In this document: positions 1 through 64,000 of the stretch, one piece after another
Layout: each line of letters opens with the position of its first letter
Position numbering within the stretch: the stretch's first letter is position 1
Source of the DNA: Anaerolineales bacterium
Lineage (GTDB): Bacteria > Chloroflexota > Anaerolineae > Anaerolineales > Villigracilaceae
Assembly: GCA_016744335.1 (NCBI GenBank)
Contig: JADGEO010000006.1
Coordinates: 37,000 to 100,999, forward strand
DNA: 64,000 nucleotides
Direction: 5' to 3'
The notes under the pieces: generated by a model
Database searches by the model: none
Seen by the model: the letters and a program-made list of their open reading frames with translations, nothing else
Told to the model about the DNA's origin: nothing
Translations under genes and position numbers: made by a program

Positions 1-136
1 CCCCGTTCAACGCCTTACCCAACTCTTTGAACGCGCCCGTTACAGCACCCATAGCGCAGATGAAGGTGAAGTTGAAGAAGCGGTAAAATGTTTAGATGAA
101 ATCGCCTCTGTTTTTGGAGAAAGACTTGCGTCTTAA
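1..136 (+). CDS. DUF4129-type protein, C-terminal end (partial)
   Basis: The reading frame enters from the left edge (first full codon at base 2) and stops at TAA 134-136, leaving 44 residues. They contain LTQLFERARYS followed by an acidic helix, which resembles the cytoplasmic C-terminal tail of DUF4129 proteins. DUF4129 genes usually sit beside MoxR and DUF58 genes, and both follow here, so the context agrees. Only the tail is visible, so the call rests on a short motif plus neighbourhood. Direct function is unknown for the family. Confidence 0.55.
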   Translation, partial: PVQRLTQLFERARYSTHSADEGEVEEAVKCLDEIASVFGERLAS

Positions 137-292
137 GACCTAAGACTTAAGCAAAAAAATGATAGCGGCGGTTGAGTAGGCGGTGTTCTTCGCCGTATCG
201 AAACTATAGCGAGTTAGCAAAAGAATGTTTTTCTTTTAAGCCCGCTCTGATTTTGATACGGTGACGATAGAGCTGTCACCCTACTCAATCAT
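131..292. repeat. Intergenic repeats: TTAAGTCTTAGG-type and GGTTGAGTAGG-type
   Basis: Bases 131-152 carry a palindromic cttaagacctaagacttaag motif that recurs, much expanded, at 34736-34816. Bases 170-290 start with ggttgagtaggcggtg and end with the inverted counterpart caccctactcaatc, enclosing about 95 bp. The same termini recur at 31143-31183 and 62089-62198. No gene is visible between the two flanking coding regions. Confidence 0.7.
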
Positions 293-334
293 CGCTCGAC
301 AAATTACGTTTTACGCAATACGTTTTACTAAACC

Positions 335-940
335 ATGAAACCCAAAAAACTCTACCTCCTCATCCCCCTTATCGCGCTTGCGCTCATCATCGCTTTTCCT
401 CTGCAAAGCGTGATTCGTGATGTGATTATTAAGCCGCTTCTTTATTTGGGCTGGGGAATTGGTATCCTTTTTCGCTCTGTGCCACAATTTTGGGTTTGGC
501 TGATATTGATGGGCATCATTTTTTTTATTTTACTATCGCCCTTTATCGAAGACCTCCCGCGATGGAAGAAAAAAGAAAAAGCACTCCCGCCCGAATTGGG
601 TCCCATAGAAAAATTGGCAGAGACGCTTGATGCCTCTAATAAAGGCGTATATTTCAAATGGGCAGTGGCAAATCGTTTGGGCAAAATTGTCAGCAACTGG
701 CTTCTCTACAGCAATCGCGTTGACCAACGGTGGCAAGCCAAAAACCTCGCGCGTCTCGGTTGGGATGTGCCTCCCGAAATCTATAATTATCTCGATGTTG
801 GATTAAATGGGTCATTTGCCGATTATCCGCGCCCGCGCATCCCATTTATCCAAAAACGCGCCAAAACCCCGCTAGATATTGACCCAAATATCGTCTTAAA
901 TTATCTTGAAAATGAAATGGAGAGTGAATGTTGTGAATGA
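335..940 (+). CDS. Membrane protein of the MoxR/DUF58 operon
   Basis: This 201-residue protein has two N-terminal hydrophobic segments (about residues 7-25 and 49-69) and a soluble C-terminal part of about 120 residues with no motif I recognise. It lies between a DUF4129 tail and a MoxR ATPase gene and overlaps the latter by a few bases, so it is very likely cotranscribed with them. MoxR/DUF58/DUF4129 operons are thought to act in envelope or cofactor-insertion processes, but this protein's role is unknown. The ATG start follows a repeat-rich leader without a strong ribosome binding site. Confidence 0.75.
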   Translation: MKPKKLYLLIPLIALALIIAFPLQSVIRDVIIKPLLYLGWGIGILFRSVPQFWVWLILMGIIFFILLSPFIEDLPRWKKKEKALPPELGPIEKLAETLDASNKGVYFKWAVANRLGKIVSNWLLYSNRVDQRWQAKNLARLGWDVPPEIYNYLDVGLNGSFADYPRPRIPFIQKRAKTPLDIDPNIVLNYLENEMESECCE

Positions 941-1892
941 TTTCAAAGAATTAGAAAAAACGAGCCAAAATGCAATAGACGAAGTGCGCCGCGCCATCGT
1001 GGGCAAAGCAGAACTTTTGGAAATGATTATGGCGGCGATTTTAGCAGGTGGACACGTTTTATTGGAAGATTTTCCTGGCTTGGGCAAAACGATGATTGCT
1101 CGATCTTTTGCCACCGCACTGGGATTGGATTTCAAGCGCATCCAATTTACCCCCGACCTATTGCCCGGTGACATTACCGGTGGCTATATCTTCAACCGCG
1201 GGGAATCACGCTTTGACCTGAGGCAGGGTCCCGTTTTCTCAAACATCGTGCTGGCAGATGAGATTAACCGCGCCTCACCCAAAACGCAGTCTGCCTTGCT
1301 CGAAGCGATGTCCGAAGGACAGGTGACGCTCGAAGGCGAGACTCTGGCATTGCCCAACCCGTTTTTGGTGCTGGCAACCCAAAACCCGATTGAATACGAA
1401 GGCACTTTTCCGCTCCCCGAAGCGCAATTAGATCGGTTTATGCTCAAACTTTCGGTTGGATACCCCACCATAGAAGATGAACGCGAGATTTTGCATCGAC
1501 GTGGCAACCGCGTAGACGATGAATTAACGCTCAATCCTGTTACTAGTGCGGAAGAACTTTGCAAAATGCGCACATTAATTGAATCTGTGCATGTGGATGA
1601 AGATTTAGAGAAATATATCGCCGAAATTGTGCATGAAACACGCAAAGATCGGCGTGTGGCTGTGGGAGCATCGCCGCGTGGCTCGTTGGCATTTTTAAAA
1701 ATCTCCCGTGCCTACGCCGCCATGCAAGGACGTGATTATATTCTGCCTGATGATATTAAACGCTTTGGCACCGCGATTTTATCTCACCGAATTATTTTGC
1801 AACCTGAATACTGGATGGCAAGCAAAGTGACCGATGATGTGATTAAAGATGTTTTCACGAAGATCTCTGTACCGGTGGTGAAGGAAAAATAA
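933..1892 (+). CDS. MoxR-family AAA+ ATPase
   Basis: This AAA+ ATPase of the MoxR family (319 residues from the chosen start) has Walker A GLGKT at residues 49-53 and Walker [11 protein letters not shown] with the acidic pair at 109-110. MoxR proteins act as chaperone-like ATPases, often with a von Willebrand or DUF58 partner, and a DUF58 gene lies downstream. I chose GTG 933 because a GGAGAG sits 8 bases upstream and the protein then begins at the usual family position. ATG 912 and TTG 906 are in-frame alternatives. The start overlaps the end of the preceding gene by 8 bases, suggesting translational coupling. Confidence 0.9.
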
Positions 1893-1899
1893 TTTTTGT

Positions 1900-2445
1900 C
1901 ACCACAGAGACCACAGAGTTCACAGAGTTTTTAAAAACGAAAGAGAAAAGCGAGAGAAAAATGAGCGATTTGAACAAAATCAACAAAATTACAGAAGCAA
2001 TTATTGGTGCGGCGATTGAAGTTCATCGTGCATTAGGATCAGGTTTGCTCGAATCTGCTTATGAAGCTTGTCTTTGAACTTGTTCAGCGTGGTTTTCAAG
2101 TCGAACGACAAAAAACATTACCGCTCATTTATAAAGGTGTGAATGTTGACGCTGGTTATAGATTGGACTTACTAGTTAATGGATTGGTCATTGTTGAAAT
2201 CAAGGGAGTAGAGGGACTCATCCCAATTCACACAGCTCAGCTTCTATCATATCTTCGCCTTTCAGAGAAAAAAGTTGGCTTATTGATTAATTTCAACGTA
2301 AAACTACTCAAGCATGGTATCAAACGACTTGCTAATTAAAAAAACTCTCACCACAGATAAAAACCAAAAACATAGCGTAGAAAAAATGCCCCAAGTTTTT
2401 CTCTCTTTTCTCAAAAAACTCTGTGTTCTCCGTGTTCTCTGTGGT
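1900..2445. mobile_element. Candidate element: inverted repeats flanking a GxxExxY gene
   Basis: Bases 1900-1932 are built of ACAGAG-like units (ccacagagaccacagag...). Bases 2413-2445 are nearly their reverse complement. They enclose the frameshifted GxxExxY gene and separate moxR from the DUF58 gene, which normally lie together. This looks like an inserted unit with about 33-bp terminal inverted repeats. No transposase is present, so its mobility is an inference. Confidence 0.5.
1961..2339 (+). pseudogene. GxxExxY family protein, frameshifted
   Basis: The first part (ATG 1961 to TGA 2075-2077) encodes a protein with [25 protein letters not shown], matching the start of GxxExxY proteins, a PD-(D/E)XK-like family. 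The rest continues in another frame from about 2061 and contains FELVQRG, YRLDLLVNG, IVEIKGVE and the terminal FNV.LLKHGIKRL typical of the family. The join falls near 2068-2076, where one or a few bases appear lost. It is either a true pseudogene or a sequencing slip; rereading the site would decide. The acidic and lysine residues of the nuclease-like core (D..EIK) remain in the second part. Function of the family is not established. Confidence 0.8.
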
Positions 2446-2458
2446 TAAAAAAACTCCA

Positions 2459-3736
2459 ATGAAAAGAAACTCCCCTCTCATACTCCTCCTCTACGCAACG
2501 CTCTTCATCGCTTTAATCAGCATGAATGGTGAAGTTTTAGCGTTAGCCATTCCTCTAGCACTTTATTTGCTATCGGGGTTGTATTTCGCGCCCCAAGAAA
2601 TCAATTTGCAAATAGAACGAGAGTTGAGCGCAGAACGCATCACACCCAAGCAAGAAGTTGTCGTTAAGATAAAAATCACCAATCTTGGCTCTTCTCTCGA
2701 AGAACTCTTTTTAGAAGACCAAATCGCTCCAGCTTTAAAGATAATCAAAGGTGAAACTAGTTTTTTCTGCACGCTCAAAAAAGGAGAAACAGTTGCATGG
2801 AGCTACACCTTAACGGGTCCACGTGGTAGTTTTCTCTTCAACGGCATAAAAGCGATTGCCAGCGACCATTTCAATATCGCAGAAAAAGAAAAGGTTATAG
2901 TAACAGAAGGGCAAGTTTTCATCATTCCCCCTTTTACACGCATTAAAAATATCAAAATTCGCCCTCACCAAACACGAGCCTACGCGGGCAATATCCCTGC
3001 ACGGCTTGGGGGTCCCGGCACTGATTTTTACGGATTACGCGAATACCAGCCCGGCGATTCTCCGCGCTGGGTCAATTGGCGTGCCAGTGCACGGCATCCG
3101 CAAGCCTTATATTCTAACGAATATGAGCAAGAACGAGTCGCCGATGTAGGCATCATTCTCGATGGTCGCGAATCCGTCAATATGGGCGAGAGCGGCAACT
3201 CGCTCTATGAGCATAGCGTCATCGCCGCCGCGGCACTTTCCGATGCTTTTATTGCTTCAGGCAATCGTGTTGGAATGCTTCTTTATGGTCAAACCCTGCG
3301 CTGGACATTCCCAGGCTATGGGCATATTCAACGCGAGCGTATTATGCAATCCCTTGCTCGCGCTGAGATTGGCGATAGCTCCGTTTTTACCGATCTTATG
3401 CGTATTCCCTCGCAATTATTCCCCATAAATTCGCAACTCGTTCTCATCTCCCCGCTTAAGAATGACGACTATGATACCCTTGTCCACTTGCGGGCGCGCG
3501 GCTATCAGGTGATGGTCATTAGCCCAAATCCCGTCAGCTACGAGCGTGCAAATTTACCCGACACAGCCAATGTCCGTCTTGCAAGTCGTATTATTGGTAT
3601 GGAGCGGCACATGTTTATGCTCAAACTCAAACGCGCTGGGGTCCAAGCCCTTGATTGGGATGTGAATCAGCCCCTCGACAGACTTGTCAAAAGTCGTCTA
3701 GGTCGTCCCCCTGCGTGGCGAAATCCACTTAAATAA
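2459..3736 (+). CDS. DUF58 domain protein
   Basis: This protein of 425 residues has two hydrophobic N-terminal segments, an extracytoplasmic beta-rich region, and then the DUF58 signature around GTDFYGLREYQPGDSPRWVNW followed by a von Willebrand-like fold containing IILDGRES. DUF58 proteins are the usual partners of MoxR ATPases and are membrane anchored. The frame is open upstream to 2423, but that stretch lies in the repeat flank, so the ATG at 2459 is the more credible start. It was probably once adjacent to moxR, before the GxxExxY unit arrived between them. Confidence 0.9.
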   Translation: MKRNSPLILLLYATLFIALISMNGEVLALAIPLALYLLSGLYFAPQEINLQIERELSAERITPKQEVVVKIKITNLGSSLEELFLEDQIAPALKIIKGETSFFCTLKKGETVAWSYTLTGPRGSFLFNGIKAIASDHFNIAEKEKVIVTEGQVFIIPPFTRIKNIKIRPHQTRAYAGNIPARLGGPGTDFYGLREYQPGDSPRWVNWRASARHPQALYSNEYEQERVADVGIILDGRESVNMGESGNSLYEHSVIAAAALSDAFIASGNRVGMLLYGQTLRWTFPGYGHIQRERIMQSLARAEIGDSSVFTDLMRIPSQLFPINSQLVLISPLKNDDYDTLVHLRARGYQVMVISPNPVSYERANLPDTANVRLASRIIGMERHMFMLKLKRAGVQALDWDVNQPLDRLVKSRLGRPPAWRNPLK

Positions 3737-3741
3737 ACTAT

Positions 3742-3779
3742 GATGCTCTAGCCGCCGTCCCCGGCGGCGATATTTTAGG
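3742..3779. repeat. Half copy of the GCCGTCC-CGGCGGC double-hairpin repeat
   Basis: The short sequence gctctagccgccgtccccgg, continuing to tattttagga, forms one hairpin. It is the left half of a longer two-hairpin repeat found complete at 50241-50339, 56130-56226 and 62351-62450. Confidence 0.65.
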
Positions 3780-3785
3780 AAAAAC

Positions 3786-4280
3786 ATGATCAAATTCAGC
3801 ACCTTCTTCACCTTATGGATGGGGACTCTCGCACTGGGATTCGCCTATCAGCAAGCGGATTTAACGAACTACGCGTGGGCGGCAGTCAGCATCGGTGCGT
3901 TCTGGACGTGGGGCTTGCTCCAGTTTAAAAAACAGATTCCCCGCATCGGCATGGTACTGCTCTCCTTGCTCTCTATCATTGGGTTGTTCAATGATCTCCC
4001 TTTTGGCTGGATGCTGGCTGGCGCGCTCAACGCCCTCCTTTCTTACGATTTGAGCAACTTCCACCAACGTCTACGTTTTGCCTCAGAAAGTGAAGATACA
4101 AAATTGCTTAAACGCGTGCACCTCACACGTCTCAGCATCATCACCCTGCTGGCGTTAGCCCTTAGCACCACCGTGATCTTCTGGCAAGCAGAATTTACCC
4201 TCGAATGGGCGATATTCTTAGTCCTAGGCGGGATTTGGGGGATCTCTTTGTTGGTAGGATGGGTGAGACGAGAAGCGTAA
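3786..4280 (+). CDS. Small multi-pass membrane protein, unknown
   Basis: This 164-residue protein has about five hydrophobic segments (near 7-20, 28-45, 56-80, 118-136 and 140-158) and a short charged loop around residues 95-115. I do not recognise the family. It begins 49 bases after the DUF58 gene, on the same strand, with AGGA upstream of ATG 3786, so it may be the last gene of that operon. The repeat half-copy at 3742-3779 lies between the two. Confidence 0.6.
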   Translation: MIKFSTFFTLWMGTLALGFAYQQADLTNYAWAAVSIGAFWTWGLLQFKKQIPRIGMVLLSLLSIIGLFNDLPFGWMLAGALNALLSYDLSNFHQRLRFASESEDTKLLKRVHLTRLSIITLLALALSTTVIFWQAEFTLEWAIFLVLGGIWGISLLVGWVRREA

Positions 4281-4354
4281 AAAAAAATAGGGCAAGAATC
4301 TTTGGGGGATAATAATGGTAAAATAAAAAGGGAAGAAATTAGTTGGAGAACATC

Positions 4355-4708
4355 ATGCTTGCTCAAAAAGATGAACGATTAGCTACGAATCAAGTTAACT
4401 TCGCCTTGATAAACTATATCGTCGAGAAAATAGTTGGTGAAATAAAACCAAAAGAAATTATTCTTTTTGGTTCACGCGCACGTGGGGAAGAAAAAACATC
4501 CAGTGATATTGATCTCTTTATTGTCCAAGATAGCGAAGTGTCTAATAAAGAAATTCGCCGAAAAATAGATATTCTTTTGTGGGGGCGGCGTTTTGGCGTA
4601 GACTTAATCATTCGCAAGCCCGAAGATGTGGCGCGTAATTTAGCAGACAGAAACCCTTTTTATACAGAAGATAATTATTCCGAAGGACGGGTTTTATATG
4701 AACGCTAA
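4355..4708 (+). CDS. MntA-like nucleotidyltransferase
   Basis: This 117-residue protein belongs to the minimal nucleotidyltransferase family. It shows the GS motif at 39-40 in LFGSRARGEE, the paired aspartates of SDIDLF (51, 53) and a third acidic residue in GVDLI (83). In MntA/HepT pairs this enzyme adds AMP to, and so neutralises, a HEPN toxin encoded next door. Here the neighbour downstream is only a HEPN-like stub, so the system appears broken. I chose ATG 4355, with GGAG ten bases upstream (4345-4348), over TTG 4343. Confidence 0.82.
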   Translation: MLAQKDERLATNQVNFALINYIVEKIVGEIKPKEIILFGSRARGEEKTSSDIDLFIVQDSEVSNKEIRRKIDILLWGRRFGVDLIIRKPEDVARNLADRNPFYTEDNYSEGRVLYER

Positions 4709-4808
4709 AAAGCCGAGAGAAACAACTAAAGCATGGTTGCGCTATGCTGAAGGGGCATGCGTAAGAGCTGAATTCCGAACAGATTTGCGCCTTTGCATCT
4801 TTGCGTAA
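4698..4808 (+). pseudogene. HEPN (HepT-like) toxin remnant
   Basis: ATG 4698 overlaps the end of the nucleotidyltransferase gene by 11 bases, as in MntA/HepT operons. The 36-residue product contains ETTKAWLRYAEGACVRAE, which resembles the first helix of HEPN proteins, then ends in sequence derived from a ctttgcgcctttgcatcttt repeat. The catalytic RX4-6H motif is absent. I infer a toxin gene truncated by deletion at that repeat. The identification rests on one helix and the gene order. Confidence 0.5.
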
Positions 4809-4811
4809 ATT

Positions 4812-5360
4812 TTATTTTTTCAAACTATCCACCCACACCCGCGTTTCTTTCGGGGTCTTAAAGTGAAGCAACTTCAAATGCTCATGTTCAGGTAATGCCA
4901 AAAAATGGGGATATTGCTTCTTACGCCGCCCATAAGTATTAAAAAGCCATCTCACCAAAGATTCATTAGACCATAGTTTAAAATGAATCCAGAAGCGATC
5001 TGTATTTGTTCCCCACATCACTTCACGCGTGATATTACGTCTAAAAGTGCGCTTTATCAACTGCCACAAAATGAGCGGGAGAGAATAATCGAGCCAAATA
5101 ATCACCTCTGCGCGGTGCCATGTTGTGGGGATAGTGCGGCTATAAGTGCCTGCCACCGCCCAACGCTCACCGCTGGTTGCCTCATCTACTTTGACGATAA
5201 ATTCATCATCGGGCGTGCCGACCCAGTTTGGTTGCCAATAGAGCGCGTCAAGCTCCACAAAATCTATATCTAAGATATTTGAGAGCTTTTCAGCCAATGT
5301 AGATTTACCAGAGCTGGTCGTGCCAACAACGATAATGCGTGTATAAGGGAAAATTTTCAT
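4812..5360 (-). CDS. P-loop kinase, adenylate-kinase/FlaR-like
   Basis: This 182-residue protein has a clear P-loop, GTTSSGKST at residues 13-21, followed by FVELDALYWQPNW and an arginine-rich lid-like region (KRTFRRNITR). This pattern fits the family often annotated as adenylate kinase-like or DNA topology modulation protein FlaR. These are small nucleotide or nucleoside kinases of uncertain substrate. It is transcribed alone, away from the nucleotidyltransferase pair downstream. The stop is only a few bases from the HEPN remnant on the opposite strand. Confidence 0.75.
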   Translation of the reverse strand: MKIFPYTRIIVVGTTSSGKSTLAEKLSNILDIDFVELDALYWQPNWVGTPDDEFIVKVDEATSGERWAVAGTYSRTIPTTWHRAEVIIWLDYSLPLILWQLIKRTFRRNITREVMWGTNTDRFWIHFKLWSNESLVRWLFNTYGRRKKQYPHFLALPEHEHLKLLHFKTPKETRVWVDSLKK

Positions 5361-5403
5361 GCGGGAGAGTATAGCAGAAAATGAAAGGTGCTATAATTGA
5401 GAT

Positions 5404-5607
5404 ATGATGAAAAGAACATTTGTAGAGCACAAAGGAAAAATCAGCGAATTAGACAGGTCATTTGACTTGAAGTTTTGGCAATCCCAAACTCCCGCTGCTC
5501 GATTTACAGCAGTTTGGGAATTGATTGTTCATGCCAACAAAGTGAAGGGTAAAGATGTTCGTCAACTCCGACTTCAGCGATCTATTGAGAATTTTCAACG
5601 ACAATAA
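5404..5607 (+). CDS. Small partner protein of a nucleotidyltransferase
   Basis: This 67-residue charged protein starts at ATG 5404 (ATG 5407 is also possible) and overlaps the following nucleotidyltransferase gene by 53 bases. It contains FDLKFWQSQTPAARFTAVWE, a pattern seen in small proteins encoded just before AbiEii/DUF6036-type nucleotidyltransferases. The two may form a toxin-antitoxin or regulatory pair, which is an inference from gene order. No catalytic motif is visible. Confidence 0.65.
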   Translation: MMKRTFVEHKGKISELDRSFDLKFWQSQTPAARFTAVWELIVHANKVKGKDVRQLRLQRSIENFQRQ

Positions 5608-6001
5608 TGTCAGATATTTAGTGATTGGGGGATATGCAGTAGTTCAATATGCCGAACCACGCTACACAAAAGACTTGGATATTTGGATTAGTGCTGATAC
5701 AGCTAACGCTATATCAGTCTATAAGTCCTTGAAAGAATTTGGCGCGCCATTAGCAGAACTTAGTGAAAAAGATTTTTCAGAAGAGGGCTATTTCTATCAA
5801 ATGGGTGTGCCACCTGTTCGTGTGGATATTTTAATGGGGATACCGGGCGTAAATTTTGAATCCGCTTGGGAAAAGAAAGTGGACGTTAATTTTGACGAGC
5901 TTTTGGTTTCCTTCATCTCAAGAGAAGATTTGATTAGAGCCAAACGTGCATCAGGGCGACCACAAGATTTGATGGATGCCGATGCGCTAGAAAAGTCATG
6001 A
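5555..6001 (+). CDS. Nucleotidyltransferase-fold protein (DUF6036/AbiEii-like)
   Basis: This 148-residue protein has the nucleotidyltransferase core: VRYLVIGGYAV, then YTKDLDIWI carrying the two aspartates, and RVDILMG with a third. These enzymes transfer nucleotides to proteins or RNA and are common in toxin-antitoxin and abortive-infection systems. It overlaps the small gene upstream by 53 bases and the hydrolase gene downstream by 4 bases (ATGA). The four-base overlap with an oleB-like gene is unexpected for a defence gene and may be a chance junction. Confidence 0.8.
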   Translation: MFVNSDFSDLLRIFNDNNVRYLVIGGYAVVQYAEPRYTKDLDIWISADTANAISVYKSLKEFGAPLAELSEKDFSEEGYFYQMGVPPVRVDILMGIPGVNFESAWEKKVDVNFDELLVSFISREDLIRAKRASGRPQDLMDADALEKS

Positions 6002-6885
6002 AAGTAAATCTCAAAAACGAATACCCCTTCTCACCCAACTACCTCGAAATAAACAACCACAAAATGCACTACCTCGACGAAGGCGATAAAAATGCCCCAG
6101 TCATTTTAATGGTGCATGGGAATCCAACTTGGTCTTTTTATTACCGAAATTTGGTCAAGGATTTACGCAAAAACTACCGAGTTATCGTCCCCGATCATAT
6201 CGGTTGCGGACTTTCGGATAAGCCCCAAGATTTTAGCTACACAATTAAAGCGCATACCCAAAATCTTTCTACTTTGCTTAAACATCTCGAAATTGATGAA
6301 TATCACCTAATCGTTCACGATTGGGGCGGTCCTATTGGCGTTGGGAACGCGATTTCAGCTCCAGAAAAGGTGAAGGGGCTGGTTATTCTGAACACATCCC
6401 TTTTCTATGTCGACAAACTCCCGTGGCAAATCAATCTCAGCCGTATGCCAATTCTCGGAGAGTTTCTCCTTCGTGGACTAAATTTCTTCTCTATCGGCGC
6501 GTATTTTATGGCAATTACGCAAGCAAAAAAGCGCACCAAAGAGACCTACGCCGCTTACACTCAGCCCTATAATTCGTGGGAAAATCGCATCGCCGTGCAT
6601 CGTTTTGTGCAGGAAATCCCTCTCGAGCCAACTCACCCCACACGCGCTTTTTTGCTCAATCTCGATAGCCACACCCATCTCTTCAACAACACCCCCACGC
6701 TCATTCTCTGGGGCGACAAAGATTTTGTTTTCACGCCCCAAGATTTTTGCACCGAGTTCGAGAGCCGCTTTCCGCATGCCGAAGTTCATCATTTCCCCAA
6801 TGCCGGGCATTATGTGCTAGAAGATGCAGATGAAGAGATTCTGCCCCTCGTGCGGGATTTTTTAGGTGGATTAAGTTCGGGATAA
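5998..6885 (+). CDS. oleB: Alpha/beta hydrolase, OleB-like
   Basis: This 295-residue alpha/beta hydrolase has an oxyanion region HGNPTWSF (40-47), an aspartate nucleophile in VHDWGGP (Asp108) rather than serine, and a C-terminal NAGHYVLED carrying the catalytic histidine. The Asp nucleophile places it with haloalkane dehalogenases and OleB. The next gene is a clear OleC homologue, which favours OleB, the beta-lactone decarboxylase that yields long-chain cis-olefins. The start overlaps the previous stop by ATGA. A haloalkane dehalogenase remains possible from sequence alone. Confidence 0.8.
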   Translation: MKVNLKNEYPFSPNYLEINNHKMHYLDEGDKNAPVILMVHGNPTWSFYYRNLVKDLRKNYRVIVPDHIGCGLSDKPQDFSYTIKAHTQNLSTLLKHLEIDEYHLIVHDWGGPIGVGNAISAPEKVKGLVILNTSLFYVDKLPWQINLSRMPILGEFLLRGLNFFSIGAYFMAITQAKKRTKETYAAYTQPYNSWENRIAVHRFVQEIPLEPTHPTRAFLLNLDSHTHLFNNTPTLILWGDKDFVFTPQDFCTEFESRFPHAEVHHFPNAGHYVLEDADEEILPLVRDFLGGLSSG

Positions 6886-7053
6886 AGAGGTGCAGATTAA
6901 ACGCTCCGCAAGCCTAAATCGAGTGCGAATCGGCTTCGCATCGCCCTTGTATCAAACCATTTTCTTGTCTCCATCATCGGCTAATTTGGATGCTTGGCGC
7001 GCATCGTCAGACACTCGGTTTTTCTTTTTGGAAACACGAGTTTTTTATAAAAG

Positions 7054-8724
7054 GTGTTAAGTTTGAAAAAAACAATCTATTCGAAATTGCAAAAACCGAG
7101 TGTCTTGGATAACAATATGGATTTCTACAATATCGCCGCTTCATTAGATGAATATGCAAAAAAAACTCCCTACCAAGTTGCTATTTATTTTCCGAGTGGG
7201 CGCTCAAAATATACGGCGTTGAGTTTCAAACAATTAGCCGAACTCAGCGACCAATATGCACACGGATTTGCCGATTACGGCATCACAAAAGGCGAGCAGA
7301 CATTGGTGATGATTCGTCCCTCGATAGATTTTATCGCGGTCGTTTTCGCCTTGATAAAAATTGGCGCAGTACCGATTTTGATTGACCCGGGCATGGGCAG
7401 AAAATCCTTTTTACAATGCGTGGCAGAAACCGAACCCGTAAATATGATTGGTATCCCCGCCGCACATATTTTGCAATTTTTCATCAGAAAACCTTTTGGA
7501 ACTGTGAAACGGCAGGTCACGGTCGGGAAGCGTCTTTTTTGGGGCGGAAAAGAATTGAGCGAGTTGAAATCGTCAAAAAGGTCGAAGTTTGAGGTAGAAA
7601 AAACGCTGACCACAGATGAAGCGGCAGTTGCCTTCACGTCAGGAAGCACGGGGATTCCGAAAGGCGTTATTTATGAGCAGGGGATGTTCAGGGCGCAAGT
7701 GGATTTGCTCAAAAACGCGATTGGAATCAGAGAAGGCGATATTGATTTGCCCGGGCTGTATATTTTTGCTTTATTCAATCCTGCACTTGGCGTAACGACC
7801 GTGATGCCCGATATGGACGCTACAAATCCCGCAAAGCTAAACCCCGCCTATCTCGTTGAAGCGATAGAAACCTTTGGCGTGACACATTCTGTTGGCTCGC
7901 CAACGATCTGGAAAATTGTGGGGAAATACTGCGAAGAAAAGAATTTAACGCTCAACTCCATGCAAAAGATATTGATGATGGGCGCACCTGTTCCCCCATC
8001 TTTAATTGGGCGATATGAAAAAATCATGCCCAATGGAGAAGTTTTCACACCTTTCGGTGCAACAGAAGCTATGCCCCTAACGCTAATTGACGGAAAAGAA
8101 ATTCTCGGAGAAATAGCCGATTTGAGCGACAAAGGCGCGGGGATGTGCGTGGGTAGAGTTTTGCCGGGGATTGATATTCGGGTTATCCAAAAAGATGATC
8201 GCCCCATCGCAAAATGGACTGATGCACAAAAATTGCCGCAAGGCGAGATTGGCGAAATAGTCGTCAAAGGCGCAGTCGTGACGCGTGAATATCTGCACAG
8301 ACCTGAGCAAACAGCCAATGCCAAAATTAAAGAAGGGGATGATATTTGGCATCGTATGGGCGATGTCGGCTATTTTGATGAGGCTGGGAGATTATGGTTT
8401 TGCGGCAGAAAAGCGCATATCGTTGAGACGGATGTGGGGACACTTTATCCCGTTCAGGTGGAGGCACTTTTTAATCAAATCGCTGGCGTTCATCGCACAG
8501 CGTTGGTTGAGAAAGGGAAAAAAGCTGTGCTGGTGATAGAGATGCAAAAAGATGTTGAGAGTATCGCTAAAAAAGACATCGCAGAAAAAGCACAGGGAAT
8601 TATTGAAGAAAATAATCTTTCAGAGAGTATTAGCGAAATACTATTTTTGGCAGATTTTCCTGTAGATTTACGTCATAATGCGAAGATTAAGCGTGAGGTG
8701 ATAGCGGGGATGGTTGGAGGATGA
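7054..8724 (+). CDS. oleC: OleC-like beta-lactone synthetase (AMP-forming ligase family)
   Basis: This 556-residue member of the acyl-adenylate ligase superfamily has the P-loop-like AFTSGSTGIPKGV, GATEAMP (motif A5) and GDVGYFDEAGRLWFCGR. The segments LIDPGMGR, GMFRAQVDLL and DLPGLYIFALFNP are characteristic of OleC, which converts beta-hydroxy acids to beta-lactones using ATP. OleB removes CO2 from the lactone. OleA and OleD, which make the hydroxy acid, are not in this window. The start is uncertain: GTG 7054 is given; TTG 7063 and ATG 7117 are alternatives. Confidence 0.88.
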   Translation: MLSLKKTIYSKLQKPSVLDNNMDFYNIAASLDEYAKKTPYQVAIYFPSGRSKYTALSFKQLAELSDQYAHGFADYGITKGEQTLVMIRPSIDFIAVVFALIKIGAVPILIDPGMGRKSFLQCVAETEPVNMIGIPAAHILQFFIRKPFGTVKRQVTVGKRLFWGGKELSELKSSKRSKFEVEKTLTTDEAAVAFTSGSTGIPKGVIYEQGMFRAQVDLLKNAIGIREGDIDLPGLYIFALFNPALGVTTVMPDMDATNPAKLNPAYLVEAIETFGVTHSVGSPTIWKIVGKYCEEKNLTLNSMQKILMMGAPVPPSLIGRYEKIMPNGEVFTPFGATEAMPLTLIDGKEILGEIADLSDKGAGMCVGRVLPGIDIRVIQKDDRPIAKWTDAQKLPQGEIGEIVVKGAVVTREYLHRPEQTANAKIKEGDDIWHRMGDVGYFDEAGRLWFCGRKAHIVETDVGTLYPVQVEALFNQIAGVHRTALVEKGKKAVLVIEMQKDVESIAKKDIAEKAQGIIEENNLSESISEILFLADFPVDLRHNAKIKREVIAGMVGG

Positions 8725-8844
8725 GGGTATAATATCATCTTGATGTCTTATTACTGGCGAAGCTCCCCTTTGATTTTGTTTCGGAGGAGAGTCTAAAATA
8801 GAGAGTGAGCGTAAATGTAATTTTGTAAATTAAAAGGAGTGGCA

Positions 8845-10815
8845 ATGAAAGCATCTGAGACAAAATTCCAAACAATTATTGAAGGCACACAACAATATGT
8901 GATTCCTTTATTTCAACGTGCATATAGTTGGGATAAAAAAGAGTGGGGTGTTTTATGGGATGATCTTGTTTATCTATCTGAAAATGATGAACCCAAAAGT
9001 CATTTTATCGGGTCAATTGTTACCATTCCAACTACATCAGTTCCTGAAGGTGTTGCAAAGTATTTGCTCATTGATGGGCAGCAACGAATCACAACTATTT
9101 TCATATTGCTAACTCTATTACGGGATGTATCTAAACAATTAAAACAAGAGGACTTAGCAGACGAAATCCATCAAACAATGTTGGTAAATTATTTTAAGAA
9201 GGGAGTTGATCATCAAAAATTACTACCAACTCAAGTGGATCGCTCTGTCTTTGAAAGCCTAATTAACGAAAATACAAATCCTGTGAATGGACGTATTCTT
9301 GGTTGCTATAATTTTTTTCAGCGTAAATTAAAACGAGAAATTATTGAGCCAGAAGTTCTATATAAAATTATCACGTCACGATTATCTGTAGTAAGTATCG
9401 TTTTGGATCAAGAAGATAATCCCCATCTCGTTTTTGAAAGCCTCAACGCCAAAGGGCGCGTATTAACACAATCGGATTTGATACGAAATTATTTTTTCAT
9501 GCGTATACATATTGATGAACAAGAAAAGATGTATATGAATCACTGGAAGCCGATGCAAATTAGCTTAGGCGATTCCCTGACAGAGTTTATTCGCCATTTT
9601 TTAATGCGTAATGGAACCATTGTTAATAAAAGCGATGTGTACTTTACATTAAAAGAAAGAATTGCTAATCGTAACGCTCTAAATGCCTTAAAAGAAATTG
9701 CTGATTTTGCAATATATTATCAAAAGCTCATCTCTTCTGAAAAAGAAGGTAATGCACTTTTAGAAACTGCGTTACTTCGTATTAATCGATTAGAGGTAAC
9801 AACAGCTTATCCTTTTTTGCTGAATTGTTATCATGATTATTCACAAGGTAATCTTACATCTAACGATTTTCTCGATATTGTTACAACGATCGAAAACTTC
9901 ATTGTTCGTCGATTTGTTTGTAATGTTCCTACAAATCAGCTTAATAAAATATTTCCTAATTTGTATGTACAGGCTCAACTTAAAGACGCAACAAATTTTG
10001 CGAATGGCGTTCACTTGGTACTACAAACTCGAAATTATCCTAAAGATTCCGAATTTAAAACCCGTTTAGTAGAGTCTAAACTGTATGGATCAGGGCATCG
10101 AGCTAATAAGACTAAATTTATTCTTGAAACACTAGAAGCTAAACATCATCATAAAGAGCAAGTTCCTTTTCATGAACTCACGATAGAACATATCATGCCG
10201 CAGACAGTATCTAATTGGTGGAAACAGCATCTCGGAGAAAGTTGGCAAACTGACTATGAATTATATTTACATACAATGGGGAACTTGACATTAACTGCTT
10301 ACAATGCTGAAATGTCTAACGATCCGTTTGATGAAAAACGTCAACGCCTAACTCAAAGTCATCTAGAGTTAAATAAGTATTTTTATAAAACCGAAAAATG
10401 GAACAAAGTAGAGATAGAAAAACGCGCAACTCTACTTGCGAGTGAAGCTATCGTAGTTTGGGGTTATTTTGGGGAAGAAGTTTTTCAGGACTTAACATCT
10501 GACACGGTTACAGGGAAAACACCCCGTGTCTTAACTATATTGAATCAGCAAATAGCAGTAGAATCTTGGCGTGATGTGCTTACAGAAACTCTTAATGTAA
10601 TAATTGATTTAGAGCCTGATTCGTTTGAGACTCTTACAGAAAAATATCCTCGCTTTGTTAGTGACAATCCAAATCGTTTTACACGCAATCGAAAATTAGA
10701 CAACGGTTATTTTGTAGAAGTGAATTTGTCAGCTAAATCTGTATATCAATTTTGTAATCAAGTTATTGAGACTTTAGAATTAAGTAGCGATGACTGGAAA
10801 ATAGAGACCCGATGA
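8845..10815 (+). CDS. DUF262/DUF1524 protein, GmrSD-like restriction enzyme
   Basis: This 656-residue single-chain protein joins an N-terminal DUF262 domain with a DUF1524 HNH domain. DUF262 shows YVIPLFQRAYSW (18-29) and DGQQRITT (77-84); DUF1524 shows TIEHIMPQT with the His of the HNH fold. GmrSD-type enzymes are NTP-dependent and cleave modified (for example glucosylated) phage DNA. A C-terminal region of about 150 residues has no motif I recognise. AAGGAG (8834-8839) precedes ATG 8845. The gene is clearly more AT-rich than its neighbours and stands alone, suggesting horizontal transfer. Its stop codon overlaps a tsaD-like relic. Confidence 0.87.
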   Translation: MKASETKFQTIIEGTQQYVIPLFQRAYSWDKKEWGVLWDDLVYLSENDEPKSHFIGSIVTIPTTSVPEGVAKYLLIDGQQRITTIFILLTLLRDVSKQLKQEDLADEIHQTMLVNYFKKGVDHQKLLPTQVDRSVFESLINENTNPVNGRILGCYNFFQRKLKREIIEPEVLYKIITSRLSVVSIVLDQEDNPHLVFESLNAKGRVLTQSDLIRNYFFMRIHIDEQEKMYMNHWKPMQISLGDSLTEFIRHFLMRNGTIVNKSDVYFTLKERIANRNALNALKEIADFAIYYQKLISSEKEGNALLETALLRINRLEVTTAYPFLLNCYHDYSQGNLTSNDFLDIVTTIENFIVRRFVCNVPTNQLNKIFPNLYVQAQLKDATNFANGVHLVLQTRNYPKDSEFKTRLVESKLYGSGHRANKTKFILETLEAKHHHKEQVPFHELTIEHIMPQTVSNWWKQHLGESWQTDYELYLHTMGNLTLTAYNAEMSNDPFDEKRQRLTQSHLELNKYFYKTEKWNKVEIEKRATLLASEAIVVWGYFGEEVFQDLTSDTVTGKTPRVLTILNQQIAVESWRDVLTETLNVIIDLEPDSFETLTEKYPRFVSDNPNRFTRNRKLDNGYFVEVNLSAKSVYQFCNQVIETLELSSDDWKIETR

Positions 10816-10880
10816 CCATAAGAATCCTCGCTATTGAAAGTCCCGCGATGAGATTGCTGCCTTTCTTGAAGATAAGAACC
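10812..10880 (+). pseudogene. Relic of the 5' end of tsaD
   Basis: The first 29 bases from ATG 10812 match the start of the intact tsaD gene (ATG 11396) apart from three substitutions, giving MTIRILAIES in both. After a small deletion the similarity continues as gatgag...cttgaagat (DE..AA.FLED versus DETACAILED). Similarity ends near 10880. The ATG shares bases with the stop codon of the DUF262 gene. It looks like the leading end of a related tsaD gene brought in together with the DUF262 gene. Confidence 0.75.
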
Positions 10881-10900
10881 ATTTGTAAAAGGAAAATCGT

Positions 10901-11386
10901 ATGAAAAAGACACTTCCTATCATTTTGGTATTTATATTCACCTTAGCCTGTAGTCTCGTTACGTCTCCCACTGTGCCGCAAGTGGACGAAGGATATATCG
11001 CTACAACGGTCGTATTGACCACAGAGGCAGTATTGACAGAAGTTGCTCCTCCTACAGTCCCGCCGCCACCAGCAATCCAAATTCTACCGACACTGACAGA
11101 CGAAGAAGCCATCCGCCAAGCATTGCTCACAAAACTGGGCTGGACAGCCGCAGAACTCGAGTTTTCGATGGGCGAAAACACCGGTATCGTTGCGAACGGA
11201 ACGGTTAAAAAAGTTGGTGATATGACGGGCGCGGCTTGGTTTGCGGGCAAAGACAGCGCAGGAAATTGGGCAATCGCCTATATTGGGCAAGGAATCCCTT
11301 ATTGCAGTGAAATTCAGGCTTTCACCTTTCCCTCTGACTGGATTTCGCATTGCATGGATGCTTCAGATAATGTTGTAGAACGATAG
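10901..11386 (+). CDS. Lipoprotein of unknown function
   Basis: This 161-residue protein has a lipoprotein signal peptide with lipobox LACS (Cys17), then a Thr/Val/Pro-rich linker to about residue 58 and a compact domain of about 100 residues containing KLGWTAAELEF and GAAWFAGKDSAGNW. I do not recognise the C-terminal domain; it may bind a ligand at the cell surface. ATG 10901 follows an AAAGGAAAA sequence. It sits between the tsaD relic and intact tsaD and could be part of the same transcription unit as tsaD. Confidence 0.7.
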   Translation: MKKTLPIILVFIFTLACSLVTSPTVPQVDEGYIATTVVLTTEAVLTEVAPPTVPPPPAIQILPTLTDEEAIRQALLTKLGWTAAELEFSMGENTGIVANGTVKKVGDMTGAAWFAGKDSAGNWAIAYIGQGIPYCSEIQAFTFPSDWISHCMDASDNVVER

Positions 11387-11395
11387 AGAAAAAAT

Positions 11396-12409
11396 ATGAC
11401 CATACGAATCCTAGCTATAGAAAGTTCCTGCGATGAGACCGCCTGCGCCATTCTCGAAGATGGTCGCGCTCTTCTCGCTTCTACTGTTGCCTCGCAAATG
11501 GAAATGCACGCTCGTTTTGGCGGCGTTTTTCCCGAGGTTGCCTCCCGCCAGCATGTGCTCAGCATCATGCCCGTGATAGAGCAAACTTTAGCGGATGCAC
11601 ATCTCACTTTATCGGATGTGGACGCTATCGCCGTGACGCGCGGACCCGGTTTAGCTGGCTCGCTGATAGTCGGCATGAACGCGGCGAAAGGTTTGGTGCT
11701 CGGTAGTGGGCATCCCTTCGTGGGCGTTAATCATCTCGAGGGGCATCTTTACTCTGCCTGGGTGCATGATGCAGACGAAGACGCACCCCCAGAACCGCAA
11801 TTCCCGCTCATGGCACTCCTCGTCTCAGGCGGACACTCCGAACTAAACCTGATGACTGGCCATCTCCAATATCAACGCCTCGGCGGGACTCTCGATGATG
11901 CCGCAGGAGAAGCCTTCGACAAAGTTGCCCGCATGTTGGGGTTGCCTTATCCTGGGGGACCCTCTATACAAAAAGTAGCCAAAGATGGCGACCCGACCGC
12001 GTTCAAATTCCCGCGCTCGTGGCTCGGAAAAAGTTATGATTTCTCATTCAGCGGGTTGAAAACTGCTGTTTTGCGAGAAGTCCAAAAGTTGAAGCAAAAA
12101 GGCGATTTGCCCGTAGCCGATTTAGCCGCCAGCTTCCAAGCCGCTGTGGTGGATGTGGTTTTCACGAAAACCATCAAAGCAGCGCGTGAATATGGTGCAA
12201 AAGAGATATTGGTCGCGGGTGGCGTTTCGGCAAACGCATCATTGCGAGAAACTTTCTTAGCGCAAGATGAATTCCCTGTCAATATCCCCAAACTTTCACT
12301 GTGCACTGATAATGCCGCCATGATTGCCGCGGCTGGCTATCAACGCTTTATGGCAGGTCAACGTGATGAGCTAGATTTAGATATTTTGCCCACTTGGCGG
12401 CTTTCGTGA
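11396..12409 (+). CDS. tsaD: tRNA N6-adenosine threonylcarbamoyltransferase
   Basis: This 337-residue TsaD/Kae1 protein shows IESSCDETA at the start (9-17), metal-binding histidines in VNHLEGHLYS (113 and 117), and FSGLKTAVLR and LVAGGVSAN further on. It transfers the threonylcarbamoyl group to A37 of ANN-decoding tRNAs together with TsaB and TsaE, which are not in this window. The length is normal. The downstream deacetylase gene overlaps its stop codon. A degraded copy of its first 60 bases lies about 580 bases upstream. Confidence 0.97.
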   Translation: MTIRILAIESSCDETACAILEDGRALLASTVASQMEMHARFGGVFPEVASRQHVLSIMPVIEQTLADAHLTLSDVDAIAVTRGPGLAGSLIVGMNAAKGLVLGSGHPFVGVNHLEGHLYSAWVHDADEDAPPEPQFPLMALLVSGGHSELNLMTGHLQYQRLGGTLDDAAGEAFDKVARMLGLPYPGGPSIQKVAKDGDPTAFKFPRSWLGKSYDFSFSGLKTAVLREVQKLKQKGDLPVADLAASFQAAVVDVVFTKTIKAAREYGAKEILVAGGVSANASLRETFLAQDEFPVNIPKLSLCTDNAAMIAAAGYQRFMAGQRDELDLDILPTWRLS

Positions 12410-13197
12410 AATCAAAAGATTTTACTCGCCGAGATTTCTTGAAGTTAAGCGGTGCGTCCATTGCCGCGGGGATGTTGGGTGTTCACGCACCACGCGTTTT
12501 GGCCGATAGCGGGCAAGCTGGTAGTTTTCAGGTATTTCGTCATGGGCGCAGAGACCAAGCTAAGGTCGCGTTGAGTTATGATGATTGTCATCTTGTCAAA
12601 AAATTGCAAGAGTTAGAGGAAATCCTGCGTGATTATCCTGATGCCCGTGTCACATTCTTCCCAACTGGTGAGGCTTTGCTTAAGACAAATGATAAGGACG
12701 CGGGGATTTGGCAACGTTTTATTGAGCAGGGGCACGAGATTGGGAGCCATACTTTTGACCATGTAAACCCTGGCATCCGATCAACGCCGAATTTGCTGGC
12801 AGATTATGCGAAATGGTTGGCGGCTCTTCATCAGGTGACAGAAAGCCGACCACAAGTGCGATTTGCGCGCCCTCCTTTCGGAAATTTAAGTCCCTCATAT
12901 CAGGAAATGTGTGTGGAGTATGGGCTGGTGGCTACGATGTGGTCGGCAAGTTGGGGCGGGGAGTTGGCGTTGGCGCAGAAGAATATCGAGGCGGTTGAAT
13001 ATGGAGATGTAGTTTTATTTCATGTTGGCTGGGGCGATGTAGATGCTAATACGCCTTTTGCGCTCTCTCTTTTGGAAGAACGTGGTATTCGTGCGGTGAC
13101 GATGTCTGAGTTGTATTTTGCTTCGGTGCATGAAGAAATTGGTGTGGGGAGTTGTGGGACGTTGGCTTTTGGTGGCGGACAGCGTTGTCCTGAATAA
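12406..13197 (+). CDS. Tat-exported polysaccharide deacetylase-like protein
   Basis: This 263-residue protein carries a twin-arginine signal (FTRRDFLKLSG) and a NodB-type domain. The first motif reads LSYDDCH instead of the usual TFDDGP. The second, HEIGSHTFDH, keeps the metal-binding His-x3-His, and RPPFGN matches the third. Such enzymes remove acetyl or similar groups from glycans outside the membrane. GTG 12406 overlaps the tsaD stop as GTGA, so the two are probably translationally coupled. The changed first motif makes the exact activity uncertain. Confidence 0.82.
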   Translation: MKSKDFTRRDFLKLSGASIAAGMLGVHAPRVLADSGQAGSFQVFRHGRRDQAKVALSYDDCHLVKKLQELEEILRDYPDARVTFFPTGEALLKTNDKDAGIWQRFIEQGHEIGSHTFDHVNPGIRSTPNLLADYAKWLAALHQVTESRPQVRFARPPFGNLSPSYQEMCVEYGLVATMWSASWGGELALAQKNIEAVEYGDVVLFHVGWGDVDANTPFALSLLEERGIRAVTMSELYFASVHEEIGVGSCGTLAFGGGQRCPE

Positions 13198-13250
13198 GCT
13201 CTGCTTCTAAAGGGCTTTCTGGTTTGAATATAAATAAATCAAATAATCGC

Positions 13251-13375
13251 TTGCGCATGGACGTAAACGTCCATGCGCAAGGCTAAAGCCTGCTAAAGCA
13301 GACTCTTCTCAGCCGACTTTAGTCGGGTTTAGCCCATTAGCACGGGCGTTAATTGCCCGTGTGGAGTTGGATTTA
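13251..13375. repeat. Palindromic intergenic repeats
   Basis: Bases 13251-13280 are a perfect palindrome with 14-base arms (ttgcgcatggacgt) and a 2-base centre. Imperfect pairs follow: ggctaaagcc / gtttagccc and cacgggcg / cgcccgtg type elements up to about 13375. They resemble the ctttagcc repeats at 24219-24330. Together with the small transcription unit at 13449-13642 they fill the gap between the deacetylase gene and pfkA. Confidence 0.7.
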
Positions 13376-13448
13376 TCCTCAAAACAAGAATAATCAGAAA
13401 TCTTGTTAGTACTTGAATAAAATAAGAGAAATCTTTACGTTTTCTCAT

Positions 13449-13477
13449 TTGACTTTCTTTTTGAATTATGCCATACT
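13449..13477 (+). promoter_or_regulatory. Sigma-70-type promoter of a small transcription unit
   Basis: TTGACT (13449-13454) and CATACT (13472-13477) are separated by exactly 17 bases. Transcription would begin near 13484, directly before a GCAGG-GTGA-CCTGC hairpin with a GNRA-type loop (13485-13498), which could stabilise the 5' end of the RNA. Confidence 0.6.
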
Positions 13478-13536
13478 GTTTCTAGCAGGGTGACCTGCCT
13501 TAAATTGCTATCCTATAAAAAGAGGAGGTGGTGCCT

Positions 13537-13590
13537 ATGAATGACAGAACCAGATTTAGTGCGACGGCATCCCTCCTTGATATTCAATAA
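13537..13590 (+). CDS. Candidate 17-residue peptide
   Basis: ATG 13537 is placed 8 bases after AGGAGG, and the product reads MNDRTRFSATASLLDIQ. The stop codon TAA (13588-13590) touches the right arm of a 14-bp stem whose left arm lies inside the coding region, so translation would open the hairpin. No homologue is known to me. The ideal ribosome binding site is the main support. Confidence 0.4.
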   Translation: MNDRTRFSATASLLDIQ

Positions 13591-13612
13591 GGATGCCGTC
13601 GCACGCAACAGA

Positions 13613-13642
13613 AAAGCCGCTCAGTAATGAGCGGCTTTTTTC
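13613..13642 (+). terminator. Rho-independent terminator
   Basis: AAAAGCCGCTC-agtaat-GAGCGGCTTTTTT forms a stable hairpin followed by a T run. It ends the small unit; on the other strand it could also serve pfkA, whose stop lies nearby at 13694. Confidence 0.85.
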
Positions 13643-13693
13643 TTTTAAAAAAGTTTACTGAAAAGTATTCTATGTGGCTTTAAGGTAAGTAAA

Positions 13694-14782
13694 TTATTTT
13701 TCGTCCCCAAAACAAATCCCTAAATCTCGCGCGGTGCGGACGGCATCTCCGTTTATGTTTACGCGTTTGGGCGTGGCGAGGGCTTCGGCGAGGGGAATGT
13801 CTACAACGTGCCCATTCTGCAAAGAGACCATGTGTCCAAATTTTCCCTGCGCGGCAAGACGAGTAGCGGCTGATCCGTATCGTGTAGCCAAAAAGCGGTC
13901 GTAAGGCGTTGGGCTTCCGCCACGTTGGATATGCCCTAATACGGTGACGCGCGTTTCTTGCTCGCTATGTTTTGCAATATAGTCGGAGACTTGTTGTCCA
14001 ATGCCGCCTAAGCGGGGGACATAAATTTCATTTCCGGCGCGCGAGTAGATTTGCTCGCCTTCAATAGATTTTGCGCCTTCGGAGACGGCTAAAATGCTGA
14101 AGTGTCTTCCGCTTTGAACACGGCGATTGATTTTATCGAGTATCGCTTTGTACCTAAAGGGGATTTCGGGGATAAGAATTACATCTGCTCCCCCAGCTAC
14201 CCCTGCATGAAGGGCGATGAAGCCCGCATCTCGCCCCATCAGTTCTAGTACCATAACGCGGTGATGTGATTCGGCGGTGGTGTGCAATTTGTCTATGGCT
14301 TCTGTAGCTGTTTCTAGGGCGGTATCAAAGCCAAAGGTAACTTCTGTGCCGCCTACATCGTTGTCGATGGTTTTGGGAACGCCAATGATAGGGACACCTT
14401 TTCTATAAAGTTCAAGGGCTATATTCAATGTCCCGTCACCGCCGATAACAATTAAGCCATCTAAATTTTGCTTTTTTATGGCTTCTATTACTTCATTGGA
14501 GGTGTCTATGATTACCTTTTCACCATCTCGTAGCACTTCACGCGCAAAGGGGTTTCCGCGATTTGCTGTGCCTAAAATAGTGCCGCCACGTGGCAAAATA
14601 CCACGGACTTCTTCGCGCCCTAGCGGGATAATTCCACCAGGAGCGAGAAAACCATCGTAGCCGTCTTTTAATCCAATTACTTCGCAATTATAGCTACGCA
14701 CGGCAGTTTTTACTGCGGCGCGTAATACTGCATTTAGACCAGGGGCATCGCCGCCACCGGTAAGTATGCCTAGCTTTTTCAT
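13694..14782 (-). CDS. pfkA: 6-phosphofructokinase
   Basis: This 362-residue phosphofructokinase phosphorylates fructose 6-phosphate in glycolysis. It has GILTGGGDAPGLN at the start, GGDGT at 114-118 and PKTIDND at 136-142. Classical ATP enzymes have Gly at both diagnostic positions, and PPi enzymes have Asp and Lys. Here the first is Gly (ATP type) and the second Lys137, the combination of so-called group III enzymes, so ATP is the likely phosphoryl donor but PPi is not excluded. The gene is monocistronic; a CCCCCTCTAGCTCCCCCC repeat lies just upstream. Confidence 0.94.
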   Translation of the reverse strand: MKKLGILTGGGDAPGLNAVLRAAVKTAVRSYNCEVIGLKDGYDGFLAPGGIIPLGREEVRGILPRGGTILGTANRGNPFAREVLRDGEKVIIDTSNEVIEAIKKQNLDGLIVIGGDGTLNIALELYRKGVPIIGVPKTIDNDVGGTEVTFGFDTALETATEAIDKLHTTAESHHRVMVLELMGRDAGFIALHAGVAGGADVILIPEIPFRYKAILDKINRRVQSGRHFSILAVSEGAKSIEGEQIYSRAGNEIYVPRLGGIGQQVSDYIAKHSEQETRVTVLGHIQRGGSPTPYDRFLATRYGSAATRLAAQGKFGHMVSLQNGHVVDIPLAEALATPKRVNINGDAVRTARDLGICFGDEK

Positions 14783-14828
14783 GGGTAACTCCTTTTGCCC
14801 CCCTCTAGCTCCCCCCTTATGGGGGCGT

Positions 14829-16214
14829 CTATTTGCTTAAATCCTGTGCTGTGGCGTTCATTTGTGCCAAAATGGCGGCAACTGAGCCAGCTTGCACATC
14901 AAAGCGGAAAATATATTCAAAACCATCTTCTAAAAGATAGCGGACTTTATGCCAAGATGCTAATTGGGGATAAATTTCAGTTTGATCTATAAAATTGATC
15001 GCTTGTCCCCAGTGGGGATTGTCTTTTTCATAATCGGATAATAACTCAAGTGAAGAGGTGCGAAGGGGATAAAGAGCGGTACTTTTCGTGAATTTAGCTT
15101 GGTTTGCGGGCGTAAGCATCCACTTGATGAAGAGCCAGGATGCGAGAGCCTCGGCTTCATCTTCTGTTTCTAGAAGGGTATATGAACTGCCGTAGGTGAC
15201 GACTGCTCCGCGTTCTTCACCGGGGATGGGGTGAACTGTCCACTCATCGTTATTATTGCCTTCAGCGAAGGCTTTGTCAATTTCGGGGAATTCTTCCATG
15301 CTGGCGGTGATGAAGAGGGCAGAGCGTGCGGCAAATTGTTCGTAGGGCGTATTGGCTGTGGTGAGCCAAGCACAGTCTTTGTCGTATAGTGCTTTTAGGT
15401 TTTTGAAGCTATCTATATTTTCATCACTGATAAATTGATAGTTGTTGTTAGCGTCTAGGGGGGTGCCGCCAAAGCCGAGCATCCATGAGAGAACGGCATT
15501 TGCATCATCGTCTACAATCCAGCCACCTTTTCCATCATTTTCAGGGTTTTCATCTGCGCGCATAAATTTATTGGCGGCGCAGGCTTGTTTTTCAAAATTT
15601 TCAAAGGTGAGCGGAGGGGCATCGAAGCCGAGTTCTTCTCCCCAAGTTTTATTATAGAGGAGAAAACGCGCTGTTCGCTGGGCGGGGAGGGCTGTCTGTT
15701 CGCCATCGTATTGGTCTTGAGCGAGGAAGGGGGCAGGGATGTCGTTTTTTTCTTCTACTGTAAAGCCCCAGATAGAGTCGTCTATGTACCGGGATAAGCT
15801 TTTAACAGCACCACGTTCACGCCACACCGCTGTTTGTTCGGGGAGAGCAAGTACAATACGCGGACGCTCCGCTGTGTTCAATGAATCGGATACGGCATTG
15901 AAGAGCATATTATAGCTTCCCTGATAGTTGGCTTTTACCTTAATTCCCCATGGGTTTTCTTCGTTAAATTCATTAATTTGCAAATTGAGAAGTGAAGCGG
16001 GAGCACCAAACCATGCGTGCCAAACTTCGATTTCTATGCCCTCGAGGTCTTCTTCTTCAATCTCAAAATTGCTGACAGGAATGGGCGTGGCGGTAGGGGG
16101 TGGGGTTTTGGTGGCTGTAGTTTTTGATGCGGGTGTTGATGTTGGGGTAGCCGAAGATGGCGTGCAAGCGGTGAGGAGAAAAATAAGGAGGAGAAAAATG
16201 CGAGTTTTAGCCAT
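14829..16214 (-). CDS. Extracellular solute-binding lipoprotein (sugar type)
   Basis: This 461-residue protein has a lipoprotein signal (LLTACTPS, Cys17), a Thr/Pro/Ala-rich linker to about residue 50, then a family-1 solute-binding fold with EVWHAWFG, NEFNEENPWGIKVKA and EAEALASWLFIKWML. It probably binds sugars or similar solutes outside the membrane for an ABC importer. No permease or ATPase gene is adjacent, so the rest of the transporter is elsewhere. It overlaps the protease gene upstream by 8 bases, an unusual pairing. Confidence 0.85.
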   Translation of the reverse strand: MAKTRIFLLLIFLLTACTPSSATPTSTPASKTTATKTPPPTATPIPVSNFEIEEEDLEGIEIEVWHAWFGAPASLLNLQINEFNEENPWGIKVKANYQGSYNMLFNAVSDSLNTAERPRIVLALPEQTAVWRERGAVKSLSRYIDDSIWGFTVEEKNDIPAPFLAQDQYDGEQTALPAQRTARFLLYNKTWGEELGFDAPPLTFENFEKQACAANKFMRADENPENDGKGGWIVDDDANAVLSWMLGFGGTPLDANNNYQFISDENIDSFKNLKALYDKDCAWLTTANTPYEQFAARSALFITASMEEFPEIDKAFAEGNNNDEWTVHPIPGEERGAVVTYGSSYTLLETEDEAEALASWLFIKWMLTPANQAKFTKSTALYPLRTSSLELLSDYEKDNPHWGQAINFIDQTEIYPQLASWHKVRYLLEDGFEYIFRFDVQAGSVAAILAQMNATAQDLSK

Positions 16215-17397
16215 AGACCACCAGGGGAACAGGAATGAAGACGAGAATAAAGACGATGAGGGCGAAAATAGCCCATTTGCGGCGAGTGGAATCGAGTTCG
16301 GTGATTTGGTCGAGGGGTTCGGCGTGTCTGCGTCCTAGAAAATGGAGCATGAGTGCCCACATCCACCAGCCTTGCCACGCAAAGCCAAGTAGGAAGAGTG
16401 CCGCAAGAATGAATGGGGCGAGTTTTTTTGCGTTTTTGCCGAAGACGCTGTAAAGGATATGCCCGCCATCGAGTGTGCCCATGGGAATCATATTGAGTGA
16501 AGTGACAAGAAGCCCCGCCCAGCCCGCCCAAGCGATATTGTGAACTTGCACATCTAGCGCACCGATGGGGGAAGGGGTGGATGTGAAGATGTAGCGTATC
16601 CAATAAAGTACTGGCGCAACGCCATTATAGCTGGTTGGTTCGGGAAGAAATTTGCCCAAAACGGCAAATTTGGCAAATAAATAGATAATGGAATTGCCTT
16701 CGAGCATGCCTGAGCCAGAGAGTGTGCTGAGCGTGGAGAGTGAAAGCCCGTAGAGTAGAACAGGCATTGCAACTGCCAGCCCTGCAAGGGGACCTGCAAG
16801 CCCTATATCGAAGAGAACACGTTTGTTTTTTGGGCGTTCTTTCATTTGGATAAATGCGCCCAACGTGCCTAAAATGCTAAAGGGGTAGGGGAGCGGTAAA
16901 AAGAAGGGTAGGGTGACTTTTGTGTTATGATGCCGCCCCATAAGATAATGCCCAAACTCGTGTGCAAGAAGAATGCTTAATAAACTTACAGCAAAGGGGA
17001 TGCCGCGCCAAATATGAAAAAGTGCGTCTTCTAGTACTGCAAATAAGTCGGCATTTGCGGGGAGTTCAGTTTCAAAAACTGCGCCCGTAAATAGCACACT
17101 GGCTAAAGTAGCTAAAAAGAAAAGTAAATTTATCGTGATATTGGGGAGTTGGGGCGGCGCAACTTCATGAACGAGAATAATTACTTGTTTCCCATTTTCT
17201 TCTTGAAAAAGGGGCGTAAGTTTATAGGGTGCAAGGCTTTCAACAAGTTGGTCGTAGGCTGTCGCAGAATCGTCTCCTAGTAAATGACCGTGATATTGGA
17301 CGACAAATCCACGCTTGGTATCCCCATGAATGATGCTTTCATAGGCGAAGACTTTTGCGATAAGTTCGTTTAGAATTTCAGTTTCGGGAAGGGACAT
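16207..17397 (-). CDS. Site-2 protease family (M50) membrane metalloprotease
   Basis: This 396-residue multi-pass protein has the zinc motif HEFGH (146-150) and the second signature GTLDGGHILY, both of the M50 site-2 protease family. A soluble N-terminal domain of about 85 residues precedes the membrane part. Such proteases cut substrates inside the membrane, often to release regulators. The long N-terminal extension resembles the plant EGY-like branch also found in Chloroflexota. The gene is the first of a two-gene unit with the solute-binding lipoprotein. Confidence 0.9.
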   Translation of the reverse strand: MSLPETEILNELIAKVFAYESIIHGDTKRGFVVQYHGHLLGDDSATAYDQLVESLAPYKLTPLFQEENGKQVIILVHEVAPPQLPNITINLLFFLATLASVLFTGAVFETELPANADLFAVLEDALFHIWRGIPFAVSLLSILLAHEFGHYLMGRHHNTKVTLPFFLPLPYPFSILGTLGAFIQMKERPKNKRVLFDIGLAGPLAGLAVAMPVLLYGLSLSTLSTLSGSGMLEGNSIIYLFAKFAVLGKFLPEPTSYNGVAPVLYWIRYIFTSTPSPIGALDVQVHNIAWAGWAGLLVTSLNMIPMGTLDGGHILYSVFGKNAKKLAPFILAALFLLGFAWQGWWMWALMLHFLGRRHAEPLDQITELDSTRRKWAIFALIVFILVFIPVPLVVYG

Positions 17398-17437
17398 AGA
17401 GAATTTGTTCCGCGTTGTGTATTACGTGGGAAAAAGT

Positions 17438-17487
17438 AAAACGTGAAACGTAAAACTTATTTTTCTACGCTTTACGTTTCACGTTTT
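17438..17487. terminator. Hairpin after selC
   Basis: Two perfect 17-base arms (aaaacgtgaaacgtaaa and its complement) enclose a 16-base loop just past the 3' end of the selenocysteine tRNA. It is followed by T-rich sequence on the minus strand (ttttt), so it may terminate selC. Similar ACGT-rich palindromes occur elsewhere in the window, so it may also be a repeat. Confidence 0.5.
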
Positions 17488-17496
17488 TTCTTTAGG

Positions 17497-17590
17497 CGGG
17501 AGTGCATGGGAGTCGAACCCACCACGGCTCGCAACGCGACCCGTCACCGATGTTGAAGACCGGGAAGCCCACCGGGACTTAACCACTCCC
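17497..17590 (-). tRNA. selC: tRNA-Sec (anticodon UCA)
   Basis: Read on the minus strand, the gene starts GGGAGTG and ends CACTCCCG (7-bp acceptor stem; the eighth pair is G-G). It has a six-pair D stem AAGTCC/GGGCTT with loop CGGT, an anticodon stem CCGGT/ATCGG around CTTCAAC with anticodon TCA, a long variable arm (ACGGGTCGC/GCGAGCCGT) and a T arm GTGGG-TTCGACT-CCCAT. The long D stem, long variable arm and UCA anticodon are hallmarks of bacterial tRNA-Sec, which decodes UGA as selenocysteine. CCA is not encoded in full. selA, selB and selD are not in this window. Confidence 0.92.
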
Positions 17591-17760
17591 AACAGAAGGA
17601 TACTCGAAGGGGTGAAAGGTGGCAAGGGTAGCAAGGGTGACATTAGCGTTGAAAAATAACCTAAGAAAATCTTTGTGCTTACGTTAATACTTTTCCTATG
17701 AAATCACATGCTATATTTTGATAAAATTGTGCGTAGAATTTTGCTCAGGAGGCTACTATT

Positions 17761-19626
17761 ATGACCGAAGATAAAAAAACAAATGCACAATCTTTTACTT
17801 TTAAAGCTGAAACTAAACAACTTCTCAATATCTTGATTCATTCTTTATATAAAGATAAAGAAGTTTTTTTGCGAGAATTACTCTCAAATGCGTCTGATGC
17901 ACTTAATCGTGTTCATTTTGAGATGTTGACCAATCAGAACGTGCTCGATGCAGATGTAGAATTAAATATCCGCATTACTGCTGATAAAGATGAGCGGATG
18001 TTGACCATTCAAGATACAGGCATTGGTATGACCAAAGATGAGATTATCGAAAATCTCGGTACCATTGCTCAATCAGGGGCGCGGAATTTTATCGAAGCGA
18101 CTAAAGAGTCTGGCGAAGAAAATTTGGCGCAGGTGATTGGTCAATTTGGCGTTGGTTTTTATTCCGTTTTTATGGCGGCAGAATGGGTGCGGGTGACATC
18201 GCGTTCTTATAAACCGCGTGCCAAAGCCGTGAGTTGGTACGCCACTGGTGAAGATGATTTTGAAATCAGCCCCGCAGAAATGAATGAACGTGGGACAAAG
18301 ATTGAAATCAAATTAAAGAAAGATGCCGAAGAGTTTGCTGAAGACTATCGCCTGAATACCGTTATCAAAAAGCACTCCGACTATATCGGGTTTCCTATTT
18401 ACGTTGGCGATAGTGAAGAGCAGGCAAATGCTCAATCATCGCTTTGGCGCACTGCTCGTAACGAAATTACAGACGAGCAATATAACGATTTCTACCGTCA
18501 AATGACGATGGAATTTGAAGAACCACTTCATCGTATTCATTCGGTAATGGATGCGCCAGTGCAACTTTTTGCGCTTTTGTATATCCCTGCCAGTGGAGAA
18601 CGAGGCGTATTCTCTGCCCGCAAAGAAGATGGATTGAAGCTTTACTCTCGTAATATCTTGATTGATGAATATACAAAAGACCTTTTACCCGAATATCTGC
18701 GCTTTGTGCAGGGTGTGGTCGATTCAGAAGATTTGCCCCTCAATGTCTCGCGTGAGACGGTGCAATCAAGTGGTTTAATGCCACGACTGCAAAAGATTGT
18801 TACTGGGCAGGTTATGCGCGAGTTGGAAAAGTTAGCCAAGAAAGATGTAGAAAAATATAATCTTTTCTGGGAAGCATTTGGTGTTTTCTTGAAGCAAGGT
18901 ATTGCATCTGATCCAATGACAACAGAAAAGGTGCAACCTTTACTGCGTTTCAAAACGAATAAAAATCCAGAGGAATGGTCTTCTTTGGATGATTATGTAG
19001 AAAGAATGCAAGATGAACAAAAAGAAATTTATTATATCGTTGGAGATGATCCGAAATCTGTTTTACTTAGCCCGCATTTGGATTATTTCCAATCGCAGGA
19101 TACCGAAGTGCTTCTGCTAACCGACCCGATGGATTCCTTTATGCTGATGGGATTAAATCAATATAAAGAGCATGAGCTGAAAAGTGTTGCTCAAGCCGAT
19201 ATTGAGCCAGAAGAAGACGAGCAAAAAGAGAGTGATGAAGAGAAAATCCCCGATGATGAATTTGCCACTTTGCTCGAACTTTTTAAAGAAACGCTAGGTG
19301 AACGTGTAGAGGATGTGCGCACAAGCAATCGGCTTTCACAATCGGTTGCACGTTTGGTTGTGGCGGATGATAATTTTAATCCCGAATTACAGCGAGTTTA
19401 TCGCTATTTGGGTAAAGATTATGAAGACCCCAAGAAAACTTTAGAGCTAAATCCTTCGCATCCAATCCTGAAGAGTCTGATTGCTGAAAGCGTTGAAGCT
19501 GATTTGCAAAAAGAAATCATTGAGCAAATTTACGACAATACTTTGTTGGTCGAAGGCTTGCACCCTGATCCTTCGAGTATGGCATCTCGCATCCAAAAAT
19601 TGATGGAAATGGTCTTAGAGAAATAG
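17761..19626 (+). CDS. htpG: Chaperone protein HtpG (Hsp90)
   Basis: This 621-residue Hsp90 chaperone has a typical N-terminal ATPase domain of the GHKL type: LLSNASDALN, IQDTGIGMTKDE and GQFGVGFYSVFM. It is followed by the middle domain with LYIPA and PLNVSRE, and a C-terminal dimerisation domain. It helps fold and stabilise client proteins in the cytoplasm. CAGGAGG lies 9 bases before ATG 17761. It is divergent from selC and ends at a shared bidirectional terminator with manA. Confidence 0.97.
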   Translation: MTEDKKTNAQSFTFKAETKQLLNILIHSLYKDKEVFLRELLSNASDALNRVHFEMLTNQNVLDADVELNIRITADKDERMLTIQDTGIGMTKDEIIENLGTIAQSGARNFIEATKESGEENLAQVIGQFGVGFYSVFMAAEWVRVTSRSYKPRAKAVSWYATGEDDFEISPAEMNERGTKIEIKLKKDAEEFAEDYRLNTVIKKHSDYIGFPIYVGDSEEQANAQSSLWRTARNEITDEQYNDFYRQMTMEFEEPLHRIHSVMDAPVQLFALLYIPASGERGVFSARKEDGLKLYSRNILIDEYTKDLLPEYLRFVQGVVDSEDLPLNVSRETVQSSGLMPRLQKIVTGQVMRELEKLAKKDVEKYNLFWEAFGVFLKQGIASDPMTTEKVQPLLRFKTNKNPEEWSSLDDYVERMQDEQKEIYYIVGDDPKSVLLSPHLDYFQSQDTEVLLLTDPMDSFMLMGLNQYKEHELKSVAQADIEPEEDEQKESDEEKIPDDEFATLLELFKETLGERVEDVRTSNRLSQSVARLVVADDNFNPELQRVYRYLGKDYEDPKKTLELNPSHPILKSLIAESVEADLQKEIIEQIYDNTLLVEGLHPDPSSMASRIQKLMEMVLEK

Positions 19627-19788
19627 GCTTTACCTGAAATAACTTCTGAGTTAAAGTTCTCAAGATTTAGAACCGCCAATCTTCACCAATCCTCACTGAA
19701 ATTTTGTTTTTTAGCGAAGATTAGGGGCAGAATTTTGCCTTGCTGATTCGTGGTTAAGAATTTTATTCTTGATAGAGTCTAATAAACA

Positions 19789-19822
19789 AAAAAAGCGTGG
19801 ATGATTTCATCCACGCTTTTTT
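19789..19822. terminator. Bidirectional rho-independent terminator
   Basis: A 16-base arm aaaaaagcgtggatga pairs perfectly with tcatccacgctttttt around a 2-base centre. It separates the convergent genes htpG and manA and has T runs on both strands. Confidence 0.9.
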
Positions 19823-19839
19823 ATATCCGTGCGCTAGTG

Positions 19840-20832
19840 CTAATTGCCTACATAAGTGCGCAAGAAAAGAGTATCAGTTTTTGCGACAACTTCAAATTTA
19901 CCTAATGCCGCGGGCAAGAGGGTGAATTGAACGGCATTAAGGGCTACTTCGTTGATGCTCGCTTGCCCCTCTATTAATCCCCAAATTTCTAGGGTCTCTC
20001 CTAAACAATTTCCGTGATAGTGGGTGCCCGCGCCCATTTCGATTTTTTCTGTAGTGAAATAAGAATTTTTACAGAGGGTTGAACGCCGAATACCCTCATT
20101 ATCTGAAATTAATTTTGGGGGCGATAACTTGGGTTCGACCTGTTCAAAATTGATTACATCTAAGGCTTTATCTATATGCAGGGGACGTGGAATTCCGTCT
20201 GTGTCAACACGATTCCAGTCGTAGACGCGGTAGGTGGTGTTTGAGTTCTGTTGAATTTCGGCGATGATAATGCCATCCATAATTGCATGGAGTGTGCCCG
20301 CGGGGACGCAGATATGGTCGCCTGTTTTAACGGGGAGATAGTGGAGATGAGGTTCAAGATTTCCTTTTTCTATGCCCGTTCGGAATTTTTTAGGCGTTGT
20401 GCCTGCGCTTACGCCTAAAATTATCTCTGCCCCTTTTTTTGCGTGGAGGACGAGCCACATCTCTGTTTTGCCAAGTTCGTTTTTTTCGTTTGCTAACGCG
20501 TAGTGGTCATCGGGATGTACTTGAACAGATAGCGAGCGTTTTGCGTCTAGCAGCTTTATGAGCAAGGGGAATTTGCCGCGTTCTTGTGCCCATTGATTGT
20601 TTTTACCAATTAGGTCTAAGCCTAATTCATCTTGGAGTTCAATAAGGGAGTAGCCTGAAAAGATGCCATTGCTCACCATTGAGACACCATCTTTATGCGC
20701 GGCGATATCCCAGCTTTCGGCGATGATGCCTTTTGTGGGAAGCTCGCGCCCTAGCTTTTCGAGATTGCGTCCGCCCCAAATATAATCTTTGAAGACGGGG
20801 GTAAATAGGAGCGGGTATAGTTTTTTTGTCAT
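19840..20832 (-). CDS. manA: Mannose-6-phosphate isomerase, class I
   Basis: This 330-residue type I phosphomannose isomerase interconverts mannose 6-phosphate and fructose 6-phosphate. Zinc ligands are visible in SVQVHPDD and KTEMWLVL, with a third in VPAGTLHAI. KDYIWGGRNLEKLG is typical of the Bacillus ManA branch, of slightly longer than 300 residues. It feeds mannose-derived nucleotide sugars or lets mannose enter glycolysis. The gene stands alone on its strand. Confidence 0.94.
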   Translation of the reverse strand: MTKKLYPLLFTPVFKDYIWGGRNLEKLGRELPTKGIIAESWDIAAHKDGVSMVSNGIFSGYSLIELQDELGLDLIGKNNQWAQERGKFPLLIKLLDAKRSLSVQVHPDDHYALANEKNELGKTEMWLVLHAKKGAEIILGVSAGTTPKKFRTGIEKGNLEPHLHYLPVKTGDHICVPAGTLHAIMDGIIIAEIQQNSNTTYRVYDWNRVDTDGIPRPLHIDKALDVINFEQVEPKLSPPKLISDNEGIRRSTLCKNSYFTTEKIEMGAGTHYHGNCLGETLEIWGLIEGQASINEVALNAVQFTLLPAALGKFEVVAKTDTLFLRTYVGN

Positions 20833-20866
20833 GGGGTTATTGTACAGTATTTTTGTGCTTAAAAGC

Positions 20867-20897
20867 GAAAAACTCCGTGAAGTCTCGCGGAGTTTTT
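20867..20897. terminator. Terminator-like hairpin
   Basis: GAAAAACTCCG pairs with CGGAGTTTTTC around a short loop and is flanked by T/A runs. It lies 35 bases upstream of manA and could end a transcript reading from either side; no gene is clearly served by it. Confidence 0.55.
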
Positions 20898-21119
20898 CAA
20901 ACCAACTTAGAAAAAGGAGAAAAAGATGTTTTTCCTAACTCGAATGAGTATAAGAGATGTCAGACCTTTTAGCTAGTGAGGAGAGTCATTTTCTTTTATG
21001 ACAAATAGTCAGGTTTGGTGAGGGAGGTAATCTGTTTGAGGCGCAGAGGTGTTTTTCGAAGGCTCGCAAGCCCAAAACACGCGTGTTTCGGAGCGGAGCG
21101 GTTTTTCATCCCCCTTATT

Positions 21120-21485
21120 TTATTCTATGATTTCGGCATCTATTACTTCATCTACGCGATGGTCGCTATCGCCATTGCCGCTGCCAAGTTGGGCGCGGTG
21201 TTCGGCGACTACGTGTGGGGGGCAGAGTTCAACAAAAAATTTAAGCCCAAATAACATGACGGCGATGTCGTCTGCCGCGCCGATAATGGGCATAACTGCG
21301 CCGGGGATGAAATCTACGGGGGAGATGAGGTAAATGATTGAGCCAATGGGGAGTAGCTTTGCGAACGAACTGACGCGAGAATCTCCCATGAGACGTGCAA
21401 CAAGCCTGAGTTGGGCTGTTAGTTGTTTGAAAAAACCGGGGTCTTTTGAAGATGATGAGTTTTGATATGTGGCTGTGTCTTTCAT
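21120..21485 (-). CDS. DUF1232 (YkvA-like) membrane protein
   Basis: This 121-residue protein contains the DUF1232 core, SIIYLISPVDFIPG followed by GAADDIAVM, with one or two hydrophobic segments (about residues 46-85) and a soluble charged C-terminus. DUF1232 proteins are small membrane proteins of unknown function. The gene starts at ATG 21485 and is divergent from the osmC-like gene. The 285 bases beyond its stop hold a hairpin and no convincing gene. Confidence 0.8.
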   Translation of the reverse strand: MKDTATYQNSSSSKDPGFFKQLTAQLRLVARLMGDSRVSSFAKLLPIGSIIYLISPVDFIPGAVMPIIGAADDIAVMLFGLKFFVELCPPHVVAEHRAQLGSGNGDSDHRVDEVIDAEIIE

Positions 21486-21593
21486 TGTTTTCTCCTATAT
21501 TTGAGTGAGATTGCTCTATTATACCTTGTAACTTTTTTGCATGGGGCGCATCTAAAGGGGTGTTTTAAAATAAAAATTTTAGGAGAAGAAATT

Positions 21594-21998
21594 ATGGAAA
21601 TGGTGATAGATTTTCCCAGTGGCGCACGTGTAGATGCCCATTTTGCAAACTTTACAGTTAAAACCGACCAACCCCCAATGGGTGGAGGCGAGGGGTCTGC
21701 CCCAACTCCTTTTGCGGTTTTTCTTTCTTCGCTTGGTACTTGTGCCGGGATTTATGTACTCGGTTTCTGCCGTCAGCGTGGGCTTTCAACGGATAATATC
21801 CGTATTATTCAGCGAATGTATAGCAACCCAATGACTGGGTTGGTAGGAAAGTTTGAGTTAGAGATTCAGGTGCCGCCTGAGTTTCCAGAGAAATATAGAC
21901 CTGCGTTGATTCGTTCTGCAGATCAATGTGCGGTGAAGAAGCATTTTGAGCATCCGCCCGTTTTTGAGATTACGACCAAAGAAGTGGCAATGGCGTAG
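21594..21998 (+). CDS. OsmC family protein
   Basis: This 134-residue OsmC-fold protein carries the two conserved cysteines of the family: Cys50 in SSLGTCAG and Cys112 in SADQCAVKK. These reduce organic peroxides in OsmC/Ohr enzymes, though this branch (YhfA/OsmC-like) is less characterised. AGGAG (21581-21585) supports ATG 21594; the frame is open further upstream without a good start. A strong terminator follows. Confidence 0.88.
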   Translation: MEMVIDFPSGARVDAHFANFTVKTDQPPMGGGEGSAPTPFAVFLSSLGTCAGIYVLGFCRQRGLSTDNIRIIQRMYSNPMTGLVGKFELEIQVPPEFPEKYRPALIRSADQCAVKKHFEHPPVFEITTKEVAMA

Positions 21999-22026
21999 GG
22001 TTAGAATCTATCGGGAATAGGTTAGA

Positions 22027-22063
22027 AGAACGCGTTCCCTTCAAGGGAACGCGTTCTTTTTTT
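22027..22063 (+). terminator. Rho-independent terminator of osmC-like gene
   Basis: AGAACGCGTTCCCTT pairs perfectly with AAGGGAACGCGTTCT around one base and is followed by eight or more T. The remaining 300 bases to the next gene hold an accacagataaacaggat repeat-like stretch and AT-rich sequence with no gene I can support. Confidence 0.9.
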
Positions 22064-22362
22064 GTTTCCAATTCTCTACTCTACATCTTTAAAAGAAACT
22101 GCACCAGACAGAAAAACTTACCACAGATAAACAGGATAAACGCTGATTTAAAGATTTTTTCTTTGTGCTAAGCTGAAAACAAGAGATATTTTAGCTAAAA
22201 AATTAAAAAAACAAAGTTTTCAATTGTGAAAAATATTTTCAAGACATTCTTTTGTGGTTTTTCATCAAGAAACATCCTATTTATCTGCGTTCATCTGTGG
22301 CTAATTCTAGATGTACGGTAGAGAAGTTTCCAATAGTTTTTATTGCGGGGTACAATTCAGCT

Positions 22363-22830
22363 ATGCCTTATATTATTGATGGACACAATTTAATTCCCCG
22401 CGTAGGATTACGCCTTGACGCGCTTGATGATGAAATGGCGTTGGTAGAGATGTTACGTGAGTTTTGTCGTGTTAAGAAAAAACGCGCCGAAATTTATTTT
22501 GATGGCGCGCCACCTGGTCAAGATGGTACGCGTAAATTTGGCTATGTCACTGCACATTTTGTTCGCAGAGGGCGCACGGCAGATGAGGCAATTCACGCTC
22601 GCTTGCGAAAAATGGAAAAATCTGCCCGCAATTGGACAATAGTCTCCTCTGATAGAGAAGTGATAGCCAGCGCAAAATTTGCACGTGCCAGCTATATTTC
22701 ATCTGATGAGTTTGCCCAGCAAATTGAAGAAGCCAAATTTGTAGCGCAAAGTGACCCCGCCCAAGATAAAGCACTCTCCCCTCAAGAAGTAGACCAATGG
22801 ATGAAACTCTTTTCTTCTGATGAAGATTGA
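22363..22830 (+). CDS. NYN domain ribonuclease-like protein (YacP family)
   Basis: This 155-residue protein begins MPYIIDGHNLIP, the YacP/NYN signature with the first conserved aspartate. It continues with IYFDGAPP, TADEAIHARL and TIVSSDREV, whose acidic residues complete the PIN-like active site. NYN proteins are predicted ribonucleases acting in RNA processing or decay. ATG 22363 is chosen at the conserved start of the domain; the open frame upstream lacks similarity. The next gene starts 40 bases further on. Confidence 0.86.
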   Translation: MPYIIDGHNLIPRVGLRLDALDDEMALVEMLREFCRVKKKRAEIYFDGAPPGQDGTRKFGYVTAHFVRRGRTADEAIHARLRKMEKSARNWTIVSSDREVIASAKFARASYISSDEFAQQIEEAKFVAQSDPAQDKALSPQEVDQWMKLFSSDED

Positions 22831-22869
22831 GCAGTGTTCTTGCTTTGCAAAAAACTGTATAATAAAGCC

Positions 22870-23868
22870 ATGAAAAACTTCTATGGTCTTTTCTCTGCTC
22901 CTAACCATTATAATGACGGGCACCCAGAATCGCCAGATAGATTTGGTTTACTCGATGAAACGCTAGAAAGAATTTCGGGGATAATAAAACTGGATGCTAC
23001 GCCAGCCACCTTAGATGAGATTCGTCGCGTCCACACCCTAGCTATGATTCAGGGATTGGAAATGGCACCTCCGGGGACAATCGACCACGCGCCAACCTAT
23101 GTGACTCAAAGCTCTTATGATGATGCACTGCTCGCCGCGGGCGTGACCTTAGCTTGCTCCCGCACGGTAGGCAGTGGTGCGGGAAAAAGCGCATTTTCGC
23201 TCATCCGCCCCCCTGGACATCATGCTGAACCTAATCGGGCAATGGGTTTCTGTCTTTTCAATAATATCGCTATTGCCGCAAAAGACCTTTTGGCACGCGG
23301 TGCAAATCGGGTATTGATTGTTGATTATGATGCCCATCATGGCAACGGGACGCAAGCCGCGTTTCTCAATGATGAACGCGTAGCATATCTCTCTACGCAT
23401 CAGGCGGGCATCTATCCTGGCACAGGGGCAATTACTGACGCGCCCCACGCTCGCGGTAGAATTATTAATTTGCCCCTCCCAGCTTTTAGCGGCGATGTGG
23501 TCTTTCGGCAACTAGCAGAAGAAATTATCACCCCCTTTGTGCGCAGATTTCAGCCTGATTTTGTGCTCGTCTCAGCAGGATTTGATTCGCATTGGAGCGA
23601 CCCGCTAACGCAATTGGGCCTATCTACGCGGGGCTTCTTTGACCTATCAAGGCGTTTGATTGAATTGGCAGATGAAGTTTGTGAGGGCAAAATTATCTTT
23701 GTTTTAGAGGGTGGGTACGATGCCCAAAATGTCGCTAATGGTGTAGAAGCTGTCTTTTTAGCAACAACGGAAAAAAGTTATACGGGAGGAGTAGAAGACA
23801 AATCGCCTTATCCCGAAGTTGATGTTAATGAAGATATTCAAATTTTGCGTAAATTGCACCGATTTTAA
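22870..23868 (+). CDS. Histone deacetylase family hydrolase
   Basis: This 332-residue protein of the arginase/deacetylase superfamily shows RPPGHHAE, with the catalytic histidine pair, and zinc ligands in DYDAHHGNG and SAGFDSHWSDPL, then LEGGYD. Bacterial members deacetylate acetylpolyamines, acetoin-related substrates or proteins; the exact substrate is not evident. It follows the NYN gene closely and the two may be cotranscribed. ATG 22870 fits the family start. Confidence 0.92.
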   Translation: MKNFYGLFSAPNHYNDGHPESPDRFGLLDETLERISGIIKLDATPATLDEIRRVHTLAMIQGLEMAPPGTIDHAPTYVTQSSYDDALLAAGVTLACSRTVGSGAGKSAFSLIRPPGHHAEPNRAMGFCLFNNIAIAAKDLLARGANRVLIVDYDAHHGNGTQAAFLNDERVAYLSTHQAGIYPGTGAITDAPHARGRIINLPLPAFSGDVVFRQLAEEIITPFVRRFQPDFVLVSAGFDSHWSDPLTQLGLSTRGFFDLSRRLIELADEVCEGKIIFVLEGGYDAQNVANGVEAVFLATTEKSYTGGVEDKSPYPEVDVNEDIQILRKLHRF

Positions 23869-24347
23869 CGAATAGTTGACTTAGCTTTGTCGTTGGCAAA
23901 GAGTTATAATGGATGTCTTATGTGAATTTGACATATTTTTCAAGAAAAACACCTCGTAGTCGTGACTTTAGTCGCTCTTGCCCAGAGAATAACGACCAAA
24001 GTTGTTACTACAAAGATTTATTCAGGATTTTCTTAGAAAGAAAATACCCAATAAACTATAAAAAGCTATTTCACATAAGCCGTAATAGAGAATTCCTTTG
24101 CCATTTTTGAACATTTTTTTGCAGAGCTACAGAGAGTTTTTCTCTAGCAAGATTGTATTTCAAATAAAAAGGGTAGGCTTTTATATCCTGTGGAAAAATT
24201 GTCATACATACTCTGGTGTGGACTAAAGCCCTGCCTCAGGACATAAAAGTCGGATAAATCTGACCCGATTTCAGCCCACAGGGATTCTATGTGTTGAGCA
24301 GGCGGCTTTAGCCCCGCTCATTTGGCGAAGGTATTAGAGGAGCAAGA
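23869..24347. other. Intergenic region with imperfect palindromes
   Basis: An imperfect inverted repeat of gtagtcg / actac type lies at 23956-24014. A cluster around ggactaaagccc and ggctttagcccc lies at 24219-24330 and resembles the repeats at 13281-13375. A TTGACT and a TATAAT occur at 23876 and 23905 but are 23 bases apart, too far for a normal promoter. I see no supported gene. Confidence 0.6.
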
Positions 24348-25274
24348 ATGGATTTAGTTAAGCTAAAATCTTTTTTATACGCAGCCGAGCAATTAAATTT
24401 TTCAGAGGCAGCGAAGCGTTTGCATCTTACACAACCGACAATTAGTCATCATATCAAAATTTTGGAGCACGAATTAGGCACCGAGTTGTTTGATCGCTCT
24501 GGTGCAAAGCTCCGTTTGACGGAAGCGGGACGTTTGCTTTTACCCTCGGCGCGTAATATCATCAAGCAATGTGGCGAAGTGAAAGAGATGATGACCTCGT
24601 TAGATAATGAAGTCGTTGGTGAGTTAAGTATTGCCTGTAGTACGACTGCGGGGAAATATATCCTGCCCTTGCTCGTTGCGCGCTTTTGCGAACGCTATCC
24701 TGGTATTCGGGTGAATATTTTGGCTTGCACACCGCCACATATTGTTCCCCGTCTTCTGGAAGGGGATGCGAATTTGGGCGTTGTCAGTTCTGAGATTGTA
24801 GGGGATGGGACAGAAAGCCAAGTCTTTTTCAACGATTATATTACGCTGATTGCGCCCGCGAACCATGCTTGGTCGGTGCGTCCGTTCATTTCTCCTGAAG
24901 ATTTGCTTGGGGAGCGTTTAATTACCCGTGAAGCAGGGTCTGGTACGCGGCAGATGATGCTAGAGGAGTTGGCGAAGTATGATATCGCGCTGGACGATCT
25001 CAACGTTTTGATGACGCTGGGGAACACAGAAGCAATTGTCCACACGGTCGGGGCGGGGTATGGGGTTGCATTCGTCTCTCAATTGGCGGCAGAATGTTGT
25101 TTAAAGGAGGAGAAGATTATCGAAGTCCCCATCCCCGCGCTAGAGTTAAAGCGTGGCATTTATATGGTGCGTCCAAAAATAGATAATCCTCATCGGGCGC
25201 AGGAAGTTTTTTGGAGTTTTATCCACGATCCTGAGAATGATGATTTGATTCGGCTAGCGGAGATACACCAATAG
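24348..25274 (+). CDS. LysR family transcriptional regulator
   Basis: This 308-residue LysR regulator has an N-terminal winged helix (NFSEAAKRLHLTQPTISHH) and a substrate-binding domain starting at GELSIACSTTAGKYILP. It is clearly a paralogue of the LysR protein encoded at 41863-42804, which carries HLKVGCSTTPGKYVLP. The group resembles CysL-type and selenium-metabolism-associated LysR regulators. It is convergent with the Hdr/DsrE gene cluster and may regulate it, but no operator has been tested. GAGGAGC lies before ATG 24348. Confidence 0.92.
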   Translation: MDLVKLKSFLYAAEQLNFSEAAKRLHLTQPTISHHIKILEHELGTELFDRSGAKLRLTEAGRLLLPSARNIIKQCGEVKEMMTSLDNEVVGELSIACSTTAGKYILPLLVARFCERYPGIRVNILACTPPHIVPRLLEGDANLGVVSSEIVGDGTESQVFFNDYITLIAPANHAWSVRPFISPEDLLGERLITREAGSGTRQMMLEELAKYDIALDDLNVLMTLGNTEAIVHTVGAGYGVAFVSQLAAECCLKEEKIIEVPIPALELKRGIYMVRPKIDNPHRAQEVFWSFIHDPENDDLIRLAEIHQ

Positions 25275-25287
25275 CGCATAAAAAAGT

Positions 25288-25322
25288 AAAAGGCTGTCAG
25301 AAAACTCTGACAGCCTTTTTTG
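25288..25322. terminator. Rho-independent terminator
   Basis: AAAAGGCTGTCAG pairs with CTGACAGCCTTTTTT around a six-base loop. It ends the LysR gene and, read on the other strand, the DsrE end of the sulfur operon. Confidence 0.88.
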
Positions 25323-25385
25323 ATTGTTATCATCGCGAAGCAGTTTTATCGTCTGCGCTTGTGCCCGCGGTATAAGTGTAGGGGA

Positions 25386-25748
25386 TTAGAAGACGTAGGT
25401 TTGTGTCGCTCCTTCTACATCCATCAAGAAGGGAGGGAGTGGTTGAACGATAATCCGTTCGTCGCGGCGATCTTCGGGGTCAATCCCTTTATTTTCTAAA
25501 GCGAGTTCGCAGAGGGTGACTTTTCCGTCTAAATCCATTAATGTGTTGAAGAGTTCAACAGGATTGGGCAAACCTTTGGGGGTGCCGAGTTTCTCCAATT
25601 CACCTTTGAGTGACCAGCGAGCACCTGCTGGGCAGAAGAAGAAGTACACTTCGTAATCAAGCGCAAGTCCTGAGTTTGCAAAGATGAGAGAGGGCATGAT
25701 GCTAGCGGGGGTATCGCCATTACAGACTATTACCATTTTTTCGGTCAT
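25386..25748 (-). CDS. DsrE/DsrF-like sulfur carrier protein
   Basis: This 120-residue protein has a DsrE/F-type fold: MVIVCNGDTPASIMPSLIFA, a hydrophobic strand DYEVYFFFCPAG and ELALENKGI. DsrE-type proteins carry or exchange sulfur, usually on a cysteine, and work with TusA. Candidate cysteines are Cys9, the one in FFFCPAG and the one in LCELAL. It lies at the end of the operon that also holds tusA, 59 bases after the membrane Fe-S gene. The context makes a sulfur role likely. Confidence 0.82.
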   Translation of the reverse strand: MTEKMVIVCNGDTPASIMPSLIFANSGLALDYEVYFFFCPAGARWSLKGELEKLGTPKGLPNPVELFNTLMDLDGKVTLCELALENKGIDPEDRRDERIIVQPLPPFLMDVEGATQTYVF

Positions 25749-25807
25749 TCGATTTTTCCTTTTTGCCTCACCCTAGCCCTCATCTGAGGGGGAGTGGGGT
25801 CAAATAT

Positions 25808-26983
25808 CTAATTTGCTGCTGCCAATGCCGCAGCTGTTTTTTTGTTATATTCTTCCGCTCTAACTTTGACTGCCTGGAAATAGACCGCCAGCGGACGGTA
25901 GAGCATATGCGTCCATTTGCCAATGCCAACTTCGGTGTCAAGCATGGCGATGAGAATCATCGCATGGATGGTGTATATGATGTAGGTGGGCCACGCCCAG
26001 CCTGCATAGCGGAAGGCATGTAAAAGGATACCAGTGAGTGTGCCTACAAATAGGAATGCAGGAAAGAGCCAGTCACTATGGTGTGAAAATTTAAGCGCTT
26101 CTCCTTTTTTCTGAATACGCCCAATCAGTGCCTCACCAGAGGTGTATAGCAAAACGATGGCGGCATAGTAACCGAGCCAGCGTTGCGGATGATAGATAGG
26201 ATATATCTCATCAGTTTGGAACCACCAGAGTAAGCCAACAATCAGTACAAGCATGGTGCCATAGCCGGTTACGAGAAATAGGTGTTTGATCCAACGGCTG
26301 CGATCTTCTCCGCAATCTAACCAGCGTTTTTGAGTAAAGGCGTGAGTCAGTAAAGTTTTGAGCTCGGCTATATAAACGCTTAATGGGATAGTCTCTTTGC
26401 CAGATTTTGTACCCATTGTCAATTGGAACATATTGATCACATTGCGAAGCAGACGCCCTCCTAAGAGAGTGAAGTCTATTAAGACAATAGCCCAAACCCA
26501 CATGGTGGGTGCGAAGGCGTTGATATCAACACGGTCCGTCACGATATCTCCGTAGTTATGCAAGCCTAGAGTTCTTGAAACATGGAATATCACTAACAAA
26601 ATAAGCGGTATTAGTGCGTAACCCACTATAGCCTTCCAAGTAGCCTTGCTCGATGTATACAGACGAGCACCGTGTCCAGAAATATCATATTTTGCGGTCA
26701 GCCAGCGGCGGGCAGCCATCATTGTTTCGCCGGGTTCTGCCCCTTTCGGGCAAGTTGCCGAGCAATCGCCGCAGTAATAGCAGAGCCAAGGGTCGAGGCT
26801 TTGCGTCAGTTTCTCTGTATTCCCAATTTGCACCATGCGAATCATATTGCGTGGAAAAGCATATTCATCGCTGGTGAGTGGACAGATAGCAGTACAGTTG
26901 CCGCAGTTGAAGCATTTCTCAACGCCGACTGCACCGTATTTTTTCATTTCTTTCAGGAGAGTAGGGTCAACTCGAGTTGCCAT
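25808..26983 (-). CDS. HdrC/QmoC-like membrane iron-sulfur protein
   Basis: This 391-residue protein combines a soluble part with two 4Fe-4S sites, CFNCGNCTAICP and CYYCGDCSATCP, and a membrane part of about five helices from residue 120. This HdrC-HdrE fusion is the architecture of QmoC, which links a heterodisulfide-reductase-like complex to the quinone pool. Histidines in LFLVTGYG and HAFRYAGWAWP regions could bind heme b. ATG 26983 overlaps the preceding stop by one base (TAATG). In classical Qmo complexes the partner is APS reductase; apr genes are not present here. Confidence 0.88.
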   Translation of the reverse strand: MATRVDPTLLKEMKKYGAVGVEKCFNCGNCTAICPLTSDEYAFPRNMIRMVQIGNTEKLTQSLDPWLCYYCGDCSATCPKGAEPGETMMAARRWLTAKYDISGHGARLYTSSKATWKAIVGYALIPLILLVIFHVSRTLGLHNYGDIVTDRVDINAFAPTMWVWAIVLIDFTLLGGRLLRNVINMFQLTMGTKSGKETIPLSVYIAELKTLLTHAFTQKRWLDCGEDRSRWIKHLFLVTGYGTMLVLIVGLLWWFQTDEIYPIYHPQRWLGYYAAIVLLYTSGEALIGRIQKKGEALKFSHHSDWLFPAFLFVGTLTGILLHAFRYAGWAWPTYIIYTIHAMILIAMLDTEVGIGKWTHMLYRPLAVYFQAVKVRAEEYNKKTAAALAAAN

Positions 26984-27282
26984 TATGCCTCCTCCTCTGC
27001 ACGGGTGTACAAGACATATTCGCCGCACATGCCTTCTTCGGCGACTACGTCATATTTTTTTAGGGCGGTGATATGCCACAAAACTTCGTGTGAAGGCATT
27101 TCCATCACCTCCGCGATTTCAGGGATTGTTTTAGGTGTATCTCGAATTGTTAGACAAATGTCACGATGGATGCGTTTCTGCTCTTTGAGCAATCCCTGTG
27201 TCCGTTTTACGGTCACCTTATGCTCTTTACGCAACTGTTTCATTTTTTCAGCACGTGCGCGAGCTTCTACTTTTTTATTCAT
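26983..27282 (-). CDS. Small winged-helix protein inside the Hdr operon
   Basis: This 99-residue protein has a basic coiled-coil-like N-terminus (residues 1-45) and a winged-helix segment, TIPEIAEVMEMPSHEVLWHITALKKY, like MarR/ArsR DNA-binding domains. It overlaps HdrA-2 by ATGA and the membrane subunit by one base, so its translation is tied to both structural genes. It may autoregulate the operon or have become a structural adaptor. No metal-binding cysteine pair is visible apart from one Cys in EGMCGEY. Confidence 0.7.
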   Translation of the reverse strand: MNKKVEARARAEKMKQLRKEHKVTVKRTQGLLKEQKRIHRDICLTIRDTPKTIPEIAEVMEMPSHEVLWHITALKKYDVVAEEGMCGEYVLYTRAEEEA

Positions 27283-29327
27283 GCTGGCACCTCCATCAAA
27301 TCCCATAAATCTAGGGCGATAGCGTCTACCATTGCGTCATATTGATCCAATGTCCAGCCCTGGATGTCGATTGCTCGATTCGGGCAAGCGCTGACACATC
27401 CGCCGCATCCCGCACAGTTGGCGGGGGTAACGACAGCCCGTTTCACATCTTTTCCGTTGATGGTAACTGTCTCCATTTTGATAGCATCTTCGTATTTACA
27501 TACTTCGATGCAGGCTCCGTTTCCATCACATTTTTCGGGGTCAACATAGGCTACAAAGGGATCGAGTTGAACTTCGCCTTGTCCGAGCAAAACGGCAACT
27601 TTCACTGCTGCTGCCGAAGCCGCGGCAACGCTTTCTTGAATGGTCATTGGTCCTTGCGCTGTGCCAGCTAAAATCACGCCATTGACGGCTGTTTCGACTG
27701 GTCGCAACTTGGGATGCACTTCTGCTAGGAAGCGGTCTACACCGCGTGAGATTTTGAGCATTTGCACAAGCTCATCGACCTGTGTGGGCATCATGCCAAC
27801 TGCCAGGACGACCAAGTCGGCGGCGACTTCCATTTCTTCGCCTTGAGATAGGCTGTCTTTGGCGCGTACCAGCACGGGATGCGTATCGCCCTCAGGTGCG
27901 GCGACCACTTCGGGACGTTCGATGCCACGATAGCGTAAGAAGCGCACCATCCCTTCGAGAGCTTTTTGATAGTAGGTTTCGTGTCCACGCCCGTAAGTGC
28001 GGATATCTTCGTAGAAATCGTAGATATTGGTATCGGGGAAGCGTTCACGCAGTTCATTTGCCATGTGCAAAGTTGCGGTACAGCAAACACGGGAGCAATA
28101 GTTGTTGACTTGCCCATCTGCTTGGGGTTCGTGAACGCCTTCTGTGTCGCGGCTGCCCACGCAATGGATCAGGGCGATGTCGTTAACCGCGCGTCCAGCC
28201 CAGGTCAAGGTACGTGTCGTTTTATCCAATTCTAGATAACGAATTAGTTGGGGGAGCGTGACCACTTCGGGGAGTTCCTTGTATCCATATTCTCCAGCAC
28301 GTGGTTCGTAAGGTTTGAAACCAGTTGCCACAACAATGGCACCGACTTTTAGATCGAAATTCTTGGGTTTGTTATAAAAGATGGTCGGCTGTCCATTGAC
28401 GATAATTGGCTCGCCATTGTAATGCGCCCAATCGACCGCCGGGGTGGGCGGGTAGCAACCGGGATATGCCTTGTAAATCACCTTGCGCTCGGTTAATCCA
28501 TAGTTGAAGGCATCGGGGACTTTTGGCATGTCGGCGTCGAGCACGGCTTCGGCAATATCGTTGTTGATGCCGCGTGATTGTTGCAAAATCTTGATTTGAT
28601 AATCGCCAACATAGCCAGAGACACCAGTTACTTCTGCTTGTGTAAAAATGGTAACTTTGGGGTGCGAAGCCACTTTTTGAATCAGCTTATCTAGTGTTGC
28701 GCAGGCGTCTTCGTCAGTTGGGAAAACCTTGCCAAGTTGCGCCATGCGTCCACCCAAGAAGGGCGATTTTTCGATTAAGGTGACTTGAATGCCACGCCGC
28801 GCCGTATCGAGCGCAGTTCGTAAACCCGCCACGCCACCGCCGATGACCAGCGCGTGTTTCTCCGCTTCTAAGCGAATTGGCTCAAGCGGTGCAAGCAAGC
28901 GCGTTTTTGCCACGCCGGCCGTCATAAGATTTAGGGCTTTGCAGGTTGCGCCACGATAATCACCATGAGAAACCCAGCTATCCTGTTCGCGCAAACCAAC
29001 ATGGTGATATAGATAAGGATTTAGCCCCGCACGAGCAACAGTGCCGCGAAAAGTTTGCTCATGTAACGAGGGCGCACAAGCCCCCACAATAACGCGATTG
29101 ATGCCCTTTTCTTTAATGTCTTTCTCAATTAGAGCCTGCCCCGCATCTGAGCACATCGACATATCTGTGCGAGAAACCACCACGTTGGGCAAATCCGTCA
29201 TCACTTTTTTGACATGCTCGCAATCAACTGCGTCGCTGATATTCCCGCCGCAATAACAGGTATAAACACCAATGCGGACTTCTTCATCTTTTTCTTCTTT
29301 CTTCTTAGGATTGGTGGATTCAGACAT
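27279..29327 (-). CDS. HdrA-like flavoprotein with C-terminal ferredoxin domain
   Basis: This 682-residue HdrA homologue has the N-terminal domain GVYTCYCGGNI, an FAD fold (VIGGGVAGLRTALD and LGGRMAQLGKVFP) and HdrA cluster cysteines in HCVGSR and YCSRVCC. It also has two C-terminal Fe-S motifs: CDGNGACIEVC, which is atypical, and CAGCGGCVSACP. HdrA proteins bifurcate or conduct electrons between thiols, ferredoxin and quinone partners. ATG 29327 follows GGAGGTGG and overlaps the previous gene by 8 bases. The first 39 residues of the longer open frame are not family-like. Confidence 0.92.
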   Translation of the reverse strand: MSESTNPKKKEEKDEEVRIGVYTCYCGGNISDAVDCEHVKKVMTDLPNVVVSRTDMSMCSDAGQALIEKDIKEKGINRVIVGACAPSLHEQTFRGTVARAGLNPYLYHHVGLREQDSWVSHGDYRGATCKALNLMTAGVAKTRLLAPLEPIRLEAEKHALVIGGGVAGLRTALDTARRGIQVTLIEKSPFLGGRMAQLGKVFPTDEDACATLDKLIQKVASHPKVTIFTQAEVTGVSGYVGDYQIKILQQSRGINNDIAEAVLDADMPKVPDAFNYGLTERKVIYKAYPGCYPPTPAVDWAHYNGEPIIVNGQPTIFYNKPKNFDLKVGAIVVATGFKPYEPRAGEYGYKELPEVVTLPQLIRYLELDKTTRTLTWAGRAVNDIALIHCVGSRDTEGVHEPQADGQVNNYCSRVCCTATLHMANELRERFPDTNIYDFYEDIRTYGRGHETYYQKALEGMVRFLRYRGIERPEVVAAPEGDTHPVLVRAKDSLSQGEEMEVAADLVVLAVGMMPTQVDELVQMLKISRGVDRFLAEVHPKLRPVETAVNGVILAGTAQGPMTIQESVAAASAAAVKVAVLLGQGEVQLDPFVAYVDPEKCDGNGACIEVCKYEDAIKMETVTINGKDVKRAVVTPANCAGCGGCVSACPNRAIDIQGWTLDQYDAMVDAIALDLWDLMEVPA

Positions 29328-30672
29328 GCGCCACCTCCATTTCTGATTCTTCGGCTTGTTCGTGAATTTCGGCTTGATCCTGTTTCTCAGACATATACGC
29401 CGCTGATTCCATTGCTGCTGCCCCCGCCATAACAATGCTATCAACGATGTCCATTGGTCCTGCCGCTGCGCCGGTTACGAAGATTCCTTCACGGTCGGTC
29501 ACGCAAGGAGCAGAGTTTGGCTCTGGGACATAGACAAAACCATCATCCCCAGCTGGGATGCGGTAAACGGGTTTCGTATCGTAGCTTGGTAACATTCCCG
29601 TTGAAAGGACTACTAAATCGTGTGTTCGCTCACTAACTTTTGAACCATTATCGGTAGATTCAAATCTCACAACCGGGTTCTGATGATCATCTTGCGTAAT
29701 TTTTGCTACTTTGCCACGTACAAATTCCACGCCCATTGCTCTGGCATTCTGAAAAAATTGCTCATAGCCCTTACCAAAAGCGCGAATGTCCATGTAATAG
29801 ATGGTAATGTCTGCAAGGGGTAATGAGCCAGAAATGAGCATAGCCTGCTTAATCGCGTACATACAACAGACGCGAGAGCAATACTCCACGCCCAAAGTTT
29901 TGTCGCGTGATCCAGCACATTGTACGTAAGCAATCGAGTCGGGTTCTTTTCCATCGCCAGGGCGGATAATTCGTCCATAAGGTCCCGTAGGCGCCAGTAG
30001 CCGTTCCATCATCAGTCCGTCAATTACGTTATGCAATTCGCCCGCGCCATATTCTTTCTTGGCATCGCGCTTCGTAGTTTCAAATCCCGTCGCTAGGATG
30101 ATCGTATCCGTTTGAAGTGTAAAAAGTTTAGGCTGTTGACTAAAATCTATACATCCCACTGGGCAGGCTTTTTCACATTTGCCGCACAAGATGCAGTTTT
30201 CCATATCTAGAACGGCGATTTGTGGAACTGCCGTTGAGAAGGGAACACGCACCGCACGGGTTGCGCCCATATTTAGGTCAAAGGGATTACGAAGGTCAAT
30301 CGGACAGACATATTCACACATCCGACAACCTGTGCAAGCATCTGCATCAAGATAGCGTGGTTTCTGTAAAACGGTAGTTTTAAAGCCATTGGTGTTTTCT
30401 TCTACCGACTGCACCTCACAATAAGTAAAAAGATGGATATTCTCGTGGTGGGCTACAGCAGACATTTTTGGGGTCGTGATACAGCTACAGCAATCGAGCG
30501 TGGGAAAAACCTTGCTCAGGGCAATCATCTTACCGCCAATGCTGGCTTCTTTCTCCACCATCGCAACTTGATAGCCTTGATCTGCAAGATCTAAGGCAGA
30601 TTGCATCCCCGCTATGCCACCGCCAACCACTAACGCGTCAATTTTTAGAGTGTTCAAGAGTTTTTCCATCAT
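29320..30672 (-). CDS. HdrA/QmoA-like flavoprotein
   Basis: This 450-residue FAD protein shows VVGGGIAGMQSALDLA (15-30), the HdrA-type CCSCITTPKM, two 4Fe-4S motifs (CTGCRMCEYVCP and CILCGKCEKACP) and YCSRVCC. Length and order match QmoA, the flavin subunit paired with a larger HdrA/QmoB. It acts as a cytoplasmic electron hub. ATG 30672 overlaps the stop of the MvhD-like gene by ATGA; an extended frame to 30780 overlaps that gene without similarity. Five genes of this operon overlap in this way. Confidence 0.92.
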   Translation of the reverse strand: MMEKLLNTLKIDALVVGGGIAGMQSALDLADQGYQVAMVEKEASIGGKMIALSKVFPTLDCCSCITTPKMSAVAHHENIHLFTYCEVQSVEENTNGFKTTVLQKPRYLDADACTGCRMCEYVCPIDLRNPFDLNMGATRAVRVPFSTAVPQIAVLDMENCILCGKCEKACPVGCIDFSQQPKLFTLQTDTIILATGFETTKRDAKKEYGAGELHNVIDGLMMERLLAPTGPYGRIIRPGDGKEPDSIAYVQCAGSRDKTLGVEYCSRVCCMYAIKQAMLISGSLPLADITIYYMDIRAFGKGYEQFFQNARAMGVEFVRGKVAKITQDDHQNPVVRFESTDNGSKVSERTHDLVVLSTGMLPSYDTKPVYRIPAGDDGFVYVPEPNSAPCVTDREGIFVTGAAAGPMDIVDSIVMAGAAAMESAAYMSEKQDQAEIHEQAEESEMEVAHV

Positions 30673-31106
30673 TGCACCGCCTCTGGGATAGTCATTTCGT
30701 CTCTGACAAAGCCAATCCCTTTGAGTAAAGTATCCATTTGCGTTACTTCTTTTAGGAAAGGTTTGGTGCAAACGGTACAAATCGCCGCTAGTCGTAAGCG
30801 ACGAGTGTCGATGCCACGCTCTTTCATTAATGGATAAGTTTGGTTGATCATCACTGCAGTTCGTTCTGGTCCACCTTTATATGGGCTATCGGTGCCGCTG
30901 TACATCACTAAAATTGCATCAATGCCCTGCTCAAAGCAGCGCAGATAAAATTCTTCTGGGAATATACAGGGGCATAATACAGGCAAAATATAAGTGTTAG
31001 TTGGATAGTCAGTATGCAACTGCCCAACCGAATCTGCACCTGCGTAGCCTCCTGATATGGTCGCCAAAATCAATATTTTGGGTTTGTGTTTTTTGTTTTC
31101 TGCCAT
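30669..31106 (-). CDS. MvhD/FlpD-like hydrogenase iron-sulfur subunit homologue
   Basis: This 145-residue protein resembles MvhD-type electron carriers: KILILATISGGYAGADSVG, VLCPC, FEQGIDAILVMYSG and PLMKERGIDTRRLRL. MvhD proteins hold a 2Fe-2S cluster between donor enzymes and HdrA. The usual cysteine/histidine stretch after the GxD segment is here MYSGTDSPYKGG, without Cys, while LCPC and CTVC supply cysteines elsewhere. The gene starts at ATG 31106; no good start lies further upstream. It is coupled to the QmoA-like gene by a 4-base overlap. Confidence 0.8.
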   Translation of the reverse strand: MAENKKHKPKILILATISGGYAGADSVGQLHTDYPTNTYILPVLCPCIFPEEFYLRCFEQGIDAILVMYSGTDSPYKGGPERTAVMINQTYPLMKERGIDTRRLRLAAICTVCTKPFLKEVTQMDTLLKGIGFVRDEMTIPEAVQ

Positions 31107-31142
31107 AGGATTGTCCTGGTTTTCAAAAAATAGGATAGTGCT

Positions 31143-31183
31143 GGTTGAGTAGCCTGACAGTTCCATCGTCAGCCTACTCAACC
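31143..31183. repeat. GGTTGAGTAGG-type inverted repeat
   Basis: ggttgagtagcctgac and gtcagcctactcaacc form a 16-base stem with one mismatch between the TusA and MvhD-like genes. It could fold in the operon mRNA. The motif also ends the repeats at 170-290 and 62089-62198. Confidence 0.65.
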
Positions 31184-31208
31184 TCCGCTATTGTTTGACT
31201 TCTAATCC

Positions 31209-31457
31209 TTATTTCAGTCGTTTAAGAAATAATCTCTCATAGCCATCAGAAACAAGATCTCCGAGATACTCATGCCCCACTTTTTTGCACCAGCGTGGCA
31301 TATCATTCTTTGTTTGGGGATCTCCTGCCCAAATTTCTAGTACTTCACCAATTTGAACAGAGCCAATGCTCTTTTTTGCCTCTAGCAAAGGTCCTGGGCA
31401 GGACATTGCGCGAGCGTCAACGGTTTTAGCAGCGGTTAGGGTTGTTAGGTCAGTCAT
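31209..31457 (-). CDS. TusA/SirA-like sulfurtransferase
   Basis: This 82-residue TusA-family protein has the sulfur-carrying cysteine in DARAMSCPGPLLEAKK (near residue 20) and VLEIWAGDPQTKNDMPRW, the usual middle motif. TusA proteins relay persulfide sulfur to molybdopterin, tRNA or sulfur oxidation enzymes. A TusA beside DsrE and Hdr-like genes suggests delivery of sulfane sulfur to or from the Hdr-like complex. The start at ATG 31457 overlaps the ArsR gene by 8 bases. Confidence 0.92.
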   Translation of the reverse strand: MTDLTTLTAAKTVDARAMSCPGPLLEAKKSIGSVQIGEVLEIWAGDPQTKNDMPRWCKKVGHEYLGDLVSDGYERLFLKRLK

Positions 31458-31824
31458 TGAAATTCTCCTTATCTAAATATGTTTTTTTTGAGCCAAAAGG
31501 CTTCTCGTCATGCCCTTGCTTTTCTGGCAGAGGGTTTTTTTTCAAAATTGTGCAATTTTGCATCAATTCGTTTTCAGCAATCCGGTAAAGAACAGCCTGC
31601 CCAACTTTACGGGAGGTCAAAATACCTTTATCTTTCATCAAGCGCAAGTGTTGTGATGTACTCTGCATAGATGAGCCAACTGATTTGGCAATTTCAGTCA
31701 CGGCTTTTTCCTCACCTTGCAATACCCAAATAATTAATACGCGGCGTGTACTGCCAAACACTTTGCAAAGAGCTGCTTGTTTGCGGGCTAATTCTTCTAG
31801 TTTTGTGAACTCATATTCATTCAT
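31450..31824 (-). CDS. ArsR family transcriptional regulator
   Basis: This 124-residue ArsR-type regulator has a winged helix with GSTRRVLIIWVL, VTEIAKSVGSSMQSTSQHLRLMKDKGILTSRK and VLYRIA. It is the first gene of the operon with tusA and the Hdr-like subunits, so it probably controls it. Cysteines at about 20 (ALCKVF) and 90 (MQNCTIL) could sense sulfane sulfur, as in SqrR/BigR-type members, but this is an inference. The 3' tail is basic and lacks a metal-site motif I can name. Confidence 0.88.
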   Translation of the reverse strand: MNEYEFTKLEELARKQAALCKVFGSTRRVLIIWVLQGEEKAVTEIAKSVGSSMQSTSQHLRLMKDKGILTSRKVGQAVLYRIAENELMQNCTILKKNPLPEKQGHDEKPFGSKKTYLDKENFND

Positions 31825-32400
31825 ATTGCATTCTCAATAGATTGCTTGATTACGTTTCTACTTTACTATTCTTATGAAAGTTTATATAGTGAAATAGGTC
31901 ACAAAGGATATTGCGTTTCTCTATAGAGTGCTATAAGGAAACATAATGGAAGAAAAACTACCTTCGGCATAAACTTATAATGGATAAGTCAGTTTGAGAA
32001 AAATGTACTTTAAGCGTTTTAGGAAGCCGCAGTGCAGAGCGTTGCAGTTCGGATTATGCATGGCGTGCTGGTTAGATTCGCGGTGCAACGCATCCAAAAG
32101 TAGATCTAATGCACCACGGCCATTTTTTTTGATGGGATAAAGAGCCCTTCCACGCATGTTTTGGGCTGGGGGGACTGCACCCAAGCATTTTCGTGGCGTG
32201 AACGGGGGAGATACTATGCCTTTTGTCATTAATTTGTTTATTAATGGCACACAAGCCCAAAACAAGGACGCTTTTTCCACCTTCCGATAGGCAGTTGTGA
32301 TATAAATTACTATGCGTTGCGGCAAAAAATCCGTATTCTAGGGTTAGAGTCGGCAGTAAGATAATCTTGTTATATTCTGAGCAAAAAGTTGGTACACAAT
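31825..32400. other. Intergenic region without a convincing gene
   Basis: This stretch of about 570 bases holds the likely ArsR operon promoter region next to the ArsR start (AT-rich 31840-31960) and then GC-richer sequence with repeat fragments such as cacaagcccaaaacaaggacg (32249-32269). Overlapping open frames occur on the minus strand but show no recognisable protein. It could be decayed coding DNA. Confidence 0.5.
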
Positions 32401-33879
32401 ATGATGACAAATTTACCCTTCGTTTGCTATATCTGTTTTATCTGCGGTTTAGCATTTTTCAGTATGGGACTATTGGTTATGCTGGAAGGAAATCGGGCAT
32501 CCGATTTGCGTTTGCGTAAGGCGTTGCGCCCCTTGGCTGTATTTGGTATTTTGCATGGTATTCATGCGTGGGTAGAGATGCTTGAAGGGATGCAAGAAAA
32601 ACTGGGATTTGCTGAACCATCCATCCCCGAATATATACGCATCGGTCTTTTGGCAATTTCTTTACTTTCTTTGATATTATTTGGCATCTATTTGTTGGCT
32701 TATTCGGAGACTTCAAAACGAATAATTCTATTAGTGCCTATTGGACTTTTGCTTATCTGGGTTTTGGGGATGGGATTTCTTCGTGATAATTACCCTCTGG
32801 AAGAAGTGTGGGATGTTGCAGATGTGTGGACGCGCTATATATTAGCTGTTCCAGGTGGCTTGCTAGCCGCCGGTGGTTTATTAGCACAGCAACGAGCTTA
32901 TCAACGTTCTGGTTTGGTTCGTTTCGAACGAGATGCTTTATGGGCCGCTTTGGCTTTTGTTCTTTATGCTATTATCGGGCAGACCTTCGTTAGGAAAACT
33001 TTTTTTCCTCCCTCTACAATTATTAATGAGGAAGTCTTTTTAGCATTTTTTGGTTTTACTATTCAACTATTTCGTGCTTTGATGGCTATTATTATTGCTG
33101 TTTTTATTATTCGTTTTTTACACGCTTTTCAGGTTGAGACTGAAGAAAAGATAAAAGAGTTACAGCAAGCCCGCCTTGAAGAGGCGCAACAAAAAGAAAC
33201 TTTAAAGGGAGAACTTTTTCGACAAATTGTGGAAGCTCAAGAATCCGAACGAGAGCGGATTGCCCGTGACCTGCATGATGAAACAGGACAAACGCTTACA
33301 GCCATTGGTATGGGATTGCGAGGTATATCTACATCACTGAGCCACGGCAATGATTATGCTCAAGTTTTGAAAACTCTGAGACAGCTTGAAGTACTCACTA
33401 CTGGCTCCTTAGAAGAACTCCAGCATCTTATTTCAGATTTACGACCATCTCATTTGGATGACCTTGGGCTTCTTGCTACACTACGATGGTATACAGGCGA
33501 TTTGATGACACGCACAGATTTGGATATAGAGATGAAGATTTTAGGCGAGGAAAAAATAATCTGTCCCGAATATGGCACGAGCATCTTTCGTATTTTACAG
33601 GAAGCACTCACCAATGTCTCAAAACATGCCAACGCAACCCATGTTCAGATATCAATCACCTTTGAAAAAGAAGAAATCCGTATTGCAGTAGAAGATAATG
33701 GGCGTGGATTTGATACCAAACTTTATAGAAAAAAAAGGTCCTGGGGTTTGATTGGTATGCAAGAGCGCACAACTTTGTTGAATGGGGAATTTTATATATA
33801 CTCCACACCGGGCAAAGGTGCTGTGCTTGAAATTATTATCCCCTATTGCCCTATACATATGAAGGAGGCGGCATTATGA
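32401..33879 (+). CDS. Membrane sensor histidine kinase (NarX/ComP class)
   Basis: This 492-residue kinase has an N-terminal membrane domain of about seven hydrophobic segments (residues 5-240), a coiled coil, a HisKA_3 dimerisation domain with ERIARDLHDETGQTLT (phosphorylated His in DLHDE) and a HATPase domain with DNGRGFD and WGLIGMQER. Such kinases sense redox or envelope signals and phosphorylate NarL-type regulators. The regulator follows, overlapping as ATGA. ATG 32401 is preferred to TTG 32389. It is divergent from the sulfur operon, so it may respond to the same condition. Confidence 0.92.
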   Translation: MMTNLPFVCYICFICGLAFFSMGLLVMLEGNRASDLRLRKALRPLAVFGILHGIHAWVEMLEGMQEKLGFAEPSIPEYIRIGLLAISLLSLILFGIYLLAYSETSKRIILLVPIGLLLIWVLGMGFLRDNYPLEEVWDVADVWTRYILAVPGGLLAAGGLLAQQRAYQRSGLVRFERDALWAALAFVLYAIIGQTFVRKTFFPPSTIINEEVFLAFFGFTIQLFRALMAIIIAVFIIRFLHAFQVETEEKIKELQQARLEEAQQKETLKGELFRQIVEAQESERERIARDLHDETGQTLTAIGMGLRGISTSLSHGNDYAQVLKTLRQLEVLTTGSLEELQHLISDLRPSHLDDLGLLATLRWYTGDLMTRTDLDIEMKILGEEKIICPEYGTSIFRILQEALTNVSKHANATHVQISITFEKEEIRIAVEDNGRGFDTKLYRKKRSWGLIGMQERTTLLNGEFYIYSTPGKGAVLEIIIPYCPIHMKEAAL

Positions 33880-34526
33880 CAATTCGACTATTGCTCGTAG
33901 ATGACCACGCCGTTGTTCGCTCAGGGTTACGAATGTTGCTGGCAACAGAAGGCGATGTTGATATTCTTGGCGAAGCGGGAACATCAGCTGAAGCAATTGC
34001 AGCTGCTAAAAAGTTCCGCCCCGATGTGATTCTGATGGATATTGGCTTACCTGACCAATCGGGGATAATAACTACGCAGATAATAAAAGCCAAATTTCCT
34101 GAGATGGCGGTCATCGCATTGACGATTCATGAAGATGAGGAGTATTTTTTCAAAATGTTGGAGGCTGGCGCATCGGGATATGTTCCCAAGCGAGCGGCCC
34201 CAGAAGAGTTGCTAACCGCTATCCGTACTGCGGCAAATGGCGAAGTTTATCTGTACCCGACAATGGCAAAATTCCTCGTACGGGATTATCTTAGAGAAGA
34301 TCAAACAAATAAAACAGAAGAACCGGAGAATAACCTAACAGTACGGGAAAAAGAAGTGCTAACACACCTTGCAGAAGGCGAAAGCAACGAATCCATAGGC
34401 AGGGAGTTAGTCATTAGCCCTAAAACTGTAGCGCGCCATCGTGAGAATATCATGCGTAAATTGAGTTTGCACTCTCGTGCAGAGTTGGTACGGTACGCAA
34501 TTAGAAAGGGGATTATTAAGGCGTGA
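33876..34526 (+). CDS. NarL/FixJ-type response regulator
   Basis: This 216-residue regulator has a receiver domain with the acidic pair DDH (9-10), phosphorylated Asp55 in VILMDIGLP, and a LuxR-type DNA-binding domain LTVREKEVLTHLAEGESNESIGRELVISPKTV. It pairs with the histidine kinase upstream, sharing an ATGA overlap; GGAGG lies 8 bases before its ATG. Target genes are unknown; the adjacent sulfur and cytochrome clusters are candidates. Confidence 0.94.
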   Translation: MTIRLLLVDDHAVVRSGLRMLLATEGDVDILGEAGTSAEAIAAAKKFRPDVILMDIGLPDQSGIITTQIIKAKFPEMAVIALTIHEDEEYFFKMLEAGASGYVPKRAAPEELLTAIRTAANGEVYLYPTMAKFLVRDYLREDQTNKTEEPENNLTVREKEVLTHLAEGESNESIGRELVISPKTVARHRENIMRKLSLHSRAELVRYAIRKGIIKA

Positions 34527-34816
34527 GGGGGATATAAGGTATTAGAGCAAAAGTCACGTTTTTTTGAACACGGAGTTTCACGGATTTCACGGAGAAAGAT
34601 TTTATAGTTACGGAGAATTTTTTTCCTTCGTATTCTTAGTGTTTAAAAAATCTTACCTTATCTGTAAAGATTTTTGGTGTAAGAAGTTCACTCCTGCTCT
34701 AGCCGCTGGGGACAGCGGCTAGAGCAAGGGCTAAAAAACTTAAGACCTAAGCCCTCAGACTTCAGCTTAAGTCTTAAGTCTTAGGTCTTAGATATTAGGT
34801 CTAAAGTCTTAAGTCT
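34527..34816. repeat. TTAAGTCTTAGG tandem palindromes and other repeats
   Basis: After a gaacacggagtttcacgg-type repeat (34565-34600) and a gctctagccgct hairpin (34697-34726), bases 34736-34816 consist of repeated ttaagtcttaggtctta units in both orientations. The same motif is at 131-152. No gene is visible. Confidence 0.7.
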
Positions 34817-34960
34817 CTGGGATAAATCAACTTGCCCCCGCCAAATAAGCAGATGCGTGTACGAGAAACATTTCCCCCTTTCCCCAACATCTCAATACGA
34901 ACGTGATTTGGGCTTGAGTGCCATTAAATGGCATTTACGCTATCTTCTCAACATCTTGGG

Positions 34961-35049
34961 GTAGGGGCAAGGCTCGCCCTTGCCCAATAGGGCAACCGCA
35001 AGAGAGGGGCAACCGCAAAGTGGGGCGACCGCAAAGGGTGCGCCCCTAC
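34961..35049. repeat. GTAGGGGC...GCCCCTAC element with ACCGCAA units
   Basis: The element opens with gtaggggcaaggctcgccc, holds three ggggc(a/g)accgcaaa units spaced 16-17 bases, and closes with ggtgcgcccctac. The same ends and units occur in inverted orientation at 36820-36989 and in a short form at 37723-37778. The remainder of 34817-35339 has no supported gene. Confidence 0.75.
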
Positions 35050-35339
35050 ATTTTATGCGAAAAAAGCAAGCGTTCAGCCATCAGCCATCAGCTTAAAGAC
35101 CCGAAAGGTTTTACTCGCGCCCTTATTAAATCAGAAGCCATGCTTTCAAAGTTTTCTCATCAAAAACGCGCCCCAATAAAACCTTTCGGGTCTGATAAAA
35201 AAATATCTCGCTCCCAACCTTGAAAATTGAGAACGAGATATTATCTTATTTAAGTGTTATAGTGTATCTTTGGTCGGTAGCGTGGCTTGAGCTTCGTTTG
35301 GCATGTTGTTTTTCTTTAAGGGAAGTATTCTTTTTCAAT

Positions 35340-35609
35340 CTATATTGTGAATACTACATTATTCGGATCACCTCCGAATCTAACTGATTGATTTCCTCCG
35401 ATTATTTGCATCACTGCGGTGTAACTACCACGGTCATCAAAGGCCGTATCTCTATGTGTAAAATCCTGATTGTATACCCTTACCCTTACTATCGTAAGAG
35501 GAATAGTATGTATTCTGTCGCCATTTGGTATGTTTATTTCTTCGGCATTTTGCAATACGAGCGTTAGTTCATTTCCGGTAGAATTTAAAATTGTATCTAT
35601 TGATGCCAT
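35340..35609 (-). CDS. Hypothetical small protein
   Basis: This 89-residue protein is rich in beta-prone segments (LTLVLQNAEEINIP, IPLTIVRVRVYN) and has no signal peptide or motif that I recognise. AAAAGGAG precedes ATG 35609, supporting real translation. It lies 97 bases downstream of the PqqD-Tat gene on the same strand, and the two could be one transcript. No function can be assigned. Confidence 0.55.
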   Translation of the reverse strand: MASIDTILNSTGNELTLVLQNAEEINIPNGDRIHTIPLTIVRVRVYNQDFTHRDTAFDDRGSYTAVMQIIGGNQSVRFGGDPNNVVFTI

Positions 35610-35705
35610 TTCGAAACTCCTTTTGAAATTTTAGACAAAATTACTTTATCTATTAAAAAGCAATGCAAATCAAACCCAGACTTATCAACGCAAAACGCTA
35701 ATGAA

Positions 35706-36566
35706 TTAATAAGCGATACATTTTATTGCATAAGTGTGCGCACATCCTGTGGACGAGTTAGAAATCCAAGAATTATTCGTGGATATTTGATTTGCTTTCT
35801 GCCCATCCTCTGTGTTAGTACCATCGGTCCATCCTGCACACATATCCGCTCCCTGAACTGCACCTGACGGATCGGATCCGGTCCACCAAATGAATGAAGC
35901 GCCATTGCCGCTACCAGCAGCACCCAGACTAGCGCCGATGTTGCCATCCAGTAATCCAACCCAATTGGGTGCCAATTGGGTGGTTCCATCCCCGCCCACG
36001 ATGGGCACGGTGGTGGGGACACCGTAATTGCCCGGCATATCCCGGACTTCATCGGTGCCACTAACCGAGATGAAGGCGCGTGCATTGGCATATCCGGCTG
36101 GGCGGTTGCCGCTACCAGCACAAATTGCATCTGCGCCCGAACGTCCGCCCAAATTGCCATTATACGTTCCCCCAGCATCGTAGAGCACAATAGGTGCTGG
36201 TGCTACTACTGATTGCGCCGCAGCCGGGCTGGGGAGCATAATAGAAACAATAGCGGCGGCGGCAACGCCCGCACCCACTTTAACAAATTGGCGGCGAGAA
36301 ACATCCTCTTGCCAAAAAGCTTTCTTTTCTTCTACTTCGAGCAGTTTTGCTTTATCTAGTTCAGCTAATGATTGAAAAATGAGTTCTTTGGGGGCATCTA
36401 GTTTCACTGCCATTTGCTCGGGGCTGGTTTCACCATCGCATAGTTCAAATACAGATGCGGCGGTGGGGTTCAGCGAGTGCATTTGCTGGCGTTGCCAATC
36501 GTAAACTGAAAGTTCATCGTTCAGGTTTTCAACATGCAGGCTTTGGGACTTCTTGGGGTTGGTCAT
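35706..36566 (-). CDS. PqqD-like / internal Tat signal / DUF1554-like fusion
   Basis: This 286-residue protein has an unusual order. Residues 1-85 resemble a PqqD fold (LSVYDWQRQQMHSLNPTAASVFELCDG). A twin-arginine segment follows (SRRQFVKVGAG, Arg91-92, then hydrophobic to about 117). Residues 125-286 form a DUF1554/lectin-like domain, starting GGRSGADAICAGSG with NWVGLL and paired cysteines. PqqD domains bind peptide substrates in cofactor or RiPP maturation; here one is fused to an exported domain. Cleavage or export may split the protein. A G10 tract lies about 140 bases upstream. Confidence 0.7.
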   Translation of the reverse strand: MTNPKKSQSLHVENLNDELSVYDWQRQQMHSLNPTAASVFELCDGETSPEQMAVKLDAPKELIFQSLAELDKAKLLEVEEKKAFWQEDVSRRQFVKVGAGVAAAAIVSIMLPSPAAAQSVVAPAPIVLYDAGGTYNGNLGGRSGADAICAGSGNRPAGYANARAFISVSGTDEVRDMPGNYGVPTTVPIVGGDGTTQLAPNWVGLLDGNIGASLGAAGSGNGASFIWWTGSDPSGAVQGADMCAGWTDGTNTEDGQKANQISTNNSWISNSSTGCAHTYAIKCIAY

Positions 36567-36599
36567 GGGGGTTCTCCTCTATAAGAGAAACTTAGTTTT

Positions 36600-36632
36600 A
36601 GACCTGACAGGTTTTGAAAACCTGTCAGGTCT
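36600..36632. repeat. AGACCTG...CAGGTCT palindrome
   Basis: agacctgacaggtttt and aaaacctgtcaggtct are perfect 16-base arms around one base. A related palindrome, agacctgcgaagttttc..., lies at 46791-46823. It sits between the PqqD-Tat gene start and the G10 run (36702-36711). Confidence 0.75.
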
Positions 36633-36819
36633 GCCTAAAAACCGAGTTTCTTCATTGTGCGCAAGATGAATCTTGCGTTACGCTCTTTTGGTGCATTATA
36701 CGGGGGGGGGGCGTCAATGATTTTTCTTTGCAATTTCGCAAAAAATGATGTTTTGAAAGAAAATTAAACGTACGTTTAGTTTTGACTAAACAGGGCGTTT
36801 AGAAGCGAAGATTAAATAG

Positions 36820-36989
36820 GTAGGGGCGCACCCTTGCGGTCGCCCCATGCCCTTGCGGTCGCCCCATGCCAATGCGGTCGCCCCATGCCAATGCGGTCGC
36901 CCCATGCCAATGCGGTCGCTCCATGCCCTTGCGGTCGCTCCACCCCAATGCGGTCGCTCCAATGGGGCAGGAGCAAGTCCTGCCCCTAC
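36820..36989. repeat. 19-bp minisatellite inside GTAGGGGC element
   Basis: Seven units of about (t/a)tgcggtcgccccatgcc follow each other with an exact 19-base period (unit starts at 36834, 36853, 36872, 36891, 36910, 36929 and 36948). They are bounded by gtaggggcgcaccc and gtcctgcccctac. It is the inverted counterpart of 34961-35049. Overlapping open frames here are products of the repeat, not genes. Confidence 0.85.
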
Positions 36990-37158
36990 TGGGGCTGGGG
37001 GCATGGGGTATACACCCCACAAACCTTTCTCGTCTTCTTCTAAAAATGGGTAGTTTTCCGAATTTACTTCCCATGCCTGTTTTTGATATATTAGGGGTGA
37101 AAATAACAACTAAATAAAACATTTACTTACCTGTGAAGGGAGTGAAAAGGAGATAGTC

Positions 37159-37521
37159 ATGTTCAAGAATATTCGCAAATACGGATGGTGGGGTGCTACG
37201 CTAATTATGTGGGTCGCAGTGATAGCTGTTTACGCTTCCCCTCTGCCTGGATGGATCTGGTTTCTTGGGGGCTTGGTTTTCATGGCATTCTGGGTGAAAG
37301 CCGAAGCAGTGTCTGATAAAAACGCCATTAAAGAGATGGCCGCCAAGAAGGAATCTCAGGAAGCTGGAGAGAGCATTGCCCTCGGCGAATATGGGTTCCC
37401 AACCAATACCCATTTGCTTCCTTGGGACGACTATCACGCCAAAGATGAAGAGAGACTGCGAGATGTTGTTTTGAGAGAGATGGAAGAAGCGGTGGTTGAA
37501 GACGAATTAGAATCGGTATAG
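37159..37521 (+). CDS. Small two-helix membrane protein, unknown
   Basis: This 120-residue protein has a hydrophobic hairpin (about residues 9-46) and a charged cytoplasmic tail ending in acidic residues (LREMEEAVVEDELESV). I do not recognise the family. AAGGAGA (37147-37153) lies before ATG 37159. It is alone on its strand, next to the repeat cluster and convergent with the HybB-like gene; a terminator follows. Confidence 0.65.
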   Translation: MFKNIRKYGWWGATLIMWVAVIAVYASPLPGWIWFLGGLVFMAFWVKAEAVSDKNAIKEMAAKKESQEAGESIALGEYGFPTNTHLLPWDDYHAKDEERLRDVVLREMEEAVVEDELESV

Positions 37522-37672
37522 CATAACGTTCCTGATTTGGGCTTGCTTACTGCCCCCAAACTCTTCCTGACGTGGGGGAAATCTTCTCAAACGTCACTCG
37601 TCAGGAAGATGCTTTTCAGCGGCACTCAAGCCCAAAATAAGGTCGATGTGCTTTTTATCGTCCACTTAAAAG

Positions 37673-37712
37673 AAAACCCCTCTCAGATTTTGAAATCTGA
37701 GAGGGGTTTTTT
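37673..37712. terminator. Rho-independent terminator
   Basis: AAAACCCCTCTCAGATTT pairs with AAATCTGAGAGGGGTTTT around a short loop and is followed by T residues. It lies between the small membrane protein gene and the convergent HybB-like gene. Confidence 0.88.
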
Positions 37713-37722
37713 ATTCTTTTTG

Positions 37723-37778
37723 GAGGGGTGTACCCTTGCGGTCACTCAACTGGGCAAGGGTGAATCCAAGCCCCTACT
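37723..37778. repeat. Short copy of the GTAGGGGC / ACCGCAA element
   Basis: gaggggtgtacccttgcggt at the left and aagcccctact at the right match the ends of the elements at 34961 and 36820, with a single internal unit. It abuts the end of the HybB-like gene. Confidence 0.65.
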
Positions 37779-37783
37779 CCAAA

Positions 37784-38917
37784 TTATTGAGAAGATGCTT
37801 CTTTCTCATCTTCCATTAGGGGTAAGTTGCTAGCAATTAGCCAGAAGAGAATGATGCCAATGGCGGCTAATCCGGCTGTGCTGAGAAGTTCTTGCCAAGT
37901 TGGGTAGTATTGTGCGCCAGCTAACCCAACGAAACTTACATTGAAGCGGTGCATGACCAAGCCGCCAACCGATAAAGCGGCGGCTCTGAAAATCCATGGG
38001 CGACGTTTATTGATTTTAGGAATGAGCAAAATGATGATGGGTAAAATATACATTGCGTTCTCTATGAGAAACATTTTACCTTGATAGCTATTTTCAAACA
38101 TTAAGCCCAGTTCACCTGCGTAGGCAAGCTCCCCTAATTTGATGAGAAGGGTGATGCTAAGGAATACGAGGAGGTATCTTCCTAAACCTGAGAATACACC
38201 TTTTTTGAAGTGCCAATCTTTGAAGAAGCGCATACCTAATAAGCCTACCAATATCGCCATCGCAAAACCTGAAGTTAAGGCTGAGATGAAGAATATGACG
38301 GGGAGCATAGGTGTGTACCAAAGCGGGTGTAGTTTTAGAGGCAAGGCAAGAGAGATAGAGCCTAGTGAGGATTGATGCCCTGAGGAGAGAATGATGCCCG
38401 CGGCAACAATGGGGATTTCAAAAAAGTGTATTCCCTTTAGCATTCTATTCCACTCTAATTTTTTGAGTAACATGGGCAGAAACTCGAGGGTTAGGATCAA
38501 GAGATAGGTGATTACACACATCCCAACTTCAAAAAGAGGGGAGTGCGTATTCCAATAGAAGAAGTAGTGCCAGAGACGTTCTGGTCTACCTAACTCTACG
38601 GTGAGGGCTGCTGCGGCTGAGATATATCCTACAAAGCCACTAATCAAGGCAACGCGAGCGATATTATGATATTTATAGCGGTGGAACATGTGGGTGAGTG
38701 CTGCCAAACTGAATGCTGAACCAGAAAACGCCATGACGGCGAGGTCGAAGCTGATCCAGAGGCCCCAGGGACGTGTGTCTGAGAGGTTAGTTACGGCGCC
38801 AAGTCCGTATATCCAGCGAGTTCCCATGGCAAAAATGCCAAGTAGAGCTACTACAGCAAGAAAAAGGATAAAAAGGGGGACTTCTTTTTTAATTTTCGGG
38901 ATAGTTATGGTTGTCAT
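37784..38917 (-). CDS. HybB/NrfD-type quinone-interacting membrane subunit
   Basis: This 377-residue protein with about ten membrane helices has HybB-like segments: TRPWGLWISFDLAVMAFSG, LELGRPERLWHYFFYW-type sequence at about 108-122, and SSGHQSSLGS. HybB/NrfD proteins pass electrons between menaquinone and a periplasmic or extracytoplasmic Fe-S protein. It is the third gene of a unit with a HybA-like ferredoxin and an octaheme cytochrome, overlapping the former by 4 bases. No hydrogenase large subunit is near, so its partner is the cytochrome. Confidence 0.93.
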   Translation of the reverse strand: MTTITIPKIKKEVPLFILFLAVVALLGIFAMGTRWIYGLGAVTNLSDTRPWGLWISFDLAVMAFSGSAFSLAALTHMFHRYKYHNIARVALISGFVGYISAAAALTVELGRPERLWHYFFYWNTHSPLFEVGMCVITYLLILTLEFLPMLLKKLEWNRMLKGIHFFEIPIVAAGIILSSGHQSSLGSISLALPLKLHPLWYTPMLPVIFFISALTSGFAMAILVGLLGMRFFKDWHFKKGVFSGLGRYLLVFLSITLLIKLGELAYAGELGLMFENSYQGKMFLIENAMYILPIIILLIPKINKRRPWIFRAAALSVGGLVMHRFNVSFVGLAGAQYYPTWQELLSTAGLAAIGIILFWLIASNLPLMEDEKEASSQ

Positions 38918-39837
38918 GCTGTCTCTCCTTCTTCTTTGCTATACTCCTCTTGAATCTGCGCTCTTTCTTCACTAGACATCGTTGCTCTGTAGGCTAGTGC
39001 CATAAGGCCGGCGGCACCGCCGAAGATATAGGGCACTGCTTTCGTAGCGGTATGACCTTGCTCAGGTATCGATTCTTCTGTTAGGGGAGGCAATCCGATA
39101 TTCTCGAAGGCAACGCCTGAAAGGATGAGGAAGGAGGTTCCTCCACCATCATGTTCGCCAAAGACGCGATCTTCATGGTATTTTCCAGGATTTGCGGCAA
39201 TTCTTTCTTTTGCAATTTCAAGTAATTCACCACGTGTGCCAGAAATCAATGCGCCGGGGCTACAAGCTAAGGCGCAGGCGGTTCCATCTTGGCGGTCGTA
39301 GCAGAGATCACATTTTGCAATGAGTGGATAGGCTTCTGACCAATCGTAAGCGGGAACACCGTAGGGGCAAGCCTGCATACAATAACGGCATCCGATACAT
39401 TTGAGTGATTCGTATAGCACAGGTCCGTTAGCTGTTTTTTCTAATGCGCCTACAGGGCAAGAAATTACACAAGCTGGTTCTACGCAGTGCATACACTGGT
39501 ATTTGCGGAAGGATTCTTCTGAACCATCTTCGCTTTGATAAAGTTTAATGAGTGTGAAGGTATGCCCTGAGAGATCGTCAACATCTTCTTCTTTGAGCTG
39601 ATTATCTTCTTTGCAGGCTAATTCACATTCTCTGCATCCAACGCAGTAGGTGGCATCGTATAGCATTGCTTTTTGGTCTTCAAGTGGAATATCTCCGCCA
39701 CCAGATGAAGCTAAAGCACTATTGGTTAATGCTCCGGTGGCTGTGAGACCACCTGCTACAGCGCCTGCTACTTTTAGAAAGTCTCGGCGAGTAAGATCGC
39801 TTATGCAAGTATTGCATGTGTTATTTGTTTTAGTCAT
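38914..39837 (-). CDS. HybA-like 4Fe-4S protein with Tat signal and C-terminal anchor
   Basis: This 307-residue protein has a Tat signal (LTRRDFLKVAGA) and four 4Fe-4S cluster motifs, including CVGCRECELACK, CMHCVEPACVISCP, CIGCRYCMQACP and CDLCYDRQDGTACALAC. A C-terminal membrane segment lies at about 270-285. HybA/NrfC proteins move electrons between a membrane quinone module and an extracytoplasmic redox enzyme. It overlaps the octaheme cytochrome gene by 8 bases and the HybB-like gene by 4. Confidence 0.94.
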   Translation of the reverse strand: MTKTNNTCNTCISDLTRRDFLKVAGAVAGGLTATGALTNSALASSGGGDIPLEDQKAMLYDATYCVGCRECELACKEDNQLKEEDVDDLSGHTFTLIKLYQSEDGSEESFRKYQCMHCVEPACVISCPVGALEKTANGPVLYESLKCIGCRYCMQACPYGVPAYDWSEAYPLIAKCDLCYDRQDGTACALACSPGALISGTRGELLEIAKERIAANPGKYHEDRVFGEHDGGGTSFLILSGVAFENIGLPPLTEESIPEQGHTATKAVPYIFGGAAGLMALAYRATMSSEERAQIQEEYSKEEGETA

Positions 39838-41533
39838 CGTTTTTTTCCCTTCGGATTATGTGGCGAGTTCCAGCAACTTCAAAGAAGCCGAGAACTGCAA
39901 TAATGCCAACTAGCCAGAGTTTCCAATCGTTGCTCTGAACAGGGTGTGATACCAATTCGCTTAGGTTAGATTGGGACGTTGCGATGTCGGGGTAGGATGC
40001 GGGGTCCCAAGTTAATTGTTTGGCACGGTCTTCAGAATAGCCTAAGGCGGTGAAGTCTATACGTCCACCATTGGGGTCGTGACATTCTTGGCATTGTACA
40101 GTTTCGCTAGCGGGAGCAACCATGTGTGTGATGGGCCAGAAGAATTCGGTTTCTACGAAGTCATATTCACCGCTATAGTCTGCACCAGCACTTTCCATAC
40201 CTGCCGCTATTGCGGTATCCCAATCGAAGCTTTTCCAATAAGCGGCATCATCTTTGCCAAAAAGGTGGGGAATAGCGAGGGTGTTATTGCCACTATCGTA
40301 GGGTTGTTTGCCTGTAAAACGCTTGACGGGCCAAATTTTTGCTTCTGGATCGTTGATGTCGCCCATGAAGCTGTTGACAGAAACAACCTGTGTTGGGTCT
40401 ATGGTATCGCTAACTAAAAGGTATTCAGCAGTGCCATTGAACCAAACGTAGTCGGGAACAACATTTTCACCCCAAGTAAAATCGCCTTTTAAGGTATTGT
40501 AGTCTTCGGTGCTAATTTTTTCACCATCGGCAGTAAACTCGCCTGCGGTTGACCAATCCCAGGTCATTTTGGTGGGCATCCCACCACGTGCAAATTCGGG
40601 GATATGGCAAGATTGACAGGCAAGAGTTTCGGCATGTTGGTTGGTAAGTTCATCTTCATGCGGGGCTACATCGTGGCAATCTACACAACTTTTTACATTC
40701 TCGTCATGTTCGTAGCGACTGCCGCTAACAGCATGTTCTTCGGTAATATGACATTCTTGGCATGAGAAGTTTAAGCCTTCAACATCCATGTGAACATCAA
40801 GAGCGTGGTCGGGTTCAAGCAAAGACGAATCAATATCGCCATGTTTTACTGCATCACCGCCACCGCCATAAGCATGGCATTTGAGACAGTTTGAGCGGCT
40901 GGGTGTACCGATATTTTGGGCAACAAAGGTTAGGTCAACCGGGTTTTCGTCAAGAGCTTCGTTGCCTGTGTAACCTGCGGGCATACCAGCGGCGGGACCA
41001 GGTTTCTTATATGTCCCTGTTGTGTCGTGGCAGATGAGACAATCTACGTTTTCTTGGGCAGAGAAATCGAAGCTATCATCTTTCCAGCCATAGCCAACAT
41101 GGCAAGAAGTACAACGAGGCTCATTGGAACTGGTAGCAACACAGAAATTGTTGAGTTCGTTCTTTTTGCCTATTGTTTGCCCGGTTGTTTCATTCACATA
41201 TTCCCATGTCCAATGTGTTGTGTGCATAATTTCATTGGCAGAGTCAATGTGGCAGGTTAAGCAGGCTTTGGTTAAGTCTTGAGGCGTTTCAAAATCTTGT
41301 TGTAAAATTTCAAAAACGCTATGGTCTATGCCGCCTTGCGATGGAGCAGGGTTCCCTAGTTGATAATTTATTTTTTCATCAACATTAGGGGCAACTTCTT
41401 GGTCACCCTTTTCTAGCTCAGCGGTAGGAACTTGGGCAGATACATTGCCGTTAAGCAATAAGCCAGTCACAACTAAAATAGCCGCGACGACAAACCCAAG
41501 CGTAAACCAAGTTGAGTTCTTTTTATGGGGCAT
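39830..41533 (-). CDS. Octaheme c-type cytochrome (OTR-like)
   Basis: This 567-residue exported protein (signal anchor at 10-30, C-terminal helix near 538-556) has eight CxxCH heme motifs beginning at Cys 91, 141, 165, 216, 258, 283, 306 and 481. MHTTHWTWEY and CQSCHIPEFARGG match the tetrathionate reductase family octaheme cytochromes. In vitro OTR reduces tetrathionate, nitrite and hydroxylamine; its physiological role is unsettled. With the HybA and HybB partners it would form a quinone-linked terminal or sulfur-reducing module outside the membrane. Confidence 0.92.
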   Translation of the reverse strand: MPHKKNSTWFTLGFVVAAILVVTGLLLNGNVSAQVPTAELEKGDQEVAPNVDEKINYQLGNPAPSQGGIDHSVFEILQQDFETPQDLTKACLTCHIDSANEIMHTTHWTWEYVNETTGQTIGKKNELNNFCVATSSNEPRCTSCHVGYGWKDDSFDFSAQENVDCLICHDTTGTYKKPGPAAGMPAGYTGNEALDENPVDLTFVAQNIGTPSRSNCLKCHAYGGGGDAVKHGDIDSSLLEPDHALDVHMDVEGLNFSCQECHITEEHAVSGSRYEHDENVKSCVDCHDVAPHEDELTNQHAETLACQSCHIPEFARGGMPTKMTWDWSTAGEFTADGEKISTEDYNTLKGDFTWGENVVPDYVWFNGTAEYLLVSDTIDPTQVVSVNSFMGDINDPEAKIWPVKRFTGKQPYDSGNNTLAIPHLFGKDDAAYWKSFDWDTAIAAGMESAGADYSGEYDFVETEFFWPITHMVAPASETVQCQECHDPNGGRIDFTALGYSEDRAKQLTWDPASYPDIATSQSNLSELVSHPVQSNDWKLWLVGIIAVLGFFEVAGTRHIIRREKNDD

Positions 41534-41862
41534 TTGGTATATCTCCTCTAAATAAAGTGTAGAAAAAATACTTAATTTTTTCTCATTTAACGCTCATAAT
41601 CCTAATCTTTGGACGGCAAGTTATAAAGTGAACTATGTAATACAGAGTATCACAAAATGTAATTGATACTTCCTTGAATGATGATGATTCTTTATGAATA
41701 GTTTTTGAAACTTTTGTTGGATGAAGAGAGCGGAACGCTCTTAACCCAAACTTGAGTGCCCTGTGTCAACATTATTGTTGGCATAAACTGGTGTAGTGAT
41801 GTTCGAGTTATGTGCCAAGCTCAGGGTTTAGCACGTCAGCATAAAACACGTTTGTACCATGT
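41534..41862. other. Upstream region of the octaheme cytochrome operon
   Basis: AT-rich sequence (41570-41700) should hold the promoter of the cytochrome operon. An agagcgg-aacgctct hairpin near 41727 and a gggtttagcacgtcagc-type segment follow. I see no gene or operator I can name. Confidence 0.5.
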
Positions 41863-42804
41863 TTACTCAAAAACTAAGGCTTTAGACCCGGGTCCAGAAA
41901 TGGAAGCTGGTTGCAGATTTTTTATCATCTTCCAAAAGGCAGTTTGGGCAACGGTAGTAGAGCGTCCTACATGTCTGCCAATATAGATGTCACGGCAGAT
42001 GTTTAAGCCGTGTACAGGGATAACGGCAATATCTGGTTGGCGCATTCCGGCAACAACGGTATTAGAAACAAATCCTACACCTAAGCCCTCTTGCACGGCA
42101 AGAGAAATTGCTTCAGCGTTACCTAGCGTAAGTAGGGTATTGAGGTCGCGTATAGAGAAGTTGACCGTACTGAGCGCATCTCTAACGGTAGCAAAGGTGC
42201 CCGATTCTTCTTCGCGTAATATGAAGTTTGCATCTAGCAATTCTGTGGGGGTAATAGATCCTTGTTTTGCCCAAGGATGATCTAAAGGGGCAATGAGCAC
42301 AACGGGGTCTTTCATGAAAAGCCGAAATTTGGCATTTGCACAACTCTGACCGTGGCTATGGCTAGAAAGTGCAAAATGTACCAAGCCATCGCAAAGCATT
42401 TCTATAGATTTAGCTTGTGGGGCAACTTGGCAAGTTACTTTAACCAAAGGGTATTGATTATGGAAACGTGCTAATAACTGGGGAAGTACATATTTGCCTG
42501 GTGTGGTGCTACAGCCTACTTTTAGGTGTCCGAAAACTTCGCCATTGAGTGAAGCCATCTCTTCTTCTATATGTACAGACTGGGTAACCATCTCTCTTGC
42601 TAAGGGAACCAAGGCTTCGCCTGCATCTGAGAGATGTATTTGTCGCCCAGTGCGCTCAAAGAGGGGCATATCAAAATGTTGCTCTAACGATTTTATATGC
42701 TGGCTTACACTGGGCTGAGACATGTGCAAAATTTGCGCTGCCTGCGTAAAGTTTAATGTTTCAGCGGCAATTAGGAAGATATTTAGTTGGTGGGCATCTA
42801 GCAT
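41863..42804 (-). CDS. LysR family transcriptional regulator
   Basis: This 313-residue LysR protein has the winged helix NFTQAAQILHMSQPSVSQH and effector domain HLKVGCSTTPGKYVLPQLL, EEESGTFATVR and LTLGNAEAISLAVQEG. It resembles CysL and selenium-metabolism-associated LysR proteins and is a paralogue of the one at 24348-25274. It is divergent from the selenocysteine cytochrome gene with a palindromic site in between, so it probably controls that gene and itself. ATG 42804 is chosen; an extension to 42837 would run into the palindrome. Confidence 0.93.
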   Translation of the reverse strand: MLDAHQLNIFLIAAETLNFTQAAQILHMSQPSVSQHIKSLEQHFDMPLFERTGRQIHLSDAGEALVPLAREMVTQSVHIEEEMASLNGEVFGHLKVGCSTTPGKYVLPQLLARFHNQYPLVKVTCQVAPQAKSIEMLCDGLVHFALSSHSHGQSCANAKFRLFMKDPVVLIAPLDHPWAKQGSITPTELLDANFILREEESGTFATVRDALSTVNFSIRDLNTLLTLGNAEAISLAVQEGLGVGFVSNTVVAGMRQPDIAVIPVHGLNICRDIYIGRHVGRSTTVAQTAFWKMIKNLQPASISGPGSKALVFE

Positions 42805-42818
42805 AGTTATTCCTTGAG

Positions 42819-42839
42819 ATGTGAGTGTGATACTCACAT
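42819..42839. promoter_or_regulatory. Candidate LysR operator
   Basis: ATGTGAGT-gtgat-ACTCACAT is a perfect palindrome with 8-base arms, 15 bases upstream of the LysR start. Its dyad and position fit a LysR autoregulatory and divergent activation site. Confidence 0.55.
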
Positions 42840-42978
42840 AATACGTTTTATGTTTTCTTTATGTGAATTTTATAACATACCATTCATAATAATTTCAAGT
42901 GTCAAACATCAGTTCAGGATAGTTTTTACCTATAGGTTAGCATAAGTAGAAGTTATAAGCAATTATTATCTTTATCAC

Positions 42979-43007
42979 TTGTTAGTATGACTTTTACTTA
43001 TTATAAT
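42979..43007 (+). promoter_or_regulatory. Sigma-70-type promoter of the multiheme selenoprotein gene
   Basis: TTGTTA (42979-42984) and TATAAT (43002-43007) are separated by 17 bases. Transcription near 43014 would leave an untranslated leader of about 100 bases before ATG 43118. The LysR palindrome lies about 140 bases upstream. Confidence 0.6.
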
Positions 43008-43117
43008 GGTGAAAATTATTACAAAAGCGCAAAGTAAAGATGTTTCTGTTTTGATATATAGCCCAAAAGATAGTGCATATTGCGCCAAAGAAGAATTTGT
43101 ACGACAGAGGAGATGCA

Positions 43118-44575
43118 ATGCCAAGAAAAACCCGTACGACCTTATTCATCATTCTGGCTTTCCTGTTCCTGGGATTGACAGGATGCCAGGGTGCGACTGA
43201 GGTTCATGAAGAAGCAACTGCTGAACCAGCAGAAGAAGTTGCTCCTGCCCCTAAAGATGCTTCTGTTATGAGTGAAGAGACAGTAGAAGAGAACTACTGC
43301 TTGGATTGTCATGGCGATAAAGACCGCCTCATCGACACCGCGAAACCATTCGTTGAAGTTGTTTCCGAAAACGAAGGAGCTGGTTGAGGTGGAGAAGTGG
43401 CTCCGTTGGAGCCTTGGGAAAAAGTTTTAGTAGATGCAGAAATCTTCCCGACTACTGCACACGGTCAAATTTCTTGTCTCGAATGTCATAAAGGTATTCA
43501 AGACCCAGATAAAGAAGTAGCCCACACCGATTTGGTGGTTCAACCCAGTGAAGATGCTGGCAGTAACTGTAGCGAATGTCACCCCGTGATTTCAAATATG
43601 TTCCCCGACAGCTTACATGCGGCACAAGATGGTTACTGGACACAACTAAACGCACGAAGCACACCAGAAGATCACCCTGAAATAGAAGAAATGTTTGGCA
43701 ACCACTGTGAATCTTGTCACACCAGTTGTGGCGATTGCCACGTTAGCCAACCTCGTTGGACAGGTGGCGGATTTGTTAGTGGTCACGTTTTTGAAAAAGA
43801 ACCATCCATGACTAAAAATTGCACCGCTTGTCATGGTAGCCGCGTTGGCAATGAATATCTTGGTAAACACGAAGACATTAATGCAGACGTTCACTTTAGA
43901 CAAGGTCGCATGAAATGCGTAGATTGCCACACAGGTCATGAAATGCACGGGCAAAACACTGGCTGTTCTTATTGCCATGCAGAAATGCCCGAATCAGAAT
44001 TTGCACCATCTGATCATCGTTACGACGATGACGATCTGCAATTTCCCACCTGTGAATCTTGTCACTGGGATATTGCCAACGGTGAGAGCGAAGTCGAAAT
44101 GCACCAACAACACGGCGATAAGCTCTCCTGCCAAGTTTGTCACTCAGTTAGCTATACCAGCTGTGACGGATGCCATGTTCAAATTAGCGAAGAAACGGGC
44201 AACCCCTTCTTCACTACTGAAGGCGATTACCTCACCTTTATTATTGGGCGCAATCCCATCCAGAGTGAGCAAAAACCTTACGAATATGTTACCTTACGCC
44301 ACATCCCTGTAGCAAAAGATGCCTATGATTATTATGGTGAAGATTTGCTATCGAACTTCGATGCGCTTCCCACCTGGGCATATAGCACGCCGCATAATAT
44401 CCAACTTAATACACCGCAGACAGAATCTTGTAACGCTTGTCATGGTAATGCCGAACTTTTCCTCACCGCCGATAAGGTTGCAGAAGAGGAACTCACCGCC
44501 AACGCCTCAGTGATTGTGGAAACAATTCCACCCGCTGTAGGAGAAATGGAAGCGGATGAAGAAGGAGAAGAATAA
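43118..44575 (+). CDS. Dodecaheme lipoprotein cytochrome with selenocysteine at TGA
   Basis: A single frame runs from ATG 43118 (AGAGGAGA upstream) to TAA 44575, interrupted only by TGA 43385-43387. Read as selenocysteine (residue 90) the product has 485 residues: lipobox LTGC (Cys23), an acidic linker, and 12 CxxCH motifs beginning at Cys 61, 120, 151, 197, 204, 235, 267, 283, 312, 338, 349 and 438. One heme motif lies before and eleven after the TGA, so both parts belong to one protein. A bSECIS-like hairpin follows the TGA. It resembles ExtKL-type multiheme cytochromes. Likely role: extracytoplasmic electron transfer to sulfur or selenium compounds. Confidence 0.88.
43385..43413 (+). promoter_or_regulatory. 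UGA Sec codon with bSECIS-like hairpin
   Basis: TGA 43385-43387 is followed after 11 bases by GGCTCC (43399-43404), loop GTT, and GGAGCC (43408-43413): a perfect 6-bp stem. The loop begins with G-U, and lies 17 bases after the TGA, inside the 16-37 base range known for bacterial SECIS elements read by SelB. Confidence 0.8.
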
Positions 44576-45002
44576 ATATGGACTTTAGGGGTTGAGACTA
44601 CAAAAGTCTTTAAGACTTTTGTAGTCTCAACCCTCACGATGATGAAAAACCGCGACGCTCTTAAATTTGGACTTGGGTGCTAGCACCCTGTAGCAAGGGC
44701 TTTAGCCCTTAGCTTTTCTGACAAATAATCGCTGAAGCGATTACTACAAGGAGTGCTTGAGCAGAAGACGCTTACGTTGGCAAGAATGTTGACCGAAAGC
44801 AAGCAAGCTAAAACAAGAGCGAATCGGTATTATATCTATCCCAAAAAAGTACAGTGACATTTTGTCACACTAGAAAAAACGGGCGTAACGCAACATCCAT
44901 GTTGCCAGCCCACAAACTGCGAGACAAATCTCGCATCATAGTAACGCAACATTCATGTTGCAAAGCGAGATAAATCTCGCGTTATGATACAAGGAGAACC
45001 AA
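44576..45002. repeat. Intergenic region with long palindrome and acgcaac repeats
   Basis: gggttgagactacaaaagtc... (44589-44610) pairs perfectly over 22 bases with 44612-44633 around one base, just after the cytochrome stop; it could terminate transcription. Two copies of gtaacgcaaca(t)c/tcatgttgc and gcgagataaatctcgc palindromes follow (44882-44990), directly before the rhodanese gene. No gene is visible. Confidence 0.75.
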
Positions 45003-46784
45003 ATGAAGAAGAATAGAATTTTAACCCTGCTTTTCACCCTAGTTATGGTGTCTAGCGTAATCCTAAGTGCCTGTTCACCGGCACCCGTAGAAGAGGCTCC
45101 TGTAGCCGAAGCACCTGTTGAAGAAGAAGCTCCAGCAGAAGAAGCACCAGTCGTTGAAGAAGAGCCAGAAGTTGTTGAAGGCGATATGGACGCAACCTTC
45201 GGGGCAATGCTTGCTGAGATGGCCGCGTATAACACCATCAAAGCTGATGCTTTGCTCGCAGAAATGGCAGAAGATGCTCCTCCTTTCTTACTTGATGTTC
45301 GCAGTGCTGATGAACTCACAGAAAGTGGACATATTGAAGGCGCTACTCATATTGCTTTAGACCAATTAGGCGAGCACACAGACCTGCTCCCTGCACTTGA
45401 TACACCCATTGTTGTTTATTGTGGTTCTGGTTGGCGTGCAACTATTGGTATGACTGCTCTTCACGGTATGGGCTTCACCAATGTTCGTGCGCTCAAAGCT
45501 ACTTTTGCTGATTGGAAAGAATCTGGAAACCCTGTCGCCGAAGGTATTCCCGAAGCAATGGTCTTAGATATTGTTGAAATTCCTGAAAACTTGCTTACCG
45601 ATATTGGTGCCGCAACTGCTGCCGCCAAAGACATGGGCTTGCACTGGGGCGTTCTTCCCGCCGAAGATTTGAATACAAACCTTGCTGAAAATGCAGATTT
45701 AGTTGTGATTGATGTTCGCCGTCAAGAAGAAGTTGATGAAAAAGGCACTATCGATGCGCCTAATTTTGTTCACATTCCGCTTGAAGATTTTGTTGCCAGC
45801 CAAGATATGTGGCCTTCAACCGATACCCCCGTTACCGTATATTGTGGTAGTGGACACCGCTCAACAATGGCTATGACCATGCTTCTCTCTTATGGTTATG
45901 CAGATGTAACAAGCCTTCAGGGTGGTTTTGGTACCTGGAAAGATGCTGGCTATGCTACAGTTGGTGGCGTTGCTACTTTAGCTGATAATTACAGCACGAT
46001 GCTTGCCAATATGGAAGGCTATAACACCGTGAAAGCCGATGGGCTTTTGGTTGAAATGATCGAAGATACCCCTCCTTTTATTTTGGATGTGCGTAGCGCA
46101 GAAGAATTAGAAGAACAGGGTCATATTGAAGGTGCTTTCCACATTCCTTTGACTGAATTAGCACAACATGTTGATTTGCTTCCTAGCTTTGATACGCCCA
46201 TTGTTACTTATTGTGGCTCAAGCTGGCGTGCAACCATTGCAATGACTGCCCTTCATGGTATGGGCTGGACAGATGTTCGTGCGTTGAAAGTCGCATTTGC
46301 TGATTGGGTCGCTGATGGCAATCCTGTTGCCGATGGCATCCCCGAAGAAATGGTCTTAGATTTGGCTACAGTGCCTGAGAATATCCTTGCCGCTGTTGAT
46401 CCCGCTATGGTTGCCGTAAAAGATTTAGGCACTCATTGGGGCGTAAAACCCGCCGATGATTTGAACCTTGCGCTTGGTGAAAACTCTGACCTGATTCTCA
46501 TTGATGTTCGCCGTGCAGAAGAACTCGTAGAAAATGGTGTGATTGCAGTTGTAGACCAAGAAATGATTGCTCTTCCCCTTGAAAGCCTCGTTGCTGATTC
46601 TAGCATGTTGCCCGCCGACAAAGACGCAGAAATTGTTGTCTATTGCGGTAGCGGACACCGCTCTACAATGGCAATGACCATGCTCCTCACCGAAGGCTAC
46701 TCCAATGTCACCAGTCTCCAAGGTGGGTTTGGTAGCTGGGTAGAAGCCGGTCTCCCCGTTGCAGACTTTGTACCTGCTGAATAA
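45003..46784 (+). CDS. Lipoprotein with four rhodanese domains
   Basis: This 593-residue lipoprotein (lipobox SACS, Cys24; Glu/Ala/Pro-rich linker to about 60) consists of four rhodanese domains with active-site loops YCGSGWRA (Cys140), YCGSGHRS (Cys281), YCGSSWRA (Cys404) and YCGSGHRS (Cys548). Domains 1 and 3, and 2 and 4, are most alike, so a two-domain unit was duplicated. Rhodaneses carry sulfane sulfur on the cysteine. It may pass sulfur or selenium to the neighbouring cytochrome, as ExtH-type rhodaneses beside multiheme cytochromes suggest. AAGGAG precedes the ATG. Confidence 0.93.
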   Translation: MKKNRILTLLFTLVMVSSVILSACSPAPVEEAPVAEAPVEEEAPAEEAPVVEEEPEVVEGDMDATFGAMLAEMAAYNTIKADALLAEMAEDAPPFLLDVRSADELTESGHIEGATHIALDQLGEHTDLLPALDTPIVVYCGSGWRATIGMTALHGMGFTNVRALKATFADWKESGNPVAEGIPEAMVLDIVEIPENLLTDIGAATAAAKDMGLHWGVLPAEDLNTNLAENADLVVIDVRRQEEVDEKGTIDAPNFVHIPLEDFVASQDMWPSTDTPVTVYCGSGHRSTMAMTMLLSYGYADVTSLQGGFGTWKDAGYATVGGVATLADNYSTMLANMEGYNTVKADGLLVEMIEDTPPFILDVRSAEELEEQGHIEGAFHIPLTELAQHVDLLPSFDTPIVTYCGSSWRATIAMTALHGMGWTDVRALKVAFADWVADGNPVADGIPEEMVLDLATVPENILAAVDPAMVAVKDLGTHWGVKPADDLNLALGENSDLILIDVRRAEELVENGVIAVVDQEMIALPLESLVADSSMLPADKDAEIVVYCGSGHRSTMAMTMLLTEGYSNVTSLQGGFGSWVEAGLPVADFVPAE

Positions 46785-46790
46785 TTAAAC

Positions 46791-46823
46791 AGACCTGCGA
46801 AGTTTTCAAAACTTCGCAGGTTT
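46791..46823. repeat. AGACCTGCGAAG palindrome
   Basis: agacctgcgaagtttt and its complement form a near-perfect palindrome immediately after the rhodanese stop. It is related to 36600-36632. Confidence 0.7.
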
Positions 46824-46836
46824 CTCAACTTAAACT

Positions 46837-46874
46837 AAAAACTCCCCTGAAGAATGTTTCAGGGGAGTTTTTTT
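46837..46874 (+). terminator. Rho-independent terminator of the rhodanese gene
   Basis: AAAACTCCCCTGAA pairs with TTCAGGGGAGTTTT and is followed by a T run. It ends the rhodanese transcript. Confidence 0.9.
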
Positions 46875-46936
46875 GTGGTTTCACCATGTCGGTAGATTGA
46901 ATAACTTTTGGGAGTTTGGTAATAGGTTTTGATAGC

Positions 46937-47074
46937 GGTCTTTAAGTAAGTGATGTCTTGTAAGTGATGGCTTGGAGTCCGAAATCTCCTGATTTCGGTT
47001 TTTTAGCAAAAAGCCAAAGTCTGGAGACTTTGGACTCCCTTTCTACGAAAAAACTTATTACTTACTTTAGAACC
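46937..47074. mobile_element. Candidate MITE-like element
   Basis: ggtctttaagtaagtgatg (46937) and its imperfect inverted counterpart ending in acttactttagaacc (47074) match at about 15 of 20 bases. Inside are two perfect hairpins, ccgaaat...atttcgg and ccaaagtct...agactttgg. The size, 138 bp without coding capacity, fits a miniature element. Confidence 0.45.
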
Positions 47075-47092
47075 ACTACCTAGGTTTTTAAC

Positions 47093-47125
47093 AAAAAAAG
47101 AGACAAGTTTTTCAAAACTTGCCTC
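47093..47125 (-). terminator. Rho-independent terminator of the PD40 protein gene
   Basis: On the minus strand GAGGCAAGTTTTG pairs with AAAACTTGTCTC and is followed by seven T. It lies 27 bases past the stop at 47152. Confidence 0.85.
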
Positions 47126-47151
47126 TTGTAAATTTCTCACTTGCCTCTCCC

Positions 47152-48996
47152 CTAAGGCGTAGCCGTCCCAACATCAAAAAGAGAGAAGGGTGTAGATGTA
47201 GGCACAGGCGTATAAGGCGTGCGTGTGGGGCGTAGTGTACTTGTAGGACGTGGTGTAACTGTGGGCGTTTTGCTTGGGGGTAAAACCAGCGTGGGAGTCA
47301 CTAAAATTTCGGGCGGATAAAGTTCTAGCATGGCATCGTACCAATTTAAATTATCAGTAAGCGCAAATTGGGTATAGCGCGTGCCATTATAAAAATTACG
47401 CCAATTAGAGAGTGCGGGCAAACGTTGCCAACCATGATTTTGGGCAAGGGCAGTAAAATTTACCCAATATCCTGAAGGGACGGGGGCAAAAGAACCGCCT
47501 GCTTCGTAGCTGGTGGGGTCAAGATTATAGCGAGTGCTTAAATCCCAAATCGGGTCATGAAGCGGAACGCCCATTGAGCCATCTTGAATTTGGGCGTGTA
47601 AATAAAGATTCCAGAAAGTTTCTTGTCCGATTTCATGCCGTACAGCCATCATCCAACCTGCGCTGGTGATGAGGGGGTTTAACGAAAAAGCGCGCCCGGT
47701 ATAGAGCCAATCATCATCCATGCCAGGGTCGAGGGTGGTCGTTAGCGGAATAAAGGCGTTGTCGAGATTAGCTAGGGCATCCCAACCTGCTCGTGTGATA
47801 GTGCTTTCGCGTAAGGCTTCAAAGGATTCGTTCACTGCATCGTGAAGTTGGGGATAAGGTGCTTGCACATCGTCTAGCTCAACCAGGTTCTGACGCACCG
47901 AGAGGGCTTCGGGGGTAGAGATATTTTCTTCCCACAGCGGGGCAGGGGTGAGTGCGGCAGATTCTTTATAACTTTCAGGCAAATTTTTAGGGAGTGGGTC
48001 TGGAAGCCAGAGCATCCCGCTCAGTGTGCCGAGTAGGGGATAAGGTTGAAGCAAAAGTGCGCCATTAAGGCTATAGGCAGTGAGATAATGCTCTTTATCG
48101 CTTTCTAGCATAGCCAGCAGGCTATCTCCGCGCGCGTTCCATGTTGCCCAATCGCCTTCGCCGACCCATGAAGCAGGGACATTGGGACTCTCTGCATTCC
48201 ACAAATAAATGCCGCTAGGATGGCTGTCGTAGGTATTTGATGCCCACGCCAACTTGCTTCCATCTCGTGACCAAATAGGATGTGATTCGACTGCGTTAGG
48301 CGTATCGCTGAGATTTAAGGAGCGGCTTCCGCTGGTATTATCTAAATCGGCGAGATAAATATCGCTATCGCCACCACGCGTAGAAACGAAGGCAATTCTG
48401 CGCCCGTCTGGTTCCCAGGTTGGGGAGTGGTCGGCGGCGGCATTATTGGTTAAGCGAATGGCATTAATGCTACTATCGCTAATTGGCTGAACGAGAATTT
48501 CAAGGTTGCCGTCAAGATAGCTTTCTATCGCAATCCATGCGCCATCGGGTGACCAGGTTGGCGCGCCATCGTAGGTTTTTGTTTCGGTGACGCGGGTGGT
48601 TTCTCCGCTGGAAATTTCAAGCAGATAAATATCCCAATAGCCACTGCGGTTAGAGGCAAAGGCAACTTTCTCCCCATCTGGGCTAAGGGCAGGGGAGATA
48701 TCGTCCCATTCACCCGCGGTGAGACGGAGCATGGGTTGGTCTATGGGGGAGTAGGCAAAAAGATGGGCGTAGTTACCCTCAGTGAGTGAGAGCAAAAAGA
48801 TACCCGGGAAATCAGAAAAGATGACGGGCGTGGGCACGCTTTTTGCATCCGGTGCGAAAGGAGTTTGGGTCGCGGCACTCGGTGTAAACGCGGGCGTTTC
48901 TGTGCCGCTCGTAGCGCATCCCGTTAGAGCCAGCGCAATGATTAGGGCAAAAACCGTCTGCATTGCAGAATCCCAAATCCCATTTTTTCTTTTCAT
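47152..48996 (-). CDS. PD40/TolB-like beta-propeller lipoprotein
   Basis: This 614-residue lipoprotein (lipobox LTGC near residue 27) has repeated propeller blades such as ISPALSPDGEKVAFASNR and HSPTWEPDGRRIAFVST, typical of TolB/PD40 repeats. The C-terminal half (350-560) is not propeller and ends in a Thr/Pro-rich tail (PTLVLPPSKTPTVTPR). PD40 propellers bind partners or ligands outside the membrane. It overlaps the next minus-strand gene by 4 bases (start side), so the pair is coupled. A surface-exposed role is inferred. Confidence 0.88.
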   Translation of the reverse strand: MKRKNGIWDSAMQTVFALIIALALTGCATSGTETPAFTPSAATQTPFAPDAKSVPTPVIFSDFPGIFLLSLTEGNYAHLFAYSPIDQPMLRLTAGEWDDISPALSPDGEKVAFASNRSGYWDIYLLEISSGETTRVTETKTYDGAPTWSPDGAWIAIESYLDGNLEILVQPISDSSINAIRLTNNAAADHSPTWEPDGRRIAFVSTRGGDSDIYLADLDNTSGSRSLNLSDTPNAVESHPIWSRDGSKLAWASNTYDSHPSGIYLWNAESPNVPASWVGEGDWATWNARGDSLLAMLESDKEHYLTAYSLNGALLLQPYPLLGTLSGMLWLPDPLPKNLPESYKESAALTPAPLWEENISTPEALSVRQNLVELDDVQAPYPQLHDAVNESFEALRESTITRAGWDALANLDNAFIPLTTTLDPGMDDDWLYTGRAFSLNPLITSAGWMMAVRHEIGQETFWNLYLHAQIQDGSMGVPLHDPIWDLSTRYNLDPTSYEAGGSFAPVPSGYWVNFTALAQNHGWQRLPALSNWRNFYNGTRYTQFALTDNLNWYDAMLELYPPEILVTPTLVLPPSKTPTVTPRPTSTLRPTRTPYTPVPTSTPFSLFDVGTATP

Positions 48997-49433
48997 TTTT
49001 CGCTCAGGGGTAATTCAAAGCTCAACTCTCGGCGGTCGGTATCGTCTACAGGGATATCGAGCCGAAAAAGTTTGGGGTCTTCTTCGTCTAGTGGGGGGTA
49101 AAAAAGGCGCACAAAAAGTTGATATTTGCCAGCTTGTTTTTCGGTGCGTAAATGCACGGTGAACTCTTGTTTCCATGTCATGGGTTCAATAATGCTGGCG
49201 GTGGCGCACTCTGCGCCGCTGGGGTCGATAATGACCAAATCGAGATGTGGGCGGGTTAAAAAGGGGGTCATTTCAAGGTTAACGCGCACCCGTTTTGCAT
49301 CGGGGTATGGCTCTGCGCCTAAGTTTATAATGCGCGTTTCTTCGGGCGATTTTCTTTCGTTATTGACATCATCAAGATCAGGGAAAAAAAAAGCGTTGGC
49401 GGGGTCGTTTTCGTCTGGAATTTTACAAGTCAT
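48993..49433 (-). CDS. Hypothetical beta-sandwich-like protein
   Basis: This 146-residue protein has beta-rich segments (VRVNLEMTPF, HLDLVIIDPSG, YQLFVRLFY) and no signal peptide. I do not recognise its family; an Ig-like or C2-like fold would fit. It overlaps the PD40 lipoprotein gene by ATGA and is translated before it, so the two probably work together or are coregulated. Confidence 0.6.
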   Translation of the reverse strand: MTCKIPDENDPANAFFFPDLDDVNNERKSPEETRIINLGAEPYPDAKRVRVNLEMTPFLTRPHLDLVIIDPSGAECATASIIEPMTWKQEFTVHLRTEKQAGKYQLFVRLFYPPLDEEDPKLFRLDIPVDDTDRRELSFELPLSEK

Positions 49434-49492
49434 AGTTTTTAGTATGTTAGTTTTTGGTTAGGTCGTTAGCATACCAGAAAATTTCTGGCAGG

Positions 49493-50143
49493 TCATTGGG
49501 CTAATTGGGCTAATAAATTTTCAAAATCTTCGGGGTAGGGGGCAGTAAAAGACAGCTCTTTTTTATTAATAGGATGAACGAAAGTTATCTGATACGCGTG
49601 TAGAGCGGGTCGCGTGATCAAATCACTTTTTTCTGCTCCATATAGGATGTCTGCCACAATCGGGAAGTGTAACGCAGAAAGATGGACGCGTATTTGATGC
49701 GTTCTGCCTGTTTTCGGCTTCGCTTCAATCTTGGCGTGGTCTTGATACCGTTTCAGCATCTTAAGTTCGGTAATCGAGCGTTTTCCGCGGTGCTTATCTA
49801 CTACAGTGCGATGTTTTCTACCCACGTTAGGGTGTAGTGAATGTTTTGTCGTGTACTCATTCCATTCGGGGGTATCTTCAACAACTGCGTGATAAATTTT
49901 ATCAATTTCACGTTTTTCAAATTGGGTATTCAAATGCCGATGCGCTTCTGGGCTACGCGCGAAAATAATCACGCCCGAAGTGACTTTGTCTAGTCTATGC
50001 ACGACCCAAATTTTGCCAAACTTTTTTTCTAAGATTTGACGTAAATAGGGCGCGTTCTGATTCCAGCCCTCAACGAGAACAGAAATCCCCGCGGGCTTGT
50101 TGAGAACGATAATATGCTTGTCTTGGTGGATGATATTTAACAT
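49493..50143 (-). CDS. RluA-family pseudouridine synthase
   Basis: This 216-residue RluA-type enzyme has the catalytic motif VVHRLDKVTSG (Asp52) and GRTHQIRVHLS near residue 165. It isomerises uridine to pseudouridine in rRNA or tRNA. The protein is short and lacks an S4 domain, so it belongs to the RluA/TruC-like short group; the target site is not clear. The gene stands alone, with the start at ATG 50143. Confidence 0.93.
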   Translation of the reverse strand: MLNIIHQDKHIIVLNKPAGISVLVEGWNQNAPYLRQILEKKFGKIWVVHRLDKVTSGVIIFARSPEAHRHLNTQFEKREIDKIYHAVVEDTPEWNEYTTKHSLHPNVGRKHRTVVDKHRGKRSITELKMLKRYQDHAKIEAKPKTGRTHQIRVHLSALHFPIVADILYGAEKSDLITRPALHAYQITFVHPINKKELSFTAPYPEDFENLLAQLAQ

Positions 50144-50447
50144 GGGTGTATTATGCCATAAAAAGTTGATGAGGCGTGAGAAGGTTGTGTTTTTTTCTTC
50201 AACCTGAATTTGTGAGGAAGATGTTTTTTCATTAAATCTCTTGCAAAAGCCTGTTTTCTCTACGCTCCCTGCGCCGTCCTCGGCGCAGGCTTCTCTAAAA
50301 CACGCCGCCGAGGACGGCGGCTAGAGCACTTTTGCAAGATTCTCTCCAGTTTAAAATACTCGCCGCCATTATAGATGATGAATGAGAGATGGTCAAAGAG
50401 AGGTGGTAAAATCCACTTATTAAAATTTTTACTTGAAGGAGATTCAA
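50144..50447. repeat. Intergenic region with full double-hairpin repeat
   Basis: Bases 50241-50339 are a complete copy of the repeat, inverted relative to 56130-56226: ttgcaaaag, then gcgccgtcctcggcgc hairpin, ttctctaaaacac spacer, cgccgccgaggacggcgg hairpin, and cttttgcaag. The ends are complementary. The rest, before the SCP2-like gene, is AT-rich promoter-like sequence. Confidence 0.85.
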
Positions 50448-50855
50448 ATGAGTTCAATTTTCCCTAGCTTAGAATGGTTAGAAGATTTAGAAGAAAAGTT
50501 AAACAACGATGACGATTATGCCCGCATCGCTAAAAAATGGGAAGGGGATATGCTCTGTCACCTCACCCCAGACGACAGACTTAAGGAAGAAATTCTTCTT
50601 TATATAGACCTTTGGCATGGCAAATGCCGTGAGGTAGCTGTGTGGGATGAAATAGGTGATAAAGAGCCTGCTTTTATTCTCAAAGCCGTTTATAGCGATT
50701 TCTTGAGTATCTTGCAAGGTGAGCTTGACCCTCGCTCTGCGATGTTTACAGGAAAATTGGATATAAAAGGAAATATCGCTACTATTATCGTAAATACCCC
50801 CACTGTTTTAGATTTTGTCCGCTGTGCCAGCGAAGTAACGGATGAAGTTGTTTAG
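50448..50855 (+). CDS. SCP2-like sterol-carrier fold protein
   Basis: This 135-residue protein contains YSDFLSILQGELDPRSAMFTGK and GNIATIIVN, resembling the SCP2 sterol-transfer fold (FxxGKLKIKG type). Such bacterial proteins bind lipids or acyl compounds. AAGGAGATT before ATG 50448 supports this start; the TTG 15 bases upstream is less likely. mnmA begins 49 bases downstream, so they may share a transcript. Confidence 0.72.
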   Translation: MSSIFPSLEWLEDLEEKLNNDDDYARIAKKWEGDMLCHLTPDDRLKEEILLYIDLWHGKCREVAVWDEIGDKEPAFILKAVYSDFLSILQGELDPRSAMFTGKLDIKGNIATIIVNTPTVLDFVRCASEVTDEVV

Positions 50856-50904
50856 CAGATTTTAGACTTCATTTTCTACTTTAAACCTTAAACCTAATAA
50901 AAAA

Positions 50905-51984
50905 ATGTCAAAAATAATTGTCGCCATGTCTGGAGGGGTAGATTCGTCTGTTGCCGCGGCGTTGCTTAAGGAGCAGGGGCACGAAGTGGAGGGAATGATG
51001 CTTCGGCTTTGGTCACAGCCTGGGAAGGAGAGCGAAAACGCGTGCTGTACGCTCGAATCGCTTTCTTTGGCAGAGCAAGTGGCAAACCAATTAGATATTC
51101 CTTTTCATACCGTTGATGCAAAAGAACCTTTTCGAGATATTGTTGTAGATTATTTCCTCGATAGTTATGCGCGGGGTGAAACGCCAAATCCCTGTTTGAT
51201 GTGCAATCGGCATATTCGCTGGGGTATTTTGCTCGAAGAAGCCCTTAAGCTCGGGGCAGATTTTATTGCAACAGGGCATTATGTGCAGACACAATCAAGG
51301 GATGATGGTGAAATCGAACTTTTGCGCGGTGTAGATAAAGGTAAAGACCAAGCCTATGTTTTGCACGTACTTACGCAAGAGCAATTAAAAAAATCTATTT
51401 TTCCGATTGGGCAATATCCAAAATCAGAAATACGAGCGTTAGCGCGCAAGTTCAATCTTCCTGTGGCAGAGAAAGCAGATAGCCAAGATTTATGTTTCAT
51501 TTCTGGTGGCGATTACCGCGACTTTTTGCGTGAATATGCGCCGAATACTACGCAGAAAGGCAAGATTATCAACAGCGAGGGCGAGGTTTTAGGTGAGCAT
51601 CAGGGGTTGGCATCTTATACCATCGGGCAACGCAAAGGGTTGGGGGTTTCTGCACCAAATCCACTTTATGTTTTAAGAAAGGATGTTGAGAAAAACGAGC
51701 TAGTCGTTGGTGAATTGGATGAATTGGGAGAAAAGGTGATGCGCATAGCCGACATTAGCTGGGTGAACAAAAGAAAAAGTTTGGGCAAAGAAAAAGCCTC
51801 CGTTTTTCGCGCTGAGGTGAAAATTCGCTATGGAGCAAAAGAGGCTTGGGCAGAGATTACGCCAATTGGCGGCACTCAAGTTCAAGTCACGTTTGATACG
51901 CCGCAGCGCGGCATATCCCCCGGACAGGCGGCGGTTTTTTATGATGGGGAGATTTGTTTAGGCGGTGGCATCATTCAATCGTAG
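50905..51984 (+). CDS. mnmA: tRNA-specific 2-thiouridylase MnmA
   Basis: This 359-residue MnmA places sulfur at position 2 of the wobble uridine of Lys, Glu and Gln tRNAs. The ATP loop AMSGGVDSS (7-15), catalytic cysteines Cys97 (NPCLMCN) and Cys197 (SQDLCFISGG) and the C-terminal SPGQAAVFYDGE are intact. Sulfur usually comes from a cysteine desulfurase through TusA-type carriers, and a TusA gene is encoded in this window. The start and length are normal. Confidence 0.96.
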   Translation: MSKIIVAMSGGVDSSVAAALLKEQGHEVEGMMLRLWSQPGKESENACCTLESLSLAEQVANQLDIPFHTVDAKEPFRDIVVDYFLDSYARGETPNPCLMCNRHIRWGILLEEALKLGADFIATGHYVQTQSRDDGEIELLRGVDKGKDQAYVLHVLTQEQLKKSIFPIGQYPKSEIRALARKFNLPVAEKADSQDLCFISGGDYRDFLREYAPNTTQKGKIINSEGEVLGEHQGLASYTIGQRKGLGVSAPNPLYVLRKDVEKNELVVGELDELGEKVMRIADISWVNKRKSLGKEKASVFRAEVKIRYGAKEAWAEITPIGGTQVQVTFDTPQRGISPGQAAVFYDGEICLGGGIIQS

Positions 51985-52070
51985 GTGTGCATTGCATCTT
52001 CTTTTGGATGCGTTGTAATTGGGCTTTAGGCACAGAGCGTTGCCACTGTAAGAAGATAATAGGAGAATAA

Positions 52071-52526
52071 ATGTCCAATAAAAAAGAAATGCACCGTAAA
52101 TTTGCCAAAGATACTTTTAATGGCACTTGGGATTTACTAAATAAAAAAGAACGCACAAAAGAAGAAGATGCGCAAATGATTCGGATGGCGCATGCATCCC
52201 GCTACCATTGGGGTGAAATTGGTACGCCGCTTGAATTTGTACGTGGAGATTGGCAGATTTCGCGCGTTTATGCTGTACTAGGATTTGGTGTGATGGCGTA
52301 TAAATACGGCAAAACTAGCCTTGAGCTTTGCGAAAAAAATGAGATATATGATTTTGATTTAGCCTTTGCCTACGAAGCACTTGCTCGTGCTAGCGCGGTA
52401 TCGGGCGATATTGCTAAAGGGCATGGATATCTTTCTTTGGCGGAAAGCGCGGGGGAAGAGATTGCTAAAAAGGACGATCGTGAATACTTTTTGAGTGAGT
52501 TGAATGGGGTAGCGGAGCTATTATGA
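52071..52526 (+). CDS. Conserved hypothetical helical protein
   Basis: This 151-residue all-helical protein contains AHASRYHWGEIGTPLEFVRGDWQISRVYAVLG and EALARASAVSGD. I do not recognise a named family; the helical-pair pattern suggests a TPR-like fold. ATG 52071 has GGAGAA 5-10 bases upstream. It overlaps the next gene by ATGA. Confidence 0.7.
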   Translation: MSNKKEMHRKFAKDTFNGTWDLLNKKERTKEEDAQMIRMAHASRYHWGEIGTPLEFVRGDWQISRVYAVLGFGVMAYKYGKTSLELCEKNEIYDFDLAFAYEALARASAVSGDIAKGHGYLSLAESAGEEIAKKDDREYFLSELNGVAELL

Positions 52527-52780
52527 ACCTTCCTTCCCTTTTTCTTGCTTTTATTATTTCTAGCTTTCTTGGCGTGCTTTTTCATCTTTGGCGCGGTGGT
52601 GGTCCTAGGCGCATCTTTTTTTATCTGGTTTTAGCATGGTTTGGATTTTTCGGCGGGCACTTTTTTGCGGCGTGGCAGGGGTGGGTTTTATTTCCTATTG
52701 GCACACTCAACGCGGGGGGTGCAATCATTGGCGCGTTAATTTTTCTTTTTGTGGGGGATTGGTTGGCGCGGATAGAGTAG
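52523..52780 (+). CDS. Small membrane protein
   Basis: This 85-residue protein with three hydrophobic segments (3-20, 31-48, 58-78) separated by short loops (RGGGPRR) has no motif that I recognise. It overlaps the helical protein gene by 4 bases, so it is translated with it. It may be a small membrane partner; function unknown. Confidence 0.7.
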   Translation: MNLPSLFLAFIISSFLGVLFHLWRGGGPRRIFFYLVLAWFGFFGGHFFAAWQGWVLFPIGTLNAGGAIIGALIFLFVGDWLARIE

Positions 52781-52795
52781 TTTTTTTTGGATGGA

Positions 52796-53689
52796 TTAGG
52801 GATTTAGAATTACAATTTGACTGTGGAGGAAAACTCTGCCCTCAAAGCCTTCATCTGCCTGACGAATGGTCAAACGTGCGGAAACTTGCTCCTCGACCTC
52901 ATACTCGATGGAGGTCTCGAACCTTTCTCTCTCCCCTGCTGGTAAATTTAAGGTGCGTAACCCAAGCGTTTTTCCTTCTTCATCAATGAGTTCAAGTACA
53001 ACGATATTATCATTATAGGCTTGCATTTCCCCCATAACGGGCAAAGTTCCTCCATAGATTTCCTCTTCGATATCGGGATAAAAGAAAACGGCACGGGGGT
53101 ATTGGGTACTATTTTTATTGAGATCGTTTTTTCCTACTGAAAGCAATAAAAGGCGGGTACTGAAAGTCTCTTTGGGGCGACCAAACTCGTCTTGAGTGCT
53201 AATTTCTAAGCGACCAACCTCAGCCGCGGCGCGTGTTTCAAAGGGGATCTCTAGTTTTATATATGCGCCTTCAACAAGAACGGTATTACGGTAAAAAAGG
53301 TCACGTGCCAGCAAACGACCATCTTCACCGAGTAACTCAACCTTAATCTCTCCGTCTGCACCAGGGCGAACGTAGCTTTTTAAGACAATGGGGGAGACCA
53401 CCTTAGACATCTCACCTGGTGCGAGAATGCGAATAGCGGGCAATGGCAAAGAGGGCGCAGAAGTTGGCGGAAATGTTGCAGTTGGCGAGGGTGTAACACT
53501 AGCCGTAGATGTTGGTGTTATTGTGGCGGTGAGGGGTAAAGGGGTGGTACTAGGGAGTGCCGCTTTGGTGAGAGCAACAGCGGTGGGAACATACCCATCA
53601 GGAAAAGGTGTTGAGGCGCGTGTATCTGCGGAGCTACAGCTTGTTAGGAAAAATAAGATAAAGATGATGGAGAGTTTTTGTAGAGACAT
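52796..53689 (-). CDS. Lipoprotein with beta-domains
   Basis: This 297-residue lipoprotein (lipobox LTSC near 18) has a long Thr/Pro/Ser-rich linker (to about 75) and then two beta-sandwich-like parts, PAIRILAPGEMSKVVSP and a later EEEIYGGTLPVMGE region. The first resembles Gmad2/Ig-like surface domains. A TP-rich linker is typical of Chloroflexota surface lipoproteins. It lies opposite the small membrane protein gene and is divergent in direction from no clear partner; function unknown. Confidence 0.7.
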   Translation of the reverse strand: MSLQKLSIIFILFFLTSCSSADTRASTPFPDGYVPTAVALTKAALPSTTPLPLTATITPTSTASVTPSPTATFPPTSAPSLPLPAIRILAPGEMSKVVSPIVLKSYVRPGADGEIKVELLGEDGRLLARDLFYRNTVLVEGAYIKLEIPFETRAAAEVGRLEISTQDEFGRPKETFSTRLLLLSVGKNDLNKNSTQYPRAVFFYPDIEEEIYGGTLPVMGEMQAYNDNIVVLELIDEEGKTLGLRTLNLPAGERERFETSIEYEVEEQVSARLTIRQADEGFEGRVFLHSQIVILNP

Positions 53690-53700
53690 TAAATAAAAAA

Positions 53701-53742
53701 ACGTATTGCGTAAAACCTAAAAATAGGTTTTACGCAATACGT
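53701..53742 (-). terminator. Terminator after M32 carboxypeptidase gene
   Basis: acgtattgcgtaaaacct pairs perfectly with aggttttacgcaatacgt around six bases. On the minus strand it is followed by T-rich sequence. It also belongs to the ACGTATTGCG repeat motif seen near 310 and 56090. Confidence 0.8.
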
Positions 53743-53750
53743 AATAGTTC

Positions 53751-55253
53751 TTAGAGTCCGTAAATTTCGCTATATTTATTTTCAAGATAGCGCAAATAAG
53801 GTTCAGGGGTGATTTTAGACCCCGTCACTTTTTGCACAAGTTCTTGTGGTTCATATTTGCGTCCGTGTGTGTGGACGTTGCTTCGCAACCAAGAAAGTAA
53901 TGCAGAGAACTCACCTTTTCTAATTTGTTCATCAATATCGGGGAGTGTTTCTTTCATCTTCTCCCAAAGTTGAACAGAAATTAGATTGCCGAGTGCGTAA
54001 GTGGAGAAATAGCCCAAGCCACCAAATGACCAATGAATATCTTGAAGTACGCCCTCTGCATCATTGGCGGGGGTAATACCGAGATACTCTTCAACTTTGG
54101 TATTCCACAATTCGGGGAGGTCTTTGGTTGCTACGCTCCCTTCGATCATGGCGATTTCAAGTTCAAGGCGCAACATAATATGCATATTATAGGTTGCTTC
54201 ATCAGCTTCTACACGGATGAGGGAAGGCTCTACCTTATTAATGCCTTTGTAGAAATCGGGCAAAGCGATATTCCCAAGTTGAGATGGGAAGGTTTCTTGC
54301 AAGCGTGGGTAAAAGTTCTCCCAGAAAGGCATAGAACGCCCAACTAGGTTTTCCCAAAGCCGTGATTGTGATTCATGTACGCCAAGAGATGCGCCGCTGG
54401 CAAGAGGGGTGCGTTCATATTCTTGGTTTACGCCAAGTTCATAAAGCCCGTGTCCGGCTTCGTGCATGGTGCCAAACAAGGCAGATGGGAAGAAATCTTC
54501 CATAAAACGAGTGGTAATGCGCACATCGTTAATGCCGAAAGAAGTCGTGAAAGGATGCACCGATTTGTCTTGTCTGCCCCTATTCCAATCATAGCCAAAG
54601 GCTGTAGCAACTTCTACGCCAAAATCCCATTGTTGTTTTTCAGGATAATTGATGTGCATAAAATCATCGTTAACTTGTTTTGCATCGGCGATGTTTTTTA
54701 GTAGTTCAACTTGTCTTTCGCGCAATACGCCAAAAATCTCTTGCACCTCAGCCGTTTTCATGCCTGGCTCAAATTGGTCAAGAAGCGTATCGTAGGGGTG
54801 GTCAGCAGGGGGGAAGAAAGAGACATATTCTTTACGCATCTCAATAATTTCTTCTAAATCGGCTTGAAAAATCGAAAAATCAGAAGCCTCACGCGCCTTA
54901 GCCCAAGACTCATGTGCTTTTGCCGTTAATCGGGCAAATTTAGCCACATATTCAGAGGGCACTTTGGTGGCTTCGTCATAATCTTTTGAAAGCACTTTTA
55001 GATAGCGAGCATCATCAGAATCAGGGTCAGTATCTGAAAATTCGGCTTTCAATTCTTCAATCAGTTTTCCGATTTTTTCAGAGGTAAATTTCTGATGTGT
55101 GAGACTTCCCAATGTAGCTAGTTGATGTCCGCGTGCTTCCGCACCACCAGCGGGCATATAGGTTTGTTGGTCCCAGCCGAGTACGGCTTGCGCCATGCTT
55201 AAATCAGCAACTTCGGCAACAAGGGTTTTTAATTTTGTGAATTTTTCAGACAT
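53751..55253 (-). CDS. M32 family carboxypeptidase (Taq type)
   Basis: This 500-residue metallocarboxypeptidase of family M32 has the zinc motif HEAGH (264-268), GVHESQSR downstream with the third ligand, and VLGWDQQTYMPAGG near the start. It removes C-terminal residues from peptides in the cytoplasm. AAAGGAATAAAC precedes ATG 55253; the open frame upstream has no similarity. The length is typical. Confidence 0.95.
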   Translation of the reverse strand: MSEKFTKLKTLVAEVADLSMAQAVLGWDQQTYMPAGGAEARGHQLATLGSLTHQKFTSEKIGKLIEELKAEFSDTDPDSDDARYLKVLSKDYDEATKVPSEYVAKFARLTAKAHESWAKAREASDFSIFQADLEEIIEMRKEYVSFFPPADHPYDTLLDQFEPGMKTAEVQEIFGVLRERQVELLKNIADAKQVNDDFMHINYPEKQQWDFGVEVATAFGYDWNRGRQDKSVHPFTTSFGINDVRITTRFMEDFFPSALFGTMHEAGHGLYELGVNQEYERTPLASGASLGVHESQSRLWENLVGRSMPFWENFYPRLQETFPSQLGNIALPDFYKGINKVEPSLIRVEADEATYNMHIMLRLELEIAMIEGSVATKDLPELWNTKVEEYLGITPANDAEGVLQDIHWSFGGLGYFSTYALGNLISVQLWEKMKETLPDIDEQIRKGEFSALLSWLRSNVHTHGRKYEPQELVQKVTGSKITPEPYLRYLENKYSEIYGL

Positions 55254-55471
55254 GTTTATTCCTTTTATAAAATTTAAGCTACTACAGTTAATCGTGAGCA
55301 CAAGAAGAACCGCCAAGGCGTAGAGAACGCCAAGGTTTTTGAAATTTAGAACCATCTAAAATGATATTTTATGCCAATGCAACATATTTTAAGTGCTGTT
55401 TTCTTTGTTTTTCTCCACAAATTTCGCGTCTTGGCTGTTAAAATACTTCTTCATGAATTCTATTTTACTCA

Positions 55472-55996
55472 TTAAATATCCATTATAGCGAATTTTTCTT
55501 CATCTTCAACCAGCCCATGTCTCCCAAAACTGAGCTTAAAGATGATGAAATCAGCCAAATTGCCCGATAAATTCCCCATCCAAATCATTTGCAAAACAAG
55601 TTCAATGGCATCCGCTTTTTCTTGACCATAATTTGCCACCAAATTAGCCCAAATTTCTGGGTCAGGCTCCTTTTCATTTTCTGCCCAATGTTGAGCGTAA
55701 GCCAAAGCCTGATATTCATCGGCAGGCGTATCTTTGGGAATACGCCCTTCCAGTATCTCTGCCAATTCAGCTTCAGAAACACCACTTTTAAGTGATTCTT
55801 TAAGATGAAAATCACGACAATATCGGCAACCGTTTACTTCGGTTACAGTCATCATCAAACGTTCTTGAAAATCATGCGAAATCAATTCAGGCATTGTGTT
55901 GCGGATGAATTTCCGTTGACCGAAGACCTGCTTAAAGTCTTGAAAAAAAAGGGATGGACGATTATAAAATCGCCGCGTAAATTCAGATTGGCTCAT
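55472..55996 (-). CDS. AhpD-like carboxymuconolactone decarboxylase family protein
   Basis: This 174-residue protein contains the AhpD-type motif NGCRYCRDFH (Cys57, Cys60, His64). In AhpD this dithiol reduces peroxides or lipoamide partners. Members of this group commonly annotated as CMD-family proteins have an unclear physiological partner. ATG 55996 is chosen because the upstream 17 residues of the open frame have no similarity. It is a single-gene unit. Confidence 0.86.
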   Translation of the reverse strand: MSQSEFTRRFYNRPSLFFQDFKQVFGQRKFIRNTMPELISHDFQERLMMTVTEVNGCRYCRDFHLKESLKSGVSEAELAEILEGRIPKDTPADEYQALAYAQHWAENEKEPDPEIWANLVANYGQEKADAIELVLQMIWMGNLSGNLADFIIFKLSFGRHGLVEDEEKFAIMDI

Positions 55997-56129
55997 ATTT
56001 TTTATTTTTTTAGATGAATAGAAAGTACCGCATCGTGCGTGACTCAAGCTTGGGTGTGGATAGTCAACATTGTCACTGGCGAGATGCGTGTTGCGTAAAA
56101 CGTGAGTCTTAATAGACTCTGTTAGACCT

Positions 56130-56226
56130 CTTGCATAAGTGCTCTAGCCGCCGTCCTCGGCGGCGTATTTTAGAGAAGCCTGCGCCGAGGACGGCGCAGG
56201 GAGCGTAGCAAAATAGACTTTTGCAA
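56130..56226. repeat. Complete double-hairpin repeat
   Basis: cttgcataagtgctctagcc, hairpin gccgccgtcctcggcggc, attttagagaagcc, hairpin gcgccgaggacggcgc, then agggagcgtag and cttttgcaa. It is inverted relative to 50241-50339 and 62351-62450, located between the AhpD-like gene and der. Confidence 0.85.
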
Positions 56227-56235
56227 TAGACTCTA

Positions 56236-57606
56236 TTATTTCTTCTTTCCCTTGCCCTTCAAGACCACCCGAATTGGTGTGCCTAAAAACTCATAAGCAT
56301 CGCGAATGCGATTTTCAAGGAATCGTCTATAAGTGAAGTGCATCAATTTAGTATTATTAACATAAATCAAAAAAGTTGGCGGGTCGGTGCGAACTTGAGT
56401 CCCATAATAAATTTTTAGTCGTTTCCCTGCATGCAAAGGAGGGGGATGTGCGTCTAAGGCGTCACGCAAGAGGCTGTTTAATTTAGATGTTGGAATGCGC
56501 GTTAGCCGTGCTTCTTGTACTTTTAGTGCAAGCGGGAGTACCTTATCTACACGTTGCCCTGTCTTGGCAGAAATGAAAAGTAAAGGGACGTAGGGCATAA
56601 AGTTTAACTCTTGAAGAATTCTTTCTGTATAGTAATTCATTGTATACGAGTCTTTTTCTATGCTATCCCATTTATTTACGAGAACAATAGTGCTTTTCCA
56701 CGCATCAAGAATATACCCTGCTATATGTAAATCTTGGGCGGTGATGCCGCTATCTGCGTCAATCATGAGTAGAGCCACATCCGCGCGTTCAATTGCTTTA
56801 TGGGCACGAACAACGCTATAACGCTCTACGCCAGAATCTATTTTTCCACGTTTGCGGATACCAGCAGTATCAATGAGGGTTAGCGGAACACCCTCGTATT
56901 CAAATTGGGTATCTACAGCATCACGCGTTGTGCCTGCAATGGGGCTAACGATGGCGCGTTCTTCACCTGTGAGTTTATTAAGCAAACTCGATTTGCCCGC
57001 GTTAGGTTTTCCCACGATGGAAATTTTGACAGAATCATCTGCCTCTGCATCAGTTATGGAGAAGTCTGCCACAAGTTTGTCGAGTAAATCGCCAACATTG
57101 GCACCATGCACGGCTGAGATGGGGAGTGGTTCTCCTAGCCCGAGTTCGTAAAATTCACTAGCCGCGTTGCGCCGTGCCTCATTATCACATTTGTTGATAA
57201 CGAGATAGATGGGGGGATAAAAGCTACCATCTTCTAGTTTTTTCTGGCTACGGCGTAAAATTTCTGCCACTTCTCGGTCGGGAGGGGTGGGACCGCTCTC
57301 GCCATCTGCGAGGAAGAGAACGGCATCACATTCTTCGATGGCAACTTGTGCTTGAGATTTGATGTCTGAGATGAAATCTGCAGAGCCAATTGAAAGGGGC
57401 GTGTCTCCGCCATGCGTTGGGTCTATGCCGCCCGTGTCGATAACGTCGAAATAGATTCCGTTCCAATCTGATTCTGCAAGAATCCTATCGCGGGTGGTGC
57501 CGGGGGTATCGTCTACGATCGCGAGGCGTTCTCCGACAAGGCGGTTGAAGAGGGTGCTTTTGCCCACATTAGGGCGTCCTACGAGGGCTACTACTGGTTT
57601 TGACAT
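56236..57606 (-). CDS. der: Ribosome-associated GTPase Der (EngA)
   Basis: This 456-residue protein has two GTPase domains: GRPNVGKST (first) and GKPNAGKSS (second), with TPGTTRD and NKCD/NKWD base-recognition motifs, and a C-terminal KH-like domain. Der assists assembly of the large ribosomal subunit. ATG 57606 is the family start; the longer open frame upstream (to 57762) is not similar. The gene is the downstream neighbour of the cdaA-ybbR pair but separated by about 300 bases. Confidence 0.97.
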   Translation of the reverse strand: MSKPVVALVGRPNVGKSTLFNRLVGERLAIVDDTPGTTRDRILAESDWNGIYFDVIDTGGIDPTHGGDTPLSIGSADFISDIKSQAQVAIEECDAVLFLADGESGPTPPDREVAEILRRSQKKLEDGSFYPPIYLVINKCDNEARRNAASEFYELGLGEPLPISAVHGANVGDLLDKLVADFSITDAEADDSVKISIVGKPNAGKSSLLNKLTGEERAIVSPIAGTTRDAVDTQFEYEGVPLTLIDTAGIRKRGKIDSGVERYSVVRAHKAIERADVALLMIDADSGITAQDLHIAGYILDAWKSTIVLVNKWDSIEKDSYTMNYYTERILQELNFMPYVPLLFISAKTGQRVDKVLPLALKVQEARLTRIPTSKLNSLLRDALDAHPPPLHAGKRLKIYYGTQVRTDPPTFLIYVNNTKLMHFTYRRFLENRIRDAYEFLGTPIRVVLKGKGKKK

Positions 57607-57908
57607 AAGGTTTTCTTTAGGTGTATTATTGAGAATGAGTATTAGTTTTTTTAACGCGAATGCTCGCGAATTGACGAATGGTGCGAATAAAAGAAAAAGC
57701 ACTAAAATTCGCTGAAGTTTTTGGAGTGTAAGTCTCCCGACTTCGCTTTTTTCATAATGCAAAGAGTAAGGGCGAGATAAATCTCGCGTTACGGGGTAGG
57801 GTGGGGCAGAAAAAAGGTTACGCTAAACAGATGTTCATTGGTAGGCACACAAGATAAGGTTACGCGCGCTGTGCGGGCACTTCATCCAAGAAAAGACGTT
57901 TTTTTATC
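57607..57908. other. Intergenic region before der
   Basis: This region holds the likely der promoter, a gcgagataaatctcgc palindrome near 57771, related to those at 44940-44990, and a ttttggagtgtaagtctcccgac segment like the MITE at 46937. No gene is visible. Confidence 0.5.
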
Positions 57909-59156
57909 CTATGGTATCACGGTTGGTGTGACAAAGGGTGTTTGACTGATTATAACTTGGATACTTTCTGGCAGTATTGATTCTACACTAATTTCATCGT
58001 TTAAAATTTCAACCGAGGGCACGAGTTGATATTCGCCTACGGCGAGCTCGGCTACATCCACGATTACGCGCAGGTCAGCGGGGTTGAGGTTATCGAGTGC
58101 AGGCAGGGGACCCGAAACAATGACATCTATGGTGAGGGGTGAGAGCTGTGCGTAAAGTGCGGGGTCGAGATTGATAATCTCTATTGGTTTTTCAGCTATG
58201 GTGAGACTGCCTAAAATGGCTTCTATGCTCACTTCAACCAGCACACTTTGGTCACCAATAATTGTCACATTTTCTGGCAAAATTAAGCCAACACGAGCAG
58301 AAAAATCTTCGTTGGCATCGTTAAGGTCTACGGGGTCTGTTTCTACAACACCAGGCATGTCGTTGACCAATTGTGTATCTGCTGAGTAGACCGTGACAAC
58401 GGGTGGGAATACAGAGATATTTGTGAGGCGATAATAATCGGCAACTTGTCCCGTTACACCTACTTTTACGGCTACATCTCTGTATCCGCCTTGTTGGCTG
58501 ATTGGAATTTGCAAACTAATTTCTTCAGGGGTAAGGCTGAGATCGTGTATGATTTGCTCATTTTCATCTCGAATTATCAGTGAAAGGGTTTCATCAATAC
58601 TTTCGTTGGCATCATTTATATCAAAAGATGCGTATATTTTATCAACTTGTTCTACCAAAGATTTCGTGCCTGAAATAGTAACTTTTTTAGGGCTGTAGCT
58701 GGTGTGCCCTGCGCTATACCCAATTGCTGGTTCACCTGTAATTTCTATTTCAATAGGGAGTGTACGTGTCGTTAGTTCTTCGAGTGTTATATGGATAGAC
58801 GCAGGTGAGACAGTAATAATTTGCGTTGGTTGGTGGGCAATTTGGATTTGAGGTTCTAGTGAGTATTCTCCTGCTTCAAGCCCTGAAAGATCGAGAACTG
58901 CTCGAATGCTTTCTTTGTCGGCTAGAATTTTTTCCCAAACAGAGTGGGGCGCGCGTAGGGTTAGCTTGATTTCATCATCGTAATCGTTGGTGATGAGAAG
59001 AGCGGTTGCTTGCCCCACAGTTTCAACTGGAATGGGGGAGGGGTAGATAAGCTCTTCGTTGGGGTCTGAGGCGTTAACAGCGGCAACCCAAACGATAATT
59101 GCAAGAATTAGCGCAAGAAGAAAAGAGCCGATATTTTTGCCAAGCCAGCGTAACAT
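57909..59156 (-). CDS. YbbR domain protein (CdaR-like)
   Basis: This 415-residue membrane-anchored protein has one N-terminal helix (NIGSFLLALILAIIVWVAAV) and several YbbR beta-domains with repeated motifs such as TLPIEIEITGEPAIGYSAG and QGGYRDVAVKVGVTGQ. CdaR of Bacillus is the YbbR-type regulator of the diadenylate cyclase CdaA, encoded directly upstream here with a 1-base gap. It probably controls c-di-AMP synthesis from outside the membrane. Confidence 0.9.
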   Translation of the reverse strand: MLRWLGKNIGSFLLALILAIIVWVAAVNASDPNEELIYPSPIPVETVGQATALLITNDYDDEIKLTLRAPHSVWEKILADKESIRAVLDLSGLEAGEYSLEPQIQIAHQPTQIITVSPASIHITLEELTTRTLPIEIEITGEPAIGYSAGHTSYSPKKVTISGTKSLVEQVDKIYASFDINDANESIDETLSLIIRDENEQIIHDLSLTPEEISLQIPISQQGGYRDVAVKVGVTGQVADYYRLTNISVFPPVVTVYSADTQLVNDMPGVVETDPVDLNDANEDFSARVGLILPENVTIIGDQSVLVEVSIEAILGSLTIAEKPIEIINLDPALYAQLSPLTIDVIVSGPLPALDNLNPADLRVIVDVAELAVGEYQLVPSVEILNDEISVESILPESIQVIISQTPFVTPTVIP

Positions 59157-59157
59157 A

Positions 59158-60036
59158 TTATTTTTCCTCTTCTTTTTTCTGCGTAAACAAAAAAGGTAAA
59201 TAGTGTTCTAAAAAGCCTACACTGCGCGTCAACCCTGAAGGGCGGTAAAAAGTAAAGAGGATATTCTCTAAGCGTTCTAAGCTAAGTTGTTGGATAATGC
59301 GCCCACTTTGGGCGATAGAAACATCTCCGTTTTCTTCTGAGATAACCAGAGCAAGGGCATCACTTTTTTCTGAGATGCCTAAGGCGGCACGATGCCGAAG
59401 TCCCATCTCGCGCTCGGGGGAGCGTTCGAGAATACCGCTCGAGGAGAGCGGCATGATGCAAGAAGCCGCGGCAATCCTGAAATCTGTGATGATAACGGCA
59501 CCATCATGCAGTGGTGTATTTGGGTAAAAAATTTGCAAAAGAATTTCTGGGGTGACGGTTGTATCCATTTGCACACCGGTTTTGATATATTCTGCAAGAT
59601 TATCGAGCCGTTGCAAAATAATTAGCGCGCCATGCTGACGAGCAGAGAGCCGAGCTGTTGCACTGATTGTAGCCTCAATCATTGCTTCCATTTTAGTATC
59701 TGCGTTTGGGCTATTAATGGGATTTATTGCCCCCGCACGCCCTATGCGTTCAAGAGCACGCCGTATCTCTGGTGCAAAAATAACAGGGATCGACAAAAGC
59801 AAAGCAGGAAGCGTGGCATTAATAAACCATGAAAAAGCAGGCAAATCTAAGATGCTGGTTAGAAAGACAATAAAAACAACCAACAAAAGAATGCCGCGCA
59901 AAAGAGCCATTGCCTGTGTATCGCGCAGAATATAGAGCAAAGCAAAAAAGATTAGCGTGACGAGAAAAATATCGACAAGGCTTAACCAATCAAGTCGCTC
60001 AAAAAAGAAGAGGATATCGCTAAGGAAATCAGTCAC
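59158..60036 (-). CDS. cdaA: Diadenylate cyclase CdaA
   Basis: This 292-residue enzyme has three N-terminal hydrophobic segments (about 20-80) and a DAC domain with PLHDGAVII (DGA at 178-180) and LRHRAALG (RHR at 214-216). It joins two ATP molecules to c-di-AMP, the second messenger for potassium and osmotic balance. It precedes the YbbR-domain regulator gene with one base between them. Length and order match the cdaA-cdaR arrangement of Gram-positive bacteria. Confidence 0.95.
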   Translation of the reverse strand: MTDFLSDILFFFERLDWLSLVDIFLVTLIFFALLYILRDTQAMALLRGILLLVVFIVFLTSILDLPAFSWFINATLPALLLSIPVIFAPEIRRALERIGRAGAINPINSPNADTKMEAMIEATISATARLSARQHGALIILQRLDNLAEYIKTGVQMDTTVTPEILLQIFYPNTPLHDGAVIITDFRIAAASCIMPLSSSGILERSPEREMGLRHRAALGISEKSDALALVISEENGDVSIAQSGRIIQQLSLERLENILFTFYRPSGLTRSVGFLEHYLPFLFTQKKEEEK

Positions 60037-60052
60037 AAGAAGTAATAGAGAT

Positions 60053-60079
60053 AAAAATGGGCTGGAAAAACCAGCCCAT
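60053..60079 (-). terminator. Terminator after coaE
   Basis: ATGGGCTGG-TTTTT-CCAGCCCAT read on the minus strand, followed by TTTT, forms a 9-bp hairpin between the coaE stop (60088) and the cdaA start (60036). Confidence 0.75.
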
Positions 60080-60087
60080 AAATTTGA

Positions 60088-61209
60088 TTAAATCGGGCGT
60101 AGCACCCGATCTACGCGAAGTTGCTTAAAAAAGAGCGTTTTATCAGGGGTAAGTTTTTCTTTTGCCGAGTCTTTCCAAGCTTGTACACCTAAAGATTCGG
60201 GTGTTCGTTTTTCATAACCAAGTGTTTTCCAAAATTCTTCAGATTTTGCAACATCACCTCTCAAGAAAAGTAAAGAAGCTTCACTTTGCAAAGACTTTGA
60301 CGCTTTTTCAATTTCTTCAATTAAAGTCTTATACCCATCTTTGGGGGCTATATCGGCGTTAATGCAAAGATCGACTGTGCGCGTAACTAAATTTTCAACT
60401 TGCCAACCCGCTAAGCCCACCAACTTTGCATCTGATACAAGAATAAAGAAAGCTTTTTCTCCAAAGGCTTCCATTACCCCACCCGCGTTCATCTCAACAT
60501 TGCCTAAACGGGTCATTAACGCCGCTATTGCCTCTGCATTTTTGGGGAGCCCGCGCTTAACCGAGAAGACGCCGCCTTTAACTTCTACGACTTCTTCAAC
60601 CTTTTCTTTACGATTAATTTTCTTCCAACCGGCAGAAACTTGTTTCCATAATTCTTCAAAAGAACCCGTATTGTCAATCACAATATCGGCGGCTTCAATT
60701 TTATCTTTTTGAGAATTTTGAGCTTGAATACGTTGGTGAGCAGTTGTCTCATCTAAACCACGTTTTTTCATTAGGCGAGAGGCTTGCAGTGCCTCAGAAG
60801 CATCTGTTACCCAAATACTATCGCATAAAGAAGCAAGTTCACCTTCAAGTAATTTGATTGCCTCAATCACAATCACCTCATGTTTTGAGCGTTTTGCCAA
60901 AAGTTCTACAGCTTGCCCCACAAAAGGATGAACAATTTCCTCCAATTTCTTTAGCGCATCAGGAGAAGAAAAAACCACCTGCGCCAGTCTGGCGCGGTCA
61001 ATCTCTTGGTTTGCATCTAAAAGCCATTGTCCAAAAGTGTTTAAAATCGGCTGATACGCCGGCGCACCCTTAGCCATAGCTCGGTGAGAGAGCGCATCCG
61101 CATCAATACTATATGCGCCTAAATGCTCTAGCATCTTACGCACCACGCTCTTTCCTGTGGCGATATTTCCCGTCAGACCAATTACATATTTTCCTTGCCA
61201 ATTGCTCAC
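60088..61209 (-). CDS. coaE: Dephospho-CoA kinase fused to a GNAT-like domain
   Basis: Residues 1-195 of 373 are dephospho-CoA kinase, the last step of coenzyme A synthesis: GLTGNIATGKSVV (P-loop), YSIDADALSHRA, and IDNTGSFEELW. The remaining residues 200-373 resemble a GNAT acetyltransferase (FSVKRGLPKNAEAIAALM, FFILVSDAKLVGLAGWQVE, FWKTLGYEKRTPESLG). I infer a fusion seen in Chloroflexota; the substrate of the second domain is unknown. Linking CoA formation with a CoA-dependent enzyme would be logical. ATG 61209 is used. Confidence 0.9.
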   Translation of the reverse strand: MSNWQGKYVIGLTGNIATGKSVVRKMLEHLGAYSIDADALSHRAMAKGAPAYQPILNTFGQWLLDANQEIDRARLAQVVFSSPDALKKLEEIVHPFVGQAVELLAKRSKHEVIVIEAIKLLEGELASLCDSIWVTDASEALQASRLMKKRGLDETTAHQRIQAQNSQKDKIEAADIVIDNTGSFEELWKQVSAGWKKINRKEKVEEVVEVKGGVFSVKRGLPKNAEAIAALMTRLGNVEMNAGGVMEAFGEKAFFILVSDAKLVGLAGWQVENLVTRTVDLCINADIAPKDGYKTLIEEIEKASKSLQSEASLLFLRGDVAKSEEFWKTLGYEKRTPESLGVQAWKDSAKEKLTPDKTLFFKQLRVDRVLRPI

Positions 61210-61387
61210 GATAGCACTCCTGATAAATAAAGAATTGAAAACAGTATTATTTTACTATAAAAAGCATCTTAGACCCTTCGTCTTTTTTCTGACTTGGATG
61301 AGAGACCACAATGCGCGTGATTTTGGCTTGCTTTCGTTGTGGATGTGTTATCTCGGCGTGAACATTTCGTCACAAAGCATAAAAGAT

Positions 61388-61416
61388 TTGACCATCTCCC
61401 TACAAAAGAGTATCAT
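61388..61416 (+). promoter_or_regulatory. rnpB promoter
   Basis: TTGACC (61388-61393) and TATCAT (61411-61416) are 17 bases apart; transcription would start near 61422, at the 5' end of the RNase P RNA. Confidence 0.7.
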
Positions 61417-61420
61417 CACC

Positions 61421-61772
61421 CTACCTCAGGCTGGTCGGGCGATTGCGGAGCAGATTCTTCTGCTTCGAGGAAAGTCCGCACTTCGTAGGGCATGGTGCCG
61501 TGGAAAGCACGGGATGGAGAAATCTATCGGATCGGGTCACAGAAAATAGTAGCCTCACCCTTTAAGGGTGACGGTGATAGTGAAAAGGTGGTGTAAGAGA
61601 CCACCAGCATGTGCAGCAATGTGCATGGCTAGACAACCCTCACCAGAAGCAAGGTCAAGCAGAGACAATGAGCTGCCCGCTCCCAAGTCTCAGGTAGACT
61701 GCACAGATAGATAATCGCCAAGGGGATGAAAATCCCTGAACAAGATGCGGCTTATAGACCAGCCTGAGGCAT
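61421..61772 (+). ncRNA. rnpB: RNase P RNA, bacterial class A
   Basis: The catalytic RNA of RNase P, which cuts the 5' leader from tRNA precursors. Ends CCTCAGGCTGGT (61424-61435) and ACCAGCCTGAGG (61758-61769) pair as P1. The conserved core GAGGAAAGTCC lies at 61467-61477, and GATAGATAATCGCC and ATGCGGCTTATAGACC mark the 3' part. The length, about 350 bases, is normal. A promoter lies directly upstream; T-rich sequence follows. Confidence 0.95.
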
Positions 61773-62508
61773 TTTTTGCATATTTCTTTAGGGAGAGATT
61801 CTATGTCCCACCAGTTGCACAACAGCTTGACTCGCATCCTAACCGCTGACGGGGAGAAAGTATCGCTTCGCACGCCAAACAAGAACGTTTCGCCGCCATC
61901 GTTGCGCGCTACGAGTGGCTACGGTCCTAGCAAAGGGAGTCTGAGCGTCAGGTCGAGGGTTAGATGAGAGTTTTTGGGAGTAAGGAAAAACATGAATAAA
62001 AAAGAGTGGAGTAAATCTGTAGCTAAAGAAACTGCAGAATTAGAAAAACTTCTGGTCACATGACAGTTTGGAAGAAGAAGCGCGTGTTGGTTGAGTAGGC
62101 GATGCTTTTCGCCGTATCGAAACCAAGAATTAGTATAAAATCGGCTTTTTCGTGGCTTCGATACGCTCCGAAAAAGCATTCGGAGCTACTCAGCCACCTG
62201 CAAAAACAAAAGTGTCATGTCGCTAGAAAAACTCTAGTCCTAACGGATTTTATAGCTTGTCCTCCGCCCCTCTCAGCCTTCGCGTAGCATATCCGAAGGG
62301 ATGTCCGAATAGGCAGGGGATAGGTTTTGTTTGAGAGAAAACAGTAGACCTTTTGCAAAAGTCTGTTTTCTCTACGCTCCCTGTGCCGTTCTCGGCGCAG
62401 GCTTCTCTAAAATACGCCGCCGAGGACGGCGACTAGAGCACTTATGCAAGAAGTTTAGTATCACGAGACATTCACTATTTAGCCAAATCGACAGAAAAGG
62501 AATCAAAG
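61773..62508. repeat. Intergenic region with repeats, no supported gene
   Basis: Bases 62089-62198 are a GGTTGAGTAGGC element (ggttgagtaggcgatgctt at left, cgatacgctccg...ctactcagccacc at right). Bases 62351-62450 are a double-hairpin copy with some substitutions (gtgccgttctcggc). Bases 61804-61967 have an open frame (MSHQLHNSLT...) with a second frame containing QERFAAIVARYEWLR; both look like decayed coding sequence. Confidence 0.65.
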
Positions 62509-62979
62509 ATGAACGAAGATGATTTAAGATTTATCCGTGTTGCCATTGAAGTTGCACAAAAAGCCAGAGAGAACGGAAACCATCCATTTGGCGCAATACT
62601 GGTTGGCGAAAATGGGCAGATACTCCTGAAGGCTGAAAACAGCGTCAATACCGAAAGAGATTGCACTGGGCACGCTGAGACCAATTTAATGCGATTGGCA
62701 TCGAAGAAATATGATGCCGATTTTCTCGCAAAATGTACCCTCTACACCAGCACAGAACCTTGTGCTATGTGCTCAGGTGCTATATTTTGGGGAAACGTGA
62801 GGCGAGTGGTATATGGCCTCACTGAAGAAGGACTGTATAAAATGGTAGATGAGAATGCCGAAGAAGTTCTTTATTTGCCTTCTCGAGAACTTTTCGCAAA
62901 GGGACGAAAGAAAATTGAAGTTCTTGGTCCTGTGCTTGAAGAAGAAGCAAGAAAGGTGCATGAAGGATTTTGGCAGTAA
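62509..62979 (+). CDS. Nucleoside/base deaminase (guanine deaminase-like)
   Basis: This 156-residue cytidine-deaminase-fold enzyme has TGHAETNLM (His55, Glu57) and STEPCAMCSGAI (Cys85, Cys88) as zinc and catalytic residues. The protein resembles guanine deaminases of this fold more than TadA, since the tRNA-binding region is not evident. The N-terminal region (LRFIRVAIEVAQKAREN) is typical. ATG 62509 lacks a strong ribosome binding site; the gene follows a repeat-rich gap. Confidence 0.88.
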   Translation: MNEDDLRFIRVAIEVAQKARENGNHPFGAILVGENGQILLKAENSVNTERDCTGHAETNLMRLASKKYDADFLAKCTLYTSTEPCAMCSGAIFWGNVRRVVYGLTEEGLYKMVDENAEEVLYLPSRELFAKGRKKIEVLGPVLEEEARKVHEGFWQ

Positions 62980-63174
62980 ACACAGAATAAATATCTGCTT
63001 CTCTCACGGAAAAATGGAGATGCCTTTTGGGACGAGATTCAAGTTTTTCGCAGATGACACATCATCCGCAAGCGTGAGAGGCTGAGGGGCAAGTCGAGGG
63101 GTTGTTTCAGAGCTTGTTTAGCGAAACATTCTAATGTTTAAAATGAACACAGTATAGGCTATGAGGTAATGAAA

Positions 63175-63792
63175 ATGTCTGAAGAGAATGTTGAAATCAC
63201 AAGAGCTAGAATGGACTCAAAAACTAGGATTACCGTTGCGCTTATTGGCGTTATTGGTCTCGTCATCGGTGCCATAGTTGGTCCTTTAGTCGAAAAAGGA
63301 ATCAATAGTTCACATGAAGAAAATAAGGTTGTATCTCTTCCCATTGAGCAAATTTCCCAAAAAATATTTTCTTATGCAGGGAATAATAACCCTGATGCTG
63401 GTTGGGGCACATTCTGGCTTATCTACGACGAAGAACAAAAACCTACCTATAAATTCGAATATGATCTTCCAGAAGATAAATATGGTTACGCAGGCTTGGC
63501 TTTCCAATTTGATGAACCTCAAAATTTGGACGCCTATAGTGGCGTGGAGTTCACGATCACTTTCCAAGAAGAAAGCGGGCGGGTAGATTTCTTCATCAAG
63601 GATAATGCCAGTAATAATGCTCAAATGCAGATTGCCTCCAAGAGAACGGGCGAAGATATCATTCGATATAAGTTTTCTAGTTTTCCTAATATAGAGTTTT
63701 CGGCGATTAAAGAGATTGGTCTGAATGTTGACACAAATGTTAGTACAGGCAATTATCATCTTGAAATCAAAGATATTCGCTTTGTAGAATAA
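63175..63792 (+). CDS. Membrane-anchored protein with CBM-like domain
   Basis: This 205-residue protein has one N-terminal membrane segment (about 20-42, VALIGVIGLVIGAIVGPLV) and an extracytoplasmic beta domain with GWGTFWLIYDEE, FDEPQNLDAYSGVEFTI and YHLEIKDIRFVE. The pattern of a jelly-roll with a terminal KDIRFV resembles CBM11/CIA30-like carbohydrate or ligand-binding domains. GAGG 8 bases upstream favours ATG 63175 over 63169. Function unknown. Confidence 0.68.
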   Translation: MSEENVEITRARMDSKTRITVALIGVIGLVIGAIVGPLVEKGINSSHEENKVVSLPIEQISQKIFSYAGNNNPDAGWGTFWLIYDEEQKPTYKFEYDLPEDKYGYAGLAFQFDEPQNLDAYSGVEFTITFQEESGRVDFFIKDNASNNAQMQIASKRTGEDIIRYKFSSFPNIEFSAIKEIGLNVDTNVSTGNYHLEIKDIRFVE

Positions 63793-63888
63793 AGAATGAC
63801 TTTGTACAACGATTGTCGCGCATTATCTGTGGTTTTAGCCGCAAATGAGAGAGGTTGAGCACCAAGGCGAGATGGGCATTCAGAGCTA

Positions 63889-63916
63889 GAAAAAAGCACT
63901 TTTATGTGCTTTTTTC
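63889..63916 (+). terminator. Rho-independent terminator
   Basis: GAAAAAAGCAC pairs with GTGCTTTTTTC around a six-base loop; it ends the transcript of the CBM-like protein gene. Confidence 0.85.
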
Positions 63917-63971
63917 TTGTGTGTTAAACTAAGCTTATTATAGAAAACAATCACGAAAGGAAACTCTATTT

Positions 63972-64000
63972 ATGGCACTTATCAGCCTGCAAGATGTCAA
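63972..64000 (+). CDS. Start of a probable ABC-type ATPase gene (partial)
   Basis: ATG 63972 with AAAGGAAA upstream opens a frame MALISLQDV that runs off the window. The first residues match the usual start of ABC-F proteins (ISLQDVxxxFG), but nine residues cannot prove it. Confidence 0.4.

Follow-up and report, generated by a model that had tools for sequence, protein, structure and literature searches.

Introduction

A thioredoxin-like fold is shared by the majority of characterised selenoproteins, and a member of the octaheme tetrathionate reductase family that bears selenocysteine (Sec) is annotated in GenBank (PMC13188914). In this 2026 review, the table entries that mention cytochromes name three heme-related selenoproteins, namely ExtKL, a barrel of the GSU2204 type and a GenBank-annotated octaheme, and do not name the family described below (PMC13188914). 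ExtKL of Geobacter is a predicted Sec-containing multiheme c-type cytochrome, and its cluster, extHIJKL, also encodes the rhodanese lipoprotein ExtH (PMC6148476, PMC5877670). Deletion of ExtI impairs the reduction of selenite and tellurite in Geobacter, and ExtKL belongs to the same cluster (PMC5877670).

Here we analysed a stretch of 64,000 nucleotides from an Anaerolineales bacterium (Chloroflexota), hereafter the window, which encodes a predicted Sec-containing multiheme cytochrome. Like ExtKL, it is a multiheme c-type cytochrome predicted to contain Sec, and its cluster encodes a rhodanese lipoprotein; this is a likeness of arrangement and not of kinship. Whereas ExtKL is a pentaheme protein of Geobacter, the window protein comes from a different phylum and has 12 CxxCH motifs, 11 of them conserved. 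The initial annotation of the window had named ExtKL-type cytochromes as relatives, which was not borne out: neither the protein nor its own genome matched the ExtKL model NF040886 (cut-off 250 bits), and among 60 genomes the model exceeded its cut-off in none and gave sub-threshold matches in 28, the best at 34 bits. We therefore rejected kinship with ExtKL.

The octaheme family of model TIGR04315 is also multiheme and has a member encoded next door (39830-41533) that covers the whole model in one open reading frame (ORF), but the Sec cytochrome itself did not match this model (cut-off 375). Its sole NCBIfam match at E up to 0.001 was to the DmsE model TIGR03508, representing DmsE/MtrA-type decahemes, at 25.9 bits and thus far under the cut-off of 192.2; neither Sec nor a rhodanese is known to belong to the DmsE family. 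TsdA and SoxAX, mono- or diheme class I cytochromes with Cys, carry a sulfane adduct on a protein chalcogen beside the heme and serve us as a working analogy only. In the open PMC literature we found no description of the window's Sec cytochrome family.

Results

A multiheme cytochrome gene with one in-frame TGA

The gene and its elements are as follows.

43118..44575, + strand: predicted Sec-containing multiheme c-type cytochrome, predicted lipoprotein (485 aa, 12 CxxCH; translation with TGA as U)
43184..43186, + strand: codon of the predicted lipidated Cys23 (lipobox LTGC; from sequence)
43385..43387, + strand: in-frame TGA, predicted Sec codon 90 (exact alignment column conserved)
43399..43413, + strand: bSECIS-like hairpin with a 6 bp stem and a GUU loop (fold; covariation; consistent with the model in PMC13188914)
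43634..43636, + strand: Tyr173 codon, the conserved residue with the tightest link to Sec/Cys
43703..43705, + strand: His196 codon, ahead of the fourth CxxCH, with a weaker link to Sec

Translation confirmed that the frame is broken only by the TGA at 43385-43387 (residue 90) and otherwise reads through as 485 amino acids followed by a stop. CxxCH motifs are at residues 61, 120, 151, 197, 204, 235, 267, 283, 312, 338, 349 and 438, so that, as initially described, one lies 5' of the TGA and eleven lie 3' of it; Sec90 would sit between the first and second motifs in a Gly-rich loop. The proposed lipid anchor agrees with the lipobox LTGC at residue 23, and a lipobox-like pattern was present in 23 of the first 28 homologues. 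The description as a 12-heme protein holds for the motif count of the window protein but not for the family, since the motif at residue 283 is not conserved and the family core thus has 11 hemes. Among 122 Sec rows of the alignment, which are cut at the profile ends, 68 had 11 motifs, 40 had 12, 13 had 10 and one had 9. The family has 11 conserved histidines outside the motifs for its 11 conserved hemes. Pfam matches were to Cytochrom_c3_2 and Cytochrome_C7, and a profile search for a solved relative gave partial matches only, the best at 1.2e-5 over about 100 residues. Downstream of the gene, an inverted repeat of 22 nt without mismatches, its arms 1 nt apart (44589-44633), lies between the cytochrome and rhodanese genes and is followed by short repeated units at 44885-44985.

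The TGA is conserved across homologous loci

Homologues were collected from several samples. A search of 100 genomes, the window's own included, returned 28 clear homologues, 27 of which have TGA at codon 90; L029, L030 and four weaker matches were dropped as distant. In a scan of named genomes, TGA occurred in 76 of the 79 loci that cover codon 90 among the best 80 of 180 relatives, although the query peptide overlapped the hairpin and hence favours Sec forms; all of these 80 read as Chloroflexota. A profile search free of this bias matched 77 of 396 genomes sampled class-wide, and further profile searches matched 83 of 400 order-wide and 13 of 400 phylum-wide; these three sets overlap and include a few distant matches. 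Twenty regions fetched later were chosen by hand (four without TGA, 13 with TGA from the order-wide set and three from the phylum-wide set), and 11 of them were already known. Two loci of the family, L108 and L114, come from cultured strains, Bellilinea caldifistulae GOMI-1 and Thermanaerothrix daxensis GNS-1. L109, L159, L205 and L206, in which the Sec column is missing, were dropped, as was L156, with 41 nt upstream only.

After removal of duplicates, TGA occupied the exact codon-90 column in 138 of 147 distinct loci, which excludes a chance TGA. Trees were computed from 129 dereplicated rows (122 with TGA) together with 16 of 17 full-length database proteins, leaving out P0095, which repeats L096. 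Seven of the 33 ORFs of at least 250 aa in the window terminate in TGA, showing that the genetic code is not reassigned.

The genome also encodes the decoding machinery, including the tRNA that the initial annotation had placed in the same window.

17495..17590, - strand: tRNA-Sec, anticodon TCA (ARAGORN; Rfam RF01852, 65.1 bits)

The genes selA, selB and selD, proposed as a check, were all found in the window's own genome, each over its cut-off. The selD gene (L039, G000:C46:69115-70047, - strand) has an in-frame TGA of its own and probably encodes a selenoprotein itself. Elsewhere in the window, a class A RNase P RNA lies at 61427-61770 (+).

A covarying hairpin follows the TGA

According to PMC13188914, a bSECIS has a loop of 3-9 nt, a stem of 4-16 bp, a G within the first two loop positions and a distance of 16-37 nt from the UGA. 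The window hairpin, GGCTCC-GTT-GGAGCC, agrees with this geometry as given there: its 6 bp stem (43399-43404 with 43408-43413) encloses a 3-nt GUU loop (43405-43407), which lies 17 nt from the TGA. Taken alone (21 nt), the hairpin folded with -10.3 kcal/mol (z = -4.1), and one of 200 shuffles was as good. In longer stretches the z-score was -1.0 for the 36 nt from the TGA and 0.06 for 61 nt. Folding energy, which is not exceptional over 36-61 nt, was therefore rejected as evidence for Sec, and the case for the hairpin lies in its conservation and covariation.

An alignment of 131 distinct sequences, drawn from 137 of the 138 TGA loci (L050 was left out), was paired in 98.7% of 786 cells. Three of the six stem pairs vary on both sides, and double-sided changes were found in 56 cells versus 16.6 in shuffles. 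The covariation score was 0.230 compared with a shuffled mean of 0.065, and none of 500 shuffles, which do not keep relatedness, scored as high; sliding the pairing partners gave at most 0.038. The commonest stem change, G-C to C-G, replaces Ala95 by Pro and Pro99 by Ala, Val or Gly, swaps that selection on the protein alone would hardly favour. Two of the 138 loci, L170 and L172, have the TGA and lack the standard hairpin; they may use a different SECIS.

Cys and other residues replace Sec in a minority of forms

We examined what stands at the Sec position where TGA is missing. Among the 120 listed of 2199 matched database entries, 17 are full-length, which requires a sense codon at this position, and four of these (P0006, P0007, P0033 and P0083) have Cys. 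The others have W, L, M, S, R, H or F, where P0022, labelled W, holds I in the alignment column. The remaining 103 of the 120 listed entries cover at most 81% of the query and are too short to include the UGA; three short entries that we inspected start after it, at the hairpin. Listed entries that bear a name are called hypothetical protein or sulfurtransferase, several of them thiosulfate/3-mercaptopyruvate sulfurtransferase.

The initial annotation had named homologues with a sense codon other than Cys or Sec as a refutation; such codons, for Trp, Leu, Phe, Val, His and others, do occur in a minority. We read these as lost Sec function, because the intact rhodanese described below is absent wherever the neighbourhood is visible and Tyr173 is absent in 15 of 22 rows. 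On a quick tree, in which L155 and L157b sit on long branches, the Sec state changes at least 13 times, a count that gives no direction of loss or gain. Some cases look like recent losses of Sec, as judged from retained hairpins: the hairpin of L154 (TGG) is still that of its congeners L163 and L194, which have TGA, and L024/L102 (also TGG, and shorter by one codon) keep the stem with a compensatory closing pair. The contig of L157 carries two cytochrome copies (2603-3799 and 7414-8580, both - strand), of which one has TGA and the other a Phe codon, and its rhodanese is located near the TGA copy.

That the non-Sec forms arose because the Sec machinery was lost was not supported by selA, the gene examined here: of 38 genomes, two of them repeats of others, 37 have it, and so do eight of the nine distinct genomes included that carry a non-Sec form, all except G204.

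Tyr173 is kept with Sec or Cys

Tyr173 was kept in 126 of 126 rows with Sec or Cys, including all four Cys forms, versus 7 of 22 rows with neither; L063 and L154 are among these seven, and 12 of the 15 losses were to Phe. Among the 75 columns whose conservation in Sec rows reaches 98% or more, Tyr173 was the most often lost after Sec itself, being kept in 37% of 19 rows with neither Sec nor Cys. Gly89, His196, Gly87, Glu98, Pro96 and Arg242 followed in this order in the same 19 rows, and the losses of Pro96 and Glu98, which lie inside the hairpin, may only reflect relaxed RNA constraint. Of eight independent pairs, an average of 5.6 showed Tyr173 tracking Sec, and none ran the other way (median p 0.03). 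His196 was present in 124 of 126 Sec/Cys rows versus 14 of 22 others; its pairs test was not significant, and we regard it as a suggestive candidate only for a second Sec-linked residue.

Eleven of 13 control columns (His 136, 167, 223, 259, 277, 329, 332 and 426, Trp420, Arg394 and Gly218) were lost in none of the 22 rows, while Trp100 was lost in one and Arg242 in five. The retention of the distal histidines implies that the heme wire is largely kept with or without the Sec site.

A rhodanese gene accompanies the Sec form

The cytochrome gene has the following neighbours.

37784..38917, - strand: NrfD-type membrane subunit, presumed quinol-facing (Pfam NrfD, 84.3 bits)
38914..39837, - strand: 4Fe-4S protein, HmcB/HybA type (Fer4_11; NF045715, 236.6 bits, below the cut-off of 420)
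39830..41533, - strand: octaheme cytochrome, tetrathionate reductase family (TIGR04315, 601.8 bits, cut-off 375)
41863..42837, - strand: LysR-type regulator resembling the selenium-metabolism-associated type (NF040786, 219 bits, below the cut-off of 250)
45003..46784, + strand: predicted exported lipoprotein with four rhodanese domains (Pfam Rhodanese, 4 stretches, 208 bits; sequence)

The octaheme, HmcB-like Fe-S and NrfD genes form a divergent cluster (37784-41533, -). Among the 80 named loci, the LysR cluster, called from sequence, was found in 67, and the NrfD, Fe-S and octaheme cytochrome clusters in 31-32, mostly upstream. The NrfD and Fe-S genes persist beside the non-Sec loci L063, L096 and L102.

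The rhodanese gene at 45003-46784 is the next one on the cytochrome strand, and each of its four domains has an active-site Cys (YCGSGWR, YCGSGHR, YCGSSWR and YCGSGHR). A relative follows the cytochrome on the same strand in 71 of the 80 named loci. By a simple pattern, and with cut ORFs included, 28 of these 71 relatives have four active-site loops, 14 have three, 13 have two, one has one, one has six and 14 have none. Rhodaneses of two types occur, a four-domain type, mostly downstream, and a two-domain type, often upstream; the latter, with a signal sequence, was found upstream in 27 of 50 loci, in more distant members.

Where the flanks on both sides reach at least 1.2 kb, all 105 distinct Sec loci have a rhodanese of one type or the other on the same strand within 4 kb, and with later loci included the count is 110 of 111; Sec loci with shorter flanks have one in 24 cases and lack it in nine. 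Nine new loci fetched later had a rhodanese in six of seven Sec and neither of two non-Sec cases. L227 (G781:C524), a divergent Sec copy from outside the class, has TGA and hairpin, yet no rhodanese was found within 4 kb, also by profile search; the same genome's L226 has one.

Conversely, an intact rhodanese was found in none of ten distinct non-Sec loci, of which L211 has 945 nt downstream only. L063 has a 94-aa single-domain remnant and L102 has two fragments in different frames; the Phe copy of L157 is 6.2 kb from the nearest two-domain rhodanese. In independent pairs, Sec and an intact rhodanese went together in 7 of 7 (p = 0.016) on a quick tree with the remnants of L063 and L102 coded as not intact; an earlier test, before L158, L211 and L212 were added and without L063, had given 5 of 5 (p = 0.06). 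In the sequences compared, Sec, intact rhodanese and, mostly, Tyr173 are thus jointly absent.

Discussion

The UGA at codon 90 is, on the sequence evidence assembled here, almost certainly decoded as Sec. The initial assignment is supported by the conserved TGA, a covarying bSECIS, the presence of selA, selB, selD and tRNA-Sec, and Cys in the four database proteins. Its rival readings, as a normal stop codon, a fault of the assembly or a Trp codon, seem extremely improbable. They could draw on TGG in place of TGA in L024/L102/L208, L063 and L154, on Trp being the commonest residue in non-Sec rows and on most database proteins among the matches listed being too short to span the TGA. They conflict with a TGA retained in nearly all distinct loci, a hairpin that covaries, a frame that stays open with CxxCH on either side, the unreassigned code and Tyr173, which is kept in four of four Cys forms and absent in five of eight Trp-labelled rows.

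For the function of the protein, we propose that Sec and Tyr173 take sulfane sulfur from the rhodanese and that the heme chain reduces it, a mechanism whose probability as a whole we judge to be about even. The adjoining and probably exported rhodanese (45003-46784) would act as sulfur donor, its persulfide handing sulfane sulfur to the Sec90 selenolate as a selenenyl sulfide. The Sec90-Tyr173 pair, perhaps with His196, would form the handover site, in which Tyr173 might position or protonate the Sec-S adduct. Quinol would be the source of electrons, which would travel by way of NrfD, Fe-S and multiheme proteins into the 11-12-heme chain to break the Se-S bond and set sulfide free. The net run would be reductive, amounting to respiration of sulfane sulfur or polysulfide, a direction suggested by the adjacent NrfD gene and the octaheme tetrathionate-reductase-family protein. 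Ca. Desulfolinea nitratireducens and other named metagenome-assembled genomes are described as having genes for the reduction of sulfur or thiosulfate and of tetrathionate (PMC8359478). Against the proposed relay stand L227 as a Sec locus without rhodanese, L170 and L172 without a standard hairpin, the seven of 22 rows that keep Tyr173 with neither Sec nor Cys, the loss of Arg242 in five of 22, and the 14 of 71 rhodanese relatives in which the simple pattern, applied to cut ORFs as well, detected no active-site loop.

The same genes could work in the opposite direction, the Sec cytochrome oxidising sulfide or thiosulfate-derived sulfur via the rhodanese and passing electrons to quinone. The gene linkage also fits oxidation, and rhodaneses and multiheme cytochromes operate in either direction. 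Moreover, Ca. Desulfolinea nitratireducens is among the organisms that might oxidise sulfide by Sqr (PMC8359478). It is apparently of the window's genus, as the cytochrome sequence context of G005, a genome labelled as the same genus, equals that of L060. We nevertheless consider oxidation unlikely, since the neighbouring octaheme tetrathionate-reductase-family protein and NrfD are usually read as reductive; NrfD complexes, for their part, run either way. The reduction of selenite, tellurite or another oxyanion, with the rhodanese handling the chalcogen product, is suggested by the adjacent LysR, which resembles a selenium-metabolism regulator, and by the effect of ExtI deletion in the cluster that contains ExtKL (PMC5877670). 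With no match to the ExtKL model, a LysR score under the NF040786 cut-off and a conservation whose breadth would better fit a common substrate than a trace oxyanion, this appears quite unlikely.

Sec90 might also serve without substrate chemistry, as an axial heme ligand or a redox switch that tunes electron flow, and its place in the Gly-rich loop between the first two CxxCH motifs, together with the somewhat Sec-linked His196 beside the fourth, is compatible with such a role. The tight gene link to a rhodanese points to sulfur chemistry, and the ligand role raised in the initial annotation, which we keep as a rival, finds no support in the histidines: the 11 conserved ones outside the motifs match the 11 conserved hemes, so that no ligand is obviously missing. 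We regard a role without substrate chemistry as quite unlikely, too. A functional pairing of Sec cytochrome and rhodanese gains support from the occurrence of a Sec multiheme cytochrome with a nearby rhodanese in two phyla, the cytochromes being united by no model used here.

The tendency of Sec, Tyr173 and rhodanese to be lacking in the same loci offers a testable handle on the role of selenium in a heme protein. More tentatively, and with somewhat less than even confidence, we suggest that the cytochrome represents a new type of molybdenum-free sulfane-sulfur reductase in which rhodanese persulfides pass their sulfur to a Sec wired to the 11-12-heme chain. The pair of rhodanese and Sec cytochrome would then have had two or more origins, one in Chloroflexota and one, as ExtH-ExtKL, in Geobacter. 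If this is true, selenium would do the bond chemistry and heme would supply electrons only. If Sec handles rhodanese sulfur, this cytochrome, encoded in many Chloroflexota, would represent a selenoprotein family that is widespread and has had no name until now.
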